This document shows positions 1 through 64,000 of a stretch of 64,000 bases of DNA, one piece after another (within the stretch, counting starts at the first letter, position 1; every line of letters starts with the position of its first letter). Source of the stretch: Phycisphaerales bacterium. GTDB taxonomy: Bacteria > Planctomycetota > Phycisphaerae > Phycisphaerales > UBA1924. Under the pieces are notes generated by a model. It saw nothing but the letters and a program-made list of their open reading frames with translations, had not been told where the DNA came from and searched no databases. The stretch is taken from contig JAHDXL010000002.1 in NCBI GenBank assembly GCA_023382935.1, positions 1-64,000 of the forward strand. The letters run 5' to 3'. The position numbers and the translations under genes are program-made.

Positions 1-166
1 GGCGTGCACGGCCCGGCGGCCCGTTTGCACCCGTGCACGGCGGGCGTGCACGGCCTGAGGGCGGGGGCGTGGCCGGGAAATGGCCGCGCGCACGGCTGCT
101 TTTTCCAGTCGGTCGGCCGACCGGGCCGACCAGAACGCCCGGCCATCGCCGCAGAAGGGAGCGCTC

Positions 167-946
167 ATGGGCACGACGCCAAGAACGCGGGTGGGCAAGA
201 TCGAGTTCTACGAGGCGCATCTGCCCGCGTGGGAGGCGCACGCCGGTGCGATCGGCCTGTCGGTCGCGTCGGTGGACGACCTTTCGGCCCTGACAGCCTC
301 GGCCCGCGCCGCCTACGAGGAACAGCGGCAGGCCGAGGCGGCGCTGCGCGCGGCGACGGCACGGTTTCACGAAAGAGTCGCGGCCATGCATGGTGGGGCC
401 GGGGCCGGGGCGGACATGATCAGGACCATCCGTGCCTTTGCGGAAAGCACCGGCGACCCCGGCGTGTACCACCTGGCGCAGATCCCGCCGCCGGCCGTGC
501 CGGGGGTGGTCGGCGCGCCGGGAACTCCGTTTGACTTCCGGGTGACGCTGCTCCCGACCGGGGCGATCGAACTGAGGTGGAAGTGTCGGCATCCGCGCGG
601 GGCCGAGGGGACGGTGTACGAGGTGCGGCGCTGCGTGGATGGCCCATCCGGGGGCGGGGGCGGGGGCGGGGGAGCGGCCGGGGGAGCGGCCGGGGGAGGA
701 GCCGGGGGAGCGGCCGGGGGAGGAGCCGGGGGAGGAGCCGGGGGAGGAGCCGGGGGAGGGGCGTTTTCGTTTGTCGGCAGCGTGGGGGCGGGCAAGAAGT
801 TCACGGACCAGACGGTGCCGATCGGGGCCGCGATGGTGACCTACCAGGTGACGGCGGTGCGGCCGACCGGCCGCGGCGAGCCGGCGCGCTGCACGGTGCG
901 CTTCGGGTCGGAAGGGCGCGCGGTGACGATGAACATGGCGGCGTGA
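167..946 (+). CDS. FN3-like hypothetical protein with Gly/Ala repeat
   Basis: A 259-residue protein of unknown function. The start at 167 is chosen because GGGAG lies 4-8 bases upstream; the frame stays open further upstream but has no good ribosome site. The first ~85 residues are helical and Ala/Glu-rich. Residues ~120-259 look like a fibronectin-type-III-like beta sandwich, with strand-like segments ELRWKC, YEVRR, FVGSVG and VTYQVTAV. A pure Gly/Ala stretch of about 40 residues splits the FN3-like part between the YEVRR and FSFVG strands; it is encoded by the 12-base tandem repeat at 673-756. No signal peptide is seen. From memory, similar proteins with the conserved tail (VYEVRR ... TDDTLP ... 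TAVR) occur in Planctomycetota, usually annotated as hypothetical or FN3 proteins. Function is not known. Confidence 0.7.
   Translation: MGTTPRTRVGKIEFYEAHLPAWEAHAGAIGLSVASVDDLSALTASARAAYEEQRQAEAALRAATARFHERVAAMHGGAGAGADMIRTIRAFAESTGDPGVYHLAQIPPPAVPGVVGAPGTPFDFRVTLLPTGAIELRWKCRHPRGAEGTVYEVRRCVDGPSGGGGGGGGAAGGAAGGGAGGAAGGGAGGGAGGGAGGGAFSFVGSVGAGKKFTDQTVPIGAAMVTYQVTAVRPTGRGEPARCTVRFGSEGRAVTMNMAA
673..756 (+). repeat. 12-bp tandem repeat (7 units) inside a coding region
   Basis: Seven head-to-tail 12-base units alternate between AGCGGCCGGGGG and AGGAGCCGGGGG without interruption. Because the unit is a multiple of three, length changes would keep the frame. The units encode four-residue Gly/Ala blocks (GAAG or GGAG) in the FN3-like protein. 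A less regular G-rich tract just upstream (651-672) extends the poly-Gly stretch. Confidence 0.9.
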
Positions 947-985
947 AGCGGAATGGGGCCGGCTCGCCGGCGCTGCGACCTCCTA

Positions 986-2419
986 TCAGGCGGCCGCGTT
1001 CTTGCGGAAGCGCCCCGCGTAGAGCACGCCCGCCAGCGCGATCCAGGCCAGGCCGATCAGGGCGGCCGATCGGTTGGACTCGTTGAGCAGCGAGCCGGCG
1101 ACGATGCCGATCTCGCCGAGGACGAACAGCAGCGGGATGAAGGGATACCCGAGTGATCGCAGCGCGGCGGCGCGCTGGCGCTGCTCGGCGGTGCCGGCGC
1201 CGCTTCGCCGGGCCAGGACGAACACGGCCGCCCCGGTCAGGCCGAAGAACACGCCGTCCACCGCGACCACGCCGTTGACGAGGGTTTCCACCGCCTGGCG
1301 CTGCATCCCCGCGGCCGCCAACAGGACCAGCCCGGCGCCGCCGAGCAGGAAGATCGAGGCCGTCGGCGTGCGGAAACGCGGATGCAGGCGCGCAAAGGGC
1401 GCGAAGAAGCGCCCGTCGGCGGCCATGCCGTAGAGCAAACGCGGGCCGGAGAGGAACTGCGCGTTGAGCACGCCAAAGGCCGAGACGCCGACGGCGGCGG
1501 CGACCAGGCGCGCCCCGCTGCCGGGCAGCACGGTGCTCACGGCTTCGGCGGCCAGTGCCCTGCTCTCGGCCACGCCCGGCACGCCGAGCAGGTGCAGATA
1601 GGCCCAGTTGGCCAGCAGGTAGACGACCACGACGATGGCCACGCCGCCGAGAATGGCGCGCGGCAGGTTGCGGCGCGGCTGGCGCACTTCGCCGGCGATC
1701 CACAGCGCGTGCTGCCAGCCGCCGTAGGCAAAGAACGCGGGCACCAGGGCGGCCATCACGCCGACGAGGGCGCGGGTGGGCTCGTTCATCGGCGCTTCGA
1801 CCGGCGGGCGGATGTCCGTCCAGGGCACACCCTTGGAGAAGAACGCGGCGGCGGCGGCGACGGCCAGCAGCGTGAGGATCTTGCAGATCACGGTCAGGTT
1901 CTGGATGCGCGAGCCCCAGCGCACGCCGACGATGTTGGCGCCGGCGAGAAGCACGATCAGCACCACGGCGGTGGCGAAGGCCGGGCCCGTGTGTGCTTGC
2001 GCCCCTGTCAGCGCGAAGATGAGATGCTGGGCGCAGATGAGGCTGATGATGGCAATGGCGCCGGGCTGAATGACGGTGGCGTTGCAGAACACGAAGAGAA
2101 AGCCGGGCAAGGGGCCATAGGCGTCGCGCAGGATCTCGTACTGAGCGCCGCTGGCGTGGGAGCGCCGGCCCAGGGCGGCGAAGGTGAGGGCGCCGCACAG
2201 CGCGATCAAGCCGCCGATGGCCCAGGCGAGCAGTGCGAGTTGACCGGTGCCGGTGAGTCGGACGACGCCGCTGGGATTGAAGAAGATCCCCACGCCGATG
2301 ATGGCGCCGATGACCACGCAGGTGGCGTCGAAGCCGGACAGGACGCGGGCAGGAGAGTCGGAGGTCGCCGGGCCGGATGACTCTTCGGGGCCGGGCGTGG
2401 GCCGATCGACGGTAGACAT
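986..2419 (-). CDS. APC-family amino acid permease
   Basis: A 477-residue integral membrane transporter of the amino acid-polyamine-organocation superfamily, expected to be a secondary carrier in the inner membrane. The N-terminal signature IGAIIGVGIF in the first helix is the usual APC substrate-binding segment, and about 12 hydrophobic segments follow. The ATG at 2419 is preferred because it precedes a short cytosolic tail before helix 1; a longer in-frame start at 2506 would overlap coaD on the other strand. The substrate cannot be told from the sequence. It is divergent from coaD with about 70 bases between the starts. Confidence 0.85.
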   Translation of the reverse strand: MSTVDRPTPGPEESSGPATSDSPARVLSGFDATCVVIGAIIGVGIFFNPSGVVRLTGTGQLALLAWAIGGLIALCGALTFAALGRRSHASGAQYEILRDAYGPLPGFLFVFCNATVIQPGAIAIISLICAQHLIFALTGAQAHTGPAFATAVVLIVLLAGANIVGVRWGSRIQNLTVICKILTLLAVAAAAAFFSKGVPWTDIRPPVEAPMNEPTRALVGVMAALVPAFFAYGGWQHALWIAGEVRQPRRNLPRAILGGVAIVVVVYLLANWAYLHLLGVPGVAESRALAAEAVSTVLPGSGARLVAAAVGVSAFGVLNAQFLSGPRLLYGMAADGRFFAPFARLHPRFRTPTASIFLLGGAGLVLLAAAGMQRQAVETLVNGVVAVDGVFFGLTGAAVFVLARRSGAGTAEQRQRAAALRSLGYPFIPLLFVLGEIGIVAGSLLNESNRSAALIGLAWIALAGVLYAGRFRKNAAA

Positions 2420-2489
2420 GACCGGCAGCGTACCACCCGCCGGCAACGACCGCATGAGCCTCGCGCCGGGGATGCGAACCTGATACGCT

Positions 2490-2987
2490 GTGCCCATGCC
2501 CACCACCGCCGTCTACGCCGGGAGTTTCGACCCACCCACCCGCGGGCATGAGTGGATGATCGAGCGCGGGGCCGAGTTGTTTGGTCGGATCATCGTGGCG
2601 GTGGCGCGCAACCCGGAGAAGCCGTACACCTACCCGCTGGAGCAGCGTGTCGGCTGGCTGACCGAACTGGTCAAGCGATTTTCCAACGCCCAGGTTGCGA
2701 CGATCCAGAACGAATTTCTGGCGCACTTTGCGGCGCGGGTGGGTGCGTCCTACGTGATCCGCGGCATCCGGGACGAGGATGACTACCGCTACGAACGCGC
2801 GATGAGGTATGTGAACAGCGACCTCAACGGCACCCTGACCACCGTGTTCCTCATGCCGCCGCGGGAGTTGTGCGAGGTGTCGTCGAGTTTCGTGAAGGGG
2901 ATGATCGGGCCGGAGGGCTGGCAGGAGATCGTGCGGCGGTACGTGCCCGACGCGGTGTTCCGCGACCTGTCGCTTGCGCACGGTTGA
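2490..2987 (+). CDS. coaD: pantetheine-phosphate adenylyltransferase
   Basis: Transfers AMP from ATP to 4'-phosphopantetheine, giving dephospho-CoA, the penultimate step of CoA synthesis. The protein is 165 residues, the usual size. The nucleotidyltransferase motif GSFDPPTRGH lies at residues ~11-20 and the late SSSFVKGM segment matches the family SSSLVK motif. Two starts are possible, GTG at 2490 or ATG at 2496; the ATG gives 163 residues. Little leader precedes either one, and TACGCT just upstream could be a -10 box. A perfect hairpin follows the stop. Confidence 0.95.
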   Translation: MPMPTTAVYAGSFDPPTRGHEWMIERGAELFGRIIVAVARNPEKPYTYPLEQRVGWLTELVKRFSNAQVATIQNEFLAHFAARVGASYVIRGIRDEDDYRYERAMRYVNSDLNGTLTTVFLMPPRELCEVSSSFVKGMIGPEGWQEIVRRYVPDAVFRDLSLAHG

Positions 2988-3010
2988 TCGGTCGGCTCCG
3001 AAAGCACAAA

Positions 3011-3033
3011 GGGGCGAGCCCTCGGCTCGCCCC
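3011..3033. terminator. bidirectional hairpin terminator
   Basis: GGGGCGAGCC and GGCTCGCCCC form a perfect 10-bp stem with a 3-base loop (CTC). It sits between the convergent coaD and the sorting-tail gene and has no long T tract on either side. Position and stem quality support a terminator serving both genes. Confidence 0.65.
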
Positions 3034-3068
3034 TGGTGATGACGCAAAGCAAAAGTGTGTCGGCGATG

Positions 3069-3875
3069 TCAGCGACGGCGGCGCGTCGCGACGAGTCCGG
3101 CCGCGCCGAACAGCCCGATGACGCCGGGCGTGGGCACAAAGGCGGCGGCGGAGAAGGTTCCGCTGCCTGTAAACGTGGAAGGCAGCGTCCCGATCAGACT
3201 GCCCGTCGAGATGTCGTACATGTAGAAGTTCATCTGCGTGGTGTTGGGCCCGTCGGTGACGTAGTAGGCGATGCCGTTGTGGACGGCCAGGCCGTCGATG
3301 TCGGTCTCGCCGGCCGGATAGGGCGCGACGAAGGAGATGGTCTGGTTGGCATCGTCGATGTGGTAGAGCCCGGCGCCGCCGGAGTCGCTGAGCCCGAACA
3401 ACTTGCCGCTGGTCGCGTCGACGTCCAGTCCGCCGAAGTCAAAGGTGGTGGAGTAGGCCCAGTTGAGCGTCGCGACTCCCGTCACGGGGTTGATCGTGTA
3501 AACGCCTTCGGTCGAGATGTTGCGGGTGCCGACGAGGGCGCCGTTGCGCCAGCCCAGCCCGACGAAGTTGACGTTGCCCCCGTTGTAGGACATGGTGGCC
3601 ACCAGCGTGGGGGTCAACCCGCCAAGGCTGAACGGAGAGGCGTACAAACTCCCCCCGTTGTTCCAGTAGAGCGTGTTGGAACCGGGGTCATACGCCATGC
3701 CCCAGGCCTTGGCCTCGGCGGTACTTGAACTGTACAGGGCGGTGGCGATGCCGGTGCCGATGTCCACGTGCCAGATGGTGCCCACCCCCGACTGGTCATT
3801 GGCCACGATGAGTTGTGCCTGGCTCGCGGATGCAACAATCGCGAGCGCACCCATTCCGGTCCACAAACTGCGCAT
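3069..3875 (-). CDS. secreted protein with VPTPG-RRRR sorting tail
   Basis: A 268-residue exported protein. The ATG at 3875 is preceded by AGGAGG about 7 bases upstream. Residues 1-~20 form a signal peptide ending near ASQAQ. The body has repeated beta-propeller-like segments (WGMAYDPGSNTLYW, FGGLDVDATSGKLFGL, IDGLAVHNGIAYYV), suggesting a blade-like repeat fold of unknown function. The C-terminus has VPTPG, a hydrophobic helix (about 15 residues) and RRRR. That architecture matches PEP-CTERM-type exosortase/archaeosortase sorting signals, in a VPTPG variant I associate with Planctomycetota. No sortase gene is visible in this window. Confidence 0.8.
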   Translation of the reverse strand: MRSLWTGMGALAIVASASQAQLIVANDQSGVGTIWHVDIGTGIATALYSSSTAEAKAWGMAYDPGSNTLYWNNGGSLYASPFSLGGLTPTLVATMSYNGGNVNFVGLGWRNGALVGTRNISTEGVYTINPVTGVATLNWAYSTTFDFGGLDVDATSGKLFGLSDSGGAGLYHIDDANQTISFVAPYPAGETDIDGLAVHNGIAYYVTDGPNTTQMNFYMYDISTGSLIGTLPSTFTGSGTFSAAAFVPTPGVIGLFGAAGLVATRRRR

Positions 3876-4015
3876 GGTCTTGCCTCCTGAAATCCTCTCC
3901 CGGGCAGGGGCTGAGCCGGCCCACTGCGATGGCACGGCGCCACCGCTCCGGCATCTCAGCATACAAGGGCCACCCCATCAGACGCAAGGCCAAGCGGCAA
4001 ACTCTTGCGGAGACT

Positions 4016-5356
<1,341 letters not shown>

Positions 5357-5374
5357 GACTTCTCTTCACGCCAG

Positions 5375-5887
5375 TCAGGCCGGGCGGACCAAGAACAGTT
5401 TCTGCCCGAACTCAATGGCCTCACCGTCCTTGACCAGTTGGCGCTCAATCTTCCCGCTCACGCCGGCCTTGATCTCGTTGAAAACCTTCATGGCCTCCAC
5501 GAGGCAGACGATCGAATCCTCCGACACCGAACTGCCCACCGAGACATACGGATCGGCGTCCGGGTTCGGGGCCGAGTAGAAGGTGCCCACCATCGGAGAT
5601 TCAATGGCGATCAGTTCGCCGTCCACGTCCGCTCCTTCCGCCCCGTTCCCGTCGACGCTCGGCTCGGAGCCGAAGTCCTCGGCCGCGGGCACGCGCGGGC
5701 GCAGCCCGCTCGCTGGCGCCGGGCCTCCCACGCCCTGGTAGATCACGGGCTGATGGTTGACCACCGTCTGGGTTTCCGAGCCGCGGCGGATCTTGACCGT
5801 CTCCTGCTGATCTTCAAGGTCGAGTTCGGTCAACTCGTTCTCCACCATCAGCCGCACGAGTTCTTTCAGTTTGCGAATGTCGATCAT
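5375..5887 (-). CDS. accB: acetyl-CoA carboxylase biotin carboxyl carrier protein
   Basis: Biotin carrier subunit of acetyl-CoA carboxylase, 170 residues. The start at 5887 gives the usual MIDIRKLKELVRLM N-terminus; a GTG at 5959 in the same frame would add an unlikely extension. An acidic helical N-terminal part and a Pro/Ala-rich linker precede the biotinyl domain. The biotin-accepting lysine is K134 in EAMKV; the residue after it is Val, where Met or Leu is common, and the EAMK core is intact. First gene of the accBC pair. Confidence 0.95.
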   Translation of the reverse strand: MIDIRKLKELVRLMVENELTELDLEDQQETVKIRRGSETQTVVNHQPVIYQGVGGPAPASGLRPRVPAAEDFGSEPSVDGNGAEGADVDGELIAIESPMVGTFYSAPNPDADPYVSVGSSVSEDSIVCLVEAMKVFNEIKAGVSGKIERQLVKDGEAIEFGQKLFLVRPA

Positions 5888-6095
5888 GGTCTCTTGCCAA
5901 TCCGGCTCGAAGGTGACCGCAGGTATGTCTTCCAGCGCGTACGCACCGGTACGCCTCACAATTTCCCCACGCCCGGGGAACGTGATGATACAGCGTTGGC
6001 GCGGCGTTTGCTCGCTCGGTCGCGCTTCGGATGCGTCCGGTACACTTTGCCCGGACGGGTCCCGACTCCTTCAACCCCGCTGGAGCCTTGTCCCC

Positions 6096-7646
6096 GTGAC
6101 GTGGAACACCAGGCATTCTCCTCGCGCGGGCGCCTTCACGCTCATCCTTCTGTCGGGTGTGTTGCTGGGGCCTCTGCTCGTCGAGTTGGTCGGTGGCGCT
6201 GCGGGGGCGCTCCTGCGCGGCGCACCACCATGGCCCGGACACCGCGTGATGCTCCGCACTATTGCGGTGTCTCTGACAATCGGCGCGCTGGCCACGGGCC
6301 TGGGCTGGTTTCCGGCTCGCGTGCTGGCCTCCCGTCGCGCCGGCCGGCTCGGCGCCCTGTGCCTGGTTCCGATGCTCATGCCGCCGTACTTGGCGTACTC
6401 GGGTTACTCGATCCTGCGAGATCCCTCGTGGATCACAGGTGATTGGCTCGAATCGCTCAGCGTCCGTGGACAGGCGTGGGTTACGATCGGCCTCGGACGC
6501 GGGCTTGCACTGCTTGGCATGGCGCTGTGGGCCTGGCCGATCAGCGCTTGTGTGCTGGCGACCGGCATGCGCGGGCAGGCGGTCGATGATGCCCTGCGAC
6601 TCGATGCGCCGCCTCTGCGCCGCACCTGGGAGCGCGTGTGGATGCACCGAGCGAGCATCGCGGGCGCCGTGCTGCTCGTAGCACTGGTGGCCATCGGGTC
6701 TGCGGTGCCGCTCCACCTGGCACAGGTCGAGACCATCGCCATCGACCTTTGGCGCCGCATGGGTGAGTCGTCCCCGGAGCAGTGGGGTTCGGCGTGGCTG
6801 GCTGCCTGGCCGATCATCGTCGCCGCGGTGGCGGGGTCGGTCGTCCTGCCGCGCGTGGTCCGGCGCCTGGTGATGCACGCGCCGACGGAGCCCGACTCCT
6901 GTGATGCATCCGGGCACACGCGCCTGGCGGCGTGGCTGGCGTGGACGGCTGCGACCGGCTTGCCGCTGCTCCTCTTCGTTCTCACCATCCACAGTCCGCG
7001 TTCGCTGGTCGAGTTTTGGAAACTGAGCGGCCCGGGACTCTGGAATGGATTCGTGACCGCTTTCGCGGTCGCGATCCTGTCCGGCCTGCTGGGACTCGGC
7101 TTTGCCTATGTCGTCGATATGTCCCGTCGACCGCCCCACGCTCTGGTAGGCATCATTCTCGGCGGGTGGGTGTTCACGGCCGTCATCCCGGGGGTCTTCA
7201 TCGGTGCGGCGCTGGCGAGGCTGGGGACGCATCTCCCGCGCGGGTGGAGTGATGTCCTGCTGATGGATGCGCTGCTTGCCCGCTTCGGGTGTGTGCCGGT
7301 GCTGGTCGGGGGCGTCTGTGCACTGTCAGAGTCATCCGAACTGCGTGAACTGCGAGAAGTCGAAGGGGCTACCCGCTGGCGTGCCTGGGTGCATGCATGC
7401 CTGCCGCGACGCATGCCCGTCGTGGGGGCGGCTCTGGCGGCCGGCATCATGGCCATTCACGAGATCGAGGCCACGACCATGCTCCTCCCCCCTGGACGTC
7501 ACAACCTCGCCCAGCAGATTCTCGGGTATCTGCACTTTTCGCGGATGGAGGAGATGTCGGCGGCGGCCGTCTACCTGATCGGGGGCGGCATGGTGCTCGG
7601 CGCGTGTGTTTCGACTCTGATGTGGCGCACATGGCGCAGATCCTGA
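6096..7646 (+). CDS. ABC transporter permease with two fused permease domains (FbpB type)
   Basis: A ~516-residue inner-membrane protein with two copies of the binding-protein-dependent permease domain, as in iron(III), thiamine and some sulfate importers. Two EAA-loop segments are visible: DALRLDAPPLRRTWERVW in the first half and EVEGATRWRAWVHACLPRR in the second. These are where the ATPase docks. The start is uncertain. GTG at 6096 has GGAG 10 bases upstream and places the first membrane helix shortly after; the frame is open further upstream but overlaps accB. No ATPase or binding-protein gene adjoins it, so the partners must lie elsewhere. Only 25 bases separate it from the NHL lipoprotein gene, so it may head the long downstream transcript. 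Confidence 0.8.
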   Translation: MTWNTRHSPRAGAFTLILLSGVLLGPLLVELVGGAAGALLRGAPPWPGHRVMLRTIAVSLTIGALATGLGWFPARVLASRRAGRLGALCLVPMLMPPYLAYSGYSILRDPSWITGDWLESLSVRGQAWVTIGLGRGLALLGMALWAWPISACVLATGMRGQAVDDALRLDAPPLRRTWERVWMHRASIAGAVLLVALVAIGSAVPLHLAQVETIAIDLWRRMGESSPEQWGSAWLAAWPIIVAAVAGSVVLPRVVRRLVMHAPTEPDSCDASGHTRLAAWLAWTAATGLPLLLFVLTIHSPRSLVEFWKLSGPGLWNGFVTAFAVAILSGLLGLGFAYVVDMSRRPPHALVGIILGGWVFTAVIPGVFIGAALARLGTHLPRGWSDVLLMDALLARFGCVPVLVGGVCALSESSELRELREVEGATRWRAWVHACLPRRMPVVGAALAAGIMAIHEIEATTMLLPPGRHNLAQQILGYLHFSRMEEMSAAAVYLIGGGMVLGACVSTLMWRTWRRS

Positions 7647-7671
7647 ACCCAAATCCCAACGAACCTGTACC

Positions 7672-8766
7672 ATGTCTCGGGTGAGGAAGGTGCCTTCCAT
7701 CTTCGGTCTCGGCGCGGCGCTCTCGGCCGCGCTTGTTTCCGGGTGCCTGTCCAAACCCGAAGGCGAAGTATTCCGTCCGACCATCATTTTCGGAGAGCCC
7801 GGTCTGTTTCCGGGCCAGTTCAGTTACCCCCGGGCGATCGAGTCATTTGGCGATTCGATTCTCGTTGTCGATAAGTCCGCCCGGATCCAGCGGTTGGAGG
7901 CAAAAACCGGGCGCTATCTCGGCGGATTTCGCATGCCGGAGTGGGATCTTGGCAAACCGACCGGGCTGACGGTCGGACCCAGTCCGTTTGACCCTGGCTC
8001 GGCTGTGCTTTACGTTGCCGACACGCACTACCACCGCGTGGCGGTGTACCCCATTCCCGACGACCCCGACGCCGATGCTCGCCGGTCGGTCGAGCCACTG
8101 TTTTCCTTCGGCGAGTACGGCACCGGGTTGGGGCAGTTCGTATACGTCACCGACGTTGCGATTGATGCCGACGACACGGGCAGCGTCTGCCGAATCTACG
8201 TGAGCGAGTACGGCGGCAATGACCGCATTACCGTCTTCGAACTCGAGGGCGGGCAAGTTGTGCCAAGGTTCACGTTCGGTTATTTCGCCGACGGCCCGGG
8301 CGAGGTCGGGTCGAGTCGCGTGCCCTTTGAGCGGCCTCAGGCCATCGAGATCGACGACCGTGCGAGGGAACTGATCGTCCTCGATACCTGCAACCACCGC
8401 ATCGCGCGTCTGAGCATGGATGGGGAACTGATCGCATGGATCGGGGATGACCCGGGCGAGGCGACCTTTCTGAATCCACAGGGACTGGTGCTCCTGGAGA
8501 GCCGTCGGGCGCTCGTGGCCGAGTTCCTGGGCAATCGCGTGCAAGTCGTGGACCTTGATTCGGGCAAGTCGCTGGGAACCTACGGCGTGGCCGGGCGGAT
8601 GCCGGGTGAACTGGCCAGCCCGTGGGCGGTGACAGCGATCGGAGACCGGGGCTACGTCCTCGACTCGGGCAACAATCGCGTGCAGGGCTTCCGCATCGAT
8701 TCGTCGCGCCTCGCGCCGCCTTGGAGCAGGGTTGCTTCATGGACACACGCAGGAGGGCGTCCGTGA
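7672..8766 (+). CDS. NHL-repeat lipoprotein
   Basis: A 364-residue predicted lipoprotein. The signal peptide ends in a lipobox (ALVSGC, Cys ~25). The rest contains NHL-type beta-propeller repeats, recognisable in FPGQFSYPRAIE, GLGQFVYVTDVAID, RPQAIEIDD and ELASPWAVTAIGD. NHL propellers usually mediate binding and are not typically catalytic. Its last codons overlap the start of the following vWA gene (GTGA junction), so the two are probably translationally coupled. It may act as the extracytoplasmic sensor or scaffold of the MoxR/vWA cluster; that role is inferred only from position. Confidence 0.85.
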   Translation: MSRVRKVPSIFGLGAALSAALVSGCLSKPEGEVFRPTIIFGEPGLFPGQFSYPRAIESFGDSILVVDKSARIQRLEAKTGRYLGGFRMPEWDLGKPTGLTVGPSPFDPGSAVLYVADTHYHRVAVYPIPDDPDADARRSVEPLFSFGEYGTGLGQFVYVTDVAIDADDTGSVCRIYVSEYGGNDRITVFELEGGQVVPRFTFGYFADGPGEVGSSRVPFERPQAIEIDDRARELIVLDTCNHRIARLSMDGELIAWIGDDPGEATFLNPQGLVLLESRRALVAEFLGNRVQVVDLDSGKSLGTYGVAGRMPGELASPWAVTAIGDRGYVLDSGNNRVQGFRIDSSRLAPPWSRVASWTHAGGRP

Positions 8767-11700
8767 GCGCCGTGGCGACGCTGGCATCGCTGGTGCTCGG
8801 GCCGATTCAGTTTGATCGACCGATGTGGCTCATGCTCATCCCTGGACTCGGGCTGCTGACCTGGTGGATCGGCAGACGGAGCCTTGCCGGGCTGGACTCA
8901 AAGGTGCGGTGGGTTGCGTTCTTTGCGCGGCTGTTGGTGATCGGGCTGATCTCCGCGGCCTTGGCCGAGCCTGCCACCCGCCGAACCAGCAGGGACGTGT
9001 CGGTCACCATCGTTCAGGATCTCAGCCGATCGATTCCGCGCGTACTCGACGAACGCACCGATGCCTACATCGCCCAGGCGCGGGCGGCCTCGAAGAAGCC
9101 CGACGACCTTCTCGGGCTCGTGACGGCCGGTGTCAGCGCCTATGTGCAGATGCTCCCGAGCAGGAACGCGCAGGGTCTGGAGCGTCAGTTCGTCGGCGCC
9201 ACCGATGGCACGAACCTGGCGGAGGCGGTGCGCCTGGCGCTGGGCGTCATGCCGCAGGACGCCGCCAACCGTATCGTGCTGATTTCGGACGGGAACGAGA
9301 CGATCGGGAGTTTGCGTTCGGCGGCCGAGCACGCGCGGGCGGTGGGCGTGCCCATCGACGTCGTACCTGTGGAGTTGAAGTACGACGCCGAGGTGATCGT
9401 CGAGCGCGTGTCGCTGCCGGCCACGGTGCGCGGGGGCGAAGTGGTGAACGTCAAGGTGGTGATCACGGCCACCAGACCCACTGCCGGAAGGCTCATGCTC
9501 ACTCAGAATGGCGACCCGATCGACCTTGATCCGTCGTCGGATTCGATGGGCTACGAGGTGGTGCTCGACGCGGGCAAGAACGTGCTTTCGATCCCGGTAC
9601 CTCCGTCGCGCCCGGGCGCGCAGGAGTTCGAGGCCGAGTTTGTGCCCATCGGCGTGGTGAACGAGCAGGGATTCGTGACAGCCGCACCAGCCGACTCGGT
9701 GGTGGAGAACAACCGGGCGCAGGGTGTGACGTTCGTGGGGCGCGAGGGCTGGGTGCTGGTGGTAGCCGAGGAGTTTGAGGAGGCCGAGAGTTTCCGGCGC
9801 ATGCTGACCGAGTCTGACATCCGTCACGAGGTCATCACGGCCGACCTCATGCCCAACTCACTGACCGACCTCAACAGTTACGAGGCAATCATCCTGCTCA
9901 ATGAGCCGGCCTATCACTTCAACGAGCGCCAGCAGGAGAATCTGCGTCAGTACGTGCATGACACGGGCGGCGGGCTGCTGATGGTGGGCGGGCCGGAGAG
10001 TTTCGGCGCCGGCGGCTGGATCGGCTCGCCGCTGGAAGATGCCCTGCCCATTCGCTTGGACCCCCCGCAGAAGCGTCAGATGCCGCGCGGGGCGCTGGTG
10101 CTGGTCATCCACTCGGTCGAGATGCCCAACGGCGTGTATTGGGGCAAGCAGGTGTGCAATGCGGCTGTCGACGCCCTCTCCAGCCTCGATCTGGCGGGAA
10201 TCATCGAGGTCAACTGGTCACAGGGCGTGGACTGGGTGCACCCGCTGATCCCGCTGGGCGACCGCGTGGCCATCAAGCAGGCGATCAACAAACTCACCTT
10301 CGGCGACATGCAGGACTTCGGCCCCTCGCTCAACCTGGCGCTCAACGGGCTTCAGAACGCGGACGCGGGACAGAAGCACTGCATCGTGATTTCCGATGGC
10401 GACCCGACGCTCAGCCGCAGCATTCTCCAGCAATTTGTCGCGTCGGGCGTCAGCATTTCGGCTGTAGGCGTGTTCCCGCACAGCACGCGCGACTTCAACA
10501 CGCTCAAAGACATGGCCGAGTTCACAGGTGGCACCTTCTACCCCGTCAACTCGCAGGCGGCCCTCACGACGCTTCCCGAAATCTTCATCAAGGAAGCCCA
10601 GACCGTGAAGCGTTCGTTGATCTGGGAGGGCGAGCCCTTCAGCCCCGCCATCGTCGCGGCGCCGGTCGAGTCCATGCGCGGCATCACCGGCGTGCCGCCC
10701 ATCACCGGCTACGTCGTTGCCGCCGACCGCGGCGGATTGAGCATGGTCACGCTGCGCGGGCAGGAGGAAGATCCGGTGGCGGCGCAGTGGCAGTACGGAC
10801 TCGGGCGCGTGTACACGTTCACCAGTGACGCCAGTTCGCGATGGGCTGCGTCGTGGGTGGCCTGGCAGCAGTTCAAGGCCTTCTGGGAGCAGCAGGTGCG
10901 CTGGACCATGCGCCCGGGCGGCGATGCGAACATGCGCGTTTCGACGCGACAGGACGGCGACGACACCATCGTCGAAATCGAGGCCCTCGACGCGCAGGGC
11001 GAACGCATCAACTTCGCCAACTTTCAGGCTCGCGTGGCCCGTCCCGATGGCTCGGGTCAGGACGTGCAGATCCGCCAGGTCGGCCCGGGCTTGTTCCAGG
11101 GCACCATCAAGACCGAAATCGCCGGCTCCTACGTGCTCAACATGGCCTACAAATCGCCGGGCGCCGAGGGACAACCGCCGATTGAGGGCACGGTGCAGGC
11201 CGCCGTCACGCGGCCCTTCGCCGACGAGTTCCGCAACCTGACCGACAACCTGCCTTTGCTGCGCGATGTGGCCTCGCTCACTGGCGGGCGCGTCCTCCAG
11301 TGGAACCCCGGCGCCGACGACCTCTGGCGACGCGACGGGCTGACTATGCCCGTGGCCACGCGATCGATCTGGCTCTGGCTGGCGACCGTCGCGGTGGGCG
11401 TGTTTCTGCTCGACGTGGGCGTGCGACGCGTGCGTATCGACTTGCGAGCAGTTGCGCTCGGCCTGGTGCACGCCGTGCGCCGCGGGCCTGAGACCAAGGC
11501 CGGTCAACAGATGGACTCCCTGCACGCTGCTCGCGAAAAGGCGCGCCAGCGACTGGCGCAGCAGGCGTCGGCCGAGGAAAGGAAGCGAGCCGCTCGCAAG
11601 TTCGAAGCGGGTGGGGCGCCACCGAGTGCTGAGCCGGTGACACGGTCCGGTCCGCCGCAGCCCAGCGAAGGCAAGGCCAGGATCCTTACCGGGAAACCCA

Positions 11701-11798
11701 CACCGAAGCCCGGCGAAGCAGATGATGAAGAGGGCATGTCGCGCCTGCTCAAGGCCAAACGCCGTGCCCAGGACGAATACAAGGACGACGACAGGTGA
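8763..11798 (+). CDS. membrane vWA protein with class-I-glutamine-amidotransferase-like region
   Basis: About 1011 residues. GTG at 8763 overlaps the previous stop and has AGGAGG six bases upstream; an in-frame ATG at 8739 has a weaker site. Two N-terminal helices (~21-36 and ~50-67) precede a vWA domain with an intact MIDAS core, D86-L-S88-R-S90, facing the periplasm. Further on, GGGLLMVGGPESFGAGGW is typical of the amidotransferase-like fold found in this protein group. A second, degenerate vWA-like segment follows (ALVLVIHSVEMP ... HCIVISDGDP). A third helix near residue 880 leads into a charged cytosolic tail of ~130 residues. vWA proteins of this kind are encoded next to MoxR ATPases and are thought to be their clients or adaptors. 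Confidence 0.88.
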   Translation: MSAVATLASLVLGPIQFDRPMWLMLIPGLGLLTWWIGRRSLAGLDSKVRWVAFFARLLVIGLISAALAEPATRRTSRDVSVTIVQDLSRSIPRVLDERTDAYIAQARAASKKPDDLLGLVTAGVSAYVQMLPSRNAQGLERQFVGATDGTNLAEAVRLALGVMPQDAANRIVLISDGNETIGSLRSAAEHARAVGVPIDVVPVELKYDAEVIVERVSLPATVRGGEVVNVKVVITATRPTAGRLMLTQNGDPIDLDPSSDSMGYEVVLDAGKNVLSIPVPPSRPGAQEFEAEFVPIGVVNEQGFVTAAPADSVVENNRAQGVTFVGREGWVLVVAEEFEEAESFRRMLTESDIRHEVITADLMPNSLTDLNSYEAIILLNEPAYHFNERQQENLRQYVHDTGGGLLMVGGPESFGAGGWIGSPLEDALPIRLDPPQKRQMPRGALVLVIHSVEMPNGVYWGKQVCNAAVDALSSLDLAGIIEVNWSQGVDWVHPLIPLGDRVAIKQAINKLTFGDMQDFGPSLNLALNGLQNADAGQKHCIVISDGDPTLSRSILQQFVASGVSISAVGVFPHSTRDFNTLKDMAEFTGGTFYPVNSQAALTTLPEIFIKEAQTVKRSLIWEGEPFSPAIVAAPVESMRGITGVPPITGYVVAADRGGLSMVTLRGQEEDPVAAQWQYGLGRVYTFTSDASSRWAASWVAWQQFKAFWEQQVRWTMRPGGDANMRVSTRQDGDDTIVEIEALDAQGERINFANFQARVARPDGSGQDVQIRQVGPGLFQGTIKTEIAGSYVLNMAYKSPGAEGQPPIEGTVQAAVTRPFADEFRNLTDNLPLLRDVASLTGGRVLQWNPGADDLWRRDGLTMPVATRSIWLWLATVAVGVFLLDVGVRRVRIDLRAVALGLVHAVRRGPETKAGQQMDSLHAAREKARQRLAQQASAEERKRAARKFEAGGAPPSAEPVTRSGPPQPSEGKARILTGKPTPKPGEADDEEGMSRLLKAKRRAQDEYKDDDR

Positions 11799-11821
11799 CC
11801 CCGCGGTCAGGAGCGTGAATC

Positions 11822-12880
11822 ATGGCAGGAGTCGAAAACGTTCAATCCGCCGAAGTCAAGGCAGCCTGCGACCAGTTTCGCACCACCTTCGCCACCCTCA
11901 AGAGCGAGATCGGCAAGGTGATGGTCGGGCAGCACGAAGTCGTCGACGCGGTGCTCACCACGCTGTTCGCTGGCGGCAACGTGTTGCTCGAAGGCGTGCC
12001 CGGGCTGGGCAAAACACTGCTTGTCCGCACGCTGGCCGAGGCGCTGCACCTGCCGTTCAGCCGCATCCAGTTTACGCCCGACCTGATGCCCGCCGACGTC
12101 GTGGGCACGAACATCGTGACGGAAGATCCGGATACGGGACGCCGGCAGTTCGAGTTTCAGCAGGGCCCCATCTTCGCGCAGATCGTGCTGGCCGACGAAA
12201 TCAACCGCGCCACGCCAAAGACCCAGTCGGCCCTCCTCGAAGCCATGCAGGAACGCAGCGTCACCGTCGGTGGAGAAACCTACAAACTCCAGCAGCCCTT
12301 CCTCGTCCTCGCCACACAGAATCCCATCGAGCAGGAAGGCACCTACCCGCTCCCCGAGGCACAGTTGGACCGCTTCCTGCAGAAGGTCAACGTCGGCTAC
12401 TCGCAACTCGATGATCTAATGGTCATCCTCGATCGAACCACCGGCGCCGAGACGCCCAGGGTGAGGCCCGTGCTTGACGGCCCGGGCATTCTTGCCGCCC
12501 AGCAACTCATCCGCGGCGTCGTCATCGCCCCGCACGTCAAGGAGTATGCCGCCCGCATCGTGCTGGCCACGCACCCGGGCGGACGCTTCGCCGCCGGCGG
12601 CGACTCCGGACCGGTGAACCGCTACATCCGCTGCGGCGCCAGCCCGCGCGGGGCGCAGGCCCTGGTGCTGTGTGCCAAGGTTCGGGCCGTCACCGACGGG
12701 CGCTACCACGTCGGCAACCAGGACATCAAGGACGTGGCGATGAACTGCCTGCGGCACCGATTGCTGCTGAACTTCGAGGCCGAGGCTGATCGCGTCGATC
12801 CCGATGACATTGTGCGCCAGGTGCTGGAGATGACCCCGACCCAGCCCGTCGGCATGCCCGCGCCGGCGGTGAAGGCATGA
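11822..12880 (+). CDS. MoxR-family AAA+ ATPase
   Basis: A 352-residue AAA+ ATPase of the MoxR group, whose members help fold, insert metals into or assemble partner complexes together with vWA proteins. Walker A is GVPGLGKT (58-65) and Walker B VLADE (122-126), followed by INRATPKTQSALLEAM, the family sensor region. Length is normal. It lies 23 bases after the large vWA gene and 4 bases before the DUF58 gene, the usual MoxR-DUF58 order. Late residues include the expected lid domain (RHRLLLNFEAEAD). Confidence 0.95.
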   Translation: MAGVENVQSAEVKAACDQFRTTFATLKSEIGKVMVGQHEVVDAVLTTLFAGGNVLLEGVPGLGKTLLVRTLAEALHLPFSRIQFTPDLMPADVVGTNIVTEDPDTGRRQFEFQQGPIFAQIVLADEINRATPKTQSALLEAMQERSVTVGGETYKLQQPFLVLATQNPIEQEGTYPLPEAQLDRFLQKVNVGYSQLDDLMVILDRTTGAETPRVRPVLDGPGILAAQQLIRGVVIAPHVKEYAARIVLATHPGGRFAAGGDSGPVNRYIRCGASPRGAQALVLCAKVRAVTDGRYHVGNQDIKDVAMNCLRHRLLLNFEAEADRVDPDDIVRQVLEMTPTQPVGMPAPAVKA

Positions 12881-12884
12881 CTCC

Positions 12885-13901
12885 ATGCTCCGCACCCCGA
12901 ATCCAACCCGACCCAAGGCCATCGACGAACTGCTTGATTCGAAACTCATCGCTCGCATCGGGCAACTCGACCTGACCAGCCGCAAGATCTTCGCCGGCAA
13001 ACTCAAGGGCGAACGCCGCAGCAAGAAGCGCGGCGAATCCGTCGAGTTCGCCGATCACCGCCCCTACGTCTCCGGCGACGATCTGCGCCACATCGACTGG
13101 AACATCTATGGACGTCTCGACCGCTTCTTCTTGAAACTCTTCATGGAGGAGGAAGACCTCTCCCTCCACATCGTGCTCGACTGCTCGGAAAGCACGGACT
13201 GCGGAAATCCCAGCAAGTTCCTCTACATGCAGCAAACGGCCATGGCGCTGGGGTATATCGGGCTGGTCAATCTCAACCGCGTGGCCGTGACCGCCATCGG
13301 CGGGCTGTTCGTGCCGCCCGGCATGACCGACAAGGAGGCCGCGGATCTGCACGCCGCTGGCACAGCCATCGGTGACACGGGCGTCCCGCCCGTAGGTGAC
13401 GACGCATCGCCCGTCTACAACATTCGCGACCTGCGCGGCCGCCGGCGCGTGCAGGATTTGGCCCGCTTTCTCTGCTCGCTGCGCCCGACCGGCGGCACGT
13501 CATTTGCCGAGCAGGCCAAGCGCATCGCGCTCACCCGTCGCGGCAAGGGCGTCATGGTCGTCCTGTCCGACTTCTTCATGAAGGAGGGATATGAAAGCGG
13601 GCTGCGCCTGCTCGTCGGCCGCGGCTACGACCTCTTCGCCATCCAGATCCTCAGCCCCCAGGAAGTCGAGCCCGACATCAAGGGCGACCTGCGCCTGCGC
13701 GACGTCGAAGACTACGACATGGCCGAGGTCACCATCTCCGCGCCGCTGCTCAAGAAGTACAAGCAGGTACTGGAAGCCTATTGCGGCGGGCTGCGCGACT
13801 TCTGTTCCCGACGCGAGATCACATGCCTGACCGTCCAGAGCAACATGCCCATCGACTCTCTCCTGCTCGATTACCTGCGGAAGCGAGGGCTGCTGCGATG
13901 A
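12885..13901 (+). CDS. DUF58 / vWA-like protein (MoxR partner)
   Basis: A 338-residue cytosolic DUF58 protein. The hallmark YVSGDDLRHIDWNIYGRL lies at ~61-78, followed by the vWA-like strand with D99-x-S101-x-S103, so the metal site looks intact. Together with the upstream MoxR gene (4-base gap) it forms the widespread MoxR-DUF58 pair. One oddity is a Gly/Asp-rich insert at residues ~155-180 containing TGVPPVG, encoded by a 17-base palindrome that also occurs in a noncoding region of this window. The insert sits between conserved strands, so it is probably a tolerated surface loop. Confidence 0.92.
   Translation: MLRTPNPTRPKAIDELLDSKLIARIGQLDLTSRKIFAGKLKGERRSKKRGESVEFADHRPYVSGDDLRHIDWNIYGRLDRFFLKLFMEEEDLSLHIVLDCSESTDCGNPSKFLYMQQTAMALGYIGLVNLNRVAVTAIGGLFVPPGMTDKEAADLHAAGTAIGDTGVPPVGDDASPVYNIRDLRGRRRVQDLARFLCSLRPTGGTSFAEQAKRIALTRRGKGVMVVLSDFFMKEGYESGLRLLVGRGYDLFAIQILSPQEVEPDIKGDLRLRDVEDYDMAEVTISAPLLKKYKQVLEAYCGGLRDFCSRREITCLTVQSNMPIDSLLLDYLRKRGLLR
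13377..13393. repeat. REP-like palindrome inside the DUF58 gene
   Basis: ACGGGCG, loop TCC, CGCCCGT: a perfect 7-bp inverted repeat identical over 17 bases to the copy at 30361-30377. Here it is translated as TGVPPVG. Confidence 0.6.
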
Positions 13902-13989
13902 GAACGACGCGGAAGCAGCACGGTGCACAAGCACAGAGTGGTGCTCTGCGCCTTCGTGCCGTCGTCGCCCCCTGCCCGGAGGCGACGCA

Positions 13990-16146
13990 ATGACCTGGGC
14001 CACTCCCATGCTGGCCATCATCGCTGCGGCCATCGCCGTGCCGACGCTTATCATCCTCTACTTCCTCAAACTGCGCCGGCGCGACGTGGAGATTTCTTCG
14101 ACGCTTCTGTGGAAGAAGGCCATCCAGGATCTCCAGGCCAACGCTCCCTTCCAGCGGCTCCGCCGAAACCTGCTGCTGTTCCTGCAACTGCTGGTGCTCG
14201 CGGCCGCCATTCTCGCTCTCGCGCAGCCCCAGATCATGTCGCAGCGCACCACCGGCGAACTCAAGATCATCATGATCGACCGTTCCGCCTCGATGAACGC
14301 GCTCGACGGGCAGCCCGATACCACGCGCAAGATCTCCCGCCTCGACCGCGCCAAGGAACTGGCCATCGACGAAGTCAACGCCATGCGTGAGGCCGGGCTG
14401 TTCGGCGATCAGAAGGCCGACCAGGCCATGGTCATCGCCTTTGACACCACGGCCGTCGTCGTGCAGCAGTTCACCAGCGACAAGGATGCCCTCCGCACCG
14501 CTATCCGGTCGATTCAGCCCGGGCAGGGTCCGTCTGCTCTCGGTGAGGCGATGCAACTGGCCAAGAGCCGCAAGCCGCCTCGCATCTTCCTCGACAACGC
14601 GGGCGACGAGTCTCAAGCCGGCACGCCCACGCCGGTCGAAGGGCTCACCGCTGGCCCGCCGCAGCAGATTCACATCTTCTCCGACGGGCGACTTCGCGAC
14701 GCCGATCGGGTCGTCCCCGCGGCGGAGGACTCTGTCTTCTTCCACGCGCTGGGCGACCAGACTGCCCGCAACATCGGCATCACGGCCGTGCGCGCCGAGC
14801 GCAGTTACGAAAACCCGGTCGATCTGACCGTGTTCGCCTCGATCGAGAGCACGGATGCGGTTCCTCGCGATGTCGACGTGGAACTGCGAGTCGACGGCGT
14901 GCCGGTCGCCACGCGCCGCATCAGGGTGCCCGCATCCTTCGCTTCGGCCACGGTGACCAGTGACAGCAGGACTGATGGTGAGCCCGCCGCCTCGCGACCG
15001 GCCCCCGGCGCGACAGGCATCGCATTCCCCTTCGCACTCGCGCAGGGAGCGCTAGTCGAAGTTCGCCTCATCACCGGCGACGACGTGGCTGGAAACGTGC
15101 TCGAGGCCGATGATCGCGGCTACCTGATCGTGCCCCCGGCTCGACAGACCGCCGTTGCGGTCGTCTCGCAGAGCGACATCTTCCTTTCCGAAGCACTGGG
15201 CGGCATGCCGCTCTCCCGACTGGATTCACTCACGCCCACGCAGTATCAGGCCAAACTCGCTGACGGCTCGGCAGCCGAGTACGACGTCGTTCTGCTCGAC
15301 CGTTACCTTCCCCCCACGTCGAGCGGCCGGGGCGAACCGCTGCCGCCTGGGCGCTGGTTGGTCTTCGGCGCCGTTCCGGCTGGACAGGGCGGGCTGATCG
15401 ACGAGGGCGATGCGGGAGTGGCGACCATCATCGACGCGCGCACCGACCACCCGGTGCTGCGCCCCCTCACCCTCGACCCGCTGGTCATTGGCAAGTCACG
15501 TCGCGTCAGGATTCCCTCGGATTCCAACGCCCGCTCACTGGCCGACACCGCCGAGGGCCCCGCCATCATCGAAATGTCCGGCGTCGAGTATCGCGCCCTC
15601 GTCGTCCCCTGGAACGTCGAACAGTCCAACTGGCCTTTCCAGGTCAACTACGTCATCTTCTTGGCCGCCAGCGTCGAGTATCTCTCCTCCGATTTGTTCT
15701 CCGAGGCCGAGGCCGCGGGCGCCGCACGACAGTTCCGCCCCGGCGATATCCTCGTTGACCGACTCCCTCTCGACGCAACCAGCGTGGACGTCACGCGCGT
15801 TCCCGGAGGCACGCCGATTGCCACCACGCCCACCGGCGATGGGCGCATCACCTTCGGCCCGCTCGAAAACACCGGCGTCTACCGCATCCGCTGGACCGGC
15901 TCGGCCGGAGCAACCGACGTGGTCGACTCCGGGCGTGTCTCCCGCTTCTTCGCTTCCAACATCGAGAGTTCCGCCGAGTCCGACGTGCGCCGCGTCGAGA
16001 AACTTGTTCTTGGCTCGCAGACCCTTTCGCCCGAGCAGGGCGAAACCCGCGCCGAGGTTCGGCGCCTTTGGCCGTGGCTGCTGCTGGCGGCATTGGGCAT
16101 CATCATGTTCGAGTGGTTCATCTACAACCGCAAGGTGTACGTGTGA
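13990..16146 (+). CDS. BatA-like membrane vWA protein
   Basis: A 718-residue membrane protein of the BatA/aerotolerance group. The N-terminal helix (~8-25) runs into LKLRRRDVEISSTLLWKKAIQDLQ, the BatA-type N-terminal region, and a second helix (~61-78) precedes the vWA domain. The MIDAS core D97-R-S99-A-S101 is intact. The large middle region is periplasmic and the last ~25 residues form a membrane helix (WPWLLLAALGIIMFEWF). Its gene is 88 bases after DUF58, the largest gap in this set; its stop shares one base with the next start (TGATG). It is expected to interact with the MoxR ATPase. Confidence 0.9.
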   Translation: MTWATPMLAIIAAAIAVPTLIILYFLKLRRRDVEISSTLLWKKAIQDLQANAPFQRLRRNLLLFLQLLVLAAAILALAQPQIMSQRTTGELKIIMIDRSASMNALDGQPDTTRKISRLDRAKELAIDEVNAMREAGLFGDQKADQAMVIAFDTTAVVVQQFTSDKDALRTAIRSIQPGQGPSALGEAMQLAKSRKPPRIFLDNAGDESQAGTPTPVEGLTAGPPQQIHIFSDGRLRDADRVVPAAEDSVFFHALGDQTARNIGITAVRAERSYENPVDLTVFASIESTDAVPRDVDVELRVDGVPVATRRIRVPASFASATVTSDSRTDGEPAASRPAPGATGIAFPFALAQGALVEVRLITGDDVAGNVLEADDRGYLIVPPARQTAVAVVSQSDIFLSEALGGMPLSRLDSLTPTQYQAKLADGSAAEYDVVLLDRYLPPTSSGRGEPLPPGRWLVFGAVPAGQGGLIDEGDAGVATIIDARTDHPVLRPLTLDPLVIGKSRRVRIPSDSNARSLADTAEGPAIIEMSGVEYRALVVPWNVEQSNWPFQVNYVIFLAASVEYLSSDLFSEAEAAGAARQFRPGDILVDRLPLDATSVDVTRVPGGTPIATTPTGDGRITFGPLENTGVYRIRWTGSAGATDVVDSGRVSRFFASNIESSAESDVRRVEKLVLGSQTLSPEQGETRAEVRRLWPWLLLAALGIIMFEWFIYNRKVYV

Positions 16147-18358
16147 TGCGAACGCGCCTGCTGCTCATGCTGGTTCTGTCTCTGTCTGTGCTCGTTGCGC
16201 CGGCGACCCGTGCTCAACTCCCGCAGCGAGATGATGACCAGATCATCATCGTGCCCTCTTTCGGCTTCGACTCGATCATGCCCGCCGAACGCTGGGGCCC
16301 GATTCGATTCACCATCACCTCGCCGCAGCGGCACCTCGTCGGCTTGCTTTCGCTCACCTACCCCCAGGATGGCTCGCAGGCCTTCGTCGCTTCCATGCCC
16401 GTCACGCTCACGGCCGGTACGCCCACAGCCATCGACTTTGCCGTCTGCCTGCCTCGCTCGGTCGACCGCATGACGCTGGCCATGCAGAACGACCGAGGGC
16501 GTCCGATCTTCACCGAAACGTTTCGCATTTCTGGTTCGGGCGGTCCTTTGGCCGACCTGTCGGCCACGTTCGTCCCTCCCTCGCTCGTCGATCAGCGCAT
16601 CACCATCCTTTCGCTCGGAATTGACGACCTTCAGCAGGCGGGCGATCTCTGGTCGCGCTCGCTCTTCGTCCCTTCGATCTGGAGCAGCGGACCACAGAAT
16701 GAGCCCCTCGAGTTCGAACAGCGCTACCGCGTCTCCACCCTCGCGCCGGAGAGTGCCTTTGCCGCCTGGCCCGCGTACCAAGGCCTTGTCGCCCTCGTGG
16801 CCGACGCCTCCAGCCTCGGACGCCTCCCCGAGCGCGTTCGGCGTGAACTGCTCCATTATCTCCAGGGCGGTGGCACCCTCATCCTCCGCGTTGATGACAA
16901 CTCCGACGTGTGGCGACGCTGGCTGCCCGCCTCTTCACACTGGGATGTTCTCACGCTTGACGAGCGACGCCCTGTTGAAGTGCCCGGCGGTCTGGCCGCT
17001 CGTGTTCCACCGCGCGCCAAGGCCGCGGGCCTGTTCACTGCGGACTCGCTCGAAACCGCATCTTCCATCACCGCCCGCGCGGTGCGTCTGACTTCGCGCT
17101 CCGCGCAACTGGGCTTCGAGCCTCTGTGGCCGATTGACGACCAACGGTCCCTGGCTGCACGCGGACCAGTGGGCTTCGGCACTCTCATCGTCCTCGGCTA
17201 CGACCCCGCTCACTTGTCGGCCCTGCGGTCGGCGTCCGGCGCTGCCGCCGGGTGGGCCGCCACGCTGGACGCCGTCATCACGCACGATCGGTCCCCGGGT
17301 GGCACCGTGTGGTCCTACCAGTACAGTTCCGGTGCCTCGATCGCCAACACGCAGTCCATCGCCGCCCTGGTTGATTCGGCCGTGGTCGGCGGCGGCATCT
17401 CCGTCCTCGCACTGGTGCTCGTGGTGCTCATGCTCATCGCATTGGCCGTCGCCATCGGGCCATTCGACGCCATCTTCCTCAAACTCCGTGGCAAGCGACA
17501 CTGGTCGTGGCTCACCGCCTCCGGATGGATCACGCTCTTCTCCGGGTTCATGCTCGTCTTCCCCGAACTGCAGCACAGCGACATCTCCGTGCTCACCCGC
17601 TCCGTCATGACCGACGCACTGCTCGACGAGAACGCCAACGCCATCGTCTCCTGGAAAACCGGGCTCAACGTGGCCTATGCCGGGCAGAACGGTCTCATCG
17701 GCCCGCTCGATGAGCGCGCCGGAGCCTGGTGGCGCGGCGTCTCCCCGCTCCAGAACTGGTACTTCGACGGCAGCAAGCCGACCCTCAGCCCCCTTCGCGC
17801 GCTCCAGCAGCCGCTGCCCGGTCCCGATGGGGCCCGCGCCTCCTGCTTGCTTCAACTTCCGTCTCAGCGCGTGTGGACCGTGCGTGCCACCATGGATTGT
17901 GCGCCCGACCTGCCGCCCATCGTCGCACGCCTTGAACGATCGGGCTCTGCCTACACTGTCCATCTCGGACAGGCCGATCTGCGGATCACATCGCTGCGTG
18001 TTCTTGCGGGCAGTCAACCGCTGGAAGCACGCAGCGCCCGGCCCGGGCAATCCATCTCTCTCGTCCCCTACGTGCCCTTCAACCGCGATGATGATCCTTC
18101 TCCCACCTCCACCGCGCCTTCTCAGCGTGACAGTGTGATTTCGGCGCTCCCCGCAGGATACCTTGCTGATTTGCCAGGCCCCGATGAGCGCACGCACGCC
18201 ATACTCCAGATGCTCAAAGCCGGTCACTACGCGCTCGTTGCCATTGAATACGAGACTGACCACCCCGATCTGCGCCTCATCGGCGCAGAACGCACGCGCT
18301 GCATCGGCGCCGTCCGCCTCCTCGTTCCCATCATCGATTCCGCCCCGGAGTCTTCCCC

Positions 18359-18362
<4 letters not shown>
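16146..18362 (+). CDS. exported/membrane protein of the MoxR-vWA cluster
   Basis: A 738-residue protein not assigned to a named family. The start at 16146 overlaps the previous stop and gives a clear signal peptide (RTRLLLMLVLSLSVLVAPA, cleavage near TRAQ). A region around residues 210-260 (LVALVADASSLGRLPE ... LHYLQGGGTLILRVDD) resembles the amidotransferase-like fold of other proteins in MoxR operons. Two membrane helices near residues ~415-440 and ~455-475 follow, then a beta-rich C-terminal third. The layout is like large membrane proteins found with BatA-type operons. Coupling with its neighbours suggests a role in the same complex. Confidence 0.8.
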
Positions 18363-19287
<925 letters not shown>

Positions 19288-19291
<4 letters not shown>

Positions 19292-21162
19292 AGCCCGGCT
19301 CGCTCAATCCCGCACGCCTCTTCTTCGGGCCCATCTTCCAGATGGAAGTCCGCACCGCCGGACGCCGCACCAGCACCTATGTCTTTCGCTTCCTCTTCGC
19401 AGGACTGGTCGTCTTCTTCTTTGCCGTGTTCCTCGTCGGAAACTGGTCATCCCTCGGCATGCAGACATCCTCCGTCGCACGACTCCAGCAGGTGCAGAGC
19501 CTGGCGCCCGAACTGGCCACGGCCATTGTCTGGACCCAGTACCCCGCACTTCTTCTCCTGGCGCCCATCATCGCAGGACCGGCCCTGTGCGACGAACGCC
19601 GCCATCGCACGTTGCCGGCGCTGCTGACCACGCCGCTCACCTCGTGGGAAATCGTGCTGGGGAAACTCTCCGGGCGTCTCACTCAGGCGCTGGTGCTGGC
19701 CGCGATCTCTGTCCCGGTCATGCTCGGGGCACGTCTGCTCGGCGGCGTGAGCGCCGAAGGCATCCTCGCAGCCTCCATCGTCACCGCAGTTTCCGTCATC
19801 CAGATCGCCGCCCTCGCCCTGCTTGTTTCGGCCCGTTCGTCGCGCGCGACCGCCGCCGCTTCCTCGGCCTTCGTCGCCTTTCTCTTCATCAACTTTGCGC
19901 CCACCCTGGGCGTCACCCTCTATAACGAATGGATCGCCAAGGATCTCGCGCTTCAGCCGCTGAGTTTCGCCTGGATGTTCCGCACCTCGCTGCCCATCTC
20001 GCTCGGAGCAATCACAGTCGAACACTTCGCCGGGCAGTTCCTCGGCGCGGGGCCCATGACCACCTGGGGCTGGTCGTCGATCTACGGCGGGGTCGTCACC
20101 ATCCTCGTCGTTTTCACAGCCGGCTGGAGGCTCCGCGCCGCGATGCGATCTGATCCCGACAGTGTCCTACTGCTCCGCAAGGTCAAGCCGCGCAGACGAC
20201 GGCGGCGCGACGCCGCAACAGGTCGCCCGGCCGACCCCGCCACTCCCGAAGCCCTCGCAACCTCCGCAAACACGGAACCCGCGCCTGGCCTGGTCGAGCA
20301 ATCCCGTGCCTCGCGAGAGGTCAGCGACTACCCCGTATTCTGGCGCGAGTGGCGCATTGGCATCTTCCGCCGCCGCCGCTCGATGGTCTACACCTTCGTC
20401 GGACTGGTCGCCATCTTCACGCTGGTCTACCTCAACGCCGACATGACCGATGCGGCGATTCAATACATTGTCGCCGAAGTCGGCCTGACCATCATGCTTC
20501 TGCAAGCCGTCTTTGGCTCCACCGGCCTCATTCCGCACGAACGCGAGGCCCGCACCATCGACGTCCTCCTCACCACGCCGCTCAAGCCACGTTCCATCGT
20601 CTTCGGCAAACTTGCCGGAGCGATGCGGCGCCTCTGGCTCGCGCCCGTCTGCATGATGCTTCATTTTCTGATCGTCAGCCTCACCGGCTTTGTCCGGCCG
20701 CACATTCTCTTCATCCTCCCTCTGGTCATGCTGCCCGCCGCCTTGATGCTGCTCGGAACCGGCATGCTCGCCGGCGTCCTCTTTCGCCGACCCATCACCG
20801 CGGCCGTCGCAAACCTGTCGGTTCCCATCAGCCTCTACGCGGTTGTACCCATGATGATGGCCCTGCTCCAGGCGCAGATCTGGGGCTGGAACGACGACAG
20901 TTTCGAGAGGGCCCTCACCGCCATCTTGTCCATCCACCCCTTCGCGATGGTTGCTGTCTCCGTCGAGGGTCTGTCGCTCTACTCCTGGTCGCAAACCAGA
21001 TCGAGTGACCCCATCACGTTCAACATGCCTTTCGGCGAGATGCAGGCAGTCACCTACGTCATCGTCGAAGTCATCGCCGGCGCCATTCAGATCGCGATCG
21101 GTCTGCTCGCCGCCGGTCTGGCCGCTCGCTGGCTCCCCACGCGCGAAGGGCGACCCAACTGA
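19288..21162 (+). CDS. ABC-2 type transporter permease (fused, two halves)
   Basis: A 624-residue membrane protein that appears to hold two ABC-2-like halves, each beginning with a similar motif: CDERRHRTLPALLTTPL (~97-113) and PHEREARTIDVLLTTPL (~413-429). This repeated segment is characteristic of ABC-2 permeases. A basic loop (KVKPRRRRRRD) and a Pro/Ala linker separate the halves. GTG at 19288 is preceded by AGGGGGG and overlaps the ATPase stop. It is the last gene of the plus-strand run. Substrate unknown. Confidence 0.88.
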
Positions 21163-21238
21163 TCTGGCTCAACCTGCCCGCGCGACCATGCCACAGCCAT
21201 GTCTTCATGGGCACGATGCAGAAGGATCGTGGGGTGTC

Positions 21239-21718
21239 TCACGCCGCCGGCAGGTCGGCCTCGCCGAACAGGCGAAACTCTTTCCGCCGCAGTATCTGAC
21301 CCGCCAGCGTCGGATCATCGACCGCCAACGCAATCGTCGGCCGCCCGTTGGGCTTGATCATCATCGGGTACGCGAACTGGATGGACAACTCCGCCCCGAG
21401 CAATGCCAGGCACAGGCTCGTCATCGTGTGCCCGCGCGTCAGTTCCACGATCAGCAGGTTGTTTTCTGCGAAAGCCAACTTCTCTTCCCGGAGCAGGTTT
21501 CGCGCCATCGTCGCGTTGTTGGTGATCAATCGCACCACTGCGTGGTCGGCCGCCTCGTGCACCGCCAGCGCACAGATCGCGCACGGCGAGTCGTCGAACC
21601 CCTGCACCAAGTCCAGCAACTTGCCCACCTTGTTCGGAAGAAACACGCTGAACTGCGTCACCGTCGGCGGCGAAAAACCCTGCGACGTGTCCAGCGGCAG
21701 CGATGTTCCGCCTTCCAT
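21239..21718 (-). CDS. tandem ACT-domain protein
   Basis: A 159-residue protein. ATG at 21718 has GAAGGGA upstream. The sequence VTQFSVFLPNKVGKLLDLVQGF opens an ACT domain (~17-90) and a second one follows (ELSIQFAYPMMIKPNGRPTIALAVDD). Stand-alone ACT proteins bind small ligands such as amino acids and regulate enzymes; the ligand cannot be told here. The gene is monocistronic between the ABC-2 permease (convergent) and the Fe-S carrier gene. Confidence 0.75.
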   Translation of the reverse strand: MEGGTSLPLDTSQGFSPPTVTQFSVFLPNKVGKLLDLVQGFDDSPCAICALAVHEAADHAVVRLITNNATMARNLLREEKLAFAENNLLIVELTRGHTMTSLCLALLGAELSIQFAYPMMIKPNGRPTIALAVDDPTLAGQILRRKEFRLFGEADLPAA

Positions 21719-21957
21719 GGAGTCCCTTCCATCGGCCTCGCGGGCATCCTCCAGGCCTCCGAGGCCCGGTCCGCCCGATTGCACGCCAGAGCACCAACCC
21801 AAGGGAGCCACGCGCCCCCTGCCTTCACTCCCCCCCGGGTGGCTTACTCAAATTACCAAGTGACGCCCAACCCGCCAAGCGAATTCTCACACCGACTGCC
21901 CCGTTTAGGGTCAATCTCGGTGAGCGTAGCACCATTTCAGGGGGTCGTCAACCGCGC

Positions 21958-22311
21958 TCAGACGTTGAAACTCGATCCGCACCCGCAGGTGCTTGTCGCG
22001 TTCGGATTCTGGAACACGAACCCGCGCCCCATGATCTCGTCCTTGAAGTCGACCACCGTCCCGTTCAGGTACAGCAGGCTGTGCGGATCGCAGATCACCT
22101 TGATGCCGTGCTCTTCAAACTGCTCGTCGGTGTCCTTCTGGTGCTCCGTCAGATCGAGTACATAACTGAACCCCGAGCACCCGCCGCCCTTTACTCCCAC
22201 GCGCAAGCGCACCTTTTCCTCGTCCAACTCCTGCTGCTTGATGATGGACTTGATCTCCCGGGCGGCCGACTCGGTCACCGTGATCGGATTGGTCGTCGTC
22301 TGCGTCGTCAT
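21958..22311 (-). CDS. A-type iron-sulfur carrier (HesB/IscA/ErpA family)
   Basis: A 117-residue protein that receives Fe-S clusters and delivers them to apoproteins. The three ligand cysteines are present: C45 in GGGCSGF, and C109 and C111 in STCGCGSSF. The start at 22311 gives MTTQTTTNPITVTESA; an upstream in-frame start at 22374 would add an unlikely tail. Family membership is secure; the choice between IscA, SufA and ErpA names is not, because no isc/suf neighbours are seen. Confidence 0.93.
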   Translation of the reverse strand: MTTQTTTNPITVTESAAREIKSIIKQQELDEEKVRLRVGVKGGGCSGFSYVLDLTEHQKDTDEQFEEHGIKVICDPHSLLYLNGTVVDFKDEIMGRGFVFQNPNATSTCGCGSSFNV

Positions 22312-22401
22312 TTCGGAAAACCCCCGCGGTTGTGCGTTGTTTGAGCCGGTGCATCCTAGGGCGACCCACGTCAAGCCCGCGACTACCCCGGCCGACTCTT
22401 C

Positions 22402-22827
22402 TTACGCACCCGGACGGCGATAGATCATCGTCACCCGGTTGCCCCGCTCATTGAACAGCACAGCGGACATATATGTCCGCATCAGCATCAGCCCCCGCCC
22501 ATTCGGGTTGGCCAAGTTCTCTTCCAGCGTCGGGTCCGGCACGTCCTCCGGGCGGAATCCGGGGCCCCGGTCCGTCACCGACATACTCACCTGATCCGGA
22601 CCGACCTCGTATTCCACCTCGACCGGCTCGCCCGGAAGTCGCGCGTGCCCATGATGGAACGCGTTGGTGACCGCCTCCTCGAACGCCAGCCTGATCGCGA
22701 ATCGTGATGCCTTGCTATACCCGCACCGCTCCGCCGCCACCAGAATCGCGTCCGAGAGCCGTTCGATCTCGCCTCGGTTGCGATGCAGGGTCACCACGTC
22801 GTGAAATCGCCGGTGCGCGTCACTCAT
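22402..22827 (-). CDS. RsbW/SpoIIAB-like serine kinase (HATPase_c)
   Basis: A 141-residue GHKL-fold protein resembling anti-sigma factor kinases. N box LAFEEAVTNAFHHG (~48-60), G1 box TDRGPGF (~85-91) and G2 box NGRGLML (~109-115) are intact. It lies 15 bases downstream of the STAS protein gene, the standard kinase/antagonist partner arrangement in partner-switching regulation. No sigma factor gene or PP2C phosphatase is nearby, so its target is unknown. Confidence 0.9.
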   Translation of the reverse strand: MSDAHRRFHDVVTLHRNRGEIERLSDAILVAAERCGYSKASRFAIRLAFEEAVTNAFHHGHARLPGEPVEVEYEVGPDQVSMSVTDRGPGFRPEDVPDPTLEENLANPNGRGLMLMRTYMSAVLFNERGNRVTMIYRRPGA

Positions 22828-22842
22828 GGCTGTTGTCGGCGA

Positions 22843-23202
22843 CTACGCAAACGATTTCATCGCGTCCTGACTGGTGGGATGAATGTCGAACAGTCCAGTC
22901 AGCCGCGTGATCTCGAAAACCTCGTGGATTTGCGGATCGATGTCGGCCAGTTTCAACTCGCCGTTCTTGGCCTTCACCTTGTTGCGCACCGTGATCAGCG
23001 CCCCAAGGGCCGCCGAAGTCAGGTGATCGACGTTGGCAAAACTGATCAGCATCCGCGGGTGAGCCGACCCCTCAACCAGCGCGCCGATCTCTTCCCCGAT
23101 CGCCTGCACGTTCATCTCGTCGAGTATGTTGCGGTCCATGAACTCGACGAGCGTGATATTCTCGCGGTTGGTGATTCGAAGCCGTGACTCGGGGCTGGCC
23201 AT
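22843..23202 (-). CDS. STAS-domain anti-sigma factor antagonist
   Basis: A 119-residue STAS protein of the SpoIIAA/RsbV type. ATG at 23202 has GGAG seven bases upstream; an in-frame TTG at 23205 is less likely. The segment NVDHLTSAALGAL (57-69) corresponds to the switch helix, with S63 or T62 the likely phosphorylation site. It is expected to be phosphorylated by the kinase encoded just downstream and to release a bound regulator when unphosphorylated. Confidence 0.9.
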   Translation of the reverse strand: MASPESRLRITNRENITLVEFMDRNILDEMNVQAIGEEIGALVEGSAHPRMLISFANVDHLTSAALGALITVRNKVKAKNGELKLADIDPQIHEVFEITRLTGLFDIHPTSQDAMKSFA

Positions 23203-23279
23203 CAACTGTCTCCGGAGGAAAAACGCCGGGCCTCCAGCGGCCCGAGAACAAGCATAGCAACACGCCGGCCAAAAGAAAT

Positions 23280-23303
23280 GGCCGGGCCCCGCAGGACCCG
23301 GCC
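23280..23303 (-). terminator. terminator of the secretin gene
   Basis: Read on the minus strand, GGCCGGG and CCCGGCC form a 7-bp stem around a 10-base loop, followed by a T-rich run (CATTTCTTTT). It lies 25 bases past the secretin stop and upstream of the STAS gene, so it separates the two transcripts. Confidence 0.65.
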
Positions 23304-23328
23304 GTTGACGCCCGCGTTTGAACCTCGC

Positions 23329-26300
23329 TCATCCGCCCAGAGCGTCGAGCAGGCCAGGGAAATTGTCCTCTTCCTGCTCGTTCTGGATCAGGATCGTCGG
23401 CTTGATGAGGATGAGAAGCGTCTGCTCTTCCTTCGAGTCGATGCGGTTGGAGAAGAACCGGCTGAGAATCGGAATCTTGCTCAGGACGGGCACCCCCGTC
23501 TCGACCTGCAGTTCCGAAACCAGCCGCTGCCCGCCGAGCATGATCGTGCCCTGATCGGGGACCGTCACGGTGGTGCTGACACCGGTGACCGCCACGATGG
23601 GCTGTTGAATCACGCCCCGGGCCGTGGCCGCATCGCCGCCGCCCAAGCCGCCGCCTCCGGCGGCACCGCCCGAAGTCTCGTACGGCAGCAGGTCCACCAA
23701 CTGCGACACGTTGGCTACCACGTTGAGCGTGACGTAACGCCGATCGGCCGAAACCACGCCGTCCACCAGCAGCGTCACGCCGTCGTTGATCACGTCGATC
23801 ACCGGGTCGAAGGCCACCGAGCCCTGACTGGTCACCGGCTCCAGATCGGACACATAGGCCCGCTGGCTGGTGACGAAGATGTTGGCTGTCTGTCCGTTGG
23901 TGAACGTCAGCCGCGGAGCATTCAGGCTCACCGAACGCCGATCGGCCTGCGTCGCCTCGATCAGGAAGTCAACCTGAATGTCATCAAGGAACTGCCCAGA
24001 CACGCCCAACGCCGGCGAGGCGCCCAGGATCTGGCTGGCAAACGTGCTGCCCTGGCTGAGCAGGTTGGTCAGGTCAAACGAATTCTGCGACCCGCTGATG
24101 AGCGACCAGTTGTCGCCCTGCGTGCCGGGCGAGAACACCGGTACAAAGTCACCGTCTTCGCCCGGGTTGCCCACCGGACCGATCGTCCCGTCACCGTCGA
24201 GGTCGAAGTTGCCCGAACCCACGCGACGACGCAGCCGCCCAGTCTCGGGGTCGAAGTAATCGGAAGGCAGCAAACTGGGGTCCAGCGTACGAGCAATCTG
24301 GAACTCGTTGTTGTTTGCGTTGAAGTACACGTCGAGGTCGAAGCCGATTTGCTCGAAGTAGTCCTGCGACACCAGCAGGAAACGGGCCTCGACGCTGATC
24401 TGCAGCGCCCGGACCTCGCGCAGTTTGCGCAGCAGCCCGATGATCGCCCGGTGGTTGCGCGGTGTGTTGGTGATGATGAGGTTGCCGTTGAACTCTCGGA
24501 TCGAACCGGTCTCCCCGCCGTTCTCCTGCCACCCGTCGTAGTCGACATTCGAGGTGATGATGTCGATGATCTCGTCGATCATTTCATCGCGGGTGCGTCG
24601 CGTGCCCTGCTGCTGTCCGGGGCCCTGCCCGCCGGTCTGGGTGAAGGGGCTGCGTCCGCCGCCACCGCCGCCACCGCCGCCCCGTCCGCCGCCGGTATTC
24701 TGGAACGCCGAGTTGAGGTCGAACTGCGGCGCGTTGGTGTAGTCGGGAATGTCGATCAGCAGGTCGCGGATGTCGTAGATCTCGAGCAGCGTGTTCCGCC
24801 GCAGTACCTCGTCTGAAGCGATCGTCAGGATCCCGTCATTCACCGCCCAGCCCGCGGGGATGTCAGGGTCTGACACCTTGGCCAGAACGCGGTCGAGCAC
24901 CGTCTCAAGCGTCACGTTGGTCAGTTTGAGCGTCACCGGACTTTCTCGGTCAACGCCGATCACCTCCAGCGACTCCCAGTCCACGTCCATATTCAACCCG
25001 GAGACCTGCTCGTAGAACTGCAGCACGTCCCCGAAGGCGTGGCCGGAGAAGTTCACGGGAATCCGCTTTTCCTGCATCGTCGCCAGCACCGCGCGGTTCA
25101 CCGCCGATTCGGAAAACTGCATCGGCTCGCCGCGCTTGAAACTGATCTGCGGCCAGTCCGACGGATAGCCGATGATCGTCTCGGGCGCGATCAGTGCCTC
25201 TTCGTTCTGGTTGGTCTGCCAGGCGTAACTCAGCGCCTTGTCACGCTGAATCGTGTAGTACTTGCGGTAGATCTTGGTGTCTTCCAGCACGTCACGCAGC
25301 AGCAGGCCGGCCGGATTCAGAGGATCCAGCGCCAGGATCTGGTCCACCACCTGCAGCGCTTCGTCGTACTTCTGCTCCAACTGCAACGCGCGAACACGCG
25401 AAATGTTCTCGTTGATCAGGCGCTGCCGCTCCGCCCGCTGCTCGTTGTCACGCATCGACTGGAGCCGACGCAGTTCGGCTTCGATTCGCTCGCGTTCGGC
25501 GATCTCCGCTGAACTCCGGGCCTGCTCAACCTGAGAAAGCCAGCGATCAGCCTGGTCGAGCATCCCCTGGTATTCGGCCTCCGGAAGCACGTTGCGGTGC
25601 TGCTGGGCCGTCAGGCGGGCCTCCCCGCCGGAAAGCGCGGCCGCGGAGAAATTGCCCGACGCCAGCGCGCTCTTCAACTGCTCCATCTGGCTGGCGTACA
25701 ACGCCCTGGCTCGCTCGCGGATCACCTCCAGCGATTGCTGCGTCTCGTCGAGCACGTTGGCGCCCGGCTGACGCCCCAACTGCAGGGCCGCGCTCGTCGC
25801 CTGCTGCTCCACATGGTCCAGGTCCGCCGCCGACAGGAACCCGCTGAACTGCGACAGCAGCCGGTTGTACTTCGTCTGCGCCTCGGCGTACCGCCCGTCG
25901 CGAAAGGCCTGATCGGCTTCCGCCAGAATCCGCATCGCCTCGTTCCGCTGCGACTCCTGGATCGGGTCCGTCGCCGGCTGCGAGCCCGGCTGTGCCGCCG
26001 GCTGCCCTTCCTGCAGCAGCCAGTCCGTCTTCTCGTCCATCGCCGGGAACGAACCGAGGCTCACGTCGCCCGTGGCCAACGCCATGTCGGACAGTTTGCC
26101 GCAGTACTCTTCCAGAAGCCGCCGCTCACCGGCACTCAACTCCACCCCCGACATCAGCACGCCGTCCAGTTTCATCTTTGCCCGCCCGTAGTCGCCGGCG
26201 GCAAAGTCATCCACGGCTGTGCTCAGGTCCATCTTGATCCGCGGCGTCAGGTCGGACCGACGCTGCCTGACCATCTCCCCGATCGTCTGGGCAGACATCC

Positions 26301-26709
26301 TCTCGCCTTCCGCCGCCGCCCTCGACACCAGCACGCTGTTGGCGTGCGCTTCGGCTGAACGAAGATCGCCGATGATCAGCGCCGCCTCGGCCTTCTGCAG
26401 ACTCACCTCCGTGGGAGACAGGTTGCGCAGCCCCAGTTCGATCTGTCCAATCAGTTTGAACAGGCGACGGTGCTCCTCATCGCTCAGCGTCGCACGCTGC
26501 GACGTCAGCACGGTGTCGATCATGTTGCGAGCCTGGATCAACTTGCCGCCTGCAGCCAGTTCGGCCGCCCGATCCAACGCCCGAGCCGGTGAAACCGAAA
26601 CGCTGTCCGGTTCTGCCGCCCCGGCCGCAAACGTCATCGTGCTCGGCAACGCGAACGCAGCCGCCGCAACCAGAAGCGATCGAACCGTTCTGTATCCCAT
26701 GCTTCGCAT
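23329..26709 (-). CDS. secretin (GspD/PilQ superfamily) with long helical N-terminus
   Basis: An outer-membrane channel protein of about 1126 residues. The start at 26709 is chosen because GGAG lies six bases upstream; an ATG at 26721 would add four residues. A signal peptide is followed by ~420 residues of repeat-like helices (AEADQAFRDGRYAEAQTKYNR is TPR-like) and a charged coiled-coil stretch (~380-440). A short N-domain follows (FGDVLQFYEQVSGLNMDVDW, TLETVLDRVL), then a Gly-rich tract with nine consecutive glycines, and the secretin core. The C-terminus has VPDQGTIMLGGQ and GVPVLSKIPILSRFF, diagnostic of secretins. No other type II secretion or type IV pilus gene is adjacent, so its machine is unknown. 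Confidence 0.88.
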   Translation of the reverse strand: MRSMGYRTVRSLLVAAAAFALPSTMTFAAGAAEPDSVSVSPARALDRAAELAAGGKLIQARNMIDTVLTSQRATLSDEEHRRLFKLIGQIELGLRNLSPTEVSLQKAEAALIIGDLRSAEAHANSVLVSRAAAEGERMSAQTIGEMVRQRRSDLTPRIKMDLSTAVDDFAAGDYGRAKMKLDGVLMSGVELSAGERRLLEEYCGKLSDMALATGDVSLGSFPAMDEKTDWLLQEGQPAAQPGSQPATDPIQESQRNEAMRILAEADQAFRDGRYAEAQTKYNRLLSQFSGFLSAADLDHVEQQATSAALQLGRQPGANVLDETQQSLEVIRERARALYASQMEQLKSALASGNFSAAALSGGEARLTAQQHRNVLPEAEYQGMLDQADRWLSQVEQARSSAEIAERERIEAELRRLQSMRDNEQRAERQRLINENISRVRALQLEQKYDEALQVVDQILALDPLNPAGLLLRDVLEDTKIYRKYYTIQRDKALSYAWQTNQNEEALIAPETIIGYPSDWPQISFKRGEPMQFSESAVNRAVLATMQEKRIPVNFSGHAFGDVLQFYEQVSGLNMDVDWESLEVIGVDRESPVTLKLTNVTLETVLDRVLAKVSDPDIPAGWAVNDGILTIASDEVLRRNTLLEIYDIRDLLIDIPDYTNAPQFDLNSAFQNTGGGRGGGGGGGGGRSPFTQTGGQGPGQQQGTRRTRDEMIDEIIDIITSNVDYDGWQENGGETGSIREFNGNLIITNTPRNHRAIIGLLRKLREVRALQISVEARFLLVSQDYFEQIGFDLDVYFNANNNEFQIARTLDPSLLPSDYFDPETGRLRRRVGSGNFDLDGDGTIGPVGNPGEDGDFVPVFSPGTQGDNWSLISGSQNSFDLTNLLSQGSTFASQILGASPALGVSGQFLDDIQVDFLIEATQADRRSVSLNAPRLTFTNGQTANIFVTSQRAYVSDLEPVTSQGSVAFDPVIDVINDGVTLLVDGVVSADRRYVTLNVVANVSQLVDLLPYETSGGAAGGGGLGGGDAATARGVIQQPIVAVTGVSTTVTVPDQGTIMLGGQRLVSELQVETGVPVLSKIPILSRFFSNRIDSKEEQTLLILIKPTILIQNEQEEDNFPGLLDALGG

Positions 26710-27070
26710 CTCGTTCTCCATCTGAGATGGCCGACTGATTCGATGGTTTCACCCTTCGACTTGTCCCCCGGGGCGACTTTTCCGATCGTCCCGGCCTCGA
26801 CTCTCTCCGCTTCGCCGGGGAGAGATTCGCAGTGTAGCGCCGCCCCTTCGTCCGGACAGCGATCTGCCTAAGCCATTGCTGTCGTTCCACGTCTTCGTCT
26901 GTGCTGGCGCGACCTCGTTCCCACATTTGCGGAAGATACGGTGTGGGGCCAAACTTCGCAAATCGTTGTCGCGCTTGCCCGGGCCTTCCTGGAGCGGGTG
27001 TGGGCCCGCGTCCAAAGCCCACCGTGTTCCTCCGCTTCGATCCGCCTGCCCGCTCGGTTCCCCATTTTCC
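26710..27070. other. intergenic region upstream of the secretin gene
   Basis: About 360 bases with no convincing gene on either strand. Read on the minus strand, GCTACACT around 26835 could be an extended -10 element for the secretin gene, but no clear -35 is visible. Confidence 0.4.
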
Positions 27071-28096
27071 TTAACCAGCCTCCAGCCACCGCGCATGGAT
27101 CACCCTTGGAGTGCGGGCACGAACCGCCACCCCGACATCCACCCCGCTGCCAGCCAATGCCTCCCGCAGACGGTCATCCCCCAGCCGATCCAGCGCAAGA
27201 ACGGCCACATCCAGCCACTCGCTACCCTCTTCCCCAGGCGCCTCGGGCTCTTCTTCTCCGCATGCACTCATCGCAAGGGCCTCGGCTTGGGAGAGATTCC
27301 CCGCAAAAAGGAAAATCTCCCGGTAACGGGGCGATCCCGGCTCGTCCTGATCGCATCGGACCACCGCACGCCACGCCGTCAGCCCCAATTCGCGTCCCTC
27401 GTCGTCGACATTCGACTCCGGGTCGATGTTCAGCGTCAGACGCCACTCCTGCCGCAGATGCCCGACGATCTCCTCCGGCCCCAGCGCGCTGACGCTGCCC
27501 TCGGGAATCACCAGCACCGAGCGGTGTTCATGCGCCACCGTGTCCACGCCGGCCGACTCGTTCGTCTGCTCCAAGTCGAACGCTTCCAACAACTTGTCGA
27601 CCTTCGGCTTCAGGTCCGGCTCCACCCGGATCGTCAGGATCTTGTGCTCATCCACAAACAGATAGAAGAATGGCTCTTCCGACATGGCGCCAAACCCGCA
27701 CATGCCGTCCTCGTAAAAGAACCCCTCAAACTGGCGGGTCGCGTCGAGCAGTTGGTCCATCCCCAACTGCTCATACGAGATGTATGGATCGATCTCCCTG
27801 AACTCATCGTGCCCGATGAAGTCCAGAATCGGGAAAACCCGCGGGGGCATCAACGCCAGCAACTGGAGCAACAGCGCCGGAAGACGCTCGACCGAAATCA
27901 CGATGTCGTACACATATCGATCCGGCCACTCCTCGAGGTCTGAGCCATCCTCGGCGCCGTCCGCGGCTTCGAACTCAACGGCATACCCCTGCGTCGGATC
28001 GATCGGCTCAACGGGATAAACCCCCAGGGGGAACCGCATGGCTCCAACCTGAACACGCTCCAGAGCCGGGTCGATGACGCAGGTGAACATGCTCAT
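27071..28096 (-). CDS. hypothetical protein, divergent from coaX
   Basis: An acidic protein of about 341 residues that I do not recognise. It has no signal peptide or membrane helix. Segments such as IGHDEFREIDPYISYEQLGMDQ and EEPFFYLFVDEHKILTIRVEPD suggest an alpha/beta globular protein. The C-terminal ~90 residues hold an Asp/Glu-rich stretch (GEEEPEAPGEEGSEW). Start choice is uncertain: M at 28096 or 28090, with only weak ribosome sites; the frame continues to 28147 but that would abut the coaX start. Codon use is like its neighbours. Confidence 0.6.
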   Translation of the reverse strand: MSMFTCVIDPALERVQVGAMRFPLGVYPVEPIDPTQGYAVEFEAADGAEDGSDLEEWPDRYVYDIVISVERLPALLLQLLALMPPRVFPILDFIGHDEFREIDPYISYEQLGMDQLLDATRQFEGFFYEDGMCGFGAMSEEPFFYLFVDEHKILTIRVEPDLKPKVDKLLEAFDLEQTNESAGVDTVAHEHRSVLVIPEGSVSALGPEEIVGHLRQEWRLTLNIDPESNVDDEGRELGLTAWRAVVRCDQDEPGSPRYREIFLFAGNLSQAEALAMSACGEEEPEAPGEEGSEWLDVAVLALDRLGDDRLREALAGSGVDVGVAVRARTPRVIHARWLEAG

Positions 28097-28149
28097 TCCA
28101 TCGAGTCTCGTGCAGTGTAGTCTTTCGTTCAGGAACCTACCGTCCACCC

Positions 28150-28941
28150 ATGGATCATCCCAATCGCGTGCTGACCATATCCGTCGGAAACACCCGTACC
28201 CGTGCGGGCGTCTTTGAGGGAGGGGAACTGGTCGAGTCGGGGGCTTCGGTCAACGCCGACGAGCCGGAACTGCGCGGTCTGCTCACCCGGCTCCTGGGCC
28301 AGCACGCCTCGCACACCTCCGCCGCCTTGGCGTCGGTCAACGAGCCGATGGCCGAGCGGGTGGCGGGCATGGTCGGTGAACTGACGCGGGGGATATTCCC
28401 CGCTCGTCTTGGGCGTGACGTGGCTATCCCCATTCGGCACTCGCTCGACCAGTCGGCCACGGTGGGGCAGGACCGTTGGCTCAACGCCATCGCCGCCTTT
28501 GCGCGCACGAAACAGGCATGTGTAATCGTCGATGCGGGCACGGCCGTCACGGTCGACTTCATCGACGGCGAGGGCACCTTTCACGGAGGAGTCATCTTTC
28601 CGGGTCTGCGCATGATGCTTCGGGCGATGCACGAGCACACCGCCGCACTGCCGAGCATCGACTTCATTGCGCCTGACGCCGCGCGGGGCCCTCTGGGCAA
28701 GGACACCGCCCACGCCATGACGCTGGGCGTGCTGGCGGCGCTGCGCGGAGGCGTGCGGGCACAGGTCGAACGGTGCGCCGACTACTACGGAGCCTACCCG
28801 CAGGTTATCGCCACGGGTGGTGATGCGCCGCTGCTTGAGGAAGATGATGGCGTCATTGAGCACATCGTGCCCGATCTGACGTTGATCGGGCTGCACGAGT
28901 GCGTCATGCGGCAATCGGCCGAGAGCGAAAGCGGCGATTGA
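28150..28941 (+). CDS. coaX: type III pantothenate kinase
   Basis: Phosphorylates pantothenate, the first committed step of CoA synthesis. It is 263 residues, the normal size. The N-terminal ISVGNTRTRAGVF is the ASKHA phosphate-1 loop, GQDRWLN and VIVDAGTAVTVDFID (~124-138) are family signatures, and GGVIFPGLRMM follows. Only a few dozen bases separate it from the divergent hypothetical gene. Confidence 0.95.
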   Translation: MDHPNRVLTISVGNTRTRAGVFEGGELVESGASVNADEPELRGLLTRLLGQHASHTSAALASVNEPMAERVAGMVGELTRGIFPARLGRDVAIPIRHSLDQSATVGQDRWLNAIAAFARTKQACVIVDAGTAVTVDFIDGEGTFHGGVIFPGLRMMLRAMHEHTAALPSIDFIAPDAARGPLGKDTAHAMTLGVLAALRGGVRAQVERCADYYGAYPQVIATGGDAPLLEEDDGVIEHIVPDLTLIGLHECVMRQSAESESGD

Positions 28942-29001
28942 CGCAAGGAACACGCGAGCCTTTCGCGAGTCGTGAGCGCGAAGGGTTCGATCGAGTCCCG
29001 C

Positions 29002-29967
29002 ATGAGCGTTTCCCGGTCCATCCAGACTCCCCGTCACGCGCCGGGCGCGATCGCCGTGGTGCGGCTGGCCGGTGAGGACTTGGATAACTGCCTGCGTGGC
29101 CTCGGCCTCGGACCCGCGCCTGTCGGCTCCGCACGCCTGGTGGACATTCTCGGCGTCGATCGCGGACTGGTGGTGCGATGGTCGCCCGGTGTGGCCGACC
29201 TGTGCGTCCACGGCGGGCTGGGCGTGCTCGACGCTCTGGATGCACGCCTGCGAGAGCACGGGCTGAGCGAACAAACGGAGTTGGATTGGCGGAACGAAAC
29301 AAACTGGCGCGCCGCGTGGCCCGAGGCGAGAGATGAAATCGAGGCCCGGATGCTGGAGGCGCTGTCCCAGGCCGTCAGTCCGCGCGCGGTCGACGCGCTG
29401 CTTGCCCAGCCGGCGCGGTGGCGGGCCCGTCGCCAGGGCGACCTGCTCGCTGACGGCACGGTGCTGCGGCGACTGCTGCACGCGCCGCTGGTGGTGATAT
29501 GGGGCGCGCCGAACATCGGCAAATCGACCTTGCTCAACGCGCTGGCGCGGGAGCAGGTGGGGCTGGTGGCCGACATGCCCGGCACCACGCGCGACGCGGT
29601 GGGGGCCACGGTGCTGCTCGACGGATTGGCGGTGCGCATGCTCGACGCCCCTGGCATCGCCGCGGGAGGCGCGGGGAGCGAGCCGGATCCACTCGTAGCC
29701 GATGCGGTGTCCATCGCGCGCGAACTCGTGGCCGAGGCCGACCTGGTGCTCTGCTGCGGAGACGCGACGCACGAGCCGCTGCCGATCGAACAGGCCCACT
29801 TGCGCGTGGCCCTGCGTGCCGACGCGGCCACGCCCGCGTGGAGTCACGACGCGCTGGTCTCCGGTCACACGGGACAGGGACTGAGCGCCCTTGCGCTGCT
29901 GATCCGCCAGACGCTCGTGCCCGATGCGGCGATGAAGGATGAGAGGGCGTGGAAGTTCTGGGAGTGA
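29002..29967 (+). CDS. short, degenerate MnmE-like GTPase
   Basis: About 321 residues, against ~450 for MnmE, the GTPase that modifies the wobble uridine of some tRNAs. ATG at 29002 aligns with the usual MnmE N-terminus (GAIAVVRLAG); a GTG at 28972 would extend it. An N-terminal TrmE-like part ends with VHGGLGVLDALDARL. Helices follow, then a G domain: G1 GAPNIGKST (~170-178), G2 DMPGTTRD, G3 DAPG, and a G5-like SGHTGQGLSAL. Two key elements are missing. The G4 NKxD is replaced by ALRAD. The C-terminal helical segment with the catalytic CxGK motif is absent; the protein ends KFWE. It may be a diverged paralogue with another role. Whether a full mnmE exists elsewhere cannot be seen. Confidence 0.8.
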   Translation: MSVSRSIQTPRHAPGAIAVVRLAGEDLDNCLRGLGLGPAPVGSARLVDILGVDRGLVVRWSPGVADLCVHGGLGVLDALDARLREHGLSEQTELDWRNETNWRAAWPEARDEIEARMLEALSQAVSPRAVDALLAQPARWRARRQGDLLADGTVLRRLLHAPLVVIWGAPNIGKSTLLNALAREQVGLVADMPGTTRDAVGATVLLDGLAVRMLDAPGIAAGGAGSEPDPLVADAVSIARELVAEADLVLCCGDATHEPLPIEQAHLRVALRADAATPAWSHDALVSGHTGQGLSALALLIRQTLVPDAAMKDERAWKFWE

Positions 29968-29991
29968 AGCCGGCCTGGCACCGGGGTCATG

Positions 29992-30034
29992 GCTCTGCAT
30001 CACGATGGCACGCGTGCCAATGCGTATGCAGAGC
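29992..30034. repeat. 43-base nested inverted repeat
   Basis: Outer arms GCTCTGCAT (29992-30000) and ATGCAGAGC (30026-30034) are perfectly complementary. Inside lies a 14-base perfect palindrome, TGGCACGCGTGCCA (30006-30019). No T tract follows, so it is not an obvious terminator, although it lies 24 bases past the MnmE-like gene. It could fold as an RNA hairpin or DNA cruciform. Confidence 0.7.
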
Positions 30035-30116
30035 ACGTCGGGGAGAGTGCGTCCGGGGAGATTCAGCGGTTCCGCGGAGGCGGGGAGCAAGGCGTCTCGG
30101 ATGGCGCCCAAATGTG

Positions 30117-30143
30117 CATCAAGCGGCCGTGACGGGCTTGATG
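30117..30143. repeat. 8-bp-arm inverted repeat
   Basis: CATCAAGC (30117-30124) and GCTTGATG (30136-30143) form a perfect 8-bp stem around an 11-base loop. No T run follows. Confidence 0.5.
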
Positions 30144-30359
30144 ATGCGGCTGCGACCTTGTCGACGCGGGGCCAAGCCCGCACGCGTCCGTGGCCCCGAG
30201 GCCAGAAAGCCCTTACAGTTGCGATTTGGCTGACCAAAGAGTGCAATGTCCGAATAGGGCTGGCACGTCAGGCAGGCGCCGGGCATACTGCGTATTGGTC
30301 TGCCTCGCCGCCGCACGGGTCAGTGCCGGCGTGAGAGGGTGGCGGCATGGGCGCAGTGG

Positions 30360-30378
30360 CACGGGCGTCCCGCCCGTG
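30360..30378. repeat. REP-like palindrome (noncoding copy)
   Basis: CACGGGCG, loop TCC, CGCCCGTG: a perfect 8-bp inverted repeat. Its inner 17 bases are identical to 13377-13393 inside the DUF58 gene. The match of both stem and loop suggests a dispersed element rather than chance. Confidence 0.6.
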
Positions 30379-30679
30379 GGGCGAGCGTCGGCGCGTACGC
30401 CGACGTGATGAGTCCATCGGGCTTGCTCGACGGCTCGGGAGGGTTGTCGGAGTGGGCAGAGGACGCGACGGTCACGCTCTATTCTCGGCTCGTGAAACGG
30501 TCGAGTTGGTCCCTGACGACCTCGTTCGATGCCGTTGACCGTATCCTCATCGCTTCGCCGACTTTTCCGGGCCATGGTCTCCGCTTGGTGTCGGCCATTC
30601 CATCGCCGCTATCTCTGTCCCCGTGTCTGTTCGCATTCGTTTCATTTCGTTCCAAACGTCCTCCACGGAACGGAACACC

Positions 30680-31696
30680 ATGAATTCTCCGACCAGCCTG
30701 TCGATTGCCTGCTTCCACGGACTTGCCGCTTTGCTCTGCTCGATTGTGCAGGCGCAGACCTGACTGTTCACTTTCAGCCATAACGTCGATTCGCTGACGT
30801 ACACCTGCACGGAGATTATGACTGGTGTGTTCGACCTGAAGATCGCCGTTACCGACGACGGGTCGCCGACGGTCGCGGTCATTGTGAACGACCTGCCAGG
30901 TGGTGGATCCCCCGCGATTCGCGATCTGGTGTTCGAACTTATCGAGCCCTCCGGCGCCGGTCCCCATGTGACGGCAACCGTGGCTGGTCCGGCGGGTGAT
31001 CCTGAGAATCTGGCGGGCCTGTCTTCCGTCTCGGTGGAGACATCCACTGGTGGAGAACTGTACTTGGAGGAGTTGATCGTAGCGGGTAATCTCGGTTCGA
31101 TCGCTGTGCATCGGCTGGAGAGTTTGCGTGTCCTGGGGGACGTGACGGGAGATATCACGATTCTCGAAATCGTCGGCTTCTTCAGCGGACGAATCGGGAT
31201 CGCCGACATCGATGGTGACCTTCTCGGCTCGATTCGGTTTGACATCCACGACGGCGAATCTGTCGTGGGTGTGCTTTCTGTCGGAGGTGATATTGGATCC
31301 GCGACTGCACCTGTGCTGATCCATGAGGGCAAGAGCATCGGACTTATATCATGCAACAATCTGCACGGCGACGTGTACACCGAGTACGCAGGCATTCTCC
31401 GACGATTGGAAACAAGGGGTGTCCTCGAAGGTGATGCTCATTCGGCTCGGATTAGGATCGCAGAAGGAGTGGGTGGCAACGGCGACCCCGGCGCCTTCAT
31501 CGGATGCGGTGACTACAAGAACATGTTGTCCTGCACAGTCGCACTCGTTGGCGACATCGACATCCCGGGCAACATCGGGGGCGAGGGCATTGTGCAGACG
31601 GCCAGTGTCCCGAGCGGCTACGGTATTACTGTCGGCGGGGACGTGGAGGAGGGCGGCGAGGTCCAAGTCCTGGGCGATCTGGCCCGATCCCATGAC
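30680..31696 (+). pseudogene. broken gene for a secreted beta-rich repeat protein
   Basis: ATG at 30680 begins a clear signal peptide (MNSPTSLSIACFHGLAALLC..., ending VQAQT), but codon 28 is TGA (30761-30763). The same frame then continues with coherent protein sequence (LFTFSHNVDSLTYTCTE, then MTGVFDLKIAVTDDG from 30818). The body has repeated strand-turn units such as LRVLGDVTGDITILE, GIADIDGDLLGSIRF and VALVGDIDIPGNIGGEG, suggesting a right-handed beta-helix or similar solenoid. Homologous-looking sequence stops near 31690. The frame itself stays open to 32650, but from there it only mirrors the lipoprotein gene on the other strand, so the original 3' end seems lost. A TGG-to-TGA change is the simplest reading. 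A remnant could still be made from ATG 30818, but without export. Confidence 0.7.
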
Positions 31697-32536
31697 TCAC
31701 GGGTACATCGAGTGGCGCAGCCCGACGGAGTACTTCTCCGGGTTGTCCACCACGCGGACGCGGGCGTCGCCCGAGAGCGTGCGCAGGGTGATGGGGTTGG
31801 ACGAAGCGTTCCAGACGCCGGTCCAGTGCATGGTGTCGGCCTTTACGTCCGTCGTGCGGCCGAACTTGGAGGAGAAGAAGACCTTGCCCTGATCGGTCTG
31901 CAGGTCGATCGTGCCAGCAGAGCCGCCGTCCAGGACGAGGTCGACCCAGCCGTCGGAGGTGCGGAGGTTGATGGGGTCGGTGATGTCGCGGGAGGTCTTG
32001 ACCTCGATGGAGCCACCTGGCCCGAAGTCGAAGCCGCTCTCGATGGTGTGGGCGCCCCCGGCGCCGACCACCTTGACCAGTCCTCCGGCGTTGCGGATGA
32101 ACACCCCGTCGCAGGCGGGCAGGAGGATGCGGATGTCAACGCGGACGGGCGGGTCGACGTCGGGACCGGCCTGCGAGAGGACGCGGAGGATGGAGTGACC
32201 CTCCTCGACGACGTGCTCAGCCACCACCCAGTCCTCGTTCTTGACCTCTTCCCACTCATCCTTGGAGTACTTGCCGCGCCAGGAGGCTCGGGCGAAGACA
32301 TGGGCGGCGTCATAGCGGTCGGAGACGAGGACGGTGACCGAGCCGTTGAGATTCTCGACATCAACGGCGATGCGGCGGTCCGTGGTGATGGCCTCGCCGC
32401 GGATGGGCAGCGTGTCGGAGGCCGGGGTGGAAAGTCCGTCGGGTCGGAGTTTGTGCCAGCGAGCACACCCACTCATATTGGGGAGCACAAGAGTCAAGAT
32501 GATGGAAGAGGCGGCGAGGACGGGAGCGATGCGCAT
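31697..32536 (-). CDS. DUF4097-like lipoprotein
   Basis: A 279-residue predicted lipoprotein. ATG at 32536 leads into a signal peptide with lipobox LPNMSGC. The mature part is beta-rich with strand repeats: ITTDRRIAVDVENLNGSVTV, GGSIEVKTSRDITDPINLRTSDGWVDL, GTIDLQTDQGKVFF, NPITLRTLSGDARVRV. This resembles the DUF4097/adhesin-like beta solenoid. It ends within a few bases of the broken gene on the other strand; whether its own C-terminus is original cannot be decided from one sequence. Confidence 0.75.
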   Translation of the reverse strand: MRIAPVLAASSIILTLVLPNMSGCARWHKLRPDGLSTPASDTLPIRGEAITTDRRIAVDVENLNGSVTVLVSDRYDAAHVFARASWRGKYSKDEWEEVKNEDWVVAEHVVEEGHSILRVLSQAGPDVDPPVRVDIRILLPACDGVFIRNAGGLVKVVGAGGAHTIESGFDFGPGGSIEVKTSRDITDPINLRTSDGWVDLVLDGGSAGTIDLQTDQGKVFFSSKFGRTTDVKADTMHWTGVWNASSNPITLRTLSGDARVRVVDNPEKYSVGLRHSMYP

Positions 32537-32986
32537 GAGGAGGTTCCGTGGGGAGGTTGTGTGAGCACTACCTGTTTCGGCCGGACGGGGTTCGCGGCTG
32601 CGAGGATTCGCCAAGGGGAAGATGGTACACCGGGGCGGGAAGGTGTGTGAGGAGTTGGTTATACTGAAGTCGCAGGAAGGAGCCCCGGAGCGTGGTCGGG
32701 GCCTGACAAGAGACGAATTCCGGCCTGGTCGCTGGACGGGCTGATGGTGTTCGCAAAGTTACCCCTGGGATCTAGGATTCCAGAAGAGAGACTCGTGGCA
32801 ATGGACGCGACGTGCGGTCTTGGAGTGCGTGGGGGCGTGCTGAGGCCAACGCATGCGTGCGGGCGACGAGATTCGACGATGTGGAGAGCGTGAAGCAGGG
32901 GGACGCGGCGACATCATCGTGACCTGGGTCGAACGACGGGCCGGATCGGGCGAGGCGCAAGCGCCGATACGGACGAGGGTCGTCGC
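32537..32986. other. intergenic region upstream of RNase Y
   Basis: About 450 bases without a convincing gene. TATACT around 32658 is a good -10 match and could drive rny, but I see no clear -35 at the right distance. The region also holds the start of the divergent lipoprotein gene's promoter. Confidence 0.4.
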
Positions 32987-34573
32987 ATGGATGTTGCGAC
33001 ATTGGCGGAAATCAGCGCGGGCGAAATCATCCTGATGGTGCTGATCGGGGTGGTGGCGCTGGTGTTGGGATTCCTGGCAGCGGGGTTTGTGACCGGTCGA
33101 ACGGTGGGGCAGGCCCGCGCCGAGGCCGAGGAAATCAAGAAGAGCGCGCGGCGCGACGGCGAAGCCGAGGCTGAGAAGATCCGACTCGAGGCCGAGCGCA
33201 AGGCGCTGGAACGCCAGCAGGCGCTGGACGCGGAGATCGCCGGCGCTCGTGCCGAGTTGAAGGAGACGGAGCGCCGCCTGACCAAGCGGGAGGATTTGTT
33301 CGACCGCAAGGAAGAGACGCTGGCGCAGAAGGAGCAACAACTCACCAAAACCGGTGAGTTGTTGCGGGAACGTGAAGCCAAGGTGAGCGCCCTGGAAGAG
33401 AAGGCCGGTGATCTGGTAGCCGAGCAGACCGCGATGCTCGAGCGAATCAGCAAACTGGACCAGTCGCAGGCAAAGGAGATCCTGCTGGCACGGGTGGAGG
33501 AAAACGCCCGACACGACGTGGCCAAGGTGGTGCGGCGGATCACGGAGGAGGCCGAGGAAAGGGCCAAGGAGCGTGCCCGGGAAATCACCCTGATGGCGAT
33601 TCAGCGCTACGCGACTGAGCACACCTCGGAGTCGACGGTGCGCACGGTGGCGATTCCGTCGGATGACATGAAGGGGCGGATCATCGGGCGCGAGGGTCGG
33701 AACATCCGGGCGATCGAAAAGGTGACCGGGGTGGACATCATCGTGGATGACACGCCGGGTGTGATCGTAGTGTCCTGCTTTGACAAGGTGCGGCAGGCCA
33801 TTGCGGTCGAGTCGCTGGAGCGGCTGATCGCCGATGGGCGGCTGCACCCGACGCGGATCGAGGAAGTGGTCGAGAAGGTGCGCTCGGAGATCAATGAGCG
33901 GATCACCAAGGCGGGCAAGGACGCGGCCTTGGAGGTGAATGTCCGTGGGCTGCACCCGAAGATCATCGACGCGATGGGGCGGCTGCACTATCGCACGAGT
34001 TACGGGCAGAACGTGCTTCGGCACTCGGTCGAGGTGGCGTACGTGAGCCAGATCATCGCCGACATGCTGGGGCTGGACGGCACGCTGGCGCGGCGGTGCG
34101 GGTTCCTGCACGACATCGGGAAGGCGATGGACCACGAGATGGAGGGTGGACACCCGAAGATTGGCATGGATTTTGCGCGCCAGTATGGCGAGCGCGACGA
34201 GGCCGTGCTGAACGCCATCGGCGGGCATCACGCGGACATCCCGGCGACGACGTTTTACACGCCGATCGTGATGGCGGCCGACGCGGTGAGCAGTGCGCGA
34301 CCGGGAGCGCGGCGCGAGTCGATGGAGCGGTACGTGCAGCGCCTGCAGGAGTTGCAGGACATCGCGATGGAGCAGCGGGGGGTGGAGGAGGCCTACGCGA
34401 TCCAGGCGGGGCGCGAGGTGCGGGTGATGGTCAACGCGGAGCGCGTCAACGACGACGAGGCGTACCTGATCGCGTACAACATCGCCAGGCGGGTGAGTGA
34501 GGAGATGACATTCCCCGGCGAGATCAAGGTCACGGTGCTGCGCGAGACACGGGCCATCGAAGTCGCGCGGTGA
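32987..34573 (+). CDS. rny: ribonuclease Y
   Basis: A membrane-anchored endoribonuclease that initiates mRNA decay, 528 residues, full length. An N-terminal membrane helix (~13-34) is followed by a long charged coiled coil (~40-195), a KH domain with GRIIGREGRNIRAIE (~229-243) and an HD domain with RHSVEVA and FLHDIGKAMDHE (~375). All family features are intact. ATG at 32987 begins MDVATLAEIS. Monocistronic, convergent with the PilZ-like gene. Confidence 0.96.
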   Translation: MDVATLAEISAGEIILMVLIGVVALVLGFLAAGFVTGRTVGQARAEAEEIKKSARRDGEAEAEKIRLEAERKALERQQALDAEIAGARAELKETERRLTKREDLFDRKEETLAQKEQQLTKTGELLREREAKVSALEEKAGDLVAEQTAMLERISKLDQSQAKEILLARVEENARHDVAKVVRRITEEAEERAKERAREITLMAIQRYATEHTSESTVRTVAIPSDDMKGRIIGREGRNIRAIEKVTGVDIIVDDTPGVIVVSCFDKVRQAIAVESLERLIADGRLHPTRIEEVVEKVRSEINERITKAGKDAALEVNVRGLHPKIIDAMGRLHYRTSYGQNVLRHSVEVAYVSQIIADMLGLDGTLARRCGFLHDIGKAMDHEMEGGHPKIGMDFARQYGERDEAVLNAIGGHHADIPATTFYTPIVMAADAVSSARPGARRESMERYVQRLQELQDIAMEQRGVEEAYAIQAGREVRVMVNAERVNDDEAYLIAYNIARRVSEEMTFPGEIKVTVLRETRAIEVAR

Positions 34574-34663
34574 GGTTGCGAAGACTGTGCGCCCCGATTC
34601 GGTGATCCGTGTGGGATGACCAGCCGACATGCCGGGGATCCGTCGCAAGGCCTCTCGGCTATC

Positions 34664-34680
34664 TCGATGCTGCGCATCGA
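34664..34680. terminator. possible terminator between rny and the PilZ-like gene
   Basis: TCGATGC and GCATCGA form a perfect 7-bp stem with loop TGC, followed by a pyrimidine-rich but not T-rich stretch. The location between convergent genes suggests termination. Confidence 0.4.
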
Positions 34681-34729
34681 TCTGCCTTCTCCCCCGGAGG
34701 AGGAAGGTGCACATCGGGACCGTTCTGTC

Positions 34730-35638
34730 TCAGGCCGCCTTGCGTTGCGGGACCGACTGCATGAGTTTCATGCAGCGTTCGACCTGCTCGATGATGAAGG
34801 TGCGGTGCTCGGGGTTGTGTGAGAAGTCGAAGGCGAAGCCGGCGTGCAGGGTCTGGCTAGAGTCCGTGTGGACGTGGGCCAGGCGCGCGGTGACGGCCAG
34901 GGGCGCCGGGATCCACGGACGCAGGTCGAGGCGCATCCAGTAGAGGTTGCGGGTGTCGAGGTCGATGCGCGAGGAGGGCTCGAAGCGCACGCCGATTCCG
35001 CCGCCTCCGATGTTGGCGAGCATGCCAGGCGAGCAGGGCCCGACGGCGGGGAGCAGTGCGGCTTCGAGGGCGGCCGAAGGCTCGCCCTCGGATCGGGCCT
35101 TGAGCAGTTCGTTGATGCGGGCGCGGTTGGCCAGTTCGGCGGGGATGGTACTGTCGGGGTCGAGCAGCGTCCAGCATTGCACGCTGGGCAGGTGAAACTC
35201 GGCGGTGGACAGGCGGTCGCTGACGCGGCGCCGGCAACGCTCGACTTCGGTTGGCGTGGCGATGCGCAGTGCGGGGAAGAAGCGCTTTCCGACCTGGATC
35301 TGAGTTTCGCCCAGAGCGGTGCTGGAGAACATCCACCGGTTCTGACCGATGGCCATGACAGCGCGGAGCGGCGTGCCGGGGGCGATGCGGAAACTGGAGC
35401 CGAGCGCCCCGGGCATTTCCAGGGTGAGCGAGCCATCGGTGACTTCATAGAGCCGGACGCGCCAGACCAGCGAGCCGGGGGTCTGGAGTGTGGGCGAGCC
35501 ATCGTCGGCCTGTTCGCCGACGGGTGCGTGCGTTTCAGGTGGAGAATGGTCGATGGCGATTTCGAGTCCGCCGCCCCGTTCGAGGATCTGCTCGAGACAC
35601 TCGCGCCAGCGTGCGGTCCGTGATCGTCTTGCGCCCAC
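34730..35638 (-). CDS. PilZ/YcgR-like protein
   Basis: About 302 residues. GTG at 35638 is chosen because AAAGGAGT lies seven bases upstream; the frame stays open to 35893 but that sequence is not protein-like. An N-terminal beta domain (VWRVRLYEVTDGSLTLEMPGA ... WMFSSTALG) resembles the YcgR N-domain. It is followed by RCRRRVSDR, placed like the c-di-GMP-binding RxxxR motif, and a PilZ barrel (GVRFEPSSRIDLDT ... HAGFAFDFS). In the second motif, NIGGGGIG replaces the usual (D/N)xSxxG serine with Gly, so c-di-GMP binding is uncertain. A flagellar or motility role is possible, since fliM is in the same window. Confidence 0.7.
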   Translation of the reverse strand: MGARRSRTARWRECLEQILERGGGLEIAIDHSPPETHAPVGEQADDGSPTLQTPGSLVWRVRLYEVTDGSLTLEMPGALGSSFRIAPGTPLRAVMAIGQNRWMFSSTALGETQIQVGKRFFPALRIATPTEVERCRRRVSDRLSTAEFHLPSVQCWTLLDPDSTIPAELANRARINELLKARSEGEPSAALEAALLPAVGPCSPGMLANIGGGGIGVRFEPSSRIDLDTRNLYWMRLDLRPWIPAPLAVTARLAHVHTDSSQTLHAGFAFDFSHNPEHRTFIIEQVERCMKLMQSVPQRKAA

Positions 35639-35759
35639 TTTGCGACTCCTTTGGATGGACCATCGGCAAGATCGGCGAGAGCGCAAGGGGATATGAGCAA
35701 AGAGGATGAGGGCTGTACCGGAGTCTTGCGGATTTCGGATTGGAGGGGCAGCCGGCGCG

Positions 35760-37937
35760 TTATCGGGCGCGCCGAAGCACGCGCAGGTCGTGGAGGGCCC
35801 GCGAAGTGGCCAGCGCGGCGTGCGGGGAGAAGCGGGCTTGATACAGGGCCAGCGCCAGGCGTTCGGCAGCCAGCGCCTCCTCGGGATCCACACGGGCCGA
35901 GATCGACCGGACGTGCGTGAGCAGCGGCACGCCTGCCGGCTTGGGCAGGCCGCGTCGGCGCAGTTCGGCCAGCAGGCAAAGGTAGACCGTTCGTGCGTCG
36001 TTTCGCGGCGAGAGGCGCAGGTACAGGTCGTGGAAAAAGAGGCTTAGGTGGTGCAGAATCGCCTGCCGATAGCGCCACGCGAGGAAGACAAGCAGAAACA
36101 GCAGCGCGCACACCATGACGACCGAAGCGACGATCTGGATGAGGACGCGCGGCTCCTGACGCCGGAGTTTGTACGCGAAGTCCTCCACTGCCTGGTCGGG
36201 CGTCCAGTTCACGTTGAGCGCTGCCCGCAACAACGTCTGCTGCCGGTCCGCGTTGAAAGAGACGACCGTGCGGATCCACGCGAACTCGGCGGCGTCAAAC
36301 AGGCGACGGGCCTGGGCGAAGAGCGAGCGAGAAGGCTCGTGCACGCGCTGAAAGTCGGCCGGCGGCGTGGGGTCGAACGTCTGCCAGGCACCCTCCGCGT
36401 ATTCGACCTCGACCCAGGCATGAGCGTTTGACTGCCGGACGATGTAGTGAGCGGCCGGCTCGTTGAACTCGGTGGCGACGTAGCCGGTGATGACGCGCGC
36501 GTTGATGCCCACGGCGCGACAGAGAATGGCCATGGCCGAGGCGTAATACTCGCAGTGCCCGGCCCTGTGATCGAAGAGGAACCACTCGGTCGGATCGCGT
36601 CGAGCGGGCACCAGTTCGGCTTCGAGGGTATAGACGAAGCCGGAGTCGAAGTAACGGGCAATGGCCTCGGCGGCGCGGGTGATCTGCTCGGGCGGGCGAG
36701 TGGAAGGATCAGGATCGAGACCGACGTTGGTGAGGATCTGCGTGGCCAGATCGGCAAAGCGCCGGGAGTTGAGGTTGGGGGCCTGCACCGGTTCGGCGAT
36801 GGCAGGCGGCCCGGCGCGGGCGAACGCGCGGGGCGACTCGACGTCGCGGGAGCGGATGACGTAGGAGAACTTGCCGCCATCAATCTCGAAGAGGAGCATG
36901 CCATCGTCAAGGGCGGCGTAGACGACCGAAGGCTGGAGCACCTGGATGGAAACCGGGCGCCAGATGCTGAAGGCGTGCGAGCGCGCGCCGCCGGTGTTGC
37001 GGATGGTGATGCGCTGCTCGATGTTCCAGCGGATGGGAGTGCTGCCGATGGTCATGCCGGCCGAACTGCGATCGAGGCGGGCGCGCTGGACATCACGTTC
37101 GGCGCGCGGCTGCGAGCGCGTCCATCGCCCGGAGTCGTACTGATCGAGCACCGCGCCGCGAAGGTAGTAGACGATGCCTTCGGCGCCGAGTGACTGGCCG
37201 TCGGGGTCGAAGACCTGGAGGTCAAGCACCGCGGTGGCCGAGGGCGTGATGAAGCCCGGCGTGCCCAGTTCGACCTCGTCGGAGAATCCCGTGACCTGTC
37301 CGACGCCCGGGTTGCCCCACTGGCCGAAGAGCCCGGCGCCGAGGCGGCGCGGCATGAAGAGAAAGACGAAGATGGAGATGACCATGCCGGCCGCGGCGAT
37401 GGAAAAGACAAGTCGGCGCAGGTGTCGTCCGGCGTGGGGCCCGGCGGGCGCGTGGGTGGGCACGATGCCGTCGGTTGATGCAGCGGGCAGGGCGCACTGG
37501 TGCAGCAACGTGCCGGCGATGAGCAGGACCAGGCACAGGATGAGCAGCACGCCCACGGCAAAGGCGTTGGAGGTGAGGATGGTGCCGATGCCCAGGAATG
37601 CGGTGATCGAGACAATTTGCCCCAGGTCGCGCTGCGTGCGGCGATCCATGATTTTGACGAGCAGCGTAAGCGTGATGATCTCGCAGACGTTGGAGACATT
37701 GAAGCCGGCGGTGAGCATGCGCTGCAGCGAATAGACCAAGATCGCCAGCAGGAGGACGTTGATGCCGATGCGCGGCAGCGGACGCCCGAGCGGAGGCGAG
37801 GTGAGAAACCAGGCGGCGATGGCGCCCGGGACCGCGAGGACGAACAACGCGAGATTGGCGTCGGCCAGGCAGTAGGTGGCGATGGTCAGGACCACAAGCA
37901 GCAGGCCGACGACGTGTTGGAGCCGTGCCAGGTTCAT
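35760..37937 (-). CDS. TgpA-type transglutaminase-like membrane protein
   Basis: About 725 residues. ATG at 37937 overlaps the DUF58 stop by a few bases. Six or so N-terminal helices (residues ~5-225) precede a periplasmic domain and a transglutaminase core: Cys in GHCEYYASAMAILCRAVG (~462), His in NAHAWVEVEY (~507) and Asp in FDPTPP (~523), so the catalytic triad is intact. A C-terminal helix follows (IVASVVMVCALLFLLVFLAW), then a DUF4129-like cytosolic tail. TgpA proteins are usually encoded with DUF58 and MoxR genes; here DUF58 is directly upstream and no MoxR is nearby. Confidence 0.9.
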   Translation of the reverse strand: MNLARLQHVVGLLLVVLTIATYCLADANLALFVLAVPGAIAAWFLTSPPLGRPLPRIGINVLLLAILVYSLQRMLTAGFNVSNVCEIITLTLLVKIMDRRTQRDLGQIVSITAFLGIGTILTSNAFAVGVLLILCLVLLIAGTLLHQCALPAASTDGIVPTHAPAGPHAGRHLRRLVFSIAAAGMVISIFVFLFMPRRLGAGLFGQWGNPGVGQVTGFSDEVELGTPGFITPSATAVLDLQVFDPDGQSLGAEGIVYYLRGAVLDQYDSGRWTRSQPRAERDVQRARLDRSSAGMTIGSTPIRWNIEQRITIRNTGGARSHAFSIWRPVSIQVLQPSVVYAALDDGMLLFEIDGGKFSYVIRSRDVESPRAFARAGPPAIAEPVQAPNLNSRRFADLATQILTNVGLDPDPSTRPPEQITRAAEAIARYFDSGFVYTLEAELVPARRDPTEWFLFDHRAGHCEYYASAMAILCRAVGINARVITGYVATEFNEPAAHYIVRQSNAHAWVEVEYAEGAWQTFDPTPPADFQRVHEPSRSLFAQARRLFDAAEFAWIRTVVSFNADRQQTLLRAALNVNWTPDQAVEDFAYKLRRQEPRVLIQIVASVVMVCALLFLLVFLAWRYRQAILHHLSLFFHDLYLRLSPRNDARTVYLCLLAELRRRGLPKPAGVPLLTHVRSISARVDPEEALAAERLALALYQARFSPHAALATSRALHDLRVLRRAR

Positions 37938-39133
37938 CGTGCCGGCCTCCACCAGCGACGCCGGCGACGGTGCTGGGGCGGCGGCACGACGGCGAGAAAC
38001 TCCTGGGCCGCCCAGGTCCGCACATTGGCGCCGTTGATGTGTGCAGCGCCGGGCCGAGCGTCCGAGTAGGCGATCACCAGGTCGGGGCGGACATTGCTTC
38101 GCGTCGAGCCGGCTTGGCCAGACCGGTCGAGCCGTGCGAGCAGATCAAGCATGCGCGAGGCCGAAGCCTGCGAGGCGACGGGTGGAAGATCGACCTCGGC
38201 CCAGTCAATGAGCAGTCCTGGCGCGGCGCCGCGCCGGGCCGCGTGGGTGATGATGCTGGCGACCAGCGCCACGGCGTTCTCGAAGTCGAGTTCGGGCACG
38301 TCTGGGGATGGACGATCGAGTTGCACCCACAGGCGAGGCGGGGCAGCCGTGGTGTTCTGCCGGACGAGCAGCGTGTCGCGCCGGGCCGAGGGTCGCCAGG
38401 CGATGGTGCGGACGGGGTCGCCGGGCACATACTCGCGCAGCCCGAAGAAGTCGCCGCCCTGTCCGATGCGAGGACGGGCCAGCGAGGCGTCCTGTCGCGT
38501 CGGCGCGATGCGGGCGGCCAAATCAGAACGCAGCGGTGCCACGGCCGGGCGGACGGTGACGTGAGTCGGCAGGTCGAAGAAGAGGCTCTTGCGCACCAAG
38601 CCAAAGGGGAACGTCGTGGAAACGCAGACGGTCTGGAGCGAATGGAAGCCGCGCACGCGGGCCAGCGCACGGACTGAGGCGCTGCCGCGTTGGCGCGGGC
38701 CGATGTGGGCGACTCCACCGGGCGCGCACACGATGGGCGGCGCGTCCGAGTGGCCGGCCTGCACCTCTTCGATCCGCAGCCCGAAGAGCGGCCAGATGCG
38801 GGCGGAGTTGGTGATGGTGTATCGGAGGAAAACCCGATCGCCGACGTGGGCAGGCGGAGTGGGCTCGCGTTGCAGGTGTAAGTGCATTAGGGCCGAGCCC
38901 GAGACGAAGCCGGAGACGATCAGTCCGCCCACCGCGAGGCCGAAGGCCCAGAAGAGGAGGTTATTCTGGCTGTTGAGCGCGCCGATCGCCAGGAAGAGGG
39001 CGGTGATGAGGTAGACCACGCCGGGGGGGTGGAGGTCGTAGCGCCGACGTGGGTGTGGGGCTGGCGCGGCCTGGGTGAGAATTCGCCCCGTCGCGGCGGT
39101 CACTGGTGTTTTCCCATGCTCATGGGCACGCAC
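37934..39133 (-). CDS. DUF58 protein (second copy, TgpA partner)
   Basis: A 399-residue DUF58 protein, different from the one near 13 kb. It has two N-terminal helices (~38-75), a beta-rich middle, and the hallmark GDFFGLREYVPGDPVRTIAW (~227-246). The start is uncertain: GTG at 39133, or GTG at 39103 with GGGA about 8 bases upstream. It overlaps the TgpA gene by a few bases, so the pair is coupled. It would need a MoxR ATPase from elsewhere, perhaps the one at 11.8 kb. Confidence 0.88.
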   Translation of the reverse strand: MRAHEHGKTPVTAATGRILTQAAPAPHPRRRYDLHPPGVVYLITALFLAIGALNSQNNLLFWAFGLAVGGLIVSGFVSGSALMHLHLQREPTPPAHVGDRVFLRYTITNSARIWPLFGLRIEEVQAGHSDAPPIVCAPGGVAHIGPRQRGSASVRALARVRGFHSLQTVCVSTTFPFGLVRKSLFFDLPTHVTVRPAVAPLRSDLAARIAPTRQDASLARPRIGQGGDFFGLREYVPGDPVRTIAWRPSARRDTLLVRQNTTAAPPRLWVQLDRPSPDVPELDFENAVALVASIITHAARRGAAPGLLIDWAEVDLPPVASQASASRMLDLLARLDRSGQAGSTRSNVRPDLVIAYSDARPGAAHINGANVRTWAAQEFLAVVPPPQHRRRRRWWRPAR

Positions 39134-39146
39134 ACCGGTACGAACG

Positions 39147-39542
39147 CTAGTCCTTCGCGGTTCTTTCCATGAGGATCAGCAAAGATTGCCCCTCCCGGGG
39201 AAGATAGACCGTGCCGCGGGCGGTCGCGTAACCCTCGGCCAGTGCCCGGATCTGTACGCGATCAGTCGACCAAGCCTCGGTTGGGATGTTGACCTTGAAC
39301 GAGCCGTCGGGCTTGGTAGTGGCCGTGGCGATGGTGCCCGAGCCGGAGCCGACAGGCGGCTCGATGTGCAGGCTGACTTGCCCGATGCCGAGTTCCTTGA
39401 GGCGAGTGTCGGAGTGATCGACGATCCCCACGTATGAGATGGTGCCGGGCAGCACCTTGCCCGCGACCGTCATGCCCCCGCAACCGGTGAGCATGCAGCC
39501 GGAGGCAGCGAGTGCGGCCAGGGAAGCGAAGCGGAGCATCAT
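39147..39542 (-). CDS. small lipoprotein with carboxypeptidase-regulatory-like domain
   Basis: A 131-residue predicted lipoprotein. ATG at 39542 overlaps the scpB stop (ATGA) and has GGGAGGT six bases upstream. The signal peptide ends in LTGC; a second candidate Cys is just before it (ASGC). The mature part (VSLHIEPPVGSGSG ... ATATTKPDGSFKVNIP) looks like a carboxypeptidase-regulatory or CNA-B-like beta sandwich. Function unknown. Confidence 0.75.
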   Translation of the reverse strand: MMLRFASLAALAASGCMLTGCGGMTVAGKVLPGTISYVGIVDHSDTRLKELGIGQVSLHIEPPVGSGSGTIATATTKPDGSFKVNIPTEAWSTDRVQIRALAEGYATARGTVYLPREGQSLLILMERTAKD

Positions 39543-40147
39543 GGTTGACCTCCCAGCCAATCGGCGTTGCGAAGTTCCTCGGCCGTGGGCAAATCGCGTG
39601 TCGACGAAAGCCCGAAGGCGTCGAGGAACTGTTTGGTCGTGCCGTAGAGCATCGGGCGTCCGAGTTCTTCGGCGCGGCCCTTGACGGTGATGAGTTTGCG
39701 TTCGATGAGCGTGCGGAGCACCTCGCCGCAGGCCACGCCGCGGATGGCTTCGAGGCGGGCGCGGGTGATGGGCTGCTCGTAGGCGATGATGGCCAGCGTC
39801 TCGAGCGCGGCGCGGGTGAGTCTGCCGGCGCTGCGCGCCTGACGGAAGGCCGCCAGAACCGGGGCGTGCTCGGGCAGCGTCATTACGCGAAAGCCGCCGG
39901 CGACGGGTTCGATGCGAAAGGCCCGGGCAGTCGTGCGATAGGTTTCGTTGAGATGCTCGATGGCGGCAGTGATAGCAGCCTCATCGGCCCTATGCCCGCC
40001 GGCGGCCAGGGCTTCGGCGATCCGCGATGCGGGCACGGCCCGATCCACGCTGAACAGAATGGCCTCGACGGCGGATCGAACGGTCGGATTTCCCGCATCC
40101 ATGGTCGACGTCTCGGGCGAATCTAGGGCGGACGAAGAGCCACTCAT
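39539..40147 (-). CDS. scpB: segregation and condensation protein B
   Basis: ScpB dimer subunit of the SMC-ScpAB condensin complex, 202 residues. Two winged-helix domains are seen: VRSAVEAILFSVDRAVPASRIAEAL (~23-47) and LTRAALETLAIIAYEQPITRARLEAIRG (~110-137), the latter strongly conserved in ScpB. GRPMLYGTTKQFLDAFGL closes the fold. The start is either 40147 or the internal ATG at 40102. scpA and smc are not in the window; the downstream lipoprotein overlaps it. Confidence 0.94.
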   Translation of the reverse strand: MSGSSSALDSPETSTMDAGNPTVRSAVEAILFSVDRAVPASRIAEALAAGGHRADEAAITAAIEHLNETYRTTARAFRIEPVAGGFRVMTLPEHAPVLAAFRQARSAGRLTRAALETLAIIAYEQPITRARLEAIRGVACGEVLRTLIERKLITVKGRAEELGRPMLYGTTKQFLDAFGLSSTRDLPTAEELRNADWLGGQP

Positions 40148-40201
40148 GCGGGCATGCTAGCACGCGCGGTCCGTGCGTGCGGAGGAGGGTATTCTGGGTC
40201 C

Positions 40202-41134
40202 ATGAGCCACCACGACAGTCCGCTGCCCAGCGAGCAGCACGAGTATGACGGGTTGCCGCGCCTGGACGAGCGGACGCTGCACCGACGGCGTGAGGCGGTG
40301 TTCCTGGTGTTCGCCGGGCTATTCCTCGGCACGCTGGCGATGCTGAACCTGCTGGGGATCACCAAGTTCATCCCCCTGCTCAGCCACGCGCCCGGCGAAG
40401 GTTGGAACTGGGGGCAGTGGGGCGGACTGACCTTCGCGGTGGCGGTGGGCGTGCTGCCATATCCGATGACATTCCTGTGCACCGATTTCATCAGCGAGTT
40501 GTTCGGGCGCCGGCGAGCGAACATGGTGGTGTGGATGGGGCTGGTGCTCAACGTGTGGGTGCTGGCGGTGCTGTGGCTGGCGACTGAGTTGCCGGTCAGG
40601 CCCGAGATGATTACCTACGGGGTGGACGGGCTGGGGCGCAGCGTGACCGGACCGCCCATGCCCAGCGTGGCCATGGTGGATGGACAGTTCGCCGGATTCA
40701 ACGACGACTGGACGCTCTATCGCATCCGGCAGTTGACCTTTGGCGCGGTCGTCGCGTCGATGATCGCATATCTGGCCGCCCAGTTCGTCGACGTGCAGAT
40801 CTTCCACTTCTGGAAGAACTTGACCAAGGGGCGGCACCTGTGGCTGCGCAACAACGGTTCGACGCTCGTCAGCCAGTTGGTGGACACCGTGGCGGTGATC
40901 CTGATCACATACTTCTACGCGCACGCGCTTCCCGTGGATGAAAATCGGCCCGTGTGGCCTCAGTTGTGGATGTTCATTGCGACGGGGTATGTTTTCAAAC
41001 TGGTCGCAGCACTGTTCGACACGGTGCCGTTTTACCTGGGGGCCCACTACCTGACGCGGTATCTGCGCCTGCCTCCGCCGCACGGGCCGGTCGAGCGCGC
41101 GACGGGTGCGGGTGTGGAGGCCGGGGTGGGATGA
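40202..41134 (+). CDS. VUT/YhhQ-family transporter (queuosine precursor type)
   Basis: A 310-residue membrane protein of the YhhQ/Vut_1 family, thought to import queuosine precursors. The family signature TDFISELFGRRRANMVVW lies at ~97-114. There are about six helices. It is somewhat longer than E. coli YhhQ, with extra loops around residues 130-170. ATG at 40202 is close to a possible -10 (TATTCT) and preceded by GGAGGAGGG. It is divergent from scpB. Confidence 0.85.
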   Translation: MSHHDSPLPSEQHEYDGLPRLDERTLHRRREAVFLVFAGLFLGTLAMLNLLGITKFIPLLSHAPGEGWNWGQWGGLTFAVAVGVLPYPMTFLCTDFISELFGRRRANMVVWMGLVLNVWVLAVLWLATELPVRPEMITYGVDGLGRSVTGPPMPSVAMVDGQFAGFNDDWTLYRIRQLTFGAVVASMIAYLAAQFVDVQIFHFWKNLTKGRHLWLRNNGSTLVSQLVDTVAVILITYFYAHALPVDENRPVWPQLWMFIATGYVFKLVAALFDTVPFYLGAHYLTRYLRLPPPHGPVERATGAGVEAGVG

Positions 41135-41204
41135 GTTGGCCGAGTCAGAAACGCGGTCGCGGGCCTGAACAACTGGCTCCCACGGGGAGAGAAGGTGTAG
41201 GCAA

Positions 41205-41756
41205 TCAGCCGTCGCGGCTCGGTGTTTTCTGGGTGAACGTCGCCCCGGGCGCGATTTCGCAGCAGACCAGTTGCCCCGGCTCGAAGGCCACCGCCCGCTG
41301 CCGCGCATCGGTGAGTTTGCACACCACCGGCACCCCGGCATGAAGCGTAATGGTGTTCGCGGTGTTGTCGGCCGAGATGATCGAGCCCTGCACGCGACGC
41401 GGTGTGCCGTACACCGGTTCGACGAAACGCCCACCAGTCTTGACCACATCCACCCGCCTGGCCTCGGCGCGGATGATGCCGATGATCTTCTTTCCTGCCT
41501 CGGCCTTCACCTCGCCGACGGCGATCAGGGTCGTCTCGTAGTTGGTGTTCGGAAATGTGAGGGTGACTGTGGCGGGGCGATCGTTGGAGGCCGGTGAACG
41601 GGCCAGGAGCGTGCCGCGGGCCAGCGACGGATCGATCTTGGTGGTCGGTGCGGGCTTGAGCATGGGGAAAGAGTAGGGGGCCGGCGAAGGCGAGGCGGCG
41701 CCCGATGGCCTGTGTTGCGGCGGGGGCTGGCGGCCGCCACTTTCCGAACGCTGCAT
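41205..41756 (-). CDS. hypothetical protein coupled to yebC
   Basis: A 183-residue protein I do not recognise. Its ATG at 41756 overlaps the yebC stop (TGATG), so it is probably translated by coupling. The first ~45 residues are Pro/Ser/Ala-rich and probably disordered. The rest is beta-rich (VTLTFPNTNYETTLIAVGEVK ... NTITLHAGVPVVCKL). No membrane segment or signal peptide is clear. An internal ATG at 41663 would remove the low-complexity tail but has no ribosome site. Confidence 0.6.
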   Translation of the reverse strand: MQRSESGGRQPPPQHRPSGAASPSPAPYSFPMLKPAPTTKIDPSLARGTLLARSPASNDRPATVTLTFPNTNYETTLIAVGEVKAEAGKKIIGIIRAEARRVDVVKTGGRFVEPVYGTPRRVQGSIISADNTANTITLHAGVPVVCKLTDARQRAVAFEPGQLVCCEIAPGATFTQKTPSRDG

Positions 41757-42508
41757 CAGCCCAGGCTGGCGGCGTCCTCGTCGGAGATGTCGGCGTTGGA
41801 GTAGACCTTTTGAATGTCGTCGGAGTCTTCCAGGGCGTCGATGAGGGCCAGCAGTTTGCGGGCTTCTTCTCCGCCAACCTGTTGCTGGTCGTTGGGGATC
41901 TTGGTGATGGCGGCCTCGGCGATCTCGATGCCGGCCGACTCGAAGGCCTCCTTGACCTGCTGGAAACTGCCGATCTCGGTGATGATGACCCAGGCTCCGT
42001 CCTCGCCCTCGGGGGCCTGCACGTCTTCAGCCCCGGCGTCGAGGGCCTTTTCCATGATGGCGTTCTCGTCGTGCGCGCCGGCCAGGATGATCTGACCCTT
42101 GGTCTTGAACATGAACGACACCGAGCCGGTGGTGCCCAGGTTGCCCCCGTGCTTCTTGAAGGCGTTGCGCACGTCGGTGACGGTGCGGGTCTTGTTGTCG
42201 GTCAGCCCGTCAATGATGAGGGCCACGCCGCCGGGCCCGAAGCCCTCGTACGAGACGGCCTCGAAGTTTTCGCCGCCCGAGGCGCCCGCGCCCTTGTCGA
42301 TGGCGCGCTGGATGGTGTCCTTGGGCATGTTGGCATACTTGGCTTCGTCGATCGCGTATCGGAGGGCGAGGTTGGTGTCGGGGTCGCCGCCGCCCGCGCG
42401 GGCGGCGACGATGATCGCCTTGGAGCACTTGGTCCAGAGTTTGCCCCGCTTCTGGTCCTGCTTGGCCTTGCGGTGCTTGATATTTGCCCACTTGCTATGC
42501 CCGGCCAT
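41756..42508 (-). CDS. yebC: YebC/PmpR-family translation or transcription regulator (TACO1 family)
   Basis: A 250-residue protein of the YebC/TACO1 family, linked to translation of proline-rich or problematic mRNAs and to transcription control. The N-terminus AGHSKWANIKHRKAKQD is invariant in the family, and PGGVALIIDGLTDNKTRTV, FKKHGGNLGTTGSVSFMF and an acidic C-terminal domain follow. Full length. Confidence 0.95.
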   Translation of the reverse strand: MAGHSKWANIKHRKAKQDQKRGKLWTKCSKAIIVAARAGGGDPDTNLALRYAIDEAKYANMPKDTIQRAIDKGAGASGGENFEAVSYEGFGPGGVALIIDGLTDNKTRTVTDVRNAFKKHGGNLGTTGSVSFMFKTKGQIILAGAHDENAIMEKALDAGAEDVQAPEGEDGAWVIITEIGSFQQVKEAFESAGIEIAEAAITKIPNDQQQVGGEEARKLLALIDALEDSDDIQKVYSNADISDEDAASLG

Positions 42509-42568
42509 GTCTGGCGCTCCTTCCGATGTGGCAGATACTCGTGATTGTTGCCCGCGTGGGCGGGGCGG

Positions 42569-45500
42569 TCAGGGAACCCTCTCGATCCTCTGCCCCAGAG
42601 AAGGGGCCACGGGGGGATCCTGATTCTTCAGTTCGATCGCGCTGATCTTGTTGCGCACATCGCGCAGTTGCTGCTGGACGCGGGTGTACTGCGGAAGGCG
42701 GCGATCGTCCGGGGTGCGGAAGGTACGCACCCGCGCGAGGAAGCGTTCCTCAGCCAGCAGCCATGCAGCCCGCGCCTTGTCAACCTCGCCGGTCATCCAA
42801 AGCGTGTCTCCGAGGTGGTCCTGAATCGTCGGGTTGGAGCGCCCGTCGACCGTCTCGGCGGCACGGGTGAGCAGCGTCAAGGCGCCAGGTTGCTCGCCCT
42901 GGTCGAGAAAGCGGCCCTGCTTGTACCGCAGCCAGCCCATCGAATCGAGCACGCTGGCGCGGTCGGGCAGTTGGGCCAGTGCGATCGTCAACAGGCGCTC
43001 GGCCTCCTCGAGATTCGTGCCCGCATCGGCCAGCATGTAGCCGTAGTCGTTGCAGACCCACGGGTGATCGGGCTGGAAACCGAGAGCACGCTGGTAGATT
43101 AGGATGGCCTGCGTGTCGCGCTCACGCGCGGCCGCGACACCCGCCAGCACATAACACAACTCGGCTCGCGGGTCGGTTTGGATCCGCGGTTCCGCGGCCT
43201 CGTCGCTCTGCACCGCTGCGACGGCTGCCGCCAACTGCCCGCGCTCCTCCAGCCGCTCGATCGCCAGGTTGATCGTGTCAATGGTGCCCAGTGTGCCGAG
43301 CGGGAAAACCACCTGAATCCATCGCGGCTCATCCAGTTCGTCGCCGCAGGTCGCCACATGCACGCCCCAGCGGATGACGTCCTGAGTCCGGCCGCCCTCC
43401 ATCAGCACGGCGTATGTCTCGGCAAACGCCTCGTCGCCGATGCGCCCGATCGCCTTCCAGTACTGGTCGGAGATGCGAATCAGTTCGGCGTAGGGCGTGG
43501 TCTTCTGCTCGGCTGCGTAGCGAAGACGCAGGCGGTGAATCGGCTCGCGCATCGGCAGCCCGTGGTCGATGCCGAAGCCGGCGGCGTACACAAAATCGGC
43601 CCCGGCCTGGGCGCGCGCCAACTCATCAGGGGCGGCGAGAATCCGTCCCTGCAACTGCGACGCCAGCGAGAGCAGTGCAGAAGCCTCGGCCTCGGTCAGA
43701 CGCACGTCGTCCGGAACCGCCTCCAGTCGCGCCAGCGTCGGAGCGACCGCCTCGCCGCGCAGCGCACGCAGGCGAGCCAGTTCGAACAGTTCAATGATGG
43801 ACAGGTTCTCGTGCGACAGGCGCTCAAGGGCGGATTGATCGGCTTCTTCAGTGCGACCTAGTGAGCGCAGCAGCGATTCTCGCTCGCGCCGCACCGCCCC
43901 GGCGCCCGAAAATACCGGCGAGGAGAGCATCTCAAGAGCCTCCGCGTCGCGACTCTGCAGCGCCAGCAGGTGGGCAAGCGCCAGCGCCGCGCCCGGCTCG
44001 GGACGCTGCGAATCCGTCCGTGTCCGCAGCCAGGCTTCTGACTCTTCGAGCAACGCCTGATCGCCCGTCTCGTGCGCCCGCTCCCACGGTCCGATCAGGC
44101 CCATGTAGTCGGCTGCGGCGGGCGCGGCCAGGCGATCGATGAGCCTCATCGTGCCTTGCACCACTTCGCGGTTGAAGCCCTGCCGCTGCAGGTCGAGAAT
44201 GGTGAGCGCCGCTAGCGTGGCGCTGCCAGGCAGCAGCGTGCGCAGATCCTGCAAGGCTCGCTGTGCTTCAGGAGACTGCACGTCGGCGCCGGTGCTGAGC
44301 AGCGCCGTCACGAGCAAGCCGTACGCCTGCTCCGAATACGGGTCAGCCTGCTGGGCTTCGAGCAGCAGGTTGACGGATTGCCCGTGCTCTCCCGCGGCCG
44401 CGTCGATGCGGGCGCCTTCGAGCAAGTGCGAAGCCGATGGCTGATGATCCGCACGCCAGGCCTGCCAGGTCGCCCTCGCTTCGAGCGGACGCAAGCCCGC
44501 CAACTGCGTGCGCCAGCGTGTCGGGGCGTCGGCACGAGAAGCCAGATCGAGCAAGCCGGGCAGTGCGTCCCATCGACCGGTGGCGACGGCGGTGGCCGCG
44601 GCGGGGGGCAGACCACCCGGCTTGTTTGCCAGCGCCAGCAGATCGGCATCTCGATCCGGCGACTCCAGCCGCAGACGCACGCACGCCGACAGTGCATCGG
44701 CGTCGGTTGCCATGCGATCGAGTTCGGCAGGCGACAGCAAGGCCGCCGCATAGAGCGTGTCGGCGATCGTGGCCGCATCGTCAGGGCGTGTTTCCGTCAG
44801 TGAGCGCGCGATGGACCATCTCTGATCGGGCGAGCGTGTCGGCTTGAGCAACTCCACGACATGGTCGGACAGCAGCGGAACGTCAGGCGTGAGCAGGCCC
44901 AGCCGACTGGAAAGTGAGCGTTCCCCTGCGACGGCCAGTTGCAGGATGCCCAGACGCGACCGTTGGGCCGGCGTCGGCGAAGCCAGTTGCGCCGGCAGAG
45001 CCCACAGGGCGTCGATGAAGGCCGGCTCGCGTTTCGCGAGTTGACGCGACACGGCGATCTGCGCGTCGTTGACCATGCCCTGGCGACGCTGAATGGCCTC
45101 AAGCATCACCAGCGCCGCCTCGGCCGGGCGATTGAGGCGCTCGAGGCAGGCGATGCGGCGATCCTCGATCGGCTGGGCCTGTTCGAGTTCCAGTTCAGAT
45201 CCGGCGCGGTCGTAGGCGGCGGCGGCCAGATCCCACTCTGCCAGCCACGCATACGCATCGCCGATGCGCACCCAGATCTGCGGGCGACGACGCACCAGCG
45301 TGGCGTATTCACTGCGAAACTCGGCCGTCGACTCGGCCCCGGGCATGCGATCCAGCGCGAGTTCCAGCATCTCGACCCCGGCGCGGAGCCTCTTGATGTC
45401 GATCAGCATCTCGCCCAGCGACACTTCAAGCCACGCCACGGCGGCCGGATCGGCGCGCTCGCCCATGCCGTCTCGTGCGGCCGTGAGGTAGCGAAGGGCC

Positions 45501-46192
45501 TGGTCAATGTTGCGACGACGCAGCGCCTCCAGCCCGAGCACCGACCACGTCCGCGGATTGTCGATGCCCAGCCGGGCTGCTCGATCCAGAGAGGCCAGTG
45601 CCGACCCACGCAGCCCGGCCGCGAACTGGGCTTCGCCCAGGGCTTCCCACACCGCACCAGACGACGGATCGAGGCGACTGGCGTCTTCGAGGAACGTCAA
45701 GGCTGCCTCTCGATCCTGCGAGAGTGTCGCGAGACGCGCGCGGGCATACAGACGCAGCGCTTCGTCCCGATCCTCCTGTGCCACTTCTGCCGGCTCGATG
45801 GGGTTGTCAACCAGAGGACGCGCTCGCACGGCATCGAGCACCGCCTCCAGAGACGCCTGCGCTCGCACCACGACATCACCCGCCAGCGCATCGGCCGCTG
45901 GATCCCAGGGCGGTGGCGAGCCGGGCGCTGTCGGGACTTCTGTGTTCGGTGCGGCTCGCTGCTGCATGGCGCGATCGCGGAGCCGATCGACGGCCGGCGA
46001 AGACGGCAGCGCCGGTGCGATCGCCTGAGGTCCGATCAACTCTGCCGGGGGCTTGGGCGCCGGTTCGCGTGGCGCCGAAGACTGGCAGGCCGAAAGGCAC
46101 AGTCCGCACGTCAGCAGAAGCGACATCGCACCGCGTGCGCGGCGCAAGCCCGGCGTCGAGACACGGCAAACTGGAGCGTCTTGCGGCCTCAC
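42569..46192 (-). CDS. large TPR-repeat lipoprotein
   Basis: A 1207-residue predicted lipoprotein. GTG at 46192 overlaps the upstream gene's stop (GTGA); an ATG at 46126 is an alternative. The N-terminal segment RRARG, a hydrophobic stretch and LSAC (Cys ~36) form a lipoprotein signal. The rest is almost all alpha-helical with tetratricopeptide-like repeats at both ends, for example ARLATLSQDREAALTFLEDA, YDRAGSELELEQAQP and YQRALGFQPDHPWVCNDYGY. It may be an outer-membrane-associated scaffold. Its place at the end of a translation operon, after an HhH protein, is unusual. Confidence 0.82.
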   Translation of the reverse strand: MRPQDAPVCRVSTPGLRRARGAMSLLLTCGLCLSACQSSAPREPAPKPPAELIGPQAIAPALPSSPAVDRLRDRAMQQRAAPNTEVPTAPGSPPPWDPAADALAGDVVVRAQASLEAVLDAVRARPLVDNPIEPAEVAQEDRDEALRLYARARLATLSQDREAALTFLEDASRLDPSSGAVWEALGEAQFAAGLRGSALASLDRAARLGIDNPRTWSVLGLEALRRRNIDQALRYLTAARDGMGERADPAAVAWLEVSLGEMLIDIKRLRAGVEMLELALDRMPGAESTAEFRSEYATLVRRRPQIWVRIGDAYAWLAEWDLAAAAYDRAGSELELEQAQPIEDRRIACLERLNRPAEAALVMLEAIQRRQGMVNDAQIAVSRQLAKREPAFIDALWALPAQLASPTPAQRSRLGILQLAVAGERSLSSRLGLLTPDVPLLSDHVVELLKPTRSPDQRWSIARSLTETRPDDAATIADTLYAAALLSPAELDRMATDADALSACVRLRLESPDRDADLLALANKPGGLPPAAATAVATGRWDALPGLLDLASRADAPTRWRTQLAGLRPLEARATWQAWRADHQPSASHLLEGARIDAAAGEHGQSVNLLLEAQQADPYSEQAYGLLVTALLSTGADVQSPEAQRALQDLRTLLPGSATLAALTILDLQRQGFNREVVQGTMRLIDRLAAPAAADYMGLIGPWERAHETGDQALLEESEAWLRTRTDSQRPEPGAALALAHLLALQSRDAEALEMLSSPVFSGAGAVRRERESLLRSLGRTEEADQSALERLSHENLSIIELFELARLRALRGEAVAPTLARLEAVPDDVRLTEAEASALLSLASQLQGRILAAPDELARAQAGADFVYAAGFGIDHGLPMREPIHRLRLRYAAEQKTTPYAELIRISDQYWKAIGRIGDEAFAETYAVLMEGGRTQDVIRWGVHVATCGDELDEPRWIQVVFPLGTLGTIDTINLAIERLEERGQLAAAVAAVQSDEAAEPRIQTDPRAELCYVLAGVAAARERDTQAILIYQRALGFQPDHPWVCNDYGYMLADAGTNLEEAERLLTIALAQLPDRASVLDSMGWLRYKQGRFLDQGEQPGALTLLTRAAETVDGRSNPTIQDHLGDTLWMTGEVDKARAAWLLAEERFLARVRTFRTPDDRRLPQYTRVQQQLRDVRNKISAIELKNQDPPVAPSLGQRIERVP

Positions 46193-46851
46193 GACGTGCG
46201 AAACCCCGACTTGCGCGGACGCGGAGGCGCCTTTGGAACCGGTTGGCTTTCAATGCGGCGCTCAATGGCTGCGTAGATCGATGGAATTTCGCCGGCACGA
46301 AACGCCCGCTCCAGTTTGCCACTGAGCGAGGCGTGCGATTCATCCGCCTCGCGCAACGGCCCAAGCAGAGAGGCGATGCGGGAATCGACCGGGAAACAGT
46401 GTCCACCCAGTTCGATCAGCACCACCCGCGCAGCCACGAACGGCACCATGCCCTCGAGCGACTCCAGCGCAGCGCGCGCCTCACGCTTGCCCATCGACTC
46501 CAGGGCCGACAGCGACGTGCGGTGCTCGTGTTCAAAAACCGCATTGAGGCACGCACGCAGCCGCAGGCAGCGCTCCTCCGCCCGTGGATAGCGCGGCCCG
46601 ATGATGCTCATCAGTTCTCCCGGCAGACATACCCGCAGTTCGTTCACGTCCAGCAGTTGCTCGGCGATGGCGCCCATGGCCTTGTCGGCACGCGACAGAC
46701 TCGACTCCCAAAGCATGAACGAATGCACCAGTTGGCGCACCAGGCGGCACTCCGTGTCGGAGGCGCACCCGGTCACCGGCGGGAACGGGGTGCGATCTGC
46801 ATCGCAGCATGCTTCGATGGCGGCCCGGATCTCTTCAAGGCTCGCGCTCAC
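46189..46851 (-). CDS. HhH-GPD-like protein
   Basis: A 220-residue protein related to the endonuclease III superfamily. The segment LEGMVPFVAARVVLIELGGHCFPVDSRIASLL (~125-156) matches the helix-hairpin-helix and the GPD turn with a conserved Asp. The Fe-S cluster motif and the catalytic lysine of endonuclease III are not apparent, so it may bind DNA without glycosylase activity. ATG at 46851 overlaps the rbfA stop; its own stop overlaps the next gene. Its role in this operon is unknown. Confidence 0.7.
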   Translation of the reverse strand: MSASLEEIRAAIEACCDADRTPFPPVTGCASDTECRLVRQLVHSFMLWESSLSRADKAMGAIAEQLLDVNELRVCLPGELMSIIGPRYPRAEERCLRLRACLNAVFEHEHRTSLSALESMGKREARAALESLEGMVPFVAARVVLIELGGHCFPVDSRIASLLGPLREADESHASLSGKLERAFRAGEIPSIYAAIERRIESQPVPKAPPRPRKSGFRTS

Positions 46852-47246
46852 CCCTGGTTCTCCTCGTCTGCCCGGGGAGCCTGCGGGTGCTCGCTGCGAG
46901 CCTCCCTCTCCTCGGCCACCTTGTTGAGCAGTTCAAAGACCCGGGCCTGGTTCTTCAGCCCGGTGTCGAGATGAAACGAGAGGTGTGGCATGTCACGCAG
47001 GTGCACGTGCTTCATCGCTTCGCGACGGATGAAGCCGGCCGCCGCCGTCAGCGCGTGCATTGTGATCTGCTCGTGTTCCTCGGGCATGATCGTGACACTG
47101 ATCTTCGCGAGGGAAAAGTCGTCGGTCACCTCGATGCCCGTCACGGTAATCAGTCCCTTGGCACGCGGATCGGACAGCCCGCGAGCGAGCACCTCGGCCA
47201 CAGCCTTTTCCACTGTGGACGCCACTTGGAGCGTTCGGCGCCTCAT
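46848..47246 (-). CDS. rbfA: ribosome-binding factor A
   Basis: A late 30S maturation factor with a KH-like fold, 132 residues. TLQVASTVEKAVAEVLARGL opens the domain, followed by SLAKISVTIM and GFIRREAMKHVHLRDMPHLSFHLD, all typical. A Glu-rich tail follows. It overlaps both neighbours by four bases (ATGA) within the nusA-infB operon. Confidence 0.95.
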   Translation of the reverse strand: MRRRTLQVASTVEKAVAEVLARGLSDPRAKGLITVTGIEVTDDFSLAKISVTIMPEEHEQITMHALTAAAGFIRREAMKHVHLRDMPHLSFHLDTGLKNQARVFELLNKVAEEREARSEHPQAPRADEENQG

Positions 47247-47629
47247 GCCTCGTCTCCTTCCAAGCGAGCGAGCATCTCGCGCGTCACAACATCCAGGCAG
47301 TCCGCGGCATCGGCGCCCGCGCCTGCCCCGGTGAAAAGTGTCTGCCCGTGCAGAATCTCACGGCGTGTTTGGCCCAGTTCTGCGTCGTGCACCGCGCGGA
47401 TCTTCTCGACGATGCGGTCCAGCGTCTGCGCCACATGCTTGCCGTCGGTCCCGACGAGAGCCAGCCCGAGGATAGCCAGCGACGCGCTTTCCTGGGCCGC
47501 CACCTCGGCCACCGAGACCTGATGCTCGCGATGCAGCCGGTCCTTGACCGAGCGGACCACGCGGCGCTTGTCCTTGAGAGACTCGGCGTCGTGGATGAGC
47601 AGTTCGAACTGGAGGATGCCGATGACCAT
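47243..47629 (-). CDS. DUF503 (YlxP-like) protein
   Basis: A 128-residue protein of the DUF503 family, often found between infB and rbfA and called YlxP in Bacillus. ATG at 47629 begins MVIGILQFELLIHDAESLKDKRRVVRS, the family N-terminus. An alpha-beta ferredoxin-like fold is expected. The biochemical role is not established. Confidence 0.92.
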   Translation of the reverse strand: MVIGILQFELLIHDAESLKDKRRVVRSVKDRLHREHQVSVAEVAAQESASLAILGLALVGTDGKHVAQTLDRIVEKIRAVHDAELGQTRREILHGQTLFTGAGAGADAADCLDVVTREMLARLEGDEA

Positions 47630-47744
47630 GATGCAGGCACGAGTGCGATGAGCCGCACATGCACGGAGGGTCAAACTTGGAACTTCGGCGGGGGGAGGCG
47701 CGTCCCTTCGTGCCTGGTTGCCGTCGTGCCTCCGCGCCTTCCGG

Positions 47745-50561
47745 CTACAGCGTCCGCTTGACCTCCACGTTCTTGTAGCACTCGAGGATGTCGCCTTCCT
47801 TGATGTCGTCGTAGCCGGCGATCTTCATGCCGCACTCCATGCCGGCCCTGACCTCGCGGGCGTCGTCCTTGAAACGCTTGAGTTGTTCGAGTTTGCGGTC
47901 GTGCTCGATAACGATGTCGTTGCGCGTCACGCGGATGAGCGCGTCGCGCTCCACCACGCCGTTGGTGATGTAGCACCCTGCCACCGCACCGACCTTGGTG
48001 ACGCGGAAGACCTGGCGCACTTCGGCGTGCCCGATGATCTCTTCACGCACCTCGGGGGCCAACAGGCCCTCGGCCGCCTTACGCAGGTCGTCCGTGATGT
48101 TGTAGATCACGCGATATGAGCGGATCTCGACGCCCTTCTCCTCGGCCTGCTTGCGCGCCTTGCCCGACGGGATGACGTTGAACCCCACGATGATGGCCCG
48201 CGACGCCTCAGCCAGAATCACGTCCGACTCGGTGATGCCGCCTACGGCCGCGTGCAGCACGCGCGCCTTCACCTCGTCCGTGGCGATCTTCTCGATCTCG
48301 TTCTTGATCACGTCCACCGAGCCCTGCACGTCGGCCTTGAGCACAACCTTGATTTCCTTGACGTCCGCCTCGGCCATCTGGTTGAACAGCGAATCCAGCG
48401 TCACCTTCGGCTGGGCCAACTGCTCGTGCCGTTCCTTGTCGCGGCGTTGAGCCGCCGCCTGCTCGGCCTTCTTGAGCGTGTCGGCAATGTAGAACTTGTC
48501 GCCCGCGTCGGGCAGTTCGTCAATGCCCGAAATCTGAACCGGCATCGGCGGGTACGCCTCGCGCAGGCGGTTTCCGCGATCGTCGGTGATGTCCCGCACA
48601 CGCCCGAACGCACGACCGGCCACGATGAAATCCCCAACCTTGAGTTTGCCTTCCTGGATGAGGATGTTGGCCACTGCCCCGCGCCCCTCCTCCGGCTTGG
48701 CTTCGATCACGGTGCCCCGGGCCGGTCCGCCAAAATCGGAACGCAGTTCGAGCACCTGGGCCTGGAGGTCGAGAATCTCGAGCAGATCCTGGATGCCCAG
48801 TCCCTTGGTCGCGCTGGTGCGCACCACTTCGGTCTCGCCGCCCCATTCGGTCGGATTGAGTCCGTGCTCGGCCAACTGCCCCAAGATGCGCTGGATATTG
48901 CCATCCGTCGCCTCCGGCTTGTCGATCTTGTTGAGCGCCACGATGATCGGCACATGCGCCGCCTTGGCGTGGTTGATCGACTCGATGGTCTGGGGCATCA
49001 CGCCGTCATCGGCCGCGACCACCAGCACCACGATGTCCGTCACGTTGGCCCCGCGGGCACGCATCGACGTGAACGCCTCGTGACCCGGAGTATCGATGAA
49101 GACAATGTGCTTCTCTTCGTCGCCGATCCGCAGCGGAACCCGGAAGGCGCTGGTTGCCTGCGTGATGCCGCCCGCCTCGCCGGCCGCCACGTTGGCGTTG
49201 CGGATCTTGTCCAGAAGACTGGTCTTGCCGTGGTCGACGTGCCCGAGAATCGTCACCACCGGGCCTCGCGCGCGCTCGTCCACACGAGCACGGTCCATGA
49301 AGGCTTCGGAGACCTTCTGCTCGGCCGTCTTGGCCTCGGTGACTTCGAGTTCGATGTCGAAGTCGATCATGATCTCCTGGGCCTTCTCCGGATCGATGCC
49401 CGAGTTGATCGTCGCAATCACGCCTTGCAGGAACAACTTCTTCACGATGTCGGCGCCCTTCACGCCCGTGGCGGCCGACAGATCCTTGATCGTGAACGGA
49501 GCGGCAATCGAAACCTTGCCGCCGCCCTCTGCCGCCGACGCCGGTCGTTCCGTCTCCTGCCGGCGCAACTGCTGACGTCGCTGCTTGAGATAGCCCCCCG
49601 CACGCTGCAACCGCATCTCGCGCTCGGCCAGATCCTGTTCAGACCAGGCGCCCGAGCCCGCTTCTGACTCCCCGCGGTGTCGACCGGTCAGACCGCGGCG
49701 CTTGCCGGCGCCGCCCGGGCCACCGGGCCCGCCTCCCGGACCGCGACGAGGGCTGCGGCCTCGGTCATCGTCCGGCACCATTGCCGGCGTGAACGCGCCC
49801 CCTCCCCCGGGTCCATGCTGAGCCGGTCCGCGGCGAGGACGGGCCGTCTCCGTCGGTTCGGGCGCTTCGACACGCACCACTTTCGGCCCCGACAGTCGCA
49901 CGGCTTCGCGCTTCTCGAGTTGCGGCCCGGCGGGCTTGATCACTTGAGGCCGCGCCGGCACGTTCATCGGCGCCGGTGCCGGCACGCTTGGGCGCGACGC
50001 TCGGGGCGGCTCGGGACGTACCGCTGCCGGCCGCGCCACTTCCGTGGGTGGCGGTGGGGGTGGAGCCGAGCGAGGAGGCTCGGAGACAGGGGCCGACGCG
50101 GCCGATCGCACAGCCTCGACCGGCTTGGGCGCCTTCGTCGGCTCGGGGGGCGCTGCCGGAGGTTGCGGCGCCGGGATGCTCACCGGAGTTGGAGCGGCAA
50201 CACTCGCAGGGGCGGGCGCCACGGATTCCGGCGCCGGCTCAGCGGCTTCCATTGCCTCCGGCTGCTCGGGCTCGACGCGCTCGGGCGTCGGCGACGACTC
50301 GGCAACATACAGCGGTCGCGCTTTCTTGGCCGCCTTGACGCGCACGCTGTCGATATCCACCTTCTCGGCCGTCTCGACGGCCGTGCCACCGGCATCGCCG
50401 GCGCGGAACCAGTCATGCACGGTGGCCTCAAGACCCGCCGACACCGTCGACATGTGGTTCTTGATCACATCTTCGGGGATCCCCTCGGCGCGACACTTGT
50501 CGACGATCGCCTTGGACTTGATGCCCAGTTCCTTCGCGATTTCGAAAACCCGCTTGGCCAA
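47745..50561 (-). CDS. infB: translation initiation factor IF-2
   Basis: GTPase that brings fMet-tRNA to the ribosome, 938 residues. The N-terminal IF2_N segment RVFEIAKELGIKSKAIVDKC is followed by a long Pro/Ala-rich linker (~70-260), then a basic Gly/Arg-rich stretch and a second IF2_N-like module (FTIKDLSAATGVKGADIVKKLF). G1 GHVDHGKTS (~440), G3 DTPGHEAF and G4 NKID are intact. The C-terminal C1/C2 domains end MKIAGYDDIKEGDILECY. It lies 52 bases downstream of nusA. Confidence 0.97.
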   Translation of the reverse strand: MAKRVFEIAKELGIKSKAIVDKCRAEGIPEDVIKNHMSTVSAGLEATVHDWFRAGDAGGTAVETAEKVDIDSVRVKAAKKARPLYVAESSPTPERVEPEQPEAMEAAEPAPESVAPAPASVAAPTPVSIPAPQPPAAPPEPTKAPKPVEAVRSAASAPVSEPPRSAPPPPPPTEVARPAAVRPEPPRASRPSVPAPAPMNVPARPQVIKPAGPQLEKREAVRLSGPKVVRVEAPEPTETARPRRGPAQHGPGGGGAFTPAMVPDDDRGRSPRRGPGGGPGGPGGAGKRRGLTGRHRGESEAGSGAWSEQDLAEREMRLQRAGGYLKQRRQQLRRQETERPASAAEGGGKVSIAAPFTIKDLSAATGVKGADIVKKLFLQGVIATINSGIDPEKAQEIMIDFDIELEVTEAKTAEQKVSEAFMDRARVDERARGPVVTILGHVDHGKTSLLDKIRNANVAAGEAGGITQATSAFRVPLRIGDEEKHIVFIDTPGHEAFTSMRARGANVTDIVVLVVAADDGVMPQTIESINHAKAAHVPIIVALNKIDKPEATDGNIQRILGQLAEHGLNPTEWGGETEVVRTSATKGLGIQDLLEILDLQAQVLELRSDFGGPARGTVIEAKPEEGRGAVANILIQEGKLKVGDFIVAGRAFGRVRDITDDRGNRLREAYPPMPVQISGIDELPDAGDKFYIADTLKKAEQAAAQRRDKERHEQLAQPKVTLDSLFNQMAEADVKEIKVVLKADVQGSVDVIKNEIEKIATDEVKARVLHAAVGGITESDVILAEASRAIIVGFNVIPSGKARKQAEEKGVEIRSYRVIYNITDDLRKAAEGLLAPEVREEIIGHAEVRQVFRVTKVGAVAGCYITNGVVERDALIRVTRNDIVIEHDRKLEQLKRFKDDAREVRAGMECGMKIAGYDDIKEGDILECYKNVEVKRTL

Positions 50562-50613
50562 GTCTGCCTCCGATGCTGCTCAATCCCGCCTGCCCACACA
50601 CAGTCCGCCTGTT

Positions 50614-52011
50614 TCAAGCGCGGTCGGTGCCCAGAATGTCGCTGGCCCGTGCTTCGTCCTCTTCGGTCGGGTCCGCGGCCGGGCGTGCCGGAGCCGCCGG
50701 TGCCGCACCCAGCGAGCCAGCCCCCAGAATCGCCGCCGCCGCCAGATCCGGGTCCATCTGCCCGAGGTTCTCGCCCGCCACCAGGCGACGGGCCGCTTCC
50801 TCTTCCTCGGCCCGACGCTTCTCAGCCTCTTCCTTCTCACGCTGCTGAATCTCGGCAACTTCCTTGGCCTTGACCGAGGCGATCTCGACCATCTGCGCGG
50901 CCGTTTCTTCGCTCACCTCTAGTTCGGACATGAGCACTTCTTCGCCCACCTCCTCGATGTCGAACACGCTGACCATGCCCAGCGCCGCCAGACGGTCCAC
51001 CATCTCCTCGGTGACGCCCTCCACCTGGCACAGTGTCTCGGACAGTGTTTCCAGCCCGCGCGTGAACTCCTCGGGCGTCAGAATGTCCACATCCCAGCCG
51101 GTCAGCCGGGCCGCCAGGCGCACGTTCTGCCCGCGTTTCCCGATCGCCAGACTCAACTGGTCGTCACGCACCACCACGGTGGCTCGGCCCAGTTCGAAGC
51201 ACAGACTGATTTCATGCACTTCGGCCGGCTTGAGCGCGTTCTGTATCAGGATCTGGCTCGACTCGTTCCAACGCACGATGTCGATCTTCTCTCCGTTCAG
51301 TTCGTCCACGATGTTCTTGATCCGGCTGCCGCGCACGCCCACGCACGCGCCTACCGCGTCCACCTTCGAGTCGATCGAACTGACCGCGATCTTGGTGCGA
51401 TACCCCGCCTCACGCGCCATCGCCTTGATTTCGATGATGCGCTCGGCCACTTCGGGAACCTCCACCTCGAACAGGCGGCGGATGAAGTCGGGATGCCCGC
51501 GCGACAGGTAAATCTTCACCTGGCTGCCCACGTCCTTGACATCCAGGACCAGCGCCCGCACGCGGTCGCCCGGCATGAACTGCTCGCCCGGGATCTGCTC
51601 GCTGCGCAGCATCACCGCTTCGGCCCGGTCGATGGTCACGATCAGCACGCCCTTGTCGTACCGCTGCGCCGTGCCCGTGATGATCGTCCCGATGCGCTTG
51701 CCAAACTCCTCTTGGATCGACGCACGCTCGTCGTCGCGGAAGCGCTGGATCATCACCTGCTTGAAGGTCTGGGCCGCGATGCGACCGAAGGCCTCCGGAG
51801 GCATCTCCAGCGGCTCCCCGTGCCGGCGCAGTTCAAACGTGCCGGCCAACGGGTCCAGCGCGCAGGTGAACTCCTCGGCGTCGAGCGTGTTGAAGTACTT
51901 GCGCGCCGCCGACACCATCGCCTGCTCAAGGTCGGCGATGAGCAGCGCGCGGTCGATGTTGCGATCGCGGGCGATCGAATCGAGGATCCGGAGCATTTCC
52001 TGGGTATTCAC
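50614..52011 (-). CDS. nusA: transcription termination/antitermination factor NusA
   Basis: A 465-residue RNA-polymerase-associated factor. GTG at 52011 has GGAG eight bases upstream; the frame is open upstream to 52161 but unlike NusA. An N-terminal domain (MLRILDSIARDRNIDRALLIADLEQAM) is followed by S1 (GTIITGTAQRYDKGVLIVTI), KH1 and KH2 (GACVGVRGSRIKNIVDEL, GQNVRLAARLTGWDVDI) and a C-terminal HhH-like part with an acidic, Ala/Glu-rich tail. First gene of the nusA-infB operon. rimP, often directly upstream, is not there. Confidence 0.96.
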   Translation of the reverse strand: MNTQEMLRILDSIARDRNIDRALLIADLEQAMVSAARKYFNTLDAEEFTCALDPLAGTFELRRHGEPLEMPPEAFGRIAAQTFKQVMIQRFRDDERASIQEEFGKRIGTIITGTAQRYDKGVLIVTIDRAEAVMLRSEQIPGEQFMPGDRVRALVLDVKDVGSQVKIYLSRGHPDFIRRLFEVEVPEVAERIIEIKAMAREAGYRTKIAVSSIDSKVDAVGACVGVRGSRIKNIVDELNGEKIDIVRWNESSQILIQNALKPAEVHEISLCFELGRATVVVRDDQLSLAIGKRGQNVRLAARLTGWDVDILTPEEFTRGLETLSETLCQVEGVTEEMVDRLAALGMVSVFDIEEVGEEVLMSELEVSEETAAQMVEIASVKAKEVAEIQQREKEEAEKRRAEEEEAARRLVAGENLGQMDPDLAAAAILGAGSLGAAPAAPARPAADPTEEDEARASDILGTDRA

Positions 52012-52447
52012 GATGCAGACTCCACGTTCAGAACCCGAGTTATCAGGTTGCCAGATTGTCGTTCGTCGCCCGGCGCGACGGACCAGAAAACACACAAACC
52101 ACGAGCGGCGGAAACAACGCGCTCGCGGTCCGGCGGCGTCGGCGCGGTCGCCGACTTGCACGGCTTGTCCGGGATCCTCAGGTCATCCAGACCCTCCCGG
52201 ACCAGGCCGATCGGCGCCACGCGCCGACTTGCCCGCCAGACCAGTCATTCGCCTTTCAGCGAACATTGAGCCCGCTCTTCCGCATTTCTGAAACACCTCG
52301 ACCCGGGGCGGCTGGACCCGGGTTCGCGACAACTGTAGATGTCCGCTCTTTGTGAGGCAACACGCCCCGCGCCGGTTGCGCACCGGGCACGCACGAAATT
52401 CCGCTCTATGGAAAAGGCCTGTCTGTTCGGACCCTTGCCGGGGCTGC
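52012..52447. other. intergenic region between fliM and nusA
   Basis: About 436 bases with no convincing gene; no rimP-like protein is seen on either strand. It presumably carries the nusA promoter. A weak -10 candidate, GATAAC on the minus strand close to nusA, lacks a clear -35. Confidence 0.4.
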
Positions 52448-53464
52448 CTACACCCGGTCGCCCCGTCCGATCGGGCGATCCACGCACATCACCCGCCGCC
52501 CCTTGAACTGCCCAAGCGTGGCCAGGAACTTCTTCTCCCCCTCGACGCAAATCACGAGCGGGCTGACCGCCGGCTTCTCGGTCAGGATGATGTCTCCCAC
52601 CTGAAGTTGGGACAGATCCGCCACCGTCACCGTCGTCTCGGCCAGCACTCCCGTCACCGTCGCCGCCGCACGCTCGAGTTGCTCCCCGATGCGCTTGCTC
52701 ACTTCTCCGGCCCCGTCGTTCTTCTGGATGCTGAACCAACTTTGCGAACTCAGTTCGTTCACCACCGGCTCGATCACGTTGTACGGAATGCACAGGTTCA
52801 TCGTGCCCGCACGGTTCGACATCTTGACCTCAAGCCCGATCACCACCACTACCTCGTTCGGGGGCACGATCTGCACCAGTTGCGGGTTGCTCTCCGTCGA
52901 CGTGATGCTGAACTCGATGGTACGGACGCTCTCCCATGCCTCGGCCAGTGTCGCCAGCGCCCGCCGCGTCACGTTGGAGATCAGGCGAATCTCGATGGGT
53001 GTCATTGGACGCTGGGGAATGAACAGGTCGTGCGACGACCCGCCCAGCAGCCGGTCGATCATCGGGTAAATGATGAGAGGGCTGATTTCCAGGCACATCT
53101 GCCCAGTCAGGCTCGAACACTCGACCAGGTTGAAGCAAGTCGGATTGGGCAGCCCGGCCGTGAACTCGCCGTAGGTCATCTGCTCGCACGTGGCGACCTT
53201 GATCTCGACGATCGTCCGCATGAACCCGGAGAGCGAGGCGCCGAAGTTTCGGGCAAACGCTTCGTGCAGCGTCTGGAGCGCACGCATCTGGTCCTTGCTC
53301 ACACGCTCGGGGCGCTTGAAGTCGTACGAACGGATCTCGGTTTCGTCCGGGTTTCGGCGCGATCGACTGAAGATCTCGATCGGTCGTGCTTCAGCCGCCA
53401 CCTCCCCGGTGTCGACCGCCGCCAGCAGTGCGTCAACTTCGCTTTGGTCTAGAACGTCGGCCAT
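52448..53464 (-). CDS. fliM: flagellar motor switch protein FliM
   Basis: C-ring component that binds CheY-P and controls rotation direction, 338 residues. The N-terminal LDQSEVDALLAAV (~5-17) is the CheY-P-binding motif; the middle CheC-like domain (GASLSGFMRTIVEIKV ... LPNPTCFNLVECSSL) and the C-terminal SpoA-like domain (LSQLQVGDIILTEKPAVSPLVICVEGEKKF) are intact. It is the only flagellar gene seen, with no fliN or fliL adjacent. It supports a motile stage in the life cycle. Confidence 0.94.
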   Translation of the reverse strand: MADVLDQSEVDALLAAVDTGEVAAEARPIEIFSRSRRNPDETEIRSYDFKRPERVSKDQMRALQTLHEAFARNFGASLSGFMRTIVEIKVATCEQMTYGEFTAGLPNPTCFNLVECSSLTGQMCLEISPLIIYPMIDRLLGGSSHDLFIPQRPMTPIEIRLISNVTRRALATLAEAWESVRTIEFSITSTESNPQLVQIVPPNEVVVVIGLEVKMSNRAGTMNLCIPYNVIEPVVNELSSQSWFSIQKNDGAGEVSKRIGEQLERAAATVTGVLAETTVTVADLSQLQVGDIILTEKPAVSPLVICVEGEKKFLATLGQFKGRRVMCVDRPIGRGDRV

Positions 53465-53674
53465 GGTCCGATTACTGCGCGGCGCTCTTCACGGCGCTCG
53501 GCGTGGATATCGGAACGGGCAACTCCCGACCTTGAAGCCTGGCCCCCGGCCTCGATCGCAGGCCAATCCTGCGCCCCGTCGCAGTGGAACAATTGCGCGC
53601 GGGCGCAGATTCGCACCGGCCGGGGGGCTTCTCCGGGCCAATCATCCGCCCGGGCGGTTTCTTCTGGAGCACAC

Positions 53675-55609
53675 ATGCACAGGCCGGGATTCTGGAACTG
53701 GATTACACTCACGCTGATGACGCTGGCTGTTCTGGCCTCGTCCGCGCGCGGGCAGTCACCCTTTGCTCCGGTTTTCGGGGCCGACCGCGTGGGCGTCGAG
53801 GTCAAGGCCAACCGCGATTCGGTTGAGCCGGGTGGGGTGGTGGTCGTCGGCATTGTGCTGGACATGGAGCCGGGCTGGCACACGCACACCAACGAGCCGC
53901 CGCCCATGAAGGCCTTCAACCCGGTCAAGACCGAACTGGCCAAACTCGTGGTCCAGGGCGGGCGGGCGGGCCCGATCCAGTGGCCGGAGTCCCGCACGAT
54001 CATGGTGGACTTCACCGGCTCCGGGCGGCAGCCATATCCCGTCTTTGAGGGAAGGGCCTTGATCTTCCTTCCGGTATTCGTCGATCCGCAGGCCACCGGC
54101 GAAGTCAGGGTGAACTTCGAACTGGTCTTTCAGGCTTGCGACGACACCATGTGCGACCCGCCCGAGTTCCAGCCCAGAGAAGTCTTCATCCCCATCGGCG
54201 CGGGCGCGGACGCAATTTGGGACGGCGACTTCGCCGCTTTCGATCGCTCAAGTCTGGAGCATCCTCAGACGTTTCCGGACGCGGATGGCCCGTCCACTTC
54301 TTCAGGCGATGCCGACTCTGCCGGTTCAAGTTTCTTCGGCTTCCGTGTGCCGAAGGGGCTGCTGGCATTGGCGTTCTTCGGGGCTCTCGGCGGACTGGTG
54401 CTCAACCTCACCCCCTGCGTGCTCCCGGTCATTCCGCTGAAGGTGATGGCCCTGTCCAAGCATGCGTCCTCGCCGGGCCGGAGTCTGGTGCTCGGCATCT
54501 GGATGGCGCTGGGAGTCGTCGCGTTCTGGCTGGGCATCGGGTTGCCCGTGGCTTTTTTCAGTTCCGTCGGCGACCCTTCGCAGATCTTCGGCATCTGGTG
54601 GGTCACACTGGGTATCGGCGCGATCATCGCGGTCATGGGCGTCGGCATCATGGGGCTGTTCGAGATCCGACTGCCCGACTCGGTGTACGCGGTCAATCCA
54701 AGGGCCGACAACGCCTGGGGCTCGTTCCTGTTCGGGGTGATGACGGCCGTGCTCGGTCTGCCCTGCTTTGGCTTCGTCGCAGGGGCACTGCTGGCTGGAT
54801 CAGCCACCATGCCGGCCGCAGAGATTATGACTATCTTCGGCTCGATCGGCGTGGGCATGGCGCTGCCCTACCTCGTACTTTCCTTCAAGCCGAAGTGGGC
54901 GGAAAAACTGCCCAAGACCGGGCCTGCCAGCGATCTGGTCAAGCAGGTCATGGGCCTGCTCATGCTTGCAGCGGCCATGTTCTTCATCGGATCGGGCGTC
55001 ATGGCGCTGCTCAAGTCCGATCCGGTGCGAGCGGCCCAGTTGCCCGTGTGGGTCAAGGTCGCACACTGGTGGGCCGTGGCGGCGTGCGCTACGGCGGCCG
55101 GCGCGTGGCTCACCTGGCGGACGAAGCAGATTACCCCCAGGGTGGGTCGACGCGCTGCCTTTGGGCTCGTCGGAGTGCTGTTCGCCGGCGTGGCCATCGC
55201 CTTTGCCTCTGGACGCACGAACAAAGCCATGCACGACTTCTGGAGCCCTTTCAGTCCCGAGGTGCTCGCCGGGGCCGTCGCCGGAGGCAAGGTGGTCGTG
55301 GTCGATTTCACCGCTGACTGGTGCCTCAACTGCCAGGCGCTCAAGGCGACCGTACTCGATCGCGACCCGGTCAAAGGCGAACTGGCCTCGTCCGAGGTCG
55401 TGCCGCTGATCGCCGACCTCACCAGCGGTCAAGCTCCCGGCTGGGACAAACTCCGCGACCTCGGACAGACGGGCATTCCGTTGCTCGTGATCTACGGACC
55501 AGGCCTGAAAGAGCCGTGGATGCAGAACGCCTACACCTCCGCCCAAGTGATGGAGGCGTTGCGGCAAGCATCCGGAAAGCGGGCGGCTTCGGCCGCTCCG
55601 GCGGATTGA
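53675..55609 (+). CDS. dsbD: thiol:disulfide interchange protein DsbD
   Basis: Transfers reducing equivalents from cytosolic thioredoxin across the membrane, 644 residues. A signal peptide (cleavage near ARGQ) is followed by the N-terminal domain with C155 and C160 (ACDDTMC). About eight membrane helices carry C248 (LTPCVLPVIP) and C364 (GLPCFGF), and the C-terminal thioredoxin-like domain has WCLNC (C550, C553). All six redox cysteines are present. Monocistronic, ending just before the tRNA-Gly promoter. Confidence 0.95.
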   Translation: MHRPGFWNWITLTLMTLAVLASSARGQSPFAPVFGADRVGVEVKANRDSVEPGGVVVVGIVLDMEPGWHTHTNEPPPMKAFNPVKTELAKLVVQGGRAGPIQWPESRTIMVDFTGSGRQPYPVFEGRALIFLPVFVDPQATGEVRVNFELVFQACDDTMCDPPEFQPREVFIPIGAGADAIWDGDFAAFDRSSLEHPQTFPDADGPSTSSGDADSAGSSFFGFRVPKGLLALAFFGALGGLVLNLTPCVLPVIPLKVMALSKHASSPGRSLVLGIWMALGVVAFWLGIGLPVAFFSSVGDPSQIFGIWWVTLGIGAIIAVMGVGIMGLFEIRLPDSVYAVNPRADNAWGSFLFGVMTAVLGLPCFGFVAGALLAGSATMPAAEIMTIFGSIGVGMALPYLVLSFKPKWAEKLPKTGPASDLVKQVMGLLMLAAAMFFIGSGVMALLKSDPVRAAQLPVWVKVAHWWAVAACATAAGAWLTWRTKQITPRVGRRAAFGLVGVLFAGVAIAFASGRTNKAMHDFWSPFSPEVLAGAVAGGKVVVVDFTADWCLNCQALKATVLDRDPVKGELASSEVVPLIADLTSGQAPGWDKLRDLGQTGIPLLVIYGPGLKEPWMQNAYTSAQVMEALRQASGKRAASAAPAD

Positions 55610-55634
55610 CTCGAAGGGCGTTTGGGTATACCTT
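55606..55634 (+). promoter_or_regulatory. sigma-70-like promoter of tRNA-Gly
   Basis: TTGACT, 17 bases, TACCTT, about 50 bases upstream of the tRNA gene. The -35 overlaps the dsbD stop codon. TTGACA at ~55676 directly before the tRNA is too close to serve as its promoter. Confidence 0.5.
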
Positions 55635-55685
55635 GATTGCCCCTGCCGGAACGCCGATGAAGGTCTGGCTGGGGCTTGACAACCC

Positions 55686-55757
55686 GCGGGTGTAGCTCAG
55701 TGGTAGAGCGTCACGTTGCCAACGTGAAAGTCGTGAGTTCGAATCTCATCACCCGCT
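55686..55757 (+). tRNA. tRNA-Gly(GCC)
   Basis: 72 bases folding as a cloverleaf: acceptor GCGGGTG/CACCCGC, D arm GCTC...GAGC, anticodon stem ACGTT GCC AACGT region with anticodon GCC, T arm with GTTCGAATC, discriminator T. CCA is not encoded. Confidence 0.97.
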
Positions 55758-56127
55758 TTCCAGCCCTTGGATCAGGCTATTCTGCTTGATCGTCCACGTT
55801 GAGCCCACATGGTTTGACCCGGCGTCCGACGTCGGGTTTTTTCGTGCGGCAAGACCAGAATACGAGCCTGACCGAATCCGGCAAGGGGCGACTTGGGGCG
55901 GTCCCTTGTCGGCGAGACTGGGGGGCTTTCCCGGGGGTAGGTCTCTATACCCGGTTCCCACCTTCCCCCCAATTCGCAGAGAATTGGTGACTTTTCCTGC
56001 ACATTTCTCGTCCGATAGCGGTTTTGGTTGTTTGAGGTGTGGGTGCAATAGGGTACATTGAGGCCCCATGGGATCCGAGCGAGTTCTTCGCCCGGTGAGA
56101 GCACAAGCCTGAAACAGGGGTCCGACC
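55758..56127. other. intergenic region after tRNA-Gly
   Basis: About 370 bases. Apart from the terminator at 55817-55842, no gene is seen. GGGTACATT around 56051 could be a -10 for the haloperoxidase gene. Confidence 0.4.
55817..55842 (+). terminator. rho-independent terminator after tRNA-Gly
   Basis: ACCCGGCGT and ACGTCGGGT form a 9-bp stem (one G-U) with loop CCG, followed by six T. It lies 60 bases past the tRNA. Confidence 0.85.
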
Positions 56128-58245
56128 ATGGGAACGAAAAGAGTCTGGACGGGGGCGTCGTTGGCCATTTTGCTGACGGCCGGGGCACCGATGGCGGCGG
56201 CCCAGGGGGAATGGGTCTATCGCGACGAACGCGGGCAGGTCGCGCAGCCGCGCGGAACGCACAGCGTGGCGAGGCAGTGGAACGACGTGTTGCTTGACGC
56301 CATTCGAGTCGATCTCGCGCGTCCCACGGTGCATGCACGCAACCTGTTCCACACGTCGATGGCGATGTGGGACGCCTGGGCCGCGTACGACGAGCACGCT
56401 GATGGATGGCTGTTCCACGAGAAGCACACCGCCGGGGACGTGCAGGTGGCGCGTGAAGTGACGATCAGTTACGCAATGATGCGGTTGATTCAGCATCGCT
56501 TTGCGACCTCACCCGGCGCGGCAGCGACGCTGGCCAACTGCAACAACCTGATGAATAGCCTGGGTCTGGATCCGAACTTCACGAGCACGGTGGGGAACTC
56601 TCCGGAGGCAGTGGGCAATCGCATCGCCGCAAACCTGATCGCGTGGGGGTTGACGGACGGGTCGAATGAATCGGGAGGCTACGCGAACCAGTATTACGAG
56701 CCGGTCAATCCGGCGTTGTTGATGATCATGCCGGGCAATCCGGACATCATCGATCCGAACCGCTGGCAGCCGCTGGCGTTGAGTTTCTACGTCGACCAGG
56801 GCGGGAACATCATTCCGGACGGGTATCCGCCGTTCCTGAGCCCCGAGTGGGGCAACGTGACGCCATTCTCACTCCGCCTGCAGGACCGCACGGTGACGAT
56901 GCGCGACGGACACCAGTGGATTACGTATCACGATCCGGGGGCGCCCCCTCTGCACAATGGCGTGGGCGATGATTACTACCGCTGGGGCTTCGAACTGGTG
57001 TCGGTGTGGAGCGGACAACTGGATCCCAGCGACGGGGTGATGTGGGACATTTCTCCGGCCAGCATGGGGAACGCGCCATTGGCGAACGTGAACGACTGGG
57101 CGAGTTTCTACGATCGGATGAACGGCGGGGACGCGGGCAATGGGTACCCCGTCAACCCCGTCACTGGGCAGCCCTATGCATCGCAGATCGTCCCGCGTGG
57201 CGATTACGCGCGCATTCTGGCCGAGTTCTGGGCTGACGGCCCTCACTCGGAGACTCCTCCGGGTCACTGGTTCACGATCCTGAACTACGTGAATGACCAC
57301 CCGCTCTTCGAGAAGCGTCTGGGCGGCACCGGGCCGATCATGGAGGATCTGGAGTGGGACGTGAAGGCGTATCTGGCGCTGGGCGGCGCGATGCACGACG
57401 TCGCGGTGAGCGTCTGGGGCGTGAAGGGGAGGTACGACTTTGTGCGTCCGGTGTCGGCGATTCGCTATATGGCCGACCAGGGGCAGAGGACCGACCCCAA
57501 TCTGCCCGCGTATGACCCGGACGGGTTCAACCTGATCCCGGGGGCGATCGAAGTGGTGACGGCGGAGACGACCGCGCCCGGACAACGGCACGAACATTTG
57601 GCCGGTTCGGAAGGCAAGATCGCGATTTATGCCTGGCGCGGGCCGGACTACATCGCCGATCCGTTGACCGACGTCGCCGGCGCAGGCTGGATCCTCGCGG
57701 AGAGTTGGTGGCCGTACCAGAGGCCGACGTTCGTCAGCCCGCCATTCGCCGGGTACGTGTCCGGGCACAGCACGTACAGCCGTGCGGCGGCGATGGTGAT
57801 GGAACTGCTCACGGGCAGCGCGTACTTCCCCGGCGGGCTGGGCGAGTTCCTGTGTCCGCAGAATCAGTACCTGGTGTTCGAGGATGGGCCCAGCGTGGAC
57901 GTGACGCTGCAGTGGGCTCGGTACATGGACGCCAGCGACCAGTGCTCGTTGTCGCGCATCTGGGGCGGCATCCACCCGCCTTGTGACGACCTGCCCGGGC
58001 GGCAGATGGGCAACGTGATCGGGCCTGACGCGGTCGACCATGCGCTGCGCCACTTTGACGGGAGGATTTCCTGCCCGGCCGACTTGGCGTTTCCTCGCGG
58101 GGTGCTGAACTTTTTTGACGTGCAGCGCTTCCTGAACCTTTACGTGGCAGAGGACGGTGCCGCCGACCTGGCGCCACCTTTCCGGCACTTCGACTTCTTC
58201 GACGTGCAGCGATTCCTGAACTACTACTCGGCTGGATGCCCGTAA
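56128..58245 (+). CDS. secreted vanadium-haloperoxidase-like protein with dockerin-like tail
   Basis: A 705-residue exported protein of the PAP2/vanadium haloperoxidase superfamily. The signal peptide ends near AAAQ. The first ~430 residues are helical, and the vanadate/phosphate-binding core lies in SPPFAGYVSGHSTYSRAAAM (~534-553) and RIWGGIHPPCDD (~610-621), where SGH and the late R..GIH are the expected contacts. Whether it is a haloperoxidase or a phosphatase cannot be told. The last 60 residues hold two copies of FFDVQRFLN with a Gly-Cys-Pro end, a dockerin-like module I associate with Planctomycetota and probably used for protein-protein docking or cell-surface sorting. Confidence 0.85.
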   Translation: MGTKRVWTGASLAILLTAGAPMAAAQGEWVYRDERGQVAQPRGTHSVARQWNDVLLDAIRVDLARPTVHARNLFHTSMAMWDAWAAYDEHADGWLFHEKHTAGDVQVAREVTISYAMMRLIQHRFATSPGAAATLANCNNLMNSLGLDPNFTSTVGNSPEAVGNRIAANLIAWGLTDGSNESGGYANQYYEPVNPALLMIMPGNPDIIDPNRWQPLALSFYVDQGGNIIPDGYPPFLSPEWGNVTPFSLRLQDRTVTMRDGHQWITYHDPGAPPLHNGVGDDYYRWGFELVSVWSGQLDPSDGVMWDISPASMGNAPLANVNDWASFYDRMNGGDAGNGYPVNPVTGQPYASQIVPRGDYARILAEFWADGPHSETPPGHWFTILNYVNDHPLFEKRLGGTGPIMEDLEWDVKAYLALGGAMHDVAVSVWGVKGRYDFVRPVSAIRYMADQGQRTDPNLPAYDPDGFNLIPGAIEVVTAETTAPGQRHEHLAGSEGKIAIYAWRGPDYIADPLTDVAGAGWILAESWWPYQRPTFVSPPFAGYVSGHSTYSRAAAMVMELLTGSAYFPGGLGEFLCPQNQYLVFEDGPSVDVTLQWARYMDASDQCSLSRIWGGIHPPCDDLPGRQMGNVIGPDAVDHALRHFDGRISCPADLAFPRGVLNFFDVQRFLNLYVAEDGAADLAPPFRHFDFFDVQRFLNYYSAGCP

Positions 58246-58274
58246 GGTCGACGTGGCACGAGGGTGATGGAGTG

Positions 58275-58306
58275 GGGGGGCGGTCAGAATGGCCGTCCCC
58301 CTTTTT
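58275..58306 (+). terminator. rho-independent terminator after the haloperoxidase gene
   Basis: GGGGGGCGGTC and GGCCGTCCCCC form an 11-bp stem (with G-U pairs) around loop AGAAT, followed by five T. It lies 29 bases after the stop. Confidence 0.85.
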
Positions 58307-58377
58307 GCTTGGTGCGGCTTGTGCACTGCCGGGCGACCGCACTTGCGGACGATCGGCGAGGTGGTCAGACTGGTGCC

Positions 58378-61300
58378 ATGAGCAACTGCTGCAATGGCGG
58401 GTCGTGCGGGCCGGGCGTCAGTCGGCGCGGGTTCATGGGTGCGTCGGTCGGAGCGTGGCTGCTCGCGTCGGCGGGGCGCGCGTTTGCCGGTCCGTTCGAG
58501 CAGGCTGCGGACGGTGAGCACCCGATCCCGGCGGACAAGAAACTGAACGAAGCGTGGGTGCGTTCGCTCTACGAGCGAGGGGAGCCCATGCGCTGCCGCG
58601 GGCAGGAACTCGCCTTCATTGGCATGCCCGTGGGCGGCGTGTGCTGCGGAACAATGTACCTCGGCGGCGACGGGCGCCTGTGGGTGTGGGACATTTTCAA
58701 CGAGCATCACCTCGGCGTGGTGGCCAACCGTCTGCCCGAGTATCGCGGGCAGCGGGCGACGGAACTGGACGGGTCGAACTACTTTGCCCCGCCCAACGCC
58801 GACGAGCATCGGCCAGTGGGACAGGGCTTTGCGCTGCGCGTGGGCGACGACGTGCGGACGCTGGACAAGGAAGGCTTCTCCGAGGTCGAGTTTGAGAGCG
58901 GATATCCGATCGGGACAGTGCGCTATCGGGACGACGGCTGTCCTGTGGCGGTGAAACTCGAGGCTTTCAGCCCGTTCATCCCGCTCGACGTCGATGCGTC
59001 TGCGATTCCTTGCACGATCATGTCATTCGAGTTGCACAACACCTCGGAGCACATGGTGCAGGGAGAGATGGCCGGCTGGCTGGAAAACGCGGTGGCGATC
59101 CGCAACGGTGCGCCGGGTCTGGGCGTGCGGCGGGTGCGCCCGGTGCGTCGGCCCGGACTGACCAGCGTGGCGATGGACGCGCTGCCGCAGCAGTGGGAGA
59201 AGGGTGAGGAAGTTCTGTTCGCCGACTTTGAGCAGGAGACCTGGCCGGCGGGCTGGGTGGCGCAGGGCGAGGCGATGGGCACCGGGCCGATCGCGCGGGC
59301 CGAGATGCCGGCGTATCACAATGTGTCCGAAGATCGTGGGCTGCGCTCGGTCAACACGCACAACACGCGCGCGGTGGGGCCCAACGTGGGCGCCGCCGAC
59401 AACTTGAAGGGCACACTGACCAGCCCCGAGTTCACCATCGAGAAACGCTTCATTAACATGATGGTCGGCGGCGGGCGGCACCCCGGAAAGACCTGCATCA
59501 ACTTGCTGGTGGACGGGAATGTGGTGCGCACGGCGACCGGGCGTGACAGCAACCGCATGTCGGCCCAGTCGTGGGAGGTTTCGGACCTGGCGGGGAAAAA
59601 GGCCCGCATCGAGATTGTCGACGACCAGACCGGTGCGTGGGGGCACATCGCCTGCGATCACATCGTTTTTGCCGATGCGCCGTGGATGGAGAACTCATTC
59701 GAGCAAATGTCGGATTACGGATCGATGGCGCTGTCGCTGGTCGGAGACGCGGCCGCCAGCGTGGTGAGCGACCTGGACCCGGGCATCGCGGTCGAGCAGT
59801 TGTGGCGCCAGCCTTCGGGAAGGACCGATGACGCGGCGACGCGGGACTTCGGCAGGCGGCATGCGGGGGCGCTGCTGACGCGGGTGCGCCTGGAGCCGGG
59901 TGAGAAGATCACTCTGAACTACGTGGTGTCGTGGTTCTTCCCGTTCATCGCTCACGACCCGCCGGGCATGCATGCGATCAACGACATGCCGCGGCTGAAC
60001 CGGCACTACGCAGAGCGGTTCACATCGGCGTGGGATGTCGCGGGCGTGGTGGCACGCGATTTTGAGCGACTGACGACGCAGACGCGGCTGTTTCACAAGA
60101 CTTGGTATGACACGACGCTGCCGCACTGGTTGCTGGAGCGCACCCTGCTCACGGTCAACACCGCGCAGACGACGACGTGTCACCTGTTTGACAACGGGCG
60201 GTTCTGGGCGTGGGAGGGCGTGGGCTGCTGTCACGGAACCTGCCAGCACGTGTGGAACTATGGGCAGGCGCTGGCGCGCATATTTCCCGACCTCGAACGC
60301 CGGACACGCGAGATGGTGGACTTCGGGCTGGCCTGGCACGACAACGGCGCGACCGACTACCGCGCCGAGTACGGACGGCATGTGGCGCACGACGGGCAAC
60401 TCGGCACCATCCTGCGGGCGTACCGTGAGCACCAGATGTCGACGGACGAGCAGTTCCTCAAACGCATCTGGTCGCGTGTGCGCAAGTCGCTGGAGTACGT
60501 CATCGCCCAGGATGCCGACGCTGACGGGCTGCTCGAAGGCGAGCAGTACAACACGCTTGATGCGTCGTGGTTCGGAAACATGGCGTGGATCAGTTCGATG
60601 TATCTGGCGGCCGTGGCGGCGGGGCGCGAGATGGCGCTCGATGTGGGCGACGTCGAGTTCATCGCCACCTGTGACAGGATTCTGGAGGTGGGTAGGAAGA
60701 GTCTGGTCGAGAAGTTGTACGACGGGGATTACTTCATCCACACTCCGCCGGACTTTGAGCATCCGAACACGAACAAGGGCTGCCACGCCGACCAGTTGTT
60801 CGGCCAGAGTTACGCGCACCAGTTGGGCCTGCCGCGCGTGGCCGATGCCGAGCGCAGCCGGTCTGCCCTGCGGTCGATCTGGACGTACAACTTTGCGCCC
60901 GACGCGGGCAAGTATCGCGAACGGACGCCGGTGAAAGGCGGGGATCCGAACAACGTGGGGCCGGGGCGTTGGTACGCCCTGCCTGGCGAGGCGGGGCTGA
61001 TCGTGTGCACCTGGCCCAAGGGCGGAGGCGACAAGTCTGGCAACCACTGGGCGGTGGGGTACTTCAACGAGTGCTGGACGGGGTTCGAGTACCAAGTCGC
61101 GTCGCACATGATTTACGAAGGTGAGCCAGACCTGGTGCAGGCGGGGCTGGCCATCACGCGGGCGGCGCACGACCGCTATCACCCTTCGAAGCGCAACCCG
61201 TACAACGAGATCGAATGCTCGGACCACTACGCGCGTGCGATGGCCAGTTTCGGCGTCTACCTGGCCTGCTGCGGGTATGAGCATCACGGCCCGCGCGGGC

Positions 61301-61611
61301 ATATCGGCTTTGCCCCCCGAATCAACACGGATGACTTCTCCGGCGCCTTCACGGCCGCGGGAGCCTGGGGCACGTTTACGCAGCGGCGCACGAACGGCGA
61401 GCAGGCCCTTTCGATCGAGGTGAAGTGGGGCGAGTTGTCCATCCGCACCATCGCGATGGAACTGGGCGAGGCGAGCGATCCGTCCTCGCTGGCGATTGAC
61501 TGGCCGGGCGGCGCGACTTTCGAGCGCCAGGGCCAACGACTGCTGGTGCGTCTGCGCGAGACGGCGCGTGTGCGTGCGGGCGAACGACTGGTGGTCGTCG
61601 TTCGAACCTGA
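58378..61611 (+). CDS. GH116-family glycosidase (glucosylceramidase-like) with inserted beta-sandwich
   Basis: A 1077-residue exported enzyme. ATG at 58378 begins a Tat-type signal (SRRGFMGASVG). The N-terminal GH116 beta domain (LAFIGMPVGGVCCGTMYLGGDGRLWVWDIFN) is interrupted at ~280-440 by a module with LTSPEFTIEKRFINMMVGGG, KTCINLLVDGNVVRTATG and ARIEIVDDQTGAWGHIACDHIVF, which closely resembles a domain appended to many bacterial GH32 enzymes. The catalytic (alpha/alpha)6 barrel follows, with ADGLLEGEQYNTLDASWFG (~715-733) and CHADQLFGQ (~802-810), segments that hold the family's active-site acids. Substrate is probably a beta-glucoside or beta-xyloside; not certain. Confidence 0.87.
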   Translation: MSNCCNGGSCGPGVSRRGFMGASVGAWLLASAGRAFAGPFEQAADGEHPIPADKKLNEAWVRSLYERGEPMRCRGQELAFIGMPVGGVCCGTMYLGGDGRLWVWDIFNEHHLGVVANRLPEYRGQRATELDGSNYFAPPNADEHRPVGQGFALRVGDDVRTLDKEGFSEVEFESGYPIGTVRYRDDGCPVAVKLEAFSPFIPLDVDASAIPCTIMSFELHNTSEHMVQGEMAGWLENAVAIRNGAPGLGVRRVRPVRRPGLTSVAMDALPQQWEKGEEVLFADFEQETWPAGWVAQGEAMGTGPIARAEMPAYHNVSEDRGLRSVNTHNTRAVGPNVGAADNLKGTLTSPEFTIEKRFINMMVGGGRHPGKTCINLLVDGNVVRTATGRDSNRMSAQSWEVSDLAGKKARIEIVDDQTGAWGHIACDHIVFADAPWMENSFEQMSDYGSMALSLVGDAAASVVSDLDPGIAVEQLWRQPSGRTDDAATRDFGRRHAGALLTRVRLEPGEKITLNYVVSWFFPFIAHDPPGMHAINDMPRLNRHYAERFTSAWDVAGVVARDFERLTTQTRLFHKTWYDTTLPHWLLERTLLTVNTAQTTTCHLFDNGRFWAWEGVGCCHGTCQHVWNYGQALARIFPDLERRTREMVDFGLAWHDNGATDYRAEYGRHVAHDGQLGTILRAYREHQMSTDEQFLKRIWSRVRKSLEYVIAQDADADGLLEGEQYNTLDASWFGNMAWISSMYLAAVAAGREMALDVGDVEFIATCDRILEVGRKSLVEKLYDGDYFIHTPPDFEHPNTNKGCHADQLFGQSYAHQLGLPRVADAERSRSALRSIWTYNFAPDAGKYRERTPVKGGDPNNVGPGRWYALPGEAGLIVCTWPKGGGDKSGNHWAVGYFNECWTGFEYQVASHMIYEGEPDLVQAGLAITRAAHDRYHPSKRNPYNEIECSDHYARAMASFGVYLACCGYEHHGPRGHIGFAPRINTDDFSGAFTAAGAWGTFTQRRTNGEQALSIEVKWGELSIRTIAMELGEASDPSSLAIDWPGGATFERQGQRLLVRLRETARVRAGERLVVVVRT

Positions 61612-61645
61612 AGCAAGCCGGTCGGTGGCGGCTGTCCAAAGAGCA

Positions 61646-61667
61646 GGGGCCCGCTTCTGCGGGCCCC
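61646..61667. terminator. bidirectional hairpin between GH116 and infC
   Basis: GGGGCCCGC and GCGGGCCCC form a perfect 9-bp stem with loop TTCT, between the convergent GH116 and infC genes. No T tract follows on either side. Confidence 0.6.
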
Positions 61668-61698
61668 CGACGGCTGATTCAGGATGCCTGGCCCTGCC

Positions 61699-62481
61699 TC
61701 ATTCTCCGAGGAGGTCGGCGATTTCGGCGTCGATGGGGTTGACCGCGCGGTCATCGGCCGGGCCCCGCCTCTTGCCTTTTTCGTTTCCGCCGTTGTCGTC
61801 GTCATCATCGGCGACCTGGTCGTCGGCCTCGAGTTCGGCCAGATTCTGCGCCTCGAGTTTGCGCAACTCCTCGGCTTCCTTCTCGAGTTGCTCCTTGCTC
61901 ATCTTGCGCTTGGCGGCCTCGACCTTCTGCCGGTCCGGCGCGACGATGATGCTCGCCTGGCGTCCCATCCAGCGAGGTGGGACTTCGACCTTGGCGATGT
62001 CGGAGAGTTGCTCACAGATCTCAGCCAGACGCTCGATGCCGAGTTCCTTGTGGGCCATTTCACGCCCGCGGAAGCGTTGGGTGATCTGGACTTTGTGCCC
62101 GGCCATGAGGAAGCGCCGGGTCTGATCGACGCGAATCTGCACGTCGTGGGGGTCGATCTTGACGGAGCGCCCGAGCCGGATTTCCTTCAGTTCGGTGCTC
62201 TTGGAACTGGCCCGGCTCTTCTGCTGCTTCTTGGAGAGTTCGTACTTGTGCTTGCCGTAGTCCATGATCTTGCACACGGGCGGACGGACATCGGGGGAGA
62301 TCTCGACCAAGTCGAGCCCCTGCTCCTGCGCCATGCGCAATGCCTCGGCCGTCTCGATGACGCCGATCTGCTCGTTGTCAGGCCCAATCACTCGGATCGG
62401 GGTGATGCGGATCATGTGATTGAGGCGCGTCCGCTGGACGGGCCCGGCCGGTCGGAAGAAACGCCTAGAACCAGATATGAT
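61699..62481 (-). CDS. infC: translation initiation factor IF-3, likely ATC or ATA start
   Basis: IF-3 controls start-codon fidelity. The core is complete: IRVIGPDNEQIGVIETAEAL, DLVEISPDVRPPVCKIMDYGKHKYE and VQITQRFRGREMAH. It ends in a Lys/Glu/Asp-rich extension (with DDDDD), making it longer (260 residues) than the usual ~180. The only ATG in a sensible place, at 62415, has no ribosome site and would cut off the basic N-terminus (SRRFFRPAGPVQRTRLN). A strong AGGAG (62487-62491) lies five bases before ATC (62481) or eight before ATA (62478), with no ATG, GTG or TTG in frame between it and 62415. infC is known to use AUU in E. coli for autoregulation. rpmI and rplT, the usual downstream partners, are absent. 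Confidence 0.92.
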   Translation of the reverse strand: MISGSRRFFRPAGPVQRTRLNHMIRITPIRVIGPDNEQIGVIETAEALRMAQEQGLDLVEISPDVRPPVCKIMDYGKHKYELSKKQQKSRASSKSTELKEIRLGRSVKIDPHDVQIRVDQTRRFLMAGHKVQITQRFRGREMAHKELGIERLAEICEQLSDIAKVEVPPRWMGRQASIIVAPDRQKVEAAKRKMSKEQLEKEAEELRKLEAQNLAELEADDQVADDDDDNGGNEKGKRRGPADDRAVNPIDAEIADLLGE

Positions 62482-62491
62482 GCACTCTCCT
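62476..62491 (-). promoter_or_regulatory. Shine-Dalgarno and non-canonical start of infC
   Basis: AGGAG followed by ATC then ATA in the infC frame. This placement decides the start and suggests IF-3-dependent autoregulation, as for the AUU start of E. coli infC. Confidence 0.65.
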
Positions 62492-62794
62492 GATTGGAAC
62501 CAAACGAACCCCGTGGCCACGGCGGCACGGGAAGGCTGGACCCGCGAACTCTCGCGGGGGTTTGTCCGGGCACATGTTGTGGGGATCTCCGAGCCTCATG
62601 AATGCACGGGCACGTCGGACCGCCTGGCGGCCTGTCGATCGTGCGGATTGGTCAGACCAGGGTGAACTGGCATGAAACCTGGGCTCCGGAGAAGTGCATC
62701 GTCGATTTGCTCCCGACAGAGCGCAATCTACCCCTCAAGAGCGCGGAAAGCAAGCATTCGGCCATCTTTACCTGCATGATCGGACCACGGTTCG
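62482..62794. other. intergenic region upstream of infC
   Basis: About 310 bases with no convincing gene. No thrS, the usual neighbour, is seen. I find no clear promoter. Confidence 0.4.
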
Positions 62795-64000
62795 TCAGGC
62801 CGGACGGATTCCCCGATACAGTTGCTGGACCCGGTCGGCCTCCTGGCGACGGATGTTCTCAAGCACCAAGCGGGGTACGCGCCACTGGTTTTCCTCGGCC
62901 GTCACGTTCGAGCAGTGTTCGTTGAGACAGCGGTAGAGGAATTTCAGGGCGTCGCGGGGCTGGTGCATCTGGTCGAGGGCGTCGACCAGATCCTGCCGAG
63001 TCACGTCGTCGGCAAAGAGGTCGAGCAGAGAGATGGGTTCCGCGTCGGGCGCGCGGCAGGCCTTGAGACGGGCCGAGCACAGGTCGTAGAGCATCGCCCC
63101 CGTCCAGGTCAGACGTTCGATGAGGCTCTGCTTGTCGAGCCGGGCCTCTTGAAAGAACGAACTGGACTCGCGGAAGAGCGAGTAGCGCAGTTCAATGGGC
63201 AGCAGCAGTTTGAGCCCGAGGCGTTCGTGCTGAAGGAACTTGTTGTTGAGCATGGGCCAGACAATCGCCTGCATGCGCTCGGGGTCGCCGTTGACCAGCG
63301 TAGGCTCGTCCACCCGATCGACCAGGACAAGGACTCCGGTGAAGCCGAAGGCATCCAGGATCTGCTGGAGAGATTGAAAGTGGGCGTAGCGGGTGGCGTC
63401 GGAATCGTCGCGGTCGGCCCGGCGGTGCAGGGCACCGGGCAGGTGTTCGAAAGAGTGAACGTAACTAAGTTCGGCACGGGGCAGAAGTCGGCGCTGTCTG
63501 GACAGGCGTCGGACCAAGCGGCGCAGGGAGAAGCGGTCCCACACCAGGCGCTTGATCGCCAGCGCCAGGTACCCGACACCCAGGCCCATCGCCAGGTAGG
63601 CCGCCCCGGTGCCGACCAGCCCACCGGGCTTGCTGATGAGTACCCAAGCCACCAGAGCCGCCGGAGGGGTCCAGCCGAGCAGCAGCACGGCATTCCACCC
63701 GACGGTCTCGCGACTGGGACGGACACGCAGCGCCCGGCGGAGTCGGACGGCCCGGTGCCCGTCGACATCGCGCAAATCGTACAGGGCTTGGAGGATGCGG
63801 AACTGCTGCTTGAGTTCGGGGTCGAGACTGCGGGCGATCCGATTGCGGTTAGGGCCCAAGTCGTTGACTGATTCCGCTCCGCCCCGCCCAAGCAGGTCGT
63901 CGATGACGTCGGTGACGGCCAGAGCGAGGATTGCGTCGATATGATCGACGATCCGAATGGCGCGCAAGGAAGTGGCGACGTCTTTCCCCCCGATTCTGGC
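62795..64000 (-). CDS. partial membrane-associated NTPase-like protein (5' end off window)
   Basis: The frame is open to the window edge, so the N-terminus is missing; about 401 residues are seen. Two membrane helices (AVLLLGWTPPAALVAWVLI and AAYLAMGLGVGYLALAI) lie in the middle, followed by a basic region and GVLVLVDRVDEPTLVNGD, which looks like a Walker B/strand-3 segment of a P-loop NTPase, possibly KAP- or STAND-like. Any Walker A would lie beyond the window. The rest is helical. An internal TTG at 63967 is not a credible start because coding-like sequence continues upstream of it. Confidence 0.6.
   Translation of the reverse strand, partial: ARIGGKDVATSLRAIRIVDHIDAILALAVTDVIDDLLGRGGAESVNDLGPNRNRIARSLDPELKQQFRILQALYDLRDVDGHRAVRLRRALRVRPSRETVGWNAVLLLGWTPPAALVAWVLISKPGGLVGTGAAYLAMGLGVGYLALAIKRLVWDRFSLRRLVRRLSRQRRLLPRAELSYVHSFEHLPGALHRRADRDDSDATRYAHFQSLQQILDAFGFTGVLVLVDRVDEPTLVNGDPERMQAIVWPMLNNKFLQHERLGLKLLLPIELRYSLFRESSSFFQEARLDKQSLIERLTWTGAMLYDLCSARLKACRAPDAEPISLLDLFADDVTRQDLVDALDQMHQPRDALKFLYRCLNEHCSNVTAEENQWRVPRLVLENIRRQEADRVQQLYRGIRPA

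Follow-up and report, generated by a model that had tools for sequence, protein, structure and literature searches.

The window analyzed here, a stretch of 64,000 nucleotides from a Phycisphaerales bacterium (contig JAHDXL010000002.1, positions 1 to 64,000), contains an open reading frame with an MnmE-like N-terminus and GTPase motifs but with ALRAD in place of NKxD and no C-terminal CxGK. Is its product a truncated MnmE, or a paralogue with a part of its own to play? A sequence-only reading had favored a paralogue with changed nucleotide preference or a non-tRNA role, or else a very reduced MnmE. We addressed the question by comparing the gene with the full-length MnmE of its own genome, with its homologues across the phylum and with published MnmE structures.

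The short gene and its genomic setting

The open reading frame at 29002-29967 is real and under purifying selection, with a dN/dS of 0.18 against the nearest homologue over 317 codons; a GTG at 28972, 5' of 29002, is a possible alternative start. The motifs were as first described (G1 GAPNIGKS, G2 PGTTRD, G3 DAPG, LRAD and a G5-like VSGHTGQG), and CxGK is absent from this protein and from 126/126 short homologues. A Pfam search matched MMR_HSR1 (58 bits) and gave no match to TrmE_N. The claimed TrmE-like N-terminus is supported as a fold, though below the reach of Pfam: of the 361 positions of a family profile, 3-352 could be aligned to crystal chains of MnmE (E 4.8e-80), with a gap falling exactly at the Y71/TGED loop. 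The AlphaFold model (mean pLDDT 78.7) is good for the N-domain and G domain and poor for the linker at residues 120-149. In the PDB it matches MnmE chains best, but since the model was built on MnmE rows the likeness of its N-domain is not independent. The helical domain PF12631 was matched in P0002 and not in the window's protein (P0001). The features of the locus are collected in Table 1.

Table 1. Features of the short gene and its upstream neighbor, in window coordinates.
Feature	Position	Strand	Evidence
coaX, type III pantothenate kinase	28150..28941	+	PF03309, 153 bits; directly 5' of the short gene
Short MnmE paralogue	29002..29967	+	321 aa plus stop; translation; homologue in 144/151 order genomes; dN/dS 0.18
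TrmE/MnmE-type N-terminal domain, residues 1-88, without Y71/TGED loop	29002..29265	+	profile alignment to 1xzp_A; model pLDDT ~78-94
D53, counterpart of E. coli D60	29158..29160	+	kept in 114/126 short; 0/27 planctomycete full-length MnmE
H70, counterpart of TmMnmE H82 (adjacent-subunit folate pocket contact)	29209..29211	+	invariant in short family; trans role from excerpts of PMC12397908
Shortened helical linker, residues 89-154, MnmE helical domain remnant	29266..29463	+	low-confidence helices (model); conserved PEA and SPxAxDxLLxQP motifs
G1 P-loop GAPNIGKS with K+-site Asn (N171)	29503..29526	+	Asn and Lys in 126/126 short homologues
G2/K-loop PGTTRD, MnmE G-domain dimer interface residues	29578..29595	+	T251 and D253 126/126, R252 123, T250 111; interface role from excerpts of PMC3695501
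G3 DAPG	29644..29655	+	Asp 126/126
V232 at catalytic Glu E282 position	29695..29697	+	Glu in 96/126 short homologues, 21/44 in the window's family
G4 position LRAD, Asp kept	29812..29823	+	alignment of short homologues
C-terminal W-x-F signature (W317, F319), replaces C-terminal helices in the order	29950..29958	+	Trp in 91/97 order sequences, 0/29 outside

The source genome (3.72 Mb, 95.4% complete) carries both canonical genes elsewhere, as the sequence-only reading had suggested looking for: a separate full-length MnmE of 473 aa ending in FCIGK (L001:1261-2682, G000:C1), and a single MnmG at 681.8 bits, above cut-off. This MnmE falls below the NCBIfam cut-off of TIGR00450 (124.2 vs 252.6 bits), so that automatic annotation may miss it. 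The short protein misses the same cut-off (61.2 vs 252.6 bits) and that of NF003661 (93.2 vs 380 bits), a weak test of membership here because the genome's true MnmE fails TIGR00450 as well. The full-length MnmE has TKAD in place of NKxD, and the gene upstream of it is presumably yidC.

A truncated MnmE was ruled out as an explanation by the separate full-length mnmE and by a truncation common to the relatives. No homologue with a downstream CxGK fragment turned up among the 126 open frames examined, and the paralogue reading stands.

The genomic linkage of the short gene is to coaX and not to mnmE or mnmG. In the window it starts 60 bases 3' of coaX. Among 126 short-homologue loci, 100 have coaX upstream in the same orientation, often with an overlap of a few bases, and none has it on the opposite strand; in the other 26, some of them with short flanking sequence, it was not seen. 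Such an arrangement would suit a protein working with CoaX in CoA/pantothenate metabolism, independently of MnmE. However, some lineages (G001, G007, G017 and G235 of f50) did not show the linkage, an extra membrane-protein gene intervenes in others, and co-loss with MnmG (see below) would go unexplained; we regard this role as very unlikely.

The intervening gene, found in families f5, f6 and a few others, encodes a small membrane-protein-like product of ~150-190 aa with the motifs YKKxW and NFPxGxPM (L045, L049, L051, L052, L140 and similar loci) and is absent in the window. On the minus strand, a gene at 27071-28147 is divergent from coaX in a position conserved in many loci of the window's family; a Pfam search of its span 27071-28090 gave no match. 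Further upstream (23329-26721, minus strand) lies a large protein of 1130 aa which, by its look, we take to be secretin-like.

Spread and ancestry of the short family

Matches to the window protein at 1e-5 were obtained in 151/151 genomes of the order. Following a re-test of 18 weakly matching genomes with a profile, we read the short gene as present in 144/151, some copies being contig-end fragments. It was not found in the other seven (G098, G131, G030, G066, G091, G133 and G145), where only MnmE- or Der-like matches occurred and several assemblies are fragmented. Outside the order, short homologues of ~300-510 aa are present in many families of Planctomycetota, and 14 columns are invariant across 44 phylum-wide short sequences. 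Since the window's branch has lost both the Lys of NKxD and the catalytic Glu, one might see in the short gene the decaying remnant of an mnmE duplication, but this breadth, these invariant columns and the low dN/dS make such a remnant extremely improbable.

The trees separate the two kinds of protein. A quick tree (88 rows) put 41 short proteins in one clade (SH-aLRT 100) and 27 planctomycete full-length MnmE in another (97); in a careful tree of 56 rows, restricted to MnmE rows, the same holds for 22 short (100/100) and 16 full-length proteins (100/99). Neither tree places any particular other MnmE nearest the short clade. The short protein is a member of an old family of MnmE paralogues spread through Planctomycetota. 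One of its members, L197 of family f50, has the look of an intermediate, its TGED loop being still in place.

We also scanned named genomes. Among the matches listed, 76/80 loci encode proteins that end in CxGK and score above 200 against the profile (L063, L078, L135 and L137 were dropped from the set). These are mainly ordinary MnmE, and absence of the short family outside the phylum is not demonstrable from them. The listed loci led to 22 genomes, 21 of them with a single match covering the N-domain, and G365 has a second, partial match starting at profile position 95.

The GTPase domain

The lack of NKxD had been read as a possible change of nucleotide preference. Asn and Lys are indeed changed in the window, but a degraded form of the motif remains, with its Asp kept as in 125/126 short homologues. 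The Asn is found in 24/25 sequences of families f5/f6, 19/29 outside the order, 4/21 in f2 and 0/44 in f1, the window's family. The Lys position is occupied by Arg in 42/44 of f1 and by Lys in 28/29 outside the order, the exchange being almost confined to f1. The window's family thus has xRxD at G4, where relatives retain NKxD; a milder form of the change, Thr at the Asn position (TKxD), occurs in 17/27 planctomycete full-length MnmE. Judged from these alignments, loss of NKxD is late, with ALRAD the endpoint of a change that came about gradually within a single family. Of the two losses on which homologues were to be compared, that of CxGK is shared and that of NKxD is not. Because the Asp survives and relatives keep NKxD, there is no support for a change in nucleotide specificity.

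The short protein carries the P-loop Asn and the K-loop TTRD, marks of a K+-dependent, dimerization-activated GTPase. Excerpts of a study of MnmE (PMC3695501) name T250, T251, R252 and D253 as residues of its G-domain dimer interface, and this interface is kept in the short family at the frequencies given in Table 1. The same excerpts report that GTPase activity and tRNA modification in E. coli are abolished by E282A and not by E282D. The catalytic Glu is kept in most short homologues and in about half of the window's family, the window's own copy having Val. Since the Glu has been lost, the short chain of the window's lineage probably binds GTP but hydrolyzes it poorly. Sharing of the catalytic Glu between short and full-length chains is not clean, with 2/26 pairs acidic in neither chain.

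Folate-pocket residues, MnmG and a candidate heterodimer

An unexpected pattern concerns residues that act across the MnmE dimer. In homodimeric MnmE, R20 and Y71 serve the chain's own folate pocket, and A15 and H82 serve the neighbor's. According to excerpts of a 2025 MnmE-MnmG cryo-EM report (PMC12397908), the adjacent subunit supplies A15 and H82 in TmMnmE, and only one subunit of the dimer docks on MnmG. MnmE of other phyla (76 among the matches listed) has R20 in 97% and H82 in 97%, all on one chain. In Planctomycetota these residues are reciprocally lost. R20 is present in 45/45 full-length MnmE vs 21/135 short proteins, and H82 in 1/45 full-length MnmE (1/27 and 0/18) vs 135/135 short proteins (126 and 9). 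The full-length counts combine 27 rows with 18 new ones, a nineteenth new row being without the region; the sole His in this column is that of L181, and an earlier alignment had given 0/27. Seven more short proteins, read by eye, also have the His.

Other positions follow suit. An aromatic residue at Y71 is found in 73/76 MnmE of other phyla (among the matches listed), 26/27 planctomycete full-length MnmE (and 13/18 further rows) and 1/126 short proteins, while Ala or Gly at A15 is found in 120/126 short vs ~5/27 full-length proteins. The Asp at the E. coli D60 column is kept in 71/76 of the listed matches from other phyla and shows the split given in Table 1. The 27 full-length rows were those ending in GK out of 30 candidates, so that their count of CxGK is by selection. 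Short-only columns make up 2/13 of the highly conserved columns of the N-domain; that count alone is weak, and the argument rests on the location of H82. Conservation of the His and the GA could, however, reflect needs of the fold only.

The second line of evidence is co-occurrence with MnmG. We used one fixed draw of 118 genomes of the phylum, each at least 90% complete, of which 96 have MnmG. A2 matches at 1e-40 were present in 87/118 genomes, one of them (G288) MnmG-negative; of the 86 that are MnmG-positive, three (G294, G252 and G341) have full-length MnmE only. A looser search added seven short genes (G171, G181, G188, G202, G222, G233 and G274). The short gene is thereby found in 90/96 MnmG-positive vs 1/22 MnmG-negative genomes (Fisher p 6e-17, uncorrected for kinship), many of the 90 calls being based on match span and open-frame length and not on a tree. 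It was not found in six MnmG-positive genomes (G153, G177, G252, G270, G294 and G341), among which G252 is 99% complete and has an MnmE that is likewise without H82. The one MnmG-negative genome with the short gene, G288, is in 460 contigs. Of the other 21 MnmG-negative genomes, 11 gave only Der-like matches to the short profile at 1e-20, and 10 of these 11 are also without full-length MnmE; the remaining 10 were tested at 1e-40 only. Most negatives belong to families f21, f27, f35, f64, f68, f72 and f74, with G208 and G334 as negatives within families that otherwise carry the genes. Ten genomes, all at least 90% complete, seem to be without MnmE, MnmG and the short paralogue together (G162, G168, G176, G190, G200, G208, G211, G220, G229 and G264). 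Both the joint loss of the short gene, MnmE and MnmG and the reciprocal half-site pattern speak against the non-tRNA role proposed earlier.

How might two such proteins work together? Full-length and short chain seem to share one active site, divided between them. The short protein is probably the short subunit of a heterodimeric MnmE, in which it would complete the folate pocket and pair G domains while the full-length chain docks MnmG. An ancestral homodimeric MnmE would have duplicated early in Planctomycetota. The full-length copy would have retained what works in cis, namely R20 and the Y71 loop together with the hinge helix and the CxGK-bearing C-terminal helix that visits MnmG, and shed A15 and H82, which serve the neighbor's pocket; the short copy would have kept A15 and H82, as well as the K+-dependent dimer interface of the G domain, and shed the rest. 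Each dimer would then have one complete folate pocket and one arm for docking MnmG, and the short chain, besides completing the pocket, would trigger the GTPase of its partner through G-domain pairing.

We weighed two other roles for the short protein. It could be a regulator or brake that heterodimerizes with full-length MnmE and is dispensable for catalysis: without CxGK it cannot do the chemistry, and 18/44 of the window's family have lost the catalytic Glu (Asp counted as kept). This would leave unexplained why the phylum's full-length MnmE has lost H82, without which it seems incapable of forming the pocket on its own, and we consider such a regulator quite unlikely. A homodimeric GTPase, acting in its own right in the MnmEG pathway or in tRNA/ribosome quality control, is an unlikely alternative as well. 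A complete G1-G3 set and a G domain that also resembles Der and Era would fit such an enzyme, but its own folate pocket would be incomplete (R20 mostly gone, Y71 and CxGK gone), its invariant H82 would be without reason, and genomes without MnmG hardly ever have the short gene.

Returning to the heterodimer, we give a somewhat better than even chance to its wider form, that in Planctomycetota an obligate heterodimer replaced homodimeric MnmE, with half-sites split between a chain for chemistry and MnmG docking and a chain only for pocket completion and G-domain pairing, and that in the window's family the latter partner is becoming non-hydrolyzing with relaxed guanine recognition. The heterodimer is most open to doubt on two counts: six MnmG-positive genomes, G252 in particular, in which the short gene was not found, and a His that may serve only the fold. 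If the heterodimer is real, the two halves would sit on separate genes and each could be mutated on its own, which bears on why the MnmE dimer puts one subunit on MnmG and on which residues act across the dimer. Annotation of mnmE in Planctomycetota would also be missing a needed partner, and both genes together would predict the lineages able to make cmnm5U34.

Finally, we compared the family with known systems. Excerpts of a report on Tuwongella immobilis (PMC8567305) describe two MnmE paralogues, both found with MnmG in proteome fraction S3, which is in line with the heterodimer; beyond these, our literature search found nothing on short or heterodimeric MnmE, and we infer that the second Tuwongella MnmE belongs to the same family as the short paralogue. 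Der/EngA and Era have a related G domain, but no TrmE-type N-domain, and are separated from the short family by differences in HMM score. Homodimeric MnmE (TrmE; PDB 1xzp/1xzq, 3geh, 3gee, 9hip/9hiq) shares with the short protein the HGG N-domain, the K+-site Asn, the K-loop and DxxG, and its alignment to the profile extends over 350 positions. In contrast to it, the short protein has neither CxGK and the C-terminal helices nor the Y71/TGED loop, has usually lost R20 and occurs alongside a full-length MnmE. A further comparison is with planctomycete full-length MnmE (such as the one in the source genome), which has a common MnmE origin and lives in the same genomes, yet ends in FCIGK, keeps R20 and Y71, is without H82 and D60 and forms a separate clade.

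Follow-up and report, generated by a model that had tools for sequence, protein, structure and literature searches.

Where does translation of infC begin when a strong Shine-Dalgarno (SD) sequence is followed by no nearby ATG, GTG or TTG? This question is raised by a Phycisphaerales gene near the end of the window, the 64,000-nucleotide stretch of DNA analysed here, which comes from a draft assembly of 35 contigs. Two rare codons, ATC and ATA, lie side by side behind the SD, and the first canonical codon downstream would shorten the protein.

The infC gene and its candidate starts

The gene on the minus strand that ends at 61699 is infC. Its product matches NCBIfam TIGR00168 with 189.6 bits (cut-off 60), PF05198 (IF3_N) with 103.3 (cut-off 26.9) and PF00707 (IF3_C) with 92.2 (cut-off 34.8), as well as the IF-3 chains of PDB entries. 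It is the one IF3_N match that the genome holds. The features needed for the argument are these:

61699..62478, minus strand: infC, coding for translation initiation factor IF-3; the frame runs from ATA to a TGA stop (TIGR00168, PF05198, PF00707, PDB IF-3 chains)
62487..62491, minus strand: SD AGGAG of infC, read from the sequence; nearly all relatives have an SD of at least 4 bases, 7-9 nt before the start column
62476..62478, minus strand: ATA, the most likely infC start codon; it stands 8 nt after AGGAG, in the start column conserved among relatives; ATC at this place in the sister L028
62479..62481, minus strand: ATC one codon upstream of ATA, 5 nt after AGGAG, a possible second or shifted start
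62416..62475, minus strand: basic N-terminal extension SGSRRFFRPAGPVQRTRLNH of infC, the same protein as in the sister L028, with a synonymous excess over 36 pairs
62413..62415, minus strand: internal ATG (Met), the nearest canonical candidate downstream but rejected as the start; no SD, not conserved as NTG
62518..62520, minus strand: upstream in-frame GTG, a rejected rival start; no SD, in a region that evolves as non-coding, with TAA in L019

Read on the minus strand, AGGAG is followed by AGTGC, ATC and ATA, and both of the rare codons are in the infC frame. After ATA come TCT GGT TCT AGG CGT TTC TTC CGA CCG GCC and GGG CCC GTC CAG CGG ACG CGC CTC AAT CAC, and then the ATG at 62415-62413; no ATG, GTG or TTG occurs in frame between the rare codons and this ATG. 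The 25 nt that precede it (CGTCCAGCGGACGCGCCTCAATCAC) hold no SD. The initial annotation had described this layout (AGGAG, ATC after 5 bases, ATA after 8, no NTG until the ATG at 62415, and that ATG lacking a ribosome site), and it is exact in every part. Upstream of the same ATG the frame stays open over 60 codons. This stretch includes an in-frame GTG (62520), which likewise lacks an SD and which that annotation had not mentioned.

The start column among relatives

Loci of infC were drawn from relatives' genomes, genome contigs, a phylum sample and extra regions; after deduplication the order-level set held 111 genes, window included. When all in-frame codons of this set were tabulated by distance from the SD, ATC occurred 87 times, ATA 5 times and ATT 3 times at 7-9 nt. 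The counts at 7, 8 and 9 nt were 37, 43 and 7 for ATC, 3, 2 and 0 for ATA, and 2, 1 and 0 for ATT, and the codons flanking the column on either side were diverse. A direct start caller applied to the order-level genes returned ATC in 91, ATA in 5 and ATT in 4, with an SD spacing of 7-9 nt in 90 of the 91 ATC calls and a modal spacing of 8. The curated tally after inspection (n=111 including the window) is 93 ATC, 5 ATA, 4 ATT, 6 ATG and 3 unassigned; GTG or TTG calls made by an automatic start finder in L047, L155, L164 and L165 were dismissed on inspection.

What is found is an AUN start, a non-NUG codon at proper SD spacing that is kept among relatives. A second gene, rplT, served as a control. 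It starts with ATG in 30 of 30 relatives of the same group, with similar SDs and SD spacing, so the rare codon belongs to infC and not to the genes of the clade generally. The stretch from the in-frame stop to the IF3 domain lacks any NTG in 31 of 103 relatives, and in 4 the absence extends 22 codons into the domain itself. On the IF3 tree at least eight changes lead to ATA or ATT (4 each); four changes to ATA are required, of which starred branches make at least three unavoidable, and no in-place change to ATG occurs. Judged from these comparisons, the rare start column in infC is beyond chance, the 110 distinct relatives being overwhelmingly ATC, ATA or ATT. The earlier proposal of a non-canonical infC start is upheld by the relatives, in which column, SD spacing and downstream protein sequence are all conserved.

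Coding of the N-terminal extension

Near relatives were compared in 36 non-overlapping pairs, and the extension was set against the 17 codons that precede the SD. The extension showed 172 synonymous and 121 non-synonymous codon differences, the codons before the SD 39 and 509, an odds ratio of 18.6 (p=4e-60, a guide value since it assumes independent codons). By codon position the differences were 94/84/244 in the extension and 390/374/376 upstream of the SD. By this measure protein-like evolution starts at the start column, and the region upstream of the SD is non-coding. The window and the sister L028 give the same SGSRRFFRPAGPVQRTRLNH protein, every nucleotide difference between them being synonymous.

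AUA, AUC and the canonical starts

The start-region codon pair is ATC-ATA in the window, ACC-ATC in the sister L028 and ATC-ATC in the congener L019. Both L028 and L019 have the conserved ATC 8 nt after AGGAG, and this ATC aligns with the ATA of the window; in the window, therefore, ATA fills the homologous start column. The column one codon upstream varies among relatives (ACC, CCC, GAC, GCC, CTC) and is apparently untranslated, so the ATC at 62481-62479 is not the ancestral start.

A start shifted by one codon to that AUC, or the use of both AUC and AUA to give products that differ by one residue, is nevertheless a minority possibility of some weight. AUC is the codon favoured across the order, and ATC and ATA stand adjacent in the window alone, where L028 and L019 have their own pairs. 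Its spacing from AGGAG, however, is only 5 nt, against 7-9 in 90 of the 91 ATC calls, and across the window and 400 kb of its genome the spacing from AGGAG to NTG peaks at 6-8, with a value of 5 in 3 of 29 cases. Its column is also without constraint in relatives. With ATA in the homologous column and the relatives spaced at 7-9 nt, the best call from sequence is AUA as the preferred start and AUC as a possible second one. The initial annotation had left the choice at "ATC or ATA"; the rare codon stood, and the choice narrows to ATA, at a spacing of 8, as the ATC column is variable. The window's ATA differs at the third base from the ATC of both congeners, and a base error in the draft assembly at that position is possible; ATA also occupies the start column in four other order-level genes.

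Neither canonical codon fares well. Translation from the ATG at 62415, with the upstream segment including SGSRRFFRPAGPVQR as an untranslated leader, is extremely improbable: this ATG is the first canonical start codon downstream of the SD and is shared widely, but it has no SD of its own, and the codons ahead of it carry the strong synonymous excess expected of constraint at the protein level. The homologous codon is ATG in 61 of 111 genes and elsewhere mostly CTG, CGC, GAG or CAG, with TTG, CTC, CGA, CGG, TTC, AGG and GAC also present, and a column so variable marks the ATG as an internal residue. As the initial annotation had pointed out, a start here would drop the basic N-terminal segment, and 62416-62475 is indeed both basic and constrained as protein. 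It had also named the pattern that would speak for this ATG, namely conservation in relatives with none upstream; the relatives have ATG in just the 61 genes, and the upstream segment is constrained.

Translation from the upstream GTG at 62520, which would add 14 residues before ATA, is equally improbable: the frame is open to this GTG and L028 shares it, but it has no SD, differences upstream of the SD fall evenly over the three codon positions, and an in-frame stop lies 10 codons or fewer upstream of the start column in 46 of 103 relatives. In the congener L019 an in-frame TAA stands just before the SD, with no NTG ahead of the ATG, which excludes an upstream start in that genome. A gene finder might still pick the GTG.

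Probable control by IF3

The explanation held with high confidence is that infC starts at a conserved rare codon, most likely the AUA at 62478-62476, 8 nt after AGGAG, and is probably subject to feedback by IF3. The start column, its conservation as AUC, AUA or AUU, the SD spacing and the coding N-terminal extension are observed; from them we infer initiation at AUA (possibly at AUC too) and negative feedback by IF3. AUA would pair imperfectly with the initiator tRNA at the third base, and IF3 on the 30S subunit would destabilise initiation there. With IF3 abundant, its own mRNA would be poorly initiated; with IF3 scarce, initiation would rise.

Autoregulation of infC by IF3 through the rare start is likely by homology, and it is supported by the rare codons kept across the order and by a motif in the protein, RFRGREMAH. 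Arginines of the IF3 C-domain that lie in this motif are thought to matter for start-codon discrimination. The motif is identical here to that of an E. coli-like IF-3 chain, 8jsg_A. About eight interchanges among AUC, AUA and AUU, with no in-place AUG, are suggestive of selection against a strong start.

Six relatives near L053 and L061 do start infC with ATG (L014, L047, L065, L073, L164 and L165), which shows that infC can do without the rare codon. Where sequences were aligned by eye, their start lies two codons downstream of the old ATC column. The SD spacing in this group is about 12-13 nt, against 7-9 elsewhere, and the SD is weak in L165.

It is unlikely that the rare start only holds IF3 low, as a fixed weak start with no feedback. 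The stretched spacing of the ATG group, where assignable, does look as if low initiation had been kept there, but infC control in E. coli is known to rest on discrimination by IF3 against AUU, AUC and AUA (PMC5472188), and with an identical C-domain motif here feedback should follow from the codon. Feedback by IF3 remains the preferred reading. A broader idea is put forward tentatively: selection in the Phycisphaerales may act on low, IF3-gated initiation and not on a particular codon, so that control by a rare codon could be traded for control by spacing. It is drawn from the interchange of AUC, AUA and AUU without in-place AUG and from the poor spacing of the lone AUG group.

RNA structure was considered as a control element at the infC start and is unsupported, since the fold around the start (-37.8 kcal/mol) does not surpass those of shuffled sequences (z 0.38). 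No Rfam leader was found in 55000-64000, where the sole Rfam match is a tRNA-Gly. A G+C-rich hairpin, CCCGCGAGAGTTCGCGGG, lies at 62540-62562 on the minus strand, some 50 nt before the SD of infC, and is a candidate leader or terminator element.

In E. coli the gene belongs to an infC-rpmI-rplT operon. In contrast, infC here stands apart from rplT, which is on the same contig but not adjacent (C2:264309-264629), and the regions flanking 97 related infC loci contain no L20 gene; linkage to rplT, and with it L20 control, was rejected on these grounds. The neighbours of infC include a 390-aa ORF upstream (62795-63967, minus strand) with no Pfam match and, convergent to infC, a large protein that carries domains of glycoside hydrolase family 116 (58264-61611, plus strand).

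The wider phylum and known systems

A rougher census covered 107 further loci, most of them from elsewhere in the phylum, with automatic SD-based calls that are individually less certain than those at order level: ATC 30, ATT 25, TTG 15, ACG 9, ATA 7, ATG 5, CTG 4, GTG 3 and none 9. In 35 of the 107 the frame runs from its stop to the IF3 domain without a single ATG, GTG or TTG. ACG at good SD spacing seems to be the infC start in several planctomycetes (L131, L135, L140, L187, L205, L228 and others), and in some the start seems to be CTG. No ACG start of infC was found in the literature covered, nor any description of planctomycete infC starts in the open-licence literature.

Elsewhere, rare starts of infC are well documented. 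For example, E. coli infC starts with AUU, IF3 makes initiation complexes that form on non-NUG codons unstable, and autocontrol is lost when AUU is changed to AUG (PMC5472188 and references therein); the initial annotation's appeal to this AUU start and its autoregulation agrees with that literature. The gene in the window is an orthologue with an AUN start after a good SD and the same RFRGREMAH motif, but its codon is AUA or AUC in place of AUU, and its Arg-rich N-terminal extension is longer. AUU is also the infC start in B. subtilis (PMC1805508). In S. aureus retapamulin-based ribosome profiling revealed an AUA start (PMC13009471); this is the same codon in the same gene, although in another phylum, and was seen there by experiment where here it is deduced from comparison. 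Streptomyces, in yet another phylum, starts infC with ATC (PMC5472188), as do most relatives of the window, whose own codon is probably ATA. The annotation hazard is the same, and rare infC starts are often mis-annotated (PMC5472188; PMC3091656).

Rare infC starts are therefore already known, and the Phycisphaerales case is a new, well-supported example. Rare-start control of infC, demonstrated by experiment in a small number of model bacteria, is extended by it to an order (and, on the rougher census, a phylum) of mostly uncultured organisms. AUC, AUA and AUU appear interchangeable in evolution while an in-place AUG is avoided. Gene callers limited to ATG, GTG and TTG would predict an IF3 that is too short or too long in these genomes, a systematic mis-annotation.
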